24,080 nucleotides of DNA from a virus. The notes under the pieces were generated by a model. The model had not been told where the DNA came from. It did no database searches and saw nothing but the letters and a program-made list of their open reading frames with translations. The stretch is from positions 1-24,080 of IMG/VR virus record IMGVR_UViG_3300019776_000811, one strand, 5' to 3'. Each line of letters begins with the position of its first letter. Position 1 is the stretch's first letter. Shown here piece after piece: positions 1 to 24,080 of the stretch. Position numbers and translations under genes: made by a program.

Positions 1-2635
1 CGGTCGTCAATGAGCCAGGCAGGCTGGTCAGGCTCACCTGGCCGCTGCCGGCGCCGCCCAGCGTGCCGTTGGCGTTGATGGTGACTTGGGCGTTGCTGAT
101 CGCCGCCGACGTGTAGGCCACCGTCAGGCTGGCGGCCGTGGTGCTTTCGTTGCCGCTGGTGTCGCGGTGCTTGGCCAGGATGGTGTAGGTGCCGGTAGAC
201 GGCCGCGTCCAGGTCCACTTCGAGGCCGCGCCGTCGAACAGTGTGGTGGCGGTGGCCCAGGTGGCGCCGCTCTTGATGATGGTGCTGTCGTAGTCCACGT
301 CGGTGCCGGCCGTCCACGACACCTCGATGCCCGCTTCGGTCGACACGTAGCCCAGGCCCACCACGTCGGCGGGGGGGCTGCTCTTGCCCACCACCTTGTG
401 CAGCACCGGGGTGCACCAGGCGCCGCGCACCAACGAGTTGAAGGCCCGCGCCTTGACCATGTAGATCAGGCCGTCGCGCACGCTGCTGGCCAGCATCAGC
501 GCGCTTTGGCCGTTGGGGGCCTCCACGCTTTGCCACTGGTCCTCGGTCTGCCAGGCGAACCCGTAGCGCACCTCCACCCCGCCGCCGTCACTGACAAAGG
601 CATCGGTGATGGCGTTCCAGCTCACGCGAATGCGGCTGATGATGGTGCCGTCGGACTGCCTGAGCAGCTGCGTGGTGCCGCTGCTGCAGGTCAGCCCGGT
701 GATGGGGGGCACCCTCCAGGGGCTGGGGAGCAGGGTGTTGGGCGCCGGGTCGGTGTCGGCGAAGCTGGTGCCCAGTGTCCAGATGCTGGCGTCGGTCTCT
801 TTCAGGGCCAGCTGGATACCGCCGTCCAGCGTCCACGCCACGTCAAGCACTTCGAAGCTTTTGGCCGACCAGCCAAAGCGCGGCAGCGTGACGTAGATCG
901 TGTCGAACACTTCGACCGGGAAGGCCCGCATGTTGCACAGCAGGCTCACCCGCAGGCCTTGGCGGGCGTCGCGCATGGCCACGGCTGCCACCTGCTGCGC
1001 CTGGCCGGTGAAGGTGACGGTGTTCAGGGTCACGTCCAGCGGCAGCTCGGCGCCGTCTTCGGTGATGTAGGCGGCGGCCGACACCCGCGGGTAGTCGGCC
1101 ACGATGTAGTCGCGGGTCTCGTCGGCGAACTTGCCCGTGACCACGTTGAAAACGTCCGAGCGGTTGGCGCGGGCCTGCACTTGCACGGCCTGGCCGCCGG
1201 CCAGCCACGATTCGTCCAGCGTTTGAAGCGGCGTGACGTAGGCGCCGGCCTTGACGCGCAGCTGCCCGTCCACGAACACCCAGCGCCCGGCCATGGCGCG
1301 GGCCAGGTCGTCCAGCACGTCTTTGGCTCGCGTGCCCGACTTGACGGTCAGCCCCGCGGTGTACAGCGCGCGGTTGTAGGTGCGGCCGTTGACCAGGTAG
1401 GCCGCGGCCACGTCGCAGGCGTTGGCCGCGGTGATGACGCTGGCGTCGTTCACGGTGGCCGCCGTCTGGCGCCCCAGCAGGGGCGACGTGGCCACGTAGC
1501 GCATCATGAGCGCGGGGTTCTCGCTCCAGGTCGTGGTGCTGGTGCGCGGGTCGTAGAGCTTGGCGCCGCGCACCAGGGCGCTGACGTTGGGCAAGCCCGA
1601 GGGGAAAGCGTCGGGGTCGTAGTCCAGCTCGACCACCAGGTAAGCCAGGCCCGTCATCGTGTGGGCCGACGTCCAGACGCCTGGCAGCGCGGCGATCATC
1701 GCCGCGTCGGCCGTCTGGCCGGCGGCACCCAGGTACTTGCGCACCCGGGCCTTGCTGAATGAGGCGTTCCAGCGGTAGCTGACGTAGGCCGTATTGTCGG
1801 TGATCGGGGACGCGGTGACCGTCACCACCGCGCCCGAGACCGTCATGTTGGCCGACAAGTCGGTGTCGGACTGCTGCACCCCCGTGCCGGTCGAATAGAC
1901 CACGCGCACCGTGCCGGCGTCTGGCGTGCGCGGCAGGGTGACGGTGCCGTTGCCAGAGGCGTCCAGCGTGATCAGGGTCTGATCGTCGGTGTACTCTTCG
2001 GTGCGCGTCCAGGGGCTCTGCGCGGGCTGATAGGCAATGGTGACGGTGCCGGTGGCGCCCACCGTGCCGCCCGTGACGGTGACGGTCGAGCCGCTGACCG
2101 TGGCGCCCAGGCTGACGATCGTGGTGCCGTAAGCCACCGTGGCCACCACCGTGCCCGCCGCCGGCTCGCTGCTCAGCGTGAAGGACGACGTGGCCCCCGT
2201 CAGCGTGAACAGGTCGCGCCGCGTCACCGACAGCACGTTGCCGCTGCCGTCCAGCGTGACGCGCTCGTCGTCGAAGTAGACGGCCTCGATGGCGTCGATC
2301 TCGTGCGCGGCCAGGATGACCGCCAGCACCAGGTGCTCGCGGTTGCTGCCGTAGCTGCCGATGTAGGCCAGCGGCCCCGAGACGCGTTGACGGCCCAGCA
2401 CCACCTGGCGCGGCTCGGTGGCGCCGCGCGTCATGACGTAGCGGTCGCGCAGGCTCGCGTTGTAGGTGTCGCGGGCCGCGTTTTGCTGGCGGCGCTGGCT
2501 TTCTCGCAGCGAGTAGACGGCGGCCGTGGCCACGATGGCCTGCGAGGCCAGGTAGATCTCGCCCGCGGTCAGCGTCATCTCGGTGCCGATGGCGGCGCCG
2601 ACGTACTCGATCGCTAGGGCTACTGCTTCGGCCAC
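1..2635 (-). CDS. Phage tail tip / host specificity protein, lambda J-like (partial, 3' end outside window)
   Basis: An uninterrupted reading frame of 878 codons runs off the left edge, so the C-terminus is missing. It starts at a GTG that overlaps the upstream gene by 16 bases and has a GGAGGG Shine-Dalgarno about 7 bases before it. The N-terminal part contains Ala/Gly/Thr-rich beta repeats. The middle (around residues 380-620) has the layout of the phage-tail_3/tip attachment protein J family: a segment beginning AKDVLDDLARAMAGRWVF, then the ITEDGAELPLDVTL and RFGWSAKSFEVLDVAW regions. The C-terminal part visible here looks like fibronectin-III modules (SWNAITDAFVS, SWTAGTDVDYDS). In this family the protein forms the central tail tip that contacts the host receptor. 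It is the last tail gene seen in the leftward late operon. The family call is firm; the receptor is unknown. Confidence 0.85.
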   Translation of the reverse strand, partial: MAEAVALAIEYVGAAIGTEMTLTAGEIYLASQAIVATAAVYSLRESQRRQQNAARDTYNASLRDRYVMTRGATEPRQVVLGRQRVSGPLAYIGSYGSNREHLVLAVILAAHEIDAIEAVYFDDERVTLDGSGNVLSVTRRDLFTLTGATSSFTLSSEPAAGTVVATVAYGTTIVSLGATVSGSTVTVTGGTVGATGTVTIAYQPAQSPWTRTEEYTDDQTLITLDASGNGTVTLPRTPDAGTVRVVYSTGTGVQQSDTDLSANMTVSGAVVTVTASPITDNTAYVSYRWNASFSKARVRKYLGAAGQTADAAMIAALPGVWTSAHTMTGLAYLVVELDYDPDAFPSGLPNVSALVRGAKLYDPRTSTTTWSENPALMMRYVATSPLLGRQTAATVNDASVITAANACDVAAAYLVNGRTYNRALYTAGLTVKSGTRAKDVLDDLARAMAGRWVFVDGQLRVKAGAYVTPLQTLDESWLAGGQAVQVQARANRSDVFNVVTGKFADETRDYIVADYPRVSAAAYITEDGAELPLDVTLNTVTFTGQAQQVAAVAMRDARQGLRVSLLCNMRAFPVEVFDTIYVTLPRFGWSAKSFEVLDVAWTLDGGIQLALKETDASIWTLGTSFADTDPAPNTLLPSPWRVPPITGLTCSSGTTQLLRQSDGTIISRIRVSWNAITDAFVSDGGGVEVRYGFAWQTEDQWQSVEAPNGQSALMLASSVRDGLIYMVKARAFNSLVRGAWCTPVLHKVVGKSSPPADVVGLGYVSTEAGIEVSWTAGTDVDYDSTIIKSGATWATATTLFDGAASKWTWTRPSTGTYTILAKHRDTSGNESTTAASLTVAYTSAAISNAQVTINANGTLGGAGSGQVSLTSLPGSLTT

Positions 2636-3060
2636 TTGCCGACCCTCCAGGTTGACCGGCTGGCTTCCAGCGGCAGCGCCGCCAGTCCTTGCTCGGCAGG
2701 CGCCAGCCACAACGGGCCGGCACACACGGCCAGCAGCTCGCGGCCCTCGTGCTCGACCAGTCCGATGTCTCCCACCTGCGCGCACAGCGCCGGCACGGGC
2801 TGGCCGCCTCGGCCGGCCACCGCGGCCAGCCCGCCCAGGCTCTTGAGCAGGGCCAGGGCCTGGCGCGCGTCGGTGTAGGTGCCGCGCAGGTCGGCGGCCG
2901 GGTCGGCGCCGGTCTGGGCCAGCACGGCGTCAGCGGCGAACAGGCAGCAGTCGTGCGTGCCCCAGGCGAATGGCGTGGCCATGCGCGAGGCGATCAAGGC
3001 GTCCAGCCGATCGCGCCAGGCGCAGGCCGGCAGGTCGGCCGCGGCGTCGTGCGACATCAT
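2620..3060 (-). CDS. DUF6950-like phage tail protein (possible K-like NlpC/P60-type protein)
   Basis: This 146-residue protein lies directly upstream of the J-like gene. Residues about 31-45 read FAWGTHDCCLFAADA, the hallmark of the DUF6950 phage family. The motif resembles the nucleophile Cys box (DC-x-x-F) of NlpC/P60 peptidases. In lambda the gene before J-I encodes K, a peptidase-like tail tip assembly protein, so position and motif agree. No clear catalytic His motif could be assigned, so enzymatic activity is not claimed. Two ATGs in a row (3060 and 3057) are possible starts, preceded by a GAGGG-type ribosome site that includes the stop region of the upstream gene 10 bases away. The 3' end overlaps the J-like gene by 16 bases. 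Confidence 0.75.
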   Translation of the reverse strand: MMSHDAAADLPACAWRDRLDALIASRMATPFAWGTHDCCLFAADAVLAQTGADPAADLRGTYTDARQALALLKSLGGLAAVAGRGGQPVPALCAQVGDIGLVEHEGRELLAVCAGPLWLAPAEQGLAALPLEASRSTWRVGKWPKQ

Positions 3061-3070
3061 CGCGCCGCCC

Positions 3071-3637
3071 TCACCTGCGGCCCCAGCTGGCCGCCGGCCA
3101 GATGACGCGCATGTCCTGCTGGTCGGCCATGTACTGCAGGCCCGGGTCGTTGGCCGCCAGGCGGCGCTGCTCGGCGTCGCTGTACAGGCTGGTCGTGGGG
3201 CGGATCAGGTCGATGCCCGCGTGCTCGGCCGTGACCTTGATGGTGCCGGTGACCTGGCCGTCTTCGAGCGACATCACGTCCAGCAGCCCGGACCACCGCA
3301 GGTACGTGGCCAGCCCGGCGTAGGTGTCGGGGTCGAAGATGACCAGCTTGACCCGGGCGGCCTTGCCCTGCACCGGCTCGGACAGCGCCAACGACACGGC
3401 GCTGCTGGGCACGCCAGACAGCTCGAACCGCAGCGGCTTGACCTCGGCCGGCGAGTCCTGAATGGCTTCGATCTTGCCCAGGCCGGCCGTGCCGAGGTAG
3501 GTGTTGCCGCCCACCACGAGCGTCAGGCTCGAGGTGTTGAGGTACAGCGGCGTGCTCAGGTCCAGCTCCAGCAGCACGGCAATGGGCAGGGGTGAGCGCT
3601 GCAAGGCCGCAAGCGCTGCAGTGGACAGGGTGCGCAT
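3071..3637 (-). CDS. Minor tail / baseplate hub protein, function unassigned
   Basis: This is a 188-residue protein starting at an ATG only 2 bases after the upstream stop, which suggests coupled translation. The reading frame is open further upstream, but that extension is Arg/His-rich antisense-like sequence inside the previous gene and is rejected. The protein begins RTLSTAALAALQR and has a beta-rich core with a segment PLRFELSGVPSSAVSLAL followed by VKLVIFDPDTYAGL and a LLDVMSLEDGQVTGTIKVTAE strand set. It ends with an Arg-rich tail. Similar proteins sit between the tape measure and the J/K genes of Burkholderia-type siphophages and are annotated as minor tail proteins (DUF2163-like at best). 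Position supports a role at the tail tip, near lambda M/L. No catalytic motif is visible. Confidence 0.7.
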   Translation of the reverse strand: MRTLSTAALAALQRSPLPIAVLLELDLSTPLYLNTSSLTLVVGGNTYLGTAGLGKIEAIQDSPAEVKPLRFELSGVPSSAVSLALSEPVQGKAARVKLVIFDPDTYAGLATYLRWSGLLDVMSLEDGQVTGTIKVTAEHAGIDLIRPTTSLYSDAEQRRLAANDPGLQYMADQQDMRVIWPAASWGRR

Positions 3638-3639
3638 CG

Positions 3640-4239
3640 TCAGAAGACCTCGATGAGGTCCAGGCTCGGGCCTTCGGCGAACCCGGGGCTCCAGACCGTA
3701 GGCACACCGTCGGCGGACTTGAGCATGAAGGTCGCCGTGGGGGCCGACCAGGTCACCGCCGTGCCGGCCGACTTGGCCACCCGCAGGCGCGGCTGGATCT
3801 CGACGCTGCTCATGAGCCCGGTGCCGTCGGCCGTGACGTTGGCCATGACGCGGCACAGCTGCCCGCCAATGCCCAGCATGTCGCCGGCCTTCAGCGTGGC
3901 GCCCGCGGTGGTGGTGATGGCCACCGTGTTGGCCAGCTGCGACGCCGCGGCTTGCAGCACGGGCGTGCCCCGCAGCGTGCCCTGCGGCGCGCTCAGCTTG
4001 AGGTGCGGCATGGCGATCAGGTGCGCCATGCCCTTGAGGCGGTCGAAGAAGGCCTCGCGAGCAGCGATCTCCACCGGGTCGGTGGTCAGCGTCACGTCGA
4101 CCTTGGCCTGCCAGCGCTCGCCCAGCAGGTCCACGACTTGGGTGTTGGGCGTGTAGGGGCCCACAAAGGTGCGCAGGTTGGGCAAGATCCGCAGCTCAAA
4201 GCGCTGCACGCCCCACGCGGGCCAGGCATAGGTGGTCAC
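3640..4239 (-). CDS. Minor tail protein (distal-tail-like), function unassigned
   Basis: This 199-residue protein starts at a GTG whose last two bases form the start of the tape-measure stop (GTGA, 4-base overlap). The longer frame upstream of this GTG is low-quality Arg-rich sequence inside the tape measure gene and was rejected. The N-terminal half has a distal-tail-like beta layout (TYAWPAWGVQRFELR, then VVDLLGERWQAKVDVTL). Near residue 110 comes a segment KAGDMLGIGGQLCRVM that recurs in phage tail proteins placed just after the tape measure. By position it may be a lambda M-like or Dit-like protein that links tube and tip. No enzyme motif is seen. Family membership was not verified by a search. 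Confidence 0.7.
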   Translation of the reverse strand: MTTYAWPAWGVQRFELRILPNLRTFVGPYTPNTQVVDLLGERWQAKVDVTLTTDPVEIAAREAFFDRLKGMAHLIAMPHLKLSAPQGTLRGTPVLQAAASQLANTVAITTTAGATLKAGDMLGIGGQLCRVMANVTADGTGLMSSVEIQPRLRVAKSAGTAVTWSAPTATFMLKSADGVPTVWSPGFAEGPSLDLIEVF

Positions 4240-6461
4240 GTCAGCACCCCTTCGCGCATCTGGCGCCGAATCTGCGCCTGCATTTCGGCGTTGTTGCGGG
4301 CCAGCGCGGCCGACACTTCGGCGCGGCTGACGCCCTGGCCGACGTTGAGCGTCTGGCCGCTGAAGTCGAAGGCCACGCCGCGGCCCGAGCCGGCCGCGCC
4401 AGCTTCGGCCTTGGTGAGCACGCGCTCGCCCTCGTGCAGCACGGCGGGGAAGTTGTCGTAGGGCACGTAGGGCAGGCCGTTGGCGTAGCCGCTCACACCC
4501 TTCAGCCACGACACGCCCATGGCCAGCAGGCTGGTGCCGCCGGCGCCCTTGCCGCCCGGCAGGAAGTCGGCAATCGACATGCGGATCTGCGCGCGGATGT
4601 ACTCTTCGGCCATGTAGGTGAACAGGTCCGAGAAGCTCAGCTTGCCGGTCTTCACGAACGTGACCAGGGCGTCTTCCAGCCGCTGCAGCGCGCCGCCGAC
4701 CAAGTCTTCGGTGGACTTGGCCGCATTGGCCGCGCCCTCGGCGTAGGCTTCAAAGGCGCGCCGGGCGCCTTCGGCCGACGAGCCCGCCAGTTCGCGCTCG
4801 CGCGCCTCCAGGTCGTCCAGCGCGGCGTTGAGCTTGGCGCGCATGGTCTCGAACTGCTTGATGACTTCGGGCAGGGTGTCTTGTGTGGCGTCGCCCAGGG
4901 CCTTGATGGCCAGCGCGTCCAACTTGCGCAGCTCGGTCACGCGGCGCTGTTGCGTGGCGTTGAGGGCCAGCATCTTGGTCTGATCGCTCAGCGTCTGCAC
5001 CAAGGCCATGCCCTGCGTCTGCGAGTCGCCCTGCCTGGCTCGCTCGGCCTCGATGCGCGCGGTCTGTTCTGCAAAGTCCTTCAGCTGCCGCTCTTTGGTC
5101 TCGACCATCTCCAGCTTCGAGATCCACACCTCCGCGCCCGCCGCCACGCCTTTCTGGGCCGCCTCCAGGCGCAACATCTCGAAGCGGTTCTTGGTTTGCT
5201 GCTCGTACTGCCGCTGCAGCGACTCGATGAACTTGTCGCCCTCGCGGCCCATGCCCGACTCTGACTCCGGCGGCCTGAAGTTCGGCGCCTTCAGCTTGTT
5301 GGCCAGGTCGGGGTTGACAAAGCCCCGCCCACCACCCGCGCCGCCGTTCTGGGCGTCGAACCGGGCCTGCAGGCCGCGCGTGAATGCGGTGCCGTCGTAA
5401 TTCCACAGGTCGACGTAGCGCTTGTTGGCCGCCTCCACGGTGGCGTTGCGCTCCTGCAGCGCCTGCGCCAGAGCCTTGCGCGGGCCGTCAAAGGCCAGGC
5501 CAGCCGGGCCGCCGTTGCTGAGGAACGTGCCCAGCACTTTCAGGTCGGCAAACACCGCCTCGAAGCTGCCGCCGAGTGCGCGCACCGTCTTGATCAAGCC
5601 CGTGACGGCTTCGACCGCATAGCCCATGGCCAGGGCCACGCCCTGCGCCCACGTGCGCAAGGCGTTGTTGGCGGACAGGTCGTCCACCGCGCCCTTCAGG
5701 CCGCCGGTGGATTTCGCCGAAGACAGCATCTGCTCGGCGAACGCACTCATCACCGGCAGCAGCTCGAACGCAATGCGCTTGTAGATGCCGCCCTGCGCGG
5801 CCTGCAGGCGCACCAGGGTCTTCTCGTAGGCGTCGGCCTGTTGCGCCTGCTCGGTGGTGACCTTGGCCTGCAGCTCGCCCGCCTCGGCCAGGTCTTTCAT
5901 CACCGGCAACAGGTTGGCGCCGCCCTTGCCCAACAGCGCCTGCAGCGCGGCCACCTTGTCGGCGCCATCGGCATAGCTGGCCTGGGCGCGGGCGATCTTC
6001 TCGAAGACTTCCGCGGGGCTGGCGTTCTTCAAGTCGGCGGTGCTGATACCCAGCGACGCAAAAGCCGCGGCGGTGTTCTTGCCGCCGGCCTGCGCGTCGA
6101 CCATGGCCTTGCTGAGCTTTTGCAGACCGCCGGCCAGCGACTCGGCGTCGGTGCCGCTGAGCTTGGCAATGCTGGCCAGGCCGGACAGGCTCTCGACCGT
6201 GGAGCCCGTGCGCTCGGACAGCTGCTGCAGGCCGGCGGCCGACTTGATGACGCCCTCGATCTGCGAGCGCGCCTTGTCCAGCGTCAGGCCCACCAGCACG
6301 CCCGCGCCCAAGCTCTTCAGCGAAGTCCCCACCACATCGAACGCGCGCTGCATCTGCGCGGCGTTGCGCTCGGCGATCTGGGCCACCTTGCCCATGTCGC
6401 TCTGAAACCGCGCGACGTTGGCCGCGACCTCGACAACCAGCGAACCCAGTGCACCAGCCAT
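4236..6461 (-). CDS. Tail tape measure protein
   Basis: This is a 741-residue protein, the longest of the tail genes before the J-like protein and directly downstream of the tail chaperone pair, as in lambda (G/GT then H). The first 200 residues have the phage tape-measure pattern of repeated Ala-rich amphipathic helices (VARFQSDMGKVAQIAERNAAQ; ERTGSTVESLSGLASIAKLSG). The middle has long charged helices. Near residues 600-640 is the lambda-tape-measure C-terminal signature (LVTFVKTGKLSFSDLFTYM followed by IRAQIRMSIADF). In this class the length fixes tail length at roughly 0.15 nm per residue, so a tail near 110 nm is expected. It starts 1 base after the end of the GT frame. Identification is confident. 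Confidence 0.95.
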   Translation of the reverse strand: MAGALGSLVVEVAANVARFQSDMGKVAQIAERNAAQMQRAFDVVGTSLKSLGAGVLVGLTLDKARSQIEGVIKSAAGLQQLSERTGSTVESLSGLASIAKLSGTDAESLAGGLQKLSKAMVDAQAGGKNTAAAFASLGISTADLKNASPAEVFEKIARAQASYADGADKVAALQALLGKGGANLLPVMKDLAEAGELQAKVTTEQAQQADAYEKTLVRLQAAQGGIYKRIAFELLPVMSAFAEQMLSSAKSTGGLKGAVDDLSANNALRTWAQGVALAMGYAVEAVTGLIKTVRALGGSFEAVFADLKVLGTFLSNGGPAGLAFDGPRKALAQALQERNATVEAANKRYVDLWNYDGTAFTRGLQARFDAQNGGAGGGRGFVNPDLANKLKAPNFRPPESESGMGREGDKFIESLQRQYEQQTKNRFEMLRLEAAQKGVAAGAEVWISKLEMVETKERQLKDFAEQTARIEAERARQGDSQTQGMALVQTLSDQTKMLALNATQQRRVTELRKLDALAIKALGDATQDTLPEVIKQFETMRAKLNAALDDLEARERELAGSSAEGARRAFEAYAEGAANAAKSTEDLVGGALQRLEDALVTFVKTGKLSFSDLFTYMAEEYIRAQIRMSIADFLPGGKGAGGTSLLAMGVSWLKGVSGYANGLPYVPYDNFPAVLHEGERVLTKAEAGAAGSGRGVAFDFSGQTLNVGQGVSRAEVSAALARNNAEMQAQIRRQMREGVLT

Positions 6462-6462
6462 C

Positions 6463-6822
6463 TCAATTCACCTCGGGCTTCTTGGCGGCCACGACCTTGT
6501 CGCCGAACAACGTGCGGGCCAGCAGCTGGCCGTGGGCGGCGGCGTCGGGCAGGTGAATGGGCCCTTGCTGCCGCTTGGCGAAGGGCATGAAGTCCAACGG
6601 GCGCGCGGCCTGCTTGGGCGGGCTCATGCTGTGGTTGGCCACGGTGCTGGCCAGGATGCCGGCTCGCAGGTCGGCACGCACTTCGCCGATCGGCTCGATG
6701 CGGTCGTAGGCCATGTACTCGGCCAGGTCACTGCTGCTCATCTGCGACAACATGGTGCGCACGGGCATGCCCAGGGCCAGGCTCAGGCGGAGGTAGAAGA
6801 GCCGCTCGGGGCGGCCGCGGAG
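6463..6822 (-). CDS. Tail assembly chaperone, T part of a G-T frameshift fusion (DUF4035-like)
   Basis: This frame encodes the downstream half of a lambda GT-type chaperone. It has an in-frame ATG at 6768, but the conserved sequence starts earlier: reading in from the slippery site gives LRGRPERLFYLRLSLALGMP and then MSSSDLAEYMAYDRIEPIGE, the DUF4035 pattern. A start at 6768 would cut the conserved LRLSLALG helix, and no good Shine-Dalgarno precedes it. The product is therefore probably made as a fusion with the upstream frame (whole fusion 6463..7178, about 238 residues). The segment DLRAGILASTVANHS is typical of the family. In lambda, GT recruits tail tube subunits to the tape measure and is absent from the mature virion. 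The stop lies 1 base before the tape measure ATG. Confidence 0.85.
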   Translation of the reverse strand, partial: LRGRPERLFYLRLSLALGMPVRTMLSQMSSSDLAEYMAYDRIEPIGEVRADLRAGILASTVANHSMSPPKQAARPLDFMPFAKRQQGPIHLPDAAAHGQLLARTLFGDKVVAAKKPEVN

Positions 6823-7178
6823 TTTTTTTCCGCGTCCTCCGGGCTGCCCATGCCGTTGAGGCGCTGCGCCACTTCAAACACCAGGTTCAGCGCGGCGGCC
6901 GACTTGTTGGCCAGTTCGCCGAGGTCTGCGTCGCTGAAGATGCGGTCGCCGGTCGTCCCGTCGACCATGCACGCGGCGCACAGCTTGGCGCGCATGTTGG
7001 TCAGGTCCGGTTCGCGCTTGCCGTCGGCGCCGATCTTGAGCAGCGAGGCCTCGAAAGCGTCGCGCTCCAGGCCGGTGAGTTCTCGCACGGCGACCGTGCC
7101 GCCCCACTGCGGCACATGCACGACCTCGGTCTTGATGTCCAGCGTGGCAACGATCTGGTCTTTGGTGAGTGTGGTCAT
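6783..7178 (-). CDS. Tail assembly chaperone, G-like (zero-frame product)
   Basis: This is a 131-residue protein between the tail tube and tape measure genes. Its start MTTLTKDQIVATLDI, the segment VAVRELTGLERDAFEASLL and the mixed helical body ending near LNLVFEVAQRLNGMGSPEDA fit phage tail assembly chaperones (lambda G-like or TAC families). The last 12 residues follow the slippery site and are a low-complexity Ser/Ala tail, as expected where most ribosomes simply run on to a stop after the frameshift point. The fusion product would share residues 1-119. In lambda the G:GT ratio is critical, so this short form should be the abundant one. It starts 6 bases after the tail tube stop. Confidence 0.88.
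   Translation of the reverse strand: MTTLTKDQIVATLDIKTEVVHVPQWGGTVAVRELTGLERDAFEASLLKIGADGKREPDLTNMRAKLCAACMVDGTTGDRIFSDADLGELANKSAAALNLVFEVAQRLNGMGSPEDAEKNSAAAPSGSSTSA
6801..6840 (-). promoter_or_regulatory. Programmed -1 ribosomal frameshift site
   Basis: On the minus strand the heptamer A AAA AAC (6828 down to 6822) lies in the right register of the G frame (GAA AAA AAC). A GGAGG at 6840-6836 gives an internal Shine-Dalgarno-like element 7 bases before it. A 5-bp hairpin GCCGC/GCGGC with a CCCGA loop (6815-6801) starts 6 bases after it. The same three parts, in the same order, drive -1 frameshifting in E. coli dnaX. A single -1 slip here joins the G and T frames exactly. Confidence 0.85.
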
Positions 7179-7184
7179 GGTCGA

Positions 7185-7835
7185 TCAGCTCAGCGTGATG
7201 GCGCCAGAGATGCGGATGTCCACGCTGCCCTTGACGATCTGATCCACGCCGCCCGTCTGGGCGAACTTCTTCACGTAGCCCGTCCAGGTGTACGTGAGGT
7301 TGGCCACCGCGCCCGGCAGCACCAGGCGGAAGTTGCTGATCGCACCCGACTGCTGCTTGGCGCGCAGCGCGGCCTGCCCGGCGTCGTTGAGGTCCGTGTC
7401 GAGCTCGATGCTGAACGCACCCGGGTCAACCAGGCCCAGCGCGAATTCCTTGGCCGTGCTGGTCAGGTTGGTCTTGTCCAGCTCCGAGGCGCTGCCGTCG
7501 AAGCCGCTGTAGCTCTTGACGTTGTTGACCGCCGTGAAGGTGGTGGGCGTGGCCGTGCCAGAGCCCGCGGTGATGGTCAGGCCGGTGGTGTCCACGGCGA
7601 TGGCGAAGGTGTTGGTGGTCTTGTAGAGCACCGTGAAAGACTGGCCGTTGAGCGTGGCGGCGTTCGCGCCGGTCAACGCGGCCAGGGTCACCACGTCGCC
7701 GTTGTTGAAGCCGTGGGCGGACGACGTCAGGATGGTGGGGTTGCCCACGCTGACGGCCGTGATGGTCTTGGCGCTGCCCGAACCGGTGCCGATGCTGAGT
7801 ACGGCGCCTTGGGCGGAAATGGCTGAAGAGGGCAT
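7185..7835 (-). CDS. Major tail tube protein
   Basis: This is a 216-residue protein directly upstream of the tail chaperones and downstream of the head-tail joining genes, the standard tail tube slot. The core has the tube pattern: an N-terminal SAISAQGAVLSIGTG, then later YSGFDGSASELDKTNLTSTAKE, SIELDTDLNDAGQAALR, and a C-terminal TWTGYVKKF and SVDIRISG strand set. An inserted domain (about residues 24-85; HGFNNGDVVTL, TLNGQSFTVLYKTTNTFAI) resembles the FCCH/Ig-like insertion often found in phage structural proteins and may be displayed on the tail surface. A TAGGAGC Shine-Dalgarno sits 7 bases before the ATG. A strong hairpin lies just upstream (7888-7912), so expression may be set separately. 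Confidence 0.88.
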   Translation of the reverse strand: MPSSAISAQGAVLSIGTGSGSAKTITAVSVGNPTILTSSAHGFNNGDVVTLAALTGANAATLNGQSFTVLYKTTNTFAIAVDTTGLTITAGSGTATPTTFTAVNNVKSYSGFDGSASELDKTNLTSTAKEFALGLVDPGAFSIELDTDLNDAGQAALRAKQQSGAISNFRLVLPGAVANLTYTWTGYVKKFAQTGGVDQIVKGSVDIRISGAITLS

Positions 7836-7887
7836 TGGATGCTCCTAGAAGGTGCCGCAGCACGCGGCGGGGGTGGATGAAAGCGAA

Positions 7888-7912
7888 CAAGCCGCCCTGG
7901 TTGGGCGGCTTG
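7888..7912 (-). terminator. Rho-independent terminator or strong mRNA hairpin upstream of the tail tube gene
   Basis: There is a perfect 10-bp stem, CAAGCCGCCC (7888-7897) with GGGCGGCTTG (7903-7912), and a 5-base loop. On the minus strand the stem is followed by TTGTTCGCTTT, a broken T-rich stretch. It lies in the 103-base gap between the gp10-like gene and the tail tube gene, inside the late operon. Confidence 0.7.
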
Positions 7913-7938
7913 CTTGGGGGGAACGGGTGAGGGCGGCG

Positions 7939-8415
7939 TCAAGGGCGCCAGGTCATGCCCAGCTTCTGAAATTCGCGCGGCAGGCGCTGCAGCAGGTACG
8001 CGCGGATGGCCTCGACGGCGGCTTGCTTCTTCACTTCGAAGGCGGGGCGCAGGAAGGGCTTGGCCGTCATCTTGACGGTGCCGAACTCCACCCAGCGCCA
8101 GTAGTAGGCGTTGCGGCCACCGCTGTTGCTGTTGTTCTGTCGGCCGGCCCGCACGCCAATGTGGAAGGTCTGCTGCACCAGGCTCGACAAGGCGCGCTGC
8201 TGGCTTTGCAGGATGGCGCGCTTGAGGGTGCCGGGCGGCGGGTGGCCTTCGGCCATGGGGCCGGTGTAGATGGGCGCGCGCAGGCGGGCCTCTTTGCGGA
8301 TGACAGACGCGCCCGCGCCGGCCGCGCCGCGCAGCACGTTGCGGCCGATGTTGGGCGGCAGCTGCTTGAGCGCGGCCGACAGCTCGGACAGGCCCTGGAC
8401 TTTGGCGGTGATCAT
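7939..8415 (-). CDS. HK97 gp10-like head-tail joining / tail completion protein
   Basis: This 158-residue protein begins ITAKVQGLSELSAALKQLP and has an early RGAAGAGASVIRKEARLRAP segment, the pattern of the HK97 gp10 family. The C-terminal half has the typical WRWVEFGTVKMTAKPFLRPAFE motif (FGT followed by a basic residue, then KPFLRPA). Proteins of this family sit between the connector and the tail tube and help join head and tail. The ATG is 20 bases after the DUF3168 gene stop and has a weak GGAG site. A terminator-like hairpin follows the stop by about 27 bases. Confidence 0.9.
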   Translation of the reverse strand: MITAKVQGLSELSAALKQLPPNIGRNVLRGAAGAGASVIRKEARLRAPIYTGPMAEGHPPPGTLKRAILQSQQRALSSLVQQTFHIGVRAGRQNNSNSGGRNAYYWRWVEFGTVKMTAKPFLRPAFEVKKQAAVEAIRAYLLQRLPREFQKLGMTWRP

Positions 8416-8435
8416 CGGGTGCGGCTCCGCTGGCG

Positions 8436-8792
8436 TCAGTTGGACGCCCAGACGCTGTAGTCCTTCGAGATGCGGTACGCCCGCACTTGGTCCTCGTACA
8501 GGTCCACGCTGCTGACGGGCACGTTCTGCACGGACCAGGCGGCCATGGCGGCTTCGAGCTGCCCCTCCAGCGCCACCGTCTCGCTGGCCAGGCGGCTGAC
8601 GATGTCGATCTGCACGCGCGTGTTCTGCATGGCGCTCGGGCCGCCCAGGCTGGCGTTGGCGGTGCTGGGCACGCGCGCGAAGACGATGTACGGGTAGACC
8701 GCCGGCTGCGCGGTGTTGACCTGATACCAGACGCCGCCGGCAGGCGCGAGCGTGCTCAGCACGGTCTTGATGTCTTGCACCAGCGCGGTCAC
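8436..8792 (-). CDS. DUF3168 tail completion / terminator protein
   Basis: This 118-residue protein contains the DUF3168 layout: an N-terminal helix (LVQDIKTVLSTLAP), a VWYQVNTAQPAVYPYIVFARV strand-turn-strand, QIDIVSRLASETVALEGQ, and a C-terminal EDQVRAYRISKDYSVWA. The family caps the tail tube end that joins the head (HK97 and lambda gpU-type role). It starts at GTG, supported by a GAGGG element about 8 bases upstream that lies inside the end of the head-closure gene (4-base gap). The neighbours on both sides are the usual partners. Confidence 0.88.
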   Translation of the reverse strand: MTALVQDIKTVLSTLAPAGGVWYQVNTAQPAVYPYIVFARVPSTANASLGGPSAMQNTRVQIDIVSRLASETVALEGQLEAAMAAWSVQNVPVSSVDLYEDQVRAYRISKDYSVWASN

Positions 8793-8796
8793 GGCA

Positions 8797-9129
8797 TCAA
8801 CCCTCGTTGAGGCCTTCGCTGCACGCCAGCACCAGGCTGACGCGGGCCATGTCGGGCTCGATGACGGACAACACGTTGAAGATGCGCGTGCCGTAGACCA
8901 CGCGCATCGAGGCCGTGACGCCGGCCAGGTAGCGCATCGTCACCGTGTGGCTGGTCTCGGCGTTGATGGCTCGCGCGGCCATGGCTTCGCGGCCTTCCAG
9001 GGGCTCGATCAGCGCCCAGCAGGTGGTCCAGTCGGTCCAGGTGACCACCTGCTGGCCGTAGGTGTCCACCGTGGCCGAGCGGGCCTGCAGGGTGATGCGG
9101 CGGTTCAACGCGCCGGCCGACAGGCCCAT
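8797..9129 (-). CDS. Phage head closure protein (SPP1 gp16/HK97-type)
   Basis: This is a small protein of about 110 residues with the head-closure pattern: SAGALNRRITLQARSATVDTYG at the start, WTDWTTCWALIEPLEGRE in the first half, and MRVVYGTRIFNVLSVIEPD near the end. The family plugs the portal after packaging. Two starts are possible: a GTG at 9135 that overlaps the connector stop (GTGA), and the ATG at 9129 used here, 2 bases after that stop. Neither has a strong Shine-Dalgarno, so translational coupling is likely. It is followed 4 bases later by the DUF3168 gene. Confidence 0.88.
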   Translation of the reverse strand: MGLSAGALNRRITLQARSATVDTYGQQVVTWTDWTTCWALIEPLEGREAMAARAINAETSHTVTMRYLAGVTASMRVVYGTRIFNVLSVIEPDMARVSLVLACSEGLNEG

Positions 9130-9131
9130 GG

Positions 9132-9758
9132 TCACAGCATCACCGCGCAGTACGGGTCAAGCAGCCCGTCGAGGTACGGTTGCGGCTCCAGCCGGCCGCG
9201 GGTCACATGCGCCATGTGCTCGCGGTTGGCCACCGCCGTGGCGGCGCGCACCATGATCCAGTGGCGGATGCCTTCGGGCACGTCCAGCGCGGCGGCACCG
9301 TAGCCGGCGGTGTAGTTCACCTGCACGGCAGCGATCTGCGGCAGAGGGATCGGCCAGATCTTGCCGAACACGGGGGTGATGCGCGCCACGGGGCCCGACA
9401 GGTCGGCCACGTAGTCGCTGGCGGGCATCGTCTGCAACGTGCCATCCATGGCCGTGTACTGAATGCTGGTCAGCGTGACGACCGGGCCGCGCTCGAGCAC
9501 GATGGCGTGGGCCGGCAGGCTGTATGGGCGGCCGTAGGGCACGCCCATGAGGCTGGCGCCGGGGAAGCTGTCCAGCACCAGCCTCCACCCCTGCTGAATG
9601 AAGCTGCGCCCGGTGTACGCCTCGGCATGCCGGCGCGCGGCGGCCAGGTACAGCAGCAGATTGACGTCTTCCGTCGAATCGGTCTGCCGCACGTGCAGCT
9701 TGAAGTCGGCCAGCGTCACGGGCTCGATGCCCGGGGCCTGGGTCTGGACGAGAGGCAT
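9132..9758 (-). CDS. Head-tail connector, phiE125 gp8 / gp6-like family
   Basis: This 208-residue protein starts with the segment PVTLADFKLHVRQTDSTEDV and then LYLAAARRHAEAYTGRSFIQQ, the helical N-terminal signature of gp6-like connectors and of the phiE125 gp8 family. The centre (RGPVVTLTSIQYTAMDG) and the PQIAAVQVNYTAGYG segment, followed by VPEGIRHWIMVRAATAVANRE, agree with the same family. These proteins form the ring below the portal. It is encoded 6 bases after the small head gene and just before the head closure gene. Identification is confident. Confidence 0.9.
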   Translation of the reverse strand: MPLVQTQAPGIEPVTLADFKLHVRQTDSTEDVNLLLYLAAARRHAEAYTGRSFIQQGWRLVLDSFPGASLMGVPYGRPYSLPAHAIVLERGPVVTLTSIQYTAMDGTLQTMPASDYVADLSGPVARITPVFGKIWPIPLPQIAAVQVNYTAGYGAAALDVPEGIRHWIMVRAATAVANREHMAHVTRGRLEPQPYLDGLLDPYCAVML

Positions 9759-9764
9759 GGTGCG

Positions 9765-10085
9765 TCAGCTGGCAACGGCCAGGTGCGTGGTCAGCGTGGC
9801 GCCGGTGCCGGTGATGTTGGTCACGTTCACGCGCCACTGCGCAAACGCAAACTGCACCCGCGTGAAGTTGCCGATCTGCGGAGCCGAGCCGGTGAGGGCC
9901 AGCGAGTTGCCCACGTTGTGCCAACGCACGCCATCGTTGCTGCCCTGCAGGACGAGGTCTGCACTGACGGCGCCCGTGCCGTCGAGAGCGGCCGTGAGCG
10001 TGTAGATGACGCCCAGGTCGGGGCGCTGGTACGCGGCGCCGGCGCCGGCCGCGATGAAAACGTCGGGTCCAAAAACGACAGCCAT
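9765..10085 (-). CDS. Small head-region protein, beta-rich, function unknown
   Basis: This 106-residue protein starts at an ATG 8 bases after an AGGAG site; the longer open frame upstream crosses a hairpin-rich gap and is rejected. It looks like a single beta-sandwich: VIYTLTAALDGTGAVSADLVL, then QGSNDGVRWHNVG and FAQWRVNVTNITGTGATL. The SNDG-x-x-W turn resembles carbohydrate-binding or discoidin-like folds seen in phage decoration proteins. Its place between the capsid and connector genes fits a capsid decoration or head fibre protein, but this is an inference from position and fold appearance only. It was not recognised as a named family. Confidence 0.65.
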   Translation of the reverse strand: MAVVFGPDVFIAAGAGAAYQRPDLGVIYTLTAALDGTGAVSADLVLQGSNDGVRWHNVGNSLALTGSAPQIGNFTRVQFAFAQWRVNVTNITGTGATLTTHLAVAS

Positions 10086-10099
10086 GAGGGTCTCCTGTG

Positions 10100-10159
10100 A
10101 GCCGGGCGGCAGGCTTGTGCGGCCTGCCGCCCGGCTTGCGGCCACCCGGCTGGGTGGCC
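10100..10159 (-). repeat. Tandem GC-rich hairpins between head genes
   Basis: There is a perfect 15-bp stem (10100-10114 with 10122-10136, core GCCGGGCGGCAGGC) with a 7-base loop, followed by an 8-bp stem GGCCACCC/GGGTGGCC (10140-10147 with 10152-10159). They fill most of the gap between two head genes. No T-run follows on the minus strand, so an mRNA-stability or processing element is more likely than a terminator. Confidence 0.75.
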
Positions 10160-10166
10160 TGCTGCG

Positions 10167-10619
10167 TCAGCCGACGATCTGCGCGACGGCCGCCTGGTTG
10201 TAGGTGTTGGCCGCCTGGAAGCGCGGCACCGCGCCCATCAGCGACGCACCCACCAGCGACGCCGCCGTGCCCACGGTGATGGACAGGCGCACGAAGCGGA
10301 AGCCGCCCTCGGTGTCGAGGTCGGACTCCTTCAGGTTGATGAGCGCCTGCTTGTTGTCGCCCGAGGCCTTGACGATCTGGGCGATCGCCTTGCCGGTGAC
10401 GTCCTTGACGCCGGTGCCCGACGAGTCGGTGGCCTGCTGCAGCTTGGCGTCCACCGTGGCCGACGCGCCGAGCACGCCGGTCTGGATGAGCGCCAGCACG
10501 TTGAAGAACACCGACTGATCGACCCAGCCGGTGCTGACGGTGCCGGCCGCTTGCGAGACCGGATCGATGGTGGCCAGGATGGCCAGGCCTTCGCTGACCT
10601 TTTGGTTGAGCGTGTACAT
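10167..10619 (-). CDS. Head-region structural protein, function unknown
   Basis: This 150-residue protein lies directly after the major capsid gene (gap 37 bases) with an AAGGA site 9 bases before its ATG. It begins YTLNQKVSEGLAILATIDPVS and has a WVDQSVFFNVLALIQTGVLG segment, a SGTGVKDVTGKA loop and a C-terminal RFVRLSITVGTAASLVGASL strand pair. Similar proteins occur at this spot in many HK97-type proteobacterial prophages. A capsid decoration or minor head protein is a reasonable guess. No catalytic or binding motif is visible, and no family name is asserted. Confidence 0.7.
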   Translation of the reverse strand: MYTLNQKVSEGLAILATIDPVSQAAGTVSTGWVDQSVFFNVLALIQTGVLGASATVDAKLQQATDSSGTGVKDVTGKAIAQIVKASGDNKQALINLKESDLDTEGGFRFVRLSITVGTAASLVGASLMGAVPRFQAANTYNQAAVAQIVG

Positions 10620-10656
10620 GGTGAGGGTTCCTTCTTGAGAGGTGAGGGGGCGACGA

Positions 10657-11961
10657 TCAGCGAGCGCCGAGCTGGATGAACGGAGACAAGGTCACCGAGC
10701 CCTTGGCAGGGCTGATCACCGAGGCGATCTTGGGCGAGCCGTCCATGCGCAGCGTGGCGCGCAGCGCCATGGCATCGGCGTCGAAGTACAGGTGCATCGA
10801 GGTCGCCGTCTGCACGCCGCCGGCCTTGGTGATCGTGCGGTAGTACGACAGATCGTGCAGCTGCACGTCGCCCACGCTGGACAGCGCGGCCGCGTGGTGG
10901 CTGATGATCAGCGGGCGGCCCAGGATGGAGCCGAACTGCGGCATCTGGTTGAGCCCACCCATGCCCACGTTGGGGCCCGGGATGAACACCGGGATCTGGC
11001 CCAGCACCAGCGTGGCCAGCACCGGCAGCACCGTGGGGTGCATGAGCCAGATGGCGCGGCTGTAGCTGTCGGGCGGCAGCCGGCTGATCATGTTGAACAG
11101 GTTCAACGTGCTCAGCGTGTTGGCGGCCTGGCCGGTGTCCTTGGCCTGGGTGACGGTCGGGCCGCTGGACAACAGCGCGCCCAGCGGCTGGCCATTGCCG
11201 GAGCCGAACAGGATGGCCTCGTTGGTCTTCCAGCGGATGCTGTCGCCGATGAGCCGCGGCACGGTCGAGTCCAGCGCGTTGGTGTCGGCGACCAGCTCGT
11301 CGGTCAGCGGCACCAGGGCCATCAGCTTGTGCAGGCGCAGCGCCTGGGTGCCGATGACAGGCTTGGTGGCCGTGGCCGCCGTGGCTTCGGCCTGCCAGTA
11401 GGCGCGCACGCCGTTGGTGCCCCAGGGCGTCTGCTCGGTCTTCGGGAAGACCATCGAGTTGCTCTGCACCTCGGTGTTGTCGGTCAGCGGCATCAGCGAG
11501 CCTTCCTGCAGGCTCAGCAGGAAGAGGTCGCTGCTGTACTGCGGGGGCACGAGGAAGCCACCGTCGGCGCCGGCGTTCTCGCTGGCGGTGGTGCCGGGGG
11601 CGGCGGCGCCGATGAGCAGGCGCGAATCGGGACGCGTGGCGTCGCGGCTGGCGCGCACCACGGCCGAGGCGAACTCGCCGAAGCTGCCAAACCCGCGCTT
11701 CGGGTCGGCGGCCAGGTTGTCACTGACGCTCAGGCTGGCGCCCGCGGGCAGCTGCACGCTGCCACCGGCGTTCAGGCCGGCGTCCTGGTTGGCCAGGAAT
11801 TCGGCGCCTTCGATCTGCGCGTTCAGGGCGCGGACGGCGTCGATGTGACCGGCCAGCGCCGACTGCTCGTCGGTCGTCAGCTCGCGGTCGGCGATGGCGT
11901 TCAGGGCGTTGGCCTTCTGCAGATGTTCGGCCTTCTTGGCCTTGAGGTTTCGGATGCTCAT
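10657..11961 (-). CDS. Major capsid protein, HK97 fold
   Basis: This 434-residue protein has the HK97 capsid organisation. An N-terminal Ala/Glu/Lys-rich coiled coil (about residues 1-55) matches the delta scaffold domain that the prohead protease removes. Then come GFGSFGEFASAVVRASRD, a VPPQYSSDLFLLSLQEGSLMPL segment typical of the P-loop/E-loop area, LHKLMALVPLTDELVADTNA, LFGSGNGQPLG, and the C-terminal AIWLMHPTVLPVL and GSILGRPLIISHHAA strands. It follows portal and protease genes as in HK97. A strong terminator lies about 30 bases upstream of the start, so this high-copy gene may be expressed by readthrough or from its own transcript. The ribosome site is weak (GAGAG). Confidence 0.95.
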   Translation of the reverse strand: MSIRNLKAKKAEHLQKANALNAIADRELTTDEQSALAGHIDAVRALNAQIEGAEFLANQDAGLNAGGSVQLPAGASLSVSDNLAADPKRGFGSFGEFASAVVRASRDATRPDSRLLIGAAAPGTTASENAGADGGFLVPPQYSSDLFLLSLQEGSLMPLTDNTEVQSNSMVFPKTEQTPWGTNGVRAYWQAEATAATATKPVIGTQALRLHKLMALVPLTDELVADTNALDSTVPRLIGDSIRWKTNEAILFGSGNGQPLGALLSSGPTVTQAKDTGQAANTLSTLNLFNMISRLPPDSYSRAIWLMHPTVLPVLATLVLGQIPVFIPGPNVGMGGLNQMPQFGSILGRPLIISHHAAALSSVGDVQLHDLSYYRTITKAGGVQTATSMHLYFDADAMALRATLRMDGSPKIASVISPAKGSVTLSPFIQLGAR

Positions 11962-11988
11962 GGTGTGTCTCTCTTTCGGATGCGCGTG

Positions 11989-12009
11989 AAAAAGCCCGCG
12001 TGGCGGGCT
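11989..12009 (-). terminator. Rho-independent terminator between prohead protease and capsid genes
   Basis: On the minus strand there is a 7-bp stem AGCCCGC/GCGGGCT with a 3-base loop, followed directly by five T (11993-11989). It is the clearest intrinsic terminator in the window. It sits in the 143-base gap before the capsid gene. A second 6-bp hairpin CCGGCC/GGCCGG (12036-12051) lies just before it. Confidence 0.8.
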
Positions 12010-12104
12010 GCCAGGCGGGCTGCTTGAAGCACGGGCCGGCCGATGGGCCGGTCACTGCGCCATCAACGGATGGGCAATGCGTGGGCTGTGCAGGCCCGGT
12101 TGGG

Positions 12105-13037
12105 TTACTCCAGGGCCAGCAGCGCCAGCTGCTGACGGTGTTGCTCTTGACTGCGGCCGCTGCGGCCGGCCGCGCCGGGCTGCTGTGCGGCCCGCTGCGC
12201 CTGGCGGATGACCTGATCGAGCGTCATCACACCGTCGATCATTTGCTCGGCCTTGGCCTGTTCGGCGCCCAGGGCGCGGCCCTGGCCCATGCCCGCCCGG
12301 ACACGCTCCACCGGCACGCCGCGGCCCTTGGCCACGTCGCGCGTGAAGGCGGTGTAGTAGTCGTCCGTGCGGCTTTGCAGGAAGTCGCGCGCCTCGGCGT
12401 CCAGGGGGCCGTAGGGGTGGCCTTCCACCTTGTACTTGCCCGCGCTGATGAGCGTGGTCTTGACGCCGGCAGCGTCCAGCGCGGCCGACCAGTCCTCGTG
12501 CGCCATCCAGACGCCGATGCTGCCGACCTCGCCGCCGGGCGCGCAGTAGAACTCCTTGCACTGGCTGCCCACCCAGTAGGCCGCGCTGGCGGCCAGGCTG
12601 TTGGCGCAGGCCAGCACGGGCTTGGTGGCGGCGCGGATCTCGGCGGCCAGCTCGGCGATGCCGTACACCGAGCCGCCGGGGCTGTCGATGTCCAGCACGA
12701 TGGAGCCGACGGTCTCGTCGGCCAGCGCATCGCGCAGGGCCTTGGTGATGGCCTGGGTGCTGGTGCCGCCGTCGCACATTTCGCGCATGACGTTGGCCCG
12801 CTGCATGATGGCGCCCAGCACCGGGATGACGACCACCGCGCCCGTGCGGCCGCCCGCGCGGCCCGGCGCGGCGGCCTGGGCTGCCTGCGGCGCGTCGGCC
12901 TGCAGGGCGTCAGCGGCCGCGGGCACGCCCAGCCGGCCGGCAAAGCGCCGCGCCAGCACAGCGGCGTAGGCGTTCAGGCGCTCGGGCTGCAGCGCCCACG
13001 GGGTGGCCAGGCATTCGGCCAGGAAGTGCGTGCTCAT
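12105..13037 (-). CDS. Prohead protease, S49 (SppA/ClpP-fold) family
   Basis: This 310-residue S49 peptidase lies between portal and capsid genes, where it would mature the prohead by cutting scaffold and capsid delta domains. The ClpP-fold motifs are visible: VVVIPVLGAI near residue 70, SIVLDIDSPGGSVYG (112-126), SLAASAAYWVGSQC (147-160) with Ser151 as the likely nucleophile, EVGSIGVWMAHEDW (170-183), and ISAGKYKVEG (187-196) with Lys191 or Lys193 as the likely base. The C-terminal part is helical and Ala/Gln-rich; in similar phages this region can act as scaffold, which is only inferred here. The start overlaps the portal stop by 4 bases (ATGA). Confidence 0.93.
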   Translation of the reverse strand: MSTHFLAECLATPWALQPERLNAYAAVLARRFAGRLGVPAAADALQADAPQAAQAAAPGRAGGRTGAVVVIPVLGAIMQRANVMREMCDGGTSTQAITKALRDALADETVGSIVLDIDSPGGSVYGIAELAAEIRAATKPVLACANSLAASAAYWVGSQCKEFYCAPGGEVGSIGVWMAHEDWSAALDAAGVKTTLISAGKYKVEGHPYGPLDAEARDFLQSRTDDYYTAFTRDVAKGRGVPVERVRAGMGQGRALGAEQAKAEQMIDGVMTLDQVIRQAQRAAQQPGAAGRSGRSQEQHRQQLALLALE

Positions 13038-14590
13038 GGGGTTTGTCCTTGTGCAAGGCGGGTCAGGCGCGGCAACGCGGCCTGGTAGATGGAGCGCTCG
13101 GCGTCGTCGGCCTCGATGACGTCAGCACTGCGGGCCTGCCAGTAGGCGGCGGCGCAGTCGTAGGGCACACCCAACGCTTGCTGGAGGAAGTCCAGGTGCT
13201 TGTCGGACCACGCCTGCAGGGCAGCCGCGTCGGCCGGCTGCTTGGTGACGAGAGGCGCCAGCGCGGCGGCTTCGCGGCGGGCGGCGCGTTCGGCGGTGGC
13301 CGACGCCAGTTGCGCCAGGCGCGAGGCCTGCTCGTCGCCGTCGCTGGGCGGGGTCTCGGTGGCGTCGGGCAGCGCTTCGCCGGGGCCGCTCTCGCCGTGC
13401 GGGTCGGTGTCGGACAGCTCGCGCTCGTTGACAGGCACGAGCGGCTCGTCCAGGCCTTCGATCGGGTCGTAGCCCTCCAGCGCGCGGCCCTCGTTGCGGG
13501 TGAGCACGCCGTCGAGCACCAGGTTGTGGATGTACTTGGCGCGGCTGTCGGCGTCGCCGCGCATGAGGTTGCGGAAATCGAACTCGACGTCCAGGCTGTC
13601 GTCTTGCAACAGCTGGTGCTCGATGGCCGATTCCCAGCGCTCCGTCCACGGCAGCATGGTGCCTTGCCAGAAGTCGATGCTCTGCTGCTCGATGTTGCCG
13701 AAGGTGGCACGGCTGAGGTCGCCGATCATGTGCGGCGGCACCCTGAAGATGCCGGCGATCTCGGTGCGGGTGAAGCCGCGCGCCTCCAGGAATTGGCTGT
13801 CGCGGTTGCTCATGCCCACTTCGTTGTAGGTCATGCCGCGGTCCAGCACCAGGATCTTGTGCCGGTTGGCCCCGCTGGTGGCCGCGTGCACGCTCTCGCG
13901 GTAGGTGTCGCGCGTGGCCTTGTCGCTGAAGTTGACGTTGTCCGGCGTCTTGATCCAGCCCCCGGTGGGCTTGGCGTCGTTGGCGAAGAAGCGGTTGCCG
14001 TAGTCCTGCGCGGACAGGCCGGCGGCGATGGCGTCTCGCTGCAGGTCGATGGGGTTCAGGCCCATAAGACCGTCCGCCGACAGGCCGCGCAGGTGCCACA
14101 CCTGGTCGCGGCGCAGGTACACCGTGGCACCGCTGCGCGGCGTGTAGGCGTAGCGCCAGGAGCCGTTGTCGAGCATCTCCACCTTGACGCGGTCGGGGTG
14201 ACGCGGCAGCAGCTCGGCCACGCCGCCGCGGCCGTCTTCGACGATCTCGCAGAAGGCATTGCCGCGCAGCACCAGGTGCCCCTGCAGCATTTCCCGGAAC
14301 TCGAACGGGCCTTGCCAGCGGTTGGGGCGGCGGCTGAAGAGGTTGTAGAGCCAGTGGTTGGTGACCAGCTCCCTGCCGCGGCCGGCCACGCGCGGCCTGT
14401 ACAGCCGCATCGGCAGCACTGCAAAGCTCTCGGTGAGCACGCGCACGCACGAGTACACGGCCGCCAGGCGCATGGCAGATTCCGCGCCGACGCGGGCGCC
14501 GGTGCTGCTGCGGCTGGACAACGGCTCGAACCAGAAGTCGCCGTAGGGGCTGCGATCGGCGCCTGACGCGCGGGGGCGGGTGATGAACAT
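13034..14590 (-). CDS. Portal protein, HK97 family
   Basis: This 518-residue protein has the HK97/lambda-like portal pattern: SAMRLAAVYSCVRVLTESFA near residue 40, the NHWLYNLFSRRPNRW and FEFREMLQGHLVLRGNAFCEI segments, DQVWHLRGLSADGLMGLNPI in the middle, and the PPHMIGDLSRATFGNIEQQS motif followed by WERWESAI-like helices. These proteins form the dodecameric ring through which DNA enters. The C-terminal 120 residues are Ala/Glu-rich and variable. The start shares one base with the stop of the small membrane protein gene (TGATG), and the end overlaps the protease by 4 bases. Confidence 0.95.
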   Translation of the reverse strand: MFITRPRASGADRSPYGDFWFEPLSSRSSTGARVGAESAMRLAAVYSCVRVLTESFAVLPMRLYRPRVAGRGRELVTNHWLYNLFSRRPNRWQGPFEFREMLQGHLVLRGNAFCEIVEDGRGGVAELLPRHPDRVKVEMLDNGSWRYAYTPRSGATVYLRRDQVWHLRGLSADGLMGLNPIDLQRDAIAAGLSAQDYGNRFFANDAKPTGGWIKTPDNVNFSDKATRDTYRESVHAATSGANRHKILVLDRGMTYNEVGMSNRDSQFLEARGFTRTEIAGIFRVPPHMIGDLSRATFGNIEQQSIDFWQGTMLPWTERWESAIEHQLLQDDSLDVEFDFRNLMRGDADSRAKYIHNLVLDGVLTRNEGRALEGYDPIEGLDEPLVPVNERELSDTDPHGESGPGEALPDATETPPSDGDEQASRLAQLASATAERAARREAAALAPLVTKQPADAAALQAWSDKHLDFLQQALGVPYDCAAAYWQARSADVIEADDAERSIYQAALPRLTRLAQGQTP

Positions 14591-14790
14591 CAGCGGTCCT
14601 CCCCGTCAGGCTGCGGCTGGCTTTCGCGCGGCGCGTACAGGCCGCCACCCAGGCGCACCGCCAGCAGGGTCAGCGCGATGAGCAGCACCCCGGCCGCGGC
14701 CAGGCCAGCGGCCGGGTGCATGCACACGCCGCCGATCAGCACCAGCAGCCAGCCGGCCAACATGGCGGCGTTGAATGATTTGACGCTCAT
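14590..14790 (-). CDS. Small membrane protein in the head module
   Basis: This 66-residue protein lies between the large terminase and portal genes. It has two likely membrane helices (about residues 8-24, AAMLAGWLLVLIGGVC, and 28-46, AGLAAAGVLLIALTLLAV) and a short charged C-terminus. Small two-helix proteins often occur in this position in HK97-type prophages, but their role is not known. It begins 13 bases after the terminase stop and overlaps the portal start by one base. The coupling on the portal side supports that it is a real gene. Confidence 0.7.
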   Translation of the reverse strand: MSVKSFNAAMLAGWLLVLIGGVCMHPAAGLAAAGVLLIALTLLAVRLGGGLYAPRESQPQPDGEDR

Positions 14791-14803
14791 GGATGGGCCA
14801 GGG

Positions 14804-16555
14804 TCAGACGACCAGCGGCATGTGGTCGGGGCCGATGACGACGTCGGTCGAGCCGAGCATGGCGCGGCCCAGCGCCATGAACAGCGCCACGGGGCCGTCG
14901 ATCTTGTGCTCTTCGCGGCTCTTGGTGGGGTGCTTCAGGCCGCTGAACTTGCTGACGCTGACCTCGACGTTGGACACCATCCACGTGAAGACGGGGTTGC
15001 CGTCGTGGTGCAGCTTGTGCTCGAGCACCAGGTTCTCGACCTGGATCAGCGGCTGCGTGAAGAAGGTGGGCGCCTGGCGAATTTCGACCAGCGGCAGGCC
15101 CTCGGACACCAGCCGCGTGGCGAAGTACCGGCTCATGGCAGGGTCGAACGGGATCTCTTGCACGTCGAACTGCCCGCAGAAGCGGCGCAGGTCGTCGGCG
15201 ATCACGTCGAAGTCGGTCACGTTGCCCGGCGTCACAACGACGTGACCGGCGCGAGCCCAGCCTTGCAGGTGCGCGTTGCCCGACTGCTCGACCGCCACCG
15301 AGTTGAGGTACAGGCGCGAGAAGATCGTCCAGTCCTCGCCGTGCTTGAACACCAGGCACAGCGCGGCGAAGTCACGCTTCTCGGCCAGGTCCATGCCGAT
15401 CCAGCAGGCCTGCCCGGCGAAGTCGTCAAGCTTGAGAGTCTTGTCGGCGCACTTGTCCCACGACAGCATGTCCATCCAGGCCGAGTCGGCGCTGATCCAG
15501 ACGTTCAGGTGCTTTGTCAGGAAGTTGCCCACGGCGCTCGGCTGGGCCAGCGCCTTGCGGCAGGCGGCCTCAAGCGCCTCGCGCTTGACGCTGACGTCCA
15601 GGTTGGGGTTGGCCTTGCGCCACACGGCGGGGTCGTGCCAGGCGTCGCCGTCGTCGATCGTGTACACGATGCCGAACCAGCTTTCGTCGACGTGCACGCC
15701 CTCCAGCACCTTGATGGTGTAGTCGCGCAGCTCGTAGCAGATGCCCGAGCGATTGCTGCCGGCCGTGGTGATGGCGCCGATCAGCGGCTGGCTGCGGGCG
15801 CCGTCGGCGCTGTCGAGCACGTCCCACACCGCGCGGGTCTTGTGCGCGTGCACCTCGTCCACGATGGCGCCGTGGATGTTCAGGCCGTCCAGCGTGCTGC
15901 CTTCGGCGTTGAGCGGCTTGAAGCTGGACGCGGCGCCAGGCAGGGTGATGTCGTGCTTGCCCACCTGCACCCCGAAGCGGGCCAGGAATTCGGGTTCGCG
16001 CAGCGCCATGTTGCGGGCCACGTCAAAGACTTCGCGCGCCTGGTCGCCGGTGGTGGCGGCGCTGTAGCAGTGCGCCCCCGGCTCGCCGTCGGCGGCCACC
16101 AGGTACAGCTGGCGGGCGGCGGCGCGGGTGCTCTTGGCGTTCTTGCGCGCGATCTCTTCGTAGCTGCGCCGGAAGCGCCGCAGGCCGGTGACGCAGTGCT
16201 TCCAGCCGAAGAGGTTCAGCTCGATGAAGACCTGCCAGTCCTCCAGCTTGAGCTTGGCGTACTGCAAGCGGCCGTTGACGTAGACCGGCCGCGCCCACTC
16301 GCCCTTGATGTGCGGCAACAACTCCATGAACCGGCAGGCGCGGCCTCCGGCCACGGCGTCGAGCACGTAGGGGAAGTCGGCCTCGCCCTGGCTCTCGATG
16401 TCGCGCAGGAAGCGCGCGCAGGCCAGGCGCTCGAAGCGGCCAGCGACCTCCTGGCCGCTCGACACCCGTCGGGCGTAGGCCAAGGCGCGCGCCAGGTAGT
16501 CCGGTGCCGCCTGGGCGGGCTGGACGACGGTGGGCGACTGCACGGCGGCGTTCAT
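14804..16555 (-). CDS. Terminase large subunit (Terminase_1/HK97-type)
   Basis: This 583-residue packaging motor has the ATPase motifs in order: a glycine-free Walker A variant, ARKNAKST (136-143); a Walker B, IVDEVHAH (231-238); and a coupling motif, ITTAG (262-266). A nuclease domain follows, with the first acidic residue in WIGMDLAEKRDF (Asp389) and a later aspartate in NVTDFDVIADD. The glycine-free P-loop is common in this terminase group and is not a defect. In the cell it docks on the portal, pumps DNA and cuts it. It starts 15 bases after the small terminase gene, the usual order. Confidence 0.95.
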   Translation of the reverse strand: MNAAVQSPTVVQPAQAAPDYLARALAYARRVSSGQEVAGRFERLACARFLRDIESQGEADFPYVLDAVAGGRACRFMELLPHIKGEWARPVYVNGRLQYAKLKLEDWQVFIELNLFGWKHCVTGLRRFRRSYEEIARKNAKSTRAAARQLYLVAADGEPGAHCYSAATTGDQAREVFDVARNMALREPEFLARFGVQVGKHDITLPGAASSFKPLNAEGSTLDGLNIHGAIVDEVHAHKTRAVWDVLDSADGARSQPLIGAITTAGSNRSGICYELRDYTIKVLEGVHVDESWFGIVYTIDDGDAWHDPAVWRKANPNLDVSVKREALEAACRKALAQPSAVGNFLTKHLNVWISADSAWMDMLSWDKCADKTLKLDDFAGQACWIGMDLAEKRDFAALCLVFKHGEDWTIFSRLYLNSVAVEQSGNAHLQGWARAGHVVVTPGNVTDFDVIADDLRRFCGQFDVQEIPFDPAMSRYFATRLVSEGLPLVEIRQAPTFFTQPLIQVENLVLEHKLHHDGNPVFTWMVSNVEVSVSKFSGLKHPTKSREEHKIDGPVALFMALGRAMLGSTDVVIGPDHMPLVV

Positions 16556-16570
16556 GAGGTCAGCGGCCGG

Positions 16571-17119
16571 TCACTCGAACGACGCGAAGCCATCGCCCGC
16601 GTCAGGGGTGCCCGCCGGCACGGGCGAGCCGCCTTCGAACAGTTGCAGCTGGGCGCGGATGGCCGTGCTCACGCGGGCGCGGGCGTCGGGCCGCAGCCCG
16701 AAGTTTTCGAGCAGCTTGTGCAGCTTGCCCTGCTCTTTGTTGAGCACCTGGTAAAGCGCCGACTGCACGCGCAGCCCGTTGGGCGTGGTGTCCATCAGCG
16801 CGTCGGTGACATCGCCGCCGCTCTCCAGCAGCGTGGCCTGGCGCCCGGCCAGCGAGCGCTCGATCTGCTCCAGGCGGCCGATGGTCTGGCACAACATCGC
16901 AAACGCGTCGCGGTCGACCTTGCTCAGCAGGTTGTAGCGGACCAGCTCCGCGCTCAGCCGCTTCCAGGCCTTGCGCGCCTCGGGCGTGAGCCAGCGCGGC
17001 ACGTCGGGGGTGCCGACTTCGGGCCTGAAGAGCGCGGTCACGTCCAGCGGCCGGTGCCCGCGGTTGCCCTCCAGCAGCTTGAGCTCGGGCGGCTTGGCCG
17101 CCGGTCCACGCTGACCCAT
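16571..17119 (-). CDS. Terminase small subunit, P27 family
   Basis: This 182-residue protein starts MGQRGPAAKPPELKLLEGNRG, the P27-family N-terminus (xRGPxPKPxxLKxLxGN), followed by VPRWLTPEARKAWKRLSAEL and a long helical pair up to KEQGKLHKLLENFGL, also typical. The small subunit recognises phage DNA and loads the large subunit. The ATG at 17119 is preferred: it shares one base with the stop of the HNH gene (TGATG). A TTG one codon earlier is possible. The poly-G run just upstream acts as an unusual Shine-Dalgarno (GAGGGGG). HNH, small and large terminase side by side is the standard packaging cluster. Confidence 0.92.
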   Translation of the reverse strand: MGQRGPAAKPPELKLLEGNRGHRPLDVTALFRPEVGTPDVPRWLTPEARKAWKRLSAELVRYNLLSKVDRDAFAMLCQTIGRLEQIERSLAGRQATLLESGGDVTDALMDTTPNGLRVQSALYQVLNKEQGKLHKLLENFGLRPDARARVSTAIRAQLQLFEGGSPVPAGTPDAGDGFASFE

Positions 17120-17565
17120 CAACCCCCCCCCTCACTCGAAACCCGCGCGCGCAAAAACGTGGGCAGCAGGCCGGTCCTGCGCTGGTCAGCTCCAGAGATT
17201 CGACCCCCCCACCCCCGCCCGGCCCCGGCCTCGCGGGCCGTCTTGGCCCTGTGGCACGGCGTGCAGATGGCCTGCAGGTTGGCATCGACATCGGTGCCGC
17301 CCTGCGCCTTGGGCACAACGTGGTCCACTTCCTTCGCCTCGACCAGCAGGCCCTGCCCCTTGCACACTTGGCACAGGCCGCCATCGCGGCGCATCACGCG
17401 CACGCGGATCCGGTCCCACGCGGCCCCGTAGCCGCGCTCCTGGCGCGTACCCCGGCGCTCGTCGGCGAAGCTGCCAGCGACGACCTTGTGCGCCGCACAG
17501 CGGCTGGTGCCATCGGTCACGAGCACGTGACACTGGCTGCAGGGTTTGGGGGCGGATTGGGTCAT
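17119..17565 (-). CDS. HNH endonuclease next to terminase
   Basis: This 148-residue protein has an N-terminal zinc-knuckle-like CSQC (residues 9-12) and a clear HNH core: CQVCKGQGLLVEAKEVDHVV, then PKAQGGTDVDANLQAICTPC and HRAKT. Cys-x-x-Cys pairs flank the core and probably bind structural zinc; the catalytic His is in VDH. In HK97-type phages an HNH protein beside the terminase is needed for efficient cos cleavage and packaging. The last codons contain a run of nine G. It is the first gene of the late operon, just after a terminator-like hairpin. Confidence 0.92.
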   Translation of the reverse strand: MTQSAPKPCSQCHVLVTDGTSRCAAHKVVAGSFADERRGTRQERGYGAAWDRIRVRVMRRDGGLCQVCKGQGLLVEAKEVDHVVPKAQGGTDVDANLQAICTPCHRAKTAREAGAGRGWGGRISGADQRRTGLLPTFLRARVSSEGGG

Positions 17566-17574
17566 GCAATGAGA

Positions 17575-17605
17575 AACCCCGCCGCGGCTTGCGCCGGGCG
17601 GGGTT
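17575..17605 (-). terminator. Terminator-like hairpin between the Q-like gene and the late operon
   Basis: There is a 9-bp stem AACCCCGCC (17575-17583) with GGCGGGGTT (17597-17605); the 13-base loop can form a small inner GGC/GCC pairing. On the minus strand it is followed by TTCTCATT, a weak T-rich tail. Its place directly behind a Q-like gene and in front of the packaging genes is that of a terminator controlled by antitermination. Confidence 0.6.
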
Positions 17606-17640
17606 GCGACTGAGGTAGGAATCCCTGAGCCTGCCTGAAT

Positions 17641-18000
17641 CTAGCCGCCTTCTAATTTGTTGCAAAACTCTCGGCGCAGCAGCCGATGCGCCAGTTCCAC
17701 CCGCGCAATGACCGTGGACGGCGTGCAGTGCAGCCGCGCCGCCTGGTCATCCAGCGGCAGCCTCATGCAGTAGTGCACGGCCAGCGTGTTGGCCAGGCGC
17801 AGGCTCAGGCGCTCGATGGCGCGATGCGTCTCGCGCACGTCGCTGATCGCCGACGTCTTCATCGTGGGCGTCATGCCTGGCGTGGGCGGACTCCACTCGG
17901 GGTGAATCACGCTCATCACCGCATAACCCGACCCATCGCCCACCGTGCAGTAAGCCGCCCACCTCAGCAGCCGGGCCTCGATCTGGTCATCACGAGCCAT
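17641..18000 (-). CDS. Putative late-gene regulator, Q/ArpU-like antiterminator
   Basis: This is a 119-residue protein. The ATG at 18000 (ARDDQIEARLLRWAAYC) is chosen because the frame upstream is Ser/Arg-rich sequence overlapping another gene. It has an N-terminal R-x-x-x-W helix, a DVRETHRAIERLSLRLANTL helix and a C-terminal HTH-like segment (LDDQAARLHCTPSTVIARVE then LAHRLLRREF). This order fits small phage late activators of the Q-antiterminator or ArpU type, as does its place at the end of the early genes directly before a terminator and the late operon. The call is based on pattern and position; the exact family was not verified. It overlaps the preceding gene by 11 bases. Confidence 0.6.
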   Translation of the reverse strand: MARDDQIEARLLRWAAYCTVGDGSGYAVMSVIHPEWSPPTPGMTPTMKTSAISDVRETHRAIERLSLRLANTLAVHYCMRLPLDDQAARLHCTPSTVIARVELAHRLLRREFCNKLEGG

Positions 18001-18262
18001 CAGACGCTCCCGGCTGCCGAAGCTGCAGCATCGCTTGCCCGGCCGTGAATTCCGGCACCGGCTCACCCCAGGGCGTGCCCACGGCGATGGCCCCTTCGCG
18101 GGCGTAGAACCATCCCGGCTGCCGCTCGATGACGCCACGCCGCCAGCACTCGCCCACGTGGGCCGCGCCTACCTCGCGGCGCTTGTCCTGCAAGAGCCTC
18201 TGCACGCCCGGCATCATCTCGGGCAGCCACCCCCAGCGGTTCTGTATTCCGTTCTTGTCCAT
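17990..18262 (-). CDS. Conserved small phage protein, function unknown
   Basis: This 90-residue protein has a plausible start MDKNGIQNRWGWLPEMMPGV and the segment VGAAHVGECWRRGVIERQPG followed by WFYAREGAIAVGTPW. An AGGG element sits a few bases before the ATG. The composition (several Trp, balanced charge) is that of a real protein and unlike the Arg-rich frames on the other strand. It overlaps the Q-like gene by 11 bases and would share its transcript. It was not recognised as a named family. A DNA-binding or late-control accessory role is possible from position only. Confidence 0.65.
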   Translation of the reverse strand: MDKNGIQNRWGWLPEMMPGVQRLLQDKRREVGAAHVGECWRRGVIERQPGWFYAREGAIAVGTPWGEPVPEFTAGQAMLQLRQPGASDGS

Positions 18263-18560
18263 ATGTCCCTGACCCTTTCATTGACACCTGAGAAGTGAAC
18301 CTGCCCGCCCGCGCGGGTGTGCGCACACCCGCCCCTGCCCGCTCACGCTGCCATCAAGACACCTGGACAACCCCGGACACAGCTCCGCTGAGGGCCCTGA
18401 AGCTGCCAACTGGCCAGCCGCTCAAGACTCACTGCAAACACGTGGACACGTGGACATCGCAGGCATCGCGGGGCGCCGCGTCGCGCGGCCTCACATAGGC
18501 CAGGCCCCGGCCGAAGCGGCGCGTGCCGTGATCTCGACCAGCTCGCGCTGGCGTCCCTGA
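18263..18560. other. Structured 298-base gap between helicase and late-control genes
   Basis: No convincing large gene lies here. It contains a 20-bp perfect palindrome (18313-18332), four GGACA motifs in two spaced pairs (18365, 18375, 18444, 18452), and a tandem copy of ACACGTGG (18438-18453). A 28-codon frame enters it from the helicase end. No promoter could be assigned with confidence on either strand. It may hold operators or a replication-related site. Confidence 0.5.
18313..18332. promoter_or_regulatory. 20-bp perfect palindrome, candidate operator
   Basis: The half-site GCGGGTGTGC is followed directly by its exact reverse complement with no loop. No T-run follows on either strand, so it is not a terminator. 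A spacer-free dyad of this size could bind a dimeric regulator. Confidence 0.5.
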
Positions 18561-18577
18561 TCAAAACGGGCAAGCAT
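18491..18577 (-). CDS. Possible 28-residue small protein overlapping the helicase 3' end
   Basis: A short frame (MLARFDQGRQRELVEITARA then ASAGAWPM) starts inside the last codons of the primase-helicase gene and runs past its stop. Its composition is balanced and protein-like, with an amphipathic helix. It could be a real small phage protein or the remnant of a longer one. No clear ribosome site was seen, so confidence is low. Confidence 0.25.
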   Translation of the reverse strand: MLARFDQGRQRELVEITARAASAGAWPM

Positions 18578-21227
18578 CCGCAGCTTCCTGGGGTGCAGGG
18601 GCGCTTGACGCCCCGGTTGACGATGAGCTGGCGCTGGCCGAAGGCACATACGAGCCCTCGGTCAGCGGCCGCTTGAACATCCAGGGCCTGTCGCCCCGGC
18701 TGGACCTGAACCGCACCCAGCCGGCCGTGCGCAAGGCCGCGGTGGCCTGGCGCAACAGCACATGGCTCTGCTTGTCCACGCTGATGCCCAGGCGGTTCAG
18801 CAAGTCGGGTGCGCTGATCTCATTGACCAGCGTGCCGTTGTCACTGTGCGCGCCGACCTTCTGGCCCTCGTCGTAGAGGTACCGCATCACGCCGGCCTGG
18901 ATGGCGTTCTCGATCTGCCGCTGCTGCTGCTGCGGCTCGAACAGCTCGCGCTGCTCCTTCATGGTCGGGTGGAAACGGTCGCCCGCCTCCACGTAAGTCA
19001 ACGCCTCGGCAAACAGCTGGGCCCGGTGGGCGCGGGCCCACTCCAGGTCGATCTGCCGCGTCACGCGCACCGGCCACATCCGCCGGTTGCCGGTCGGGTC
19101 GGCCAGGTAGTGGTCCTCGTTGGTCGTGCCGATGAACACCACCTGCCGCGGGTAGTCCTTCGGCCGGCGGTCGAAAGACGCCCGGAAGCGGTCCTTCGCG
19201 CTGCTGATGAACTGCTTGACCTTGTTGACCTCGGACTTGTTCAGCGAGTCCAGCTCGCCCCACTCATACACCAGCACGCCCTGCAGGTTCTGATAGCTGT
19301 CTTTGTCGCCCAGCACGAGCCCCGTGTCGGCGAAATGATCGCCGCCCAGCAGCCGGGCCAACGTGCTCTTGCCCACGCCCTGCCCGCCCTCGAAGATCGT
19401 CATGTAGTCGAACTTGCACCCCGGCATCAACACCCGCGCGCAGATGGCCATCACCAGCCAGGTGCCCACGCGGGCCAGGTACTGCTGCAAGGGGGCCTCG
19501 TCGTCCCACTCGTCCTCTTCCAGGCACACGCGGCGCAGCCAGGTGCTCAGCCGCTTGACGCCGTCCCACGTGCCGCGCAGGTCGTCCAGCTGCTGCCGCA
19601 CCGGGTGGAACTTGTGCCGCTTGGCCACCATCGACACCGCTTCCTCCAGCGTGCCGCGCGGCATGCTCGGCAGCGAGTGCTGGCGCACCAGCCAGTTGCC
19701 CAGCTCAAGCTCGTCGGTCTCGTCCCACGTACCCGCCGCCGTGCCCCAGGGCGTGTCGCGCAGCTTGATCACGTCGTTCGTGAACTCGTTGAACGCCACC
19801 ACGCCCTGCGCCTCGGGCACACCGGCCAGGCCGTTCTCTGGCAGGCCGTCCAGGGCCAGCACCACGTTCTCGCGCACCGCCTTGATCGCGCCCGAGCTGC
19901 TGTAGAGCAGCTGGCCGCGCCACGCTGCACTTCCACCCCTCTTGCCCGCGCCAGCCCTCGAAGGGGTAGAAATGCCCTCCGCGCCTGCATCGGCAGACCC
20001 ATCGGCAGACCCATCGGCAACCGCATCGGCGCCCGCGGTCACCGCGTCAGCCAGGGGCGTGGCCGCGCGGATGTATTCACGCACCGCGGCGGCGTCCCAG
20101 CCCTCGGCCACCGCGTCGGCCACGTCCCAGCCTGCGGCGCGGCTGCCCGGCTCCGCCACGGCGCACAGGCACACCGTGCACGCATGCTCGTCGGCCAGGC
20201 GGCGGCCGATCTTCACCATGGCCTGCCACCCCGGCTGATCGCCTCGCGGCAAGTACGGCTTGCCGGCCGGGTCGGCGCCCGACTCTCGCTCGGCCTTCGT
20301 CAGGCGGTGGCGCTGCGCATCGGCGTCGGGCCACAACACCACCGAGCAACCCTGCAGCCAGGCCCAGTTGGCCAGCGGCCACGCCTTGCAGCCACCGGGC
20401 CAGCTCACCACGTCATACTCGCCGCCCAGCAGCTCGTGCGCCACCAGGGCGCACTTCTCGCCCTCCACCACCAGCACCGGGCGGCCGCTCAGCCGCTTGG
20501 CCGGCACGTACAGGGGCCGCGGCTCGCCCCATTGCTTCCAGTGCCAGCGCTGCGCACCGTGGGGGTCTTGCAAGTCCTGGCACCAGGTCAGCGGCAGGAT
20601 GTCCTTGACCCGCTCGCCCTTGCTGTCGATGCGCTCGAAGCGGGCCACATAGCCGTAGCGCCGCCCGTCGAATTCGTACTCCCACACCTGGGTGGCATCG
20701 AACTCCACCCACCGATCGGCCTTGCGGTCCTTGAACCCATGCCGAAACCGCTGCGGCACCGGCGCGTGCGGCGGCACCGGCAACACCGACTGCCAGCGCT
20801 CCTGCTTGGCCGGCCGCCCAGGCACCTGCTCAGGGTCGGTGGGCGGCTCGTCGTCTGTGGCGGCCACCCCGCTGGGCGCCGCGTCTCGGGCCGACCCGCC
20901 CGACGCGCTGGCCTGCGCGCGCTGGCGCTCCCAGCCCAGGTCGCGCATCAACTCCAGCGCGGCCTGGCCGTTGTTCAGGCCCCGAATGCGCGCGTACAGG
21001 CTGATCAGGTCGCCGCCGCGGTCGTCGGCCGCGCCGCCGTTGTCGATCCACGTGCCCGTGGTCAGGCTGACGTTGGCACTGTCGCCCTCGCCGCCATCGA
21101 AGTCGCCCACGTACCAACGCCCGGCACGCTCGCGGCCGTGCGGCAGCCACTGCGGCACCAGGGCGTGCGCCCGATCCAGCAGCGCCTGGGCCAGCGCGAC
21201 AAAGTCAATCGGTGGGTAAGCCGGCAT
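18561..21227 (-). CDS. Phage replication primase-helicase (TOPRIM primase + VapE-type ATPase)
   Basis: This 888-residue multidomain protein probably starts phage DNA replication. The N-terminus (about 1-100; GRWYVGDFDGG, WIDNGGAADDRGGDLISLY) looks like a primase accessory domain of VapE/D5-type proteins. A TOPRIM domain follows (VLVVEGEKCA 251-260, with the acidic motif VVLWPDADA at 296-304). An Ala/Asp/Gly/Ser linker (393-418) joins it to the VapE helicase: Walker A GGQGVGKST (614-622), Walker B-like VLVYEWGELD (651-660), sensor FIGTTNED (698-705) and an arginine finger in GNRRMWPV (713-720). A single protein with both activities is typical of phages and satellites lacking DnaB/DnaC loaders. 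It is the third gene of the leftward early operon. Assignment is confident. Confidence 0.93.
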   Translation of the reverse strand: MPAYPPIDFVALAQALLDRAHALVPQWLPHGRERAGRWYVGDFDGGEGDSANVSLTTGTWIDNGGAADDRGGDLISLYARIRGLNNGQAALELMRDLGWERQRAQASASGGSARDAAPSGVAATDDEPPTDPEQVPGRPAKQERWQSVLPVPPHAPVPQRFRHGFKDRKADRWVEFDATQVWEYEFDGRRYGYVARFERIDSKGERVKDILPLTWCQDLQDPHGAQRWHWKQWGEPRPLYVPAKRLSGRPVLVVEGEKCALVAHELLGGEYDVVSWPGGCKAWPLANWAWLQGCSVVLWPDADAQRHRLTKAERESGADPAGKPYLPRGDQPGWQAMVKIGRRLADEHACTVCLCAVAEPGSRAAGWDVADAVAEGWDAAAVREYIRAATPLADAVTAGADAVADGSADGSADAGAEGISTPSRAGAGKRGGSAAWRGQLLYSSSGAIKAVRENVVLALDGLPENGLAGVPEAQGVVAFNEFTNDVIKLRDTPWGTAAGTWDETDELELGNWLVRQHSLPSMPRGTLEEAVSMVAKRHKFHPVRQQLDDLRGTWDGVKRLSTWLRRVCLEEDEWDDEAPLQQYLARVGTWLVMAICARVLMPGCKFDYMTIFEGGQGVGKSTLARLLGGDHFADTGLVLGDKDSYQNLQGVLVYEWGELDSLNKSEVNKVKQFISSAKDRFRASFDRRPKDYPRQVVFIGTTNEDHYLADPTGNRRMWPVRVTRQIDLEWARAHRAQLFAEALTYVEAGDRFHPTMKEQRELFEPQQQQRQIENAIQAGVMRYLYDEGQKVGAHSDNGTLVNEISAPDLLNRLGISVDKQSHVLLRQATAALRTAGWVRFRSSRGDRPWMFKRPLTEGSYVPSASASSSSTGASSAPAPQEAADACPF
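19988..20035. repeat. 12-bp tandem repeat in the primase-helicase linker
   Basis: There are four copies of a 12-base unit, CATCGGCAGACC twice and then two variants that keep CATCGGC. They are in frame and encode an Ala-Asp-Gly-Ser-type repeat in the linker between the TOPRIM and helicase domains. Copy number could vary without breaking the frame. Confidence 0.85.
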
Positions 21228-21289
21228 CGCGCGCCCTGGTCAGTGCTGCATGAATGAACGGTGACGAGAGGGGCGCTACACGCCAGCCA

Positions 21290-21583
21290 TCAGGCCCACA
21301 GCCTGAAGCAGTCGATCACCATCACGTGCGGGGCCTCGTCGCCCTCGGCGGGCGGCTGCGCGGCCACCACCACCGCGGCAGGGCGGCCCGGGCCGCTGCG
21401 CACGGGCTCGGCCACATCGTCGGCCGGCGCCGCCTGCCTGAGCCAGCCGCGCTGGATCAAGCGGCTGGCGGTGTAGCGGCCCACGTCGTAGCCCACCTGG
21501 GCCCGCTCACAGACATCGCGCACCGTGCCCGGCGTGGCCGCCGCGGCCATCAAGGCATGCGCCACCTCGCCCAGCGGCCGCAT
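21290..21583 (-). CDS. Winged-helix-like phage regulator
   Basis: This 97-residue protein starts RPLGEVAHALMAAAATPGTV followed by RDVCERAQVGYDVGRYTASR and LIQRGWLRQA. Helix-turn-helix then a beta wing fits a winged-helix fold: the TVRDVCERAQVGYDVGRYTA part would be the HTH. The second half is Pro/Ala/Asp-rich and ends with a hydrophobic MVIDCFRLW. It follows the Cro-like gene with a one-base overlap (TGATG), so the two are made from the same mRNA. A role as a second early repressor or replication-initiation cofactor is possible. No named family was recognised. Confidence 0.65.
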   Translation of the reverse strand: MRPLGEVAHALMAAAATPGTVRDVCERAQVGYDVGRYTASRLIQRGWLRQAAPADDVAEPVRSGPGRPAAVVVAAQPPAEGDEAPHVMVIDCFRLWA

Positions 21584-21843
21584 CAGGCAGCGGCCTGGCT
21601 GTCGGCGGCGTTGAGCGTGCTCAACGCGGCCGGGCCCTGGGGTGCCACCATCGGCGCCCCTACCGCGCCGGCCTGCAATGCGTGCAGCTCCAGCAGCTTG
21701 CGGTAGCTCCGGCTCATGATGTCTTTGACCTCACCACGCACCACCTTGCTGATCGTCGACTGCGGAATGCCAGTGCATTCGGCAATCACCGACTGGGTGA
21801 GGCCTCGCTGCATCAGCGCTTGGATCAGGTCGCGTGCGTCCAT
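21583..21843 (-). CDS. Cro-like HTH transcriptional regulator
   Basis: This 86-residue protein has a clear N-terminal helix-turn-helix: ARDLIQALMQRGLTQSVIAE followed by CTGIPQSTISKVVRGEVKDI. The C-terminal part is Ala-rich and probably disordered. It is divergently placed to a CI-like repressor across a short control region, which is the classic Cro position, and leads the early replication operon. In lambda-type switches Cro shuts off the repressor promoter and later its own. An AAAGGA ribosome site lies about 11 bases before the ATG, and a plausible promoter is found upstream. Confidence 0.8.
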   Translation of the reverse strand: MDARDLIQALMQRGLTQSVIAECTGIPQSTISKVVRGEVKDIMSRSYRKLLELHALQAGAVGAPMVAPQGPAALSTLNAADSQAAA

Positions 21844-21846
21844 CGA

Positions 21847-21860
21847 TGAAAGATTCCTTT
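21847..21860. promoter_or_regulatory. Candidate operator copy 1 (14-base motif near the early promoter)
   Basis: TGAAAGATTCCTTT here matches TGAAAGATTCTTTT at 23574-23587 in 13 of 14 positions. The core GAAAGATTC has a GAA...TTC dyad. It overlaps the Cro-gene ribosome site region. Confidence 0.4.
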
Positions 21861-21866
21861 GCGACT

Positions 21867-21894
21867 ATTGTGCCATTCTTAAACGACTATGCAA
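21867..21894 (-). promoter_or_regulatory. Leftward early promoter (PR-like) for the Cro-like operon
   Basis: On the minus strand a -35 TTGCAT (21894-21889) and a -10 CACAAT (21872-21867) are separated by 16 bases. Transcription would start near 21860 and give a short leader with AAAGGA before the Cro-like ATG. Two direct CGACTAT copies lie at 21862 and 21884, within the promoter, and may be operator half-sites. Confidence 0.55.
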
Positions 21895-22560
21895 CCGCGC
21901 TTAAATGCAGCCGTGAGCAAACCTGTAGACACCTTCGGCCAGCGCCTGAAGTTGGCGCGCCTTCAGCGCGGCCTGACACAGCCGCAGCTGGCCAAAGCCG
22001 CAGGGCTGAAGCAGCCCAACATTTCCAAGCTGGAACGCGAATCCACGATGGCCACGACCGGCATGGCCCGGCTGGCTGCTGCGCTTGGGGTGTCGCCTCG
22101 ATGGCTTGAGTTTGGCGATGTGCAAGAGCCCGATTGGGCCCAGCGCCCGGGCCATGACAACGGCCGCCGCCGGGGCGGAGTCGCTCTTGTGTTGAGCGAC
22201 CAGCCGGCGCCTGATTACGTTCCTGTCATCACCTGGGAACTAGTCTTGAACACACCTTTGCCACCGCGTTTTGCCGTGTCGATGCCCGACGACTCAATGA
22301 CCCCCTGGCTTCGCGCCGCAGACCTGGTGCGGTTCGCTACGGGCTTGCCCGCGCGCCCAGGCGATGTCGTGCTGGTGTCCGATGGGCAGGGCGGCCTGTA
22401 CGTGCGCAGCTACCGCGAACGTCGCCCAGGCCACTGGGTAGCCGCGCCAATGAACACGGCTTACCATGAGCTCGATTCGCAGCGCGACGACTTGGTCATC
22501 GTGGGCGTCTTTACGGGCATGGATCGATGCCTGAACAACGACAGGGGATCTCCGTCATGA
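21889..22560 (+). CDS. CI-like prophage repressor (HTH + S24 peptidase-like domain)
   Basis: This is a 223-residue repressor. Its N-terminal HTH (TFGQRLKLARLQRGLTQPQL, then AKAAGLKQPNISKLERE, residues about 15-52) is of the XRE type. Residues about 110-210 match a LexA/CI S24 fold: SMPDDSMTPWLRAADLVRFA with Ser136, then PARPGDVVLV and GGLYVRSY. Two features suggest weak or absent RecA-driven self-cleavage: Arg173 stands where the catalytic Lys is expected, and the linker (about 75-110) has no Ala-Gly or Cys-Gly. No Shine-Dalgarno is visible before the ATG at 21889 or the alternative GTG at 21913, so the start is uncertain and the mRNA may be leaderless, as for lambda cI. The 3' end overlaps the lipoprotein gene by 4 bases. 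Confidence 0.88.
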   Translation: MQPRLNAAVSKPVDTFGQRLKLARLQRGLTQPQLAKAAGLKQPNISKLERESTMATTGMARLAAALGVSPRWLEFGDVQEPDWAQRPGHDNGRRRGGVALVLSDQPAPDYVPVITWELVLNTPLPPRFAVSMPDDSMTPWLRAADLVRFATGLPARPGDVVLVSDGQGGLYVRSYRERRPGHWVAAPMNTAYHELDSQRDDLVIVGVFTGMDRCLNNDRGSPS

Positions 22561-23462
22561 CGGACTGGTGGTTAGGCTGTACGAGGTCACACCTCATCCG
22601 CCCCACGCACCTCCTTCTGCTGTTGTGCGCAAGCGCACTGGCAGGCTGTACGTCTTTGCCCTACTCACCACAGCCGAGGAACTTTGATCGGGGCCTGGAG
22701 GCGCTTGCCCAACTGGACTACGAGGTCGCGTATCGCTTTCTGGAACAACCGAGCCTAGGAACCGAGGCGGACGTGCTGCAGCTCATGAGGCAGAAGCCCG
22801 AACTTCTGGCCGCAGCTGAGCAGACTTTCTCTACGCAGGCCTTGGCAGCGTCTATCGCTCGCTATGGCCGAGCCGAGTCATTCCGCATCGAGCACTCCCG
22901 CCTTCAGCGGTTCGCCGTCTACTCATCTGCAGACCGGTTCGACGTTGCAAGTACAGCGTTCGCGGCCCTTTATCCGCAGGAGCTGGTTCAGTATCACGCC
23001 AAGGAGGCCGAGCGCGCTCGCGTGGCACGCCTTCCAGAGGCCGAGCAACAAGCCTACTGGGCAGATTCGTTTCGACGAAGCGTCGAGGCTGCCACGGTTC
23101 GAGGCGTCATCTTGAGCGCGCAACACATTGACGAATCGAACCCAGGCACGAGATCAGGCGCAGCTTGGGGTGCGGCCATTGGTCAGGCCGCCTACATCGA
23201 CAGCGCTTCCTGGCGTACCTATCGAGCCTCTTCTCAGCTTGCTGCTGGCCTACTCGGCGCAATGCTTGGTAGCACGCTGGATCAGAGGCCCACAAAGCAG
23301 TACCTCAAGGTCTACTTTGTGAAGACGCCGGCAGGCGAGACCAAGCGGATCGATGAGCAAGCCAAGGACGCGATCTTGCTTCCTGTCGGTTCATGCCTTG
23401 AGTACCGCGAACCCTTTCACCTGGTCCTGCTACCTGACACCTTGTGCACTGCACAGCGGTAG
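22557..23462 (+). CDS. Lipoprotein in the rex position, candidate lysogenic-conversion / exclusion gene
   Basis: This 301-residue protein starts at an ATG overlapping the repressor stop (ATGA), with an AGGGGA site 8 bases before it. The N-terminus has a hydrophobic core (LLLLLCASALAGC) with lipobox LAGC, lipid Cys at residue 31. Thr at +2 suggests outer-membrane sorting. A helical middle part follows (LEALAQLDYEVAYRFLEQ, RFAVYSSADRFDVASTAF, EQQAYWADSFRRSVEAA). Near residues 200-245 are two Gly/Ala-rich glycine-zipper-like stretches (GAAWGAAIGQAA; AAGLLGAMLGS) and a C-terminal YLKVYFVKTPAG strand. Base composition is visibly lower in GC than the phage genes. It was not recognised as a named family. 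Co-expression with the repressor suggests it acts in the lysogen, perhaps in superinfection exclusion; this is an inference. Confidence 0.75.
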   Translation: MTDWWLGCTRSHLIRPTHLLLLLCASALAGCTSLPYSPQPRNFDRGLEALAQLDYEVAYRFLEQPSLGTEADVLQLMRQKPELLAAAEQTFSTQALAASIARYGRAESFRIEHSRLQRFAVYSSADRFDVASTAFAALYPQELVQYHAKEAERARVARLPEAEQQAYWADSFRRSVEAATVRGVILSAQHIDESNPGTRSGAAWGAAIGQAAYIDSASWRTYRASSQLAAGLLGAMLGSTLDQRPTKQYLKVYFVKTPAGETKRIDEQAKDAILLPVGSCLEYREPFHLVLLPDTLCTAQR

Positions 23463-23471
23463 CACCGTGCA

Positions 23472-23535
23472 GCCCAACCTCTCCCTCAAGCTGACCGGGC
23501 TGCCGCCGCCCGCGCCGCGCGCTGAAGCGTTGAAG
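23472..23535 (+). repeat. attC-like degenerate element after the lipoprotein gene
   Basis: It begins with GCCCAAC, matching the RYYYAAC integron core, continues CTCTCCCTCAAGCTGACC, like the left arm of known attC sites, and ends GCGTTGAAG, close to GTTRRRY. The 64-base length fits attC. Inner pairing is imperfect. It starts 10 bases after the lipoprotein stop codon. The call is tentative. Confidence 0.3.
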
Positions 23536-23542
23536 ACTGAGC

Positions 23543-23567
23543 GCGTCGAAAAAATATTCTTCTACGC
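23543..23567. promoter_or_regulatory. Candidate operator dyad beside the rightward promoter
   Basis: GCGTcGAA (23543-23550) and TTCtACGC (23560-23567) form a 25-base dyad with an AT-rich centre and one mismatch per arm. It ends exactly at the -35 box of the next promoter. Confidence 0.4.
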
Positions 23568-23596
23568 TTGACCTGAAAGATTCTTTTAGGAATACT
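23568..23596 (+). promoter_or_regulatory. Rightward phage promoter (PL-like position)
   Basis: A -35 TTGACC (23568-23573), a 17-base spacer and a -10 AATACT (23591-23596) form a plausible sigma-70 promoter. The spacer holds the second copy of the 14-base motif shared with the Cro control region. The next gene starts 29 bases after the -10. Confidence 0.65.
23574..23587. promoter_or_regulatory. Candidate operator copy 2 (14-base motif in the promoter spacer)
   Basis: TGAAAGATTCTTTT lies between the -35 and -10 of the rightward promoter, where a bound repressor would block RNA polymerase. It matches the copy at 21847-21860 in 13 of 14 positions. Confidence 0.4.
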
Positions 23597-23624
23597 GCAG
23601 CCCGTCAACACGACGGAGCCGCAG

Positions 23625-24002
23625 ATGTCACTGACCACCACCGCCCCAACGCCCGAGCGCGCGACCTTTCGCGGCACGTTGGACGAGCCGGCCACCAAAG
23701 CCGCCACACTGGCCCACTACCGGGCCGAAGCCGCGAAGGCCGCTGACAGCCACATGCTCAGCATGCGCGTGCCCGAAGCCACGCTGCATCCCAGCCGGGC
23801 AGCGCCCAAGTGCAGCGACTGCACAGCCAAGACCAAAGCAGGCTTCTGTGACCACCCGGCCATGCCGGTTAGTTTGGTCACAGGCAACCCCTTGATTGCC
23901 TGCCAAGAGGCCCGCGTGGAAGAAGGCGGCGCGTGCGGTTCAGCCGCCGCGCTGTTCGTGCGCCGCGATGGCAGCGGCAATGCCACCGGGAGCGCCGCAT
24001 GA
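23625..24002 (+). CDS. Cys-rich small phage protein, function unknown
   Basis: This 125-residue protein is the first gene of the rightward operon; its ATG follows a GGAG site at 8 bases. The N-terminal half is an Ala/Glu-rich helix (ATKAATLAHYRAEAAKAA). The second half has CSDCTAKTKAGFCDHP (residues 63-78) with Cys63, Cys66, Cys75 and His77, plus Cys93 and Cys104, which looks like a small zinc site. The C-terminus is low-complexity. The family is not recognised. It overlaps the next gene by 4 bases (ATGA). A regulatory or recombination accessory role would fit an early-operon position but is not shown. Confidence 0.65.
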   Translation: MSLTTTAPTPERATFRGTLDEPATKAATLAHYRAEAAKAADSHMLSMRVPEATLHPSRAAPKCSDCTAKTKAGFCDHPAMPVSLVTGNPLIACQEARVEEGGACGSAAALFVRRDGSGNATGSAA

Positions 24003-24080
24003 GCCGCGCCATCGACCTGCGTCTGGCGCCCGCCCAGCATGCCGAGCACCTGGAGGTGCAGGCCTACACCTACGCCTACG
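23999..24080 (+). CDS. Unknown phage protein (partial, 5' end only)
   Basis: The first 27 codons of a gene are visible (MSRAIDLRLAPAQHAEHLEV then QAYTYAY) and run off the right edge. It overlaps the previous stop by 4 bases and belongs to the same rightward operon. Too little is visible for any functional call. Confidence 0.55.
   Translation, partial: MSRAIDLRLAPAQHAEHLEVQAYTYAY

What the first reader, a model, noticed from the sequence alone, without database searches (positions are those of the whole stretch)
22557..23462. Lipoprotein gene in the lambda rex position, coupled to the prophage repressor
The gene overlaps the repressor stop by 4 bases, so it should be expressed in the lysogen. 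It encodes a secreted, lipid-anchored protein with glycine-zipper-like segments, and its composition differs from the phage genes. In lambda this slot carries rexAB, and other temperate phages place exclusion or conversion genes here. An unrecognised lipoprotein here is a good candidate for a new superinfection exclusion or cell-surface conversion factor.
Basis: partly seen in the sequence, partly recalled or inferred. Interest (0 to 1): 0.7.

Follow-up and report, generated by a model that had tools for sequence, protein, structure and literature searches.

The report
SlyB-like lipoprotein in prophage rex slot
A temperate phage of Burkholderiales-type bacteria carries, between its repressor gene and a second repressor-type operator (where lambda keeps rexAB), a gene for an outer-membrane-type lipoprotein from an unnamed family that also sits on plasmids, chromosomes and integron cassettes, and that probably changes the lysogen's surface, perhaps to shut out rival phages.

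Summary
ORF 22557-23462 overlaps the cI stop by ATGA, has a ribosome-binding site and encodes a lipoprotein (lipobox LAGC, Cys31). That gives cro-OR-cI-X-OL/pL-early gene, lambda's layout. Exact 16-19-bp repeats bracket cI and its cargo slot in six related phages, whose slot contents differ.

The protein is not an orphan. Full-length relatives lie on an Acidovorax plasmid and a Burkholderiales chromosome. Related glycine-zipper domains occur on Azospirillum plasmids, on scattered Comamonadaceae-type chromosomes (7 of 401 genomes) and inside two integron cassette arrays, where the gene is paired with an RcsF-like lipoprotein. The C-terminal domain is distantly SlyB/17-kDa-antigen-like. No Pfam, NCBIfam, PHROG or PADLOC family covers it.

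Best reading: a lysogen-expressed, horizontally acquired envelope lipoprotein, most likely a superinfection-exclusion or OM-protection factor. Exclusion is untested. A half-attC after the stop and a GTTAGGC core near the start hint, without proof, at capture from an integron.

The parts
21583..21843 (-). Cro-like HTH regulator, divergent from cI
   Evidence: phrog_6831 E=3e-12, HTH_3 E=2e-5
21847..21860 (.). Operator candidate in the cro-cI gap (OR-like), TGAAAGATTCCTTT
   Evidence: The only 14-mer of the gap with a copy (<=1 mismatch) elsewhere in the window
21889..22560 (+). CI-type repressor (HTH + S24 domain)
22543..22548 (+). Shine-Dalgarno-like AGGGGA, 8 nt before the lipoprotein ATG, inside cI
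   Evidence: Sequence
22557..23462 (+). Lipoprotein gene; ATGA overlap with the cI stop
   Evidence: homologues
22557..22646 (+). Signal peptide (aa 1-30) ending in lipobox LAGC; lipidated Cys31 codon at 22647-22649
   Evidence: Sequence; aligned with lipoboxes of L120, L116, L137, L138, L141
22571..22577 (+). GTTAGGC, matches the integron core-site consensus GTTRRRY (possible cassette left boundary)
   Evidence: 24 such sites on the + strand of 24 kb; 0.036 expected in 36 nt; hypothesis only
22596..22598 (+). ATC (Ile14): codon near which homologous proteins have their start Met; possible ancestral start
   Evidence: The lipobox Cys is residue 18 counted from here, close to the signal-peptide length of L120 and L116; inference
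22764..23093 (+). N-terminal helical domain (aa ~70-179)
   Evidence: Single-sequence AlphaFold2, mean pLDDT mostly 70-90 per 10-residue block for aa 81-170; no PDB fold match
23103..23411 (+). Conserved C-terminal domain (aa 183-285): glycine-zipper helical hairpin + small beta region
   Evidence: 11-member alignment; profile match to SlyB/17-kDa-type domains
23148..23276 (+). Glycine-zipper hairpin (aa 198-240)
   Evidence: Invariant G201, G205, Y213, D215, Y222, G234, G238
23472..23495 (+). attC-like 5' half (R''-L'': GCCCAAC-N6-CTCAAGCTGAC), 9 nt after the stop codon; 3' half degenerate
   Evidence: Best attC sequence-model match in the whole window, E=0.027; 38 of 3.65 million background positions score as high; no match to the structured model
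23568..23596 (+). pL-like promoter (TTGACC-17-AATACT) with operator palindrome CCTGAAAGATTCTTTTAGG (23572-23590) in its spacer: OL-like
23625..24002 (+). Early gene downstream of the OL/pL-like site (position of lambda N); no family match

Best explanation
The gene is a lysogeny cargo gene (moron) of a temperate Burkholderiales-type tailed phage. It lies in the interval between cI and a second operator/promoter (OL/pL-like), is translated by coupling from the cI stop, and so is expected in the lysogen. It encodes an outer-membrane-type lipoprotein with a helical N-terminal domain and a C-terminal SlyB-like glycine-zipper hairpin plus beta region, from an unnamed accessory family that moves among phages, plasmids, chromosomes and integron cassettes. 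Most likely mechanism: the anchored protein oligomerises through its glycine zipper in the outer membrane around or against OM proteins, as SlyB does, and so hinders adsorption or DNA entry by other phages that use those proteins (superinfection exclusion). Shown: gene, ATGA overlap, lipobox, operator repeat, family membership and its mobile distribution. Inferred: lysogen expression, OM location, oligomerisation, exclusion.
For: Position: the operator 14-mer repeats only at OR and just past this gene, inside a promoter-like element. Exact 16-19-bp repeats bracket cI and the slot in L006, L028, L038, L069, L079 and L090, with unrelated cargo or none. Other slot products in this phage group are often envelope-directed: lipoprotein in L026/L029, exported proteins in L028 and L024, membrane-anchored Zn-ribbon proteins in L020 and L067. 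Family. SlyB-type domain: hhalign 97.8%, E=7.5e-13 against lipoproteins that pass Rick_17kDa_Anti or Gly-zipper_Omp cut-offs. Partner in integron cassettes is RcsF-like, E=4.7e-10. Precedents: Ltp lipoprotein in the lysogeny module, expressed in the prophage, blocks DNA injection (PMC3952083); T5 Llp jams FhuA (PMC9586334); Lpp lipoproteins of mEpimmI phages exclude phages (PMC11893012); SlyB rings encapsulate OM proteins (PMC13067283, PMC13082787).
Against: No expression or phage-challenge data. All relatives found lie outside phages: none in 50,697 phage records or in other viral contigs. PADLOC has no match. The SlyB link is profile-level only: the window protein alone does not reach Pfam, and the three SlyB-type comparators were themselves fetched by the family profile. 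The single-sequence fold of the C-terminal domain is poor.
Confidence: 0.42

Rival explanations
1. Lysogenic conversion for envelope fitness rather than exclusion: the lipoprotein stabilises the outer membrane or OM proteins under stress, as SlyB does, which benefits the lysogen and thus the prophage.
For: SlyB-like domain; integron partner is RcsF-like, and RcsF and SlyB are both OM-stress lipoproteins that associate with OM proteins (PMC13067283). Relatives on chromosomes, plasmids and cassettes without phage genes beside them suit a general accessory function.
Against: Placement in the repressor operon is the classical place for exclusion or immunity functions; the window copy lacks the RcsF-like partner.
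Confidence: 0.33
2. Neutral or recently captured passenger: an integron-type cassette or other mobile gene landed in a permissive slot between cI and OL and has no phage function yet.
For: attC-like half site directly after the stop, GTTAGGC near the start, homologues in verified cassettes, N-terminal extension relative to homologues.
Against: Open frame intact over 301 codons with conserved lipobox and all invariant domain residues; neat ATGA coupling and RBS suggest selection for expression.
Confidence: 0.17
3. Repressor-modulating gene like phage 434 hex (overlaps cI, co-transcribed, stabilises the repressor).
For: Same overlap with cI and same inferred transcript (PMC3564112).
Against: An exported lipoprotein cannot contact the cytoplasmic repressor or RecA; the family occurs without cI.
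Confidence: 0.03
4. Ordinary housekeeping lipoprotein picked up by chance, no link to the phage.
For: Relatives on chromosomes, e.g. near ksgA-pdxA-surA-lptD in G291 and between hemW and hrcA in G792, as read from the ORF translations.
Against: Very sparse: strong matches in 7 of 401 and 1 of 399 genomes, at different sites; not a core gene.
Confidence: 0.05

Closest known systems
SlyB / 17-kDa surface antigen glycine-zipper lipoproteins (PF05433 and relatives)
   Same: Lipobox, two-helix glycine zipper followed by a short beta region; profile-profile match 97.8%, E=7.5e-13 over 94 columns
   Different: Window protein gives no Pfam match; only 3 of 11 family members reach E<=1, best 0.003; extra ~150-aa helical N-terminal domain; accessory distribution; family signature (D/E)S-pGt-GA-G-A-YxD and invariant C-terminal Cys residues
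Ltp superinfection-exclusion lipoprotein of S. thermophilus phage TP-J34
   Same: Lipoprotein gene in the lysogeny module, expressed from the prophage (PMC3952083)
   Different: Gram-positive host, no shared family; exclusion shown there, not here
lambda rexA-rexB
   Same: Same place: co-directional with cI, between cI and OL/pL
   Different: RexA is a DNA-binding protein (PMC11077077) and RexB an inner-membrane protein (own knowledge); no family match here; this is a single exported lipoprotein
Cor / Llp / mEpimmI Lpp exclusion lipoproteins
   Same: Phage-encoded Gram-negative lipoproteins acting at OM receptors (PMC9586334, PMC11893012)
   Different: mEpimmI Lpp genes lie in the structural gene cluster (PMC11893012); no family match; this protein is 301 aa and glycine-zippered
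Integron gene cassettes in phage genomes
   Same: attC-like half site and core-like GTTAGGC flank the gene; relatives are true cassettes
   Different: No complete attC here; published phage cassettes have detectable attC sites (PMC9892861)

Membership tests
Lambda-type rex slot (cI - cargo - OL/pL) | Gene co-directional with and adjacent to cI | tested here: met
   ATGA overlap 22557-22560
Lambda-type rex slot (cI - cargo - OL/pL) | Second copy of the repressor operator beyond the cargo gene, at an early promoter | tested here: met
   TGAAAGATTCYTTT only at 21847 and 23574, the latter inside TTGACC-17-AATACT; binding by CI itself not tested
Lambda-type rex slot (cI - cargo - OL/pL) | Transcribed with cI in the lysogen | not testable with these tools
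   No RNA data; no promoter-like site between 21780 and 23567 on the + strand
Bacterial lipoprotein | Signal peptide with lipobox [LVI][ASTVI][GAS]C | tested here: met
   L-A-G-C31 after a hydrophobic core; conserved in full-length homologues
SlyB / Rick_17kDa_Anti (PF05433) | Score above the Pfam gathering cut-off | tested here: not met
   No match for the window protein; best family member E=0.003
SlyB / Rick_17kDa_Anti (PF05433) | Glycine-zipper hairpin + C-terminal beta region, homologous at profile level | tested here: met
   hhalign 97.8%, E=7.5e-13; comparators pass PF05433/PF13488; comparators were fetched by the family profile, so some bias
YiaD glycine-zipper/OmpA lipoproteins (NF053611) | Score above the curated cut-off (175 bits) | tested here: not met
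   14.4 bits
RexA / RexB | Sequence similarity to Rex families | tested here: not met
   No such Pfam or PHROG match
Known anti-phage defence protein | Match to a PADLOC model | tested here: not met
   No match in 11 members
Superinfection-exclusion lipoprotein | Expression blocks adsorption or DNA entry of other phages | not testable with these tools
   Needs a bench experiment
Integron gene cassette | Gene followed by a complete attC (R''-L''...L'-R') that folds | tested here: not met
   Only the R''-L'' half at 23472-23495; structured model finds nothing there; fold z-score not significant
Integron gene cassette | Core site GTTRRRY at the cassette start | tested here: inconclusive
   GTTAGGC at 22571; ~3.6% chance in 36 nt

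The most novel reading that the evidence does not exclude
A temperate phage captured an integron gene cassette into its cI-OL interval: the cassette's own start codon decayed (ATG to ATC at 22596), the reading frame was fused to a phage start overlapping the cI stop, and an unnamed SlyB-like lipoprotein thereby became a lysogen-expressed, receptor-caging exclusion factor.
Probability: 0.15. Interest if true: 0.75.

Novelty: new variant of a known kind. Interest (0 to 1): 0.5.

Why it matters
It defines an unnamed family of mobile glycine-zipper lipoproteins shared by a prophage immunity region, plasmids and integron cassettes, and a cI-cargo-OL slot in Burkholderiales-type phages whose contents vary. 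If the lipoprotein excludes phages by caging or jamming OM proteins, it would link SlyB-type OM biology to superinfection exclusion and suggest that integrons feed phage cargo slots; both are directly testable.

Tried and rejected
Direct homologue search in phage records and viral contigs: none. First genome contigs pattern scan: none. Profile search over a phylum-wide sample: none. PDB by sequence and by fold: nothing credible; the best profile hits (viral fusion proteins, E=0.06-0.4) are short chance matches. Rfam: only chance hits in the window, none in L137. Complete attC in the window: rejected; the structured model's best window hit (4308-4357, E=0.007) lies inside the tape-measure gene and was treated as chance. 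Separate promoter for the lipoprotein: none seen. Statistical enrichment of signal peptides in the slot of relatives was not claimed: gene calls in these GC-rich contigs were too rough.

Full report
Observation. The ORF at 22557-23462 is real. Its ATG lies in ATGA with the stop of a CI-type repressor; AGGGGA sits 8 nt upstream. The predicted protein has a signal peptide ending in LAGC (Cys31), a helical N-terminal region (mean pLDDT mostly 70-90 per 10-residue block for aa 81-170 in a single-sequence model) and a C-terminal glycine-zipper domain. Its GC3 (67%) is far below most late genes (91-95%), though cI (73%) and the early gene (79%) are also low.

Rex position. The 14-mer TGAAAGATTCCTTT from the cro-cI gap (21847) recurs with one mismatch at 23574 and nowhere else in the window. 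There it is part of the 19-bp near-palindrome CCTGAAAGATTCTTTTAGG in the spacer of a promoter-like TTGACC-17-AATACT element, 111 bp after the lipoprotein stop and just before the next co-directional gene (23625-24002). This is lambda's cro-OR-cI-rex-OL/pL-N order. The window is a 24-kb viral contig; its terminase is 81% identical to that of a prophage in Mitsuaria sp. WAJ17, and other relatives are in Variovorax, Delftia, Rhizobacter and similar genera, so the host is probably in Burkholderiales. In relatives, exact repeats of 16-19 bp bracket cI and the slot in L006, L028, L038, L069, L079 and L090. In L038 the second copy lies about 60-80 bp past cI (slot empty); in L028 it follows an exported 137-aa protein. 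Other slot contents include a 233-aa lipoprotein (L026/L029), membrane-anchored zinc-ribbon proteins (L020, L067), a DEDDh exonuclease (L091) and LuxR-type regulators (L004, L016).

Family. No family library names the protein. Relatives were found stepwise: an Azospirillum plasmid, a Burkholderiales chromosome (G291), further Azospirillum plasmids and Acidovorax temperans plasmid pEP1, and 7 of 401 genomes in the Comamonadaceae-type family. The pEP1 and G291 proteins are lipoproteins homologous over nearly the full length of the window protein. The C-terminal domain has invariant G201, G205, Y213, D215, Y222, G234, G238, Y253, G260, G278 and C280. A profile of 11 members aligns with SlyB/17-kDa-type lipoprotein domains at 97.8% probability; those comparators pass PF05433 or PF13488, but they were fetched by the family profile, so some selection bias remains.

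Mobile setting. In two genomes (L137, L139) the gene lies in integron cassette arrays: canonical attC sites flank it, and it is preceded in the same cassette by an RcsF-like lipoprotein gene (NCBIfam RcsF E=4.7e-10; Pfam E=2e-6). In the Azospirillum plasmids and several chromosomes it is followed by another small lipoprotein gene. It is thus an accessory envelope gene of mobile elements, not a core gene.

Was the phage copy an integron cassette? Nine nt after its stop lies GCCCAAC-N6-CTCAAGCTGAC, the R''-L'' half of an attC. It is the best hit of an attC sequence model in the whole window (E=0.027), and 38 of 3.65 million background positions score as high, so about 6e-4 for a 60-nt 3' flank; this test was made after the site had been seen. 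GTTAGGC, a core-site match, lies at 22571 (about 3.6% by chance in 36 nt). Homologues start near the position where the phage gene has ATC (22596), so the first 13 residues look like an extension. But the 3' half of an attC is absent, the structured model and the fold give nothing, and no empty-site relative is known. I hold this as a hypothesis.

Function. Established precedents: the phage lipoproteins Ltp, Llp and mEpimmI Lpp exclude phages (PMC3952083, PMC9586334, PMC11893012), and SlyB forms rings around OM proteins (PMC13067283, PMC13082787). From these, the position and the domain, the most likely role is an OM-anchored exclusion factor that cages or jams OM proteins; the main rival is OM stabilisation that benefits the lysogen. 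Neither was tested here.

Verdict. Position and lipoprotein confirmed and strengthened; exclusion plausible but unproven; the family is unnamed, a variant of the known kind 'prophage-encoded envelope lipoprotein'.

Noticed in passing
L004:1925-2644, L016:1376-2137: Related prophages carry LuxR-type genes with an autoinducer-binding domain next to cI (Pfam Autoind_bind E=2.5e-7 and 5e-5), which might tie lysogeny to quorum sensing.
   Followed up: partly
L006, L028, L038, L069, L079, L090: Exact 16-19-bp operator-like repeats bracket cI and a variable cargo slot, empty in L038.
   Followed up: partly
L137:4567-5766, L139:564-1771: Integron cassette encoding an RcsF-like lipoprotein plus a SlyB-like glycine-zipper lipoprotein, nearly identical in two genomes.
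   Followed up: partly
window 21889-22560: The repressor has the S24 serine motif (DDSM) but appears to have Arg where the catalytic Lys is expected (YVRSY), and no Ala-Gly or Cys-Gly was seen in the linker: perhaps not self-cleaving.
   Followed up: no
L091:1476-2165: DEDDh exonuclease gene (E=1.8e-14) directly after cI; an exclusion gene in the repressor transcript of Pseudomonas phage Fc02 matches a DEDDh exonuclease family (PMC9936078).
   Followed up: no
L020:1339-1881, L067:1145-1819: cI-adjacent proteins with an N-terminal zinc ribbon and a membrane anchor in two related phages.
   Followed up: no
L029:2041-2742, L026:1973-2674: Unrelated 233-aa lipoprotein downstream of cI in two related phages; no Pfam family.
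   Followed up: partly
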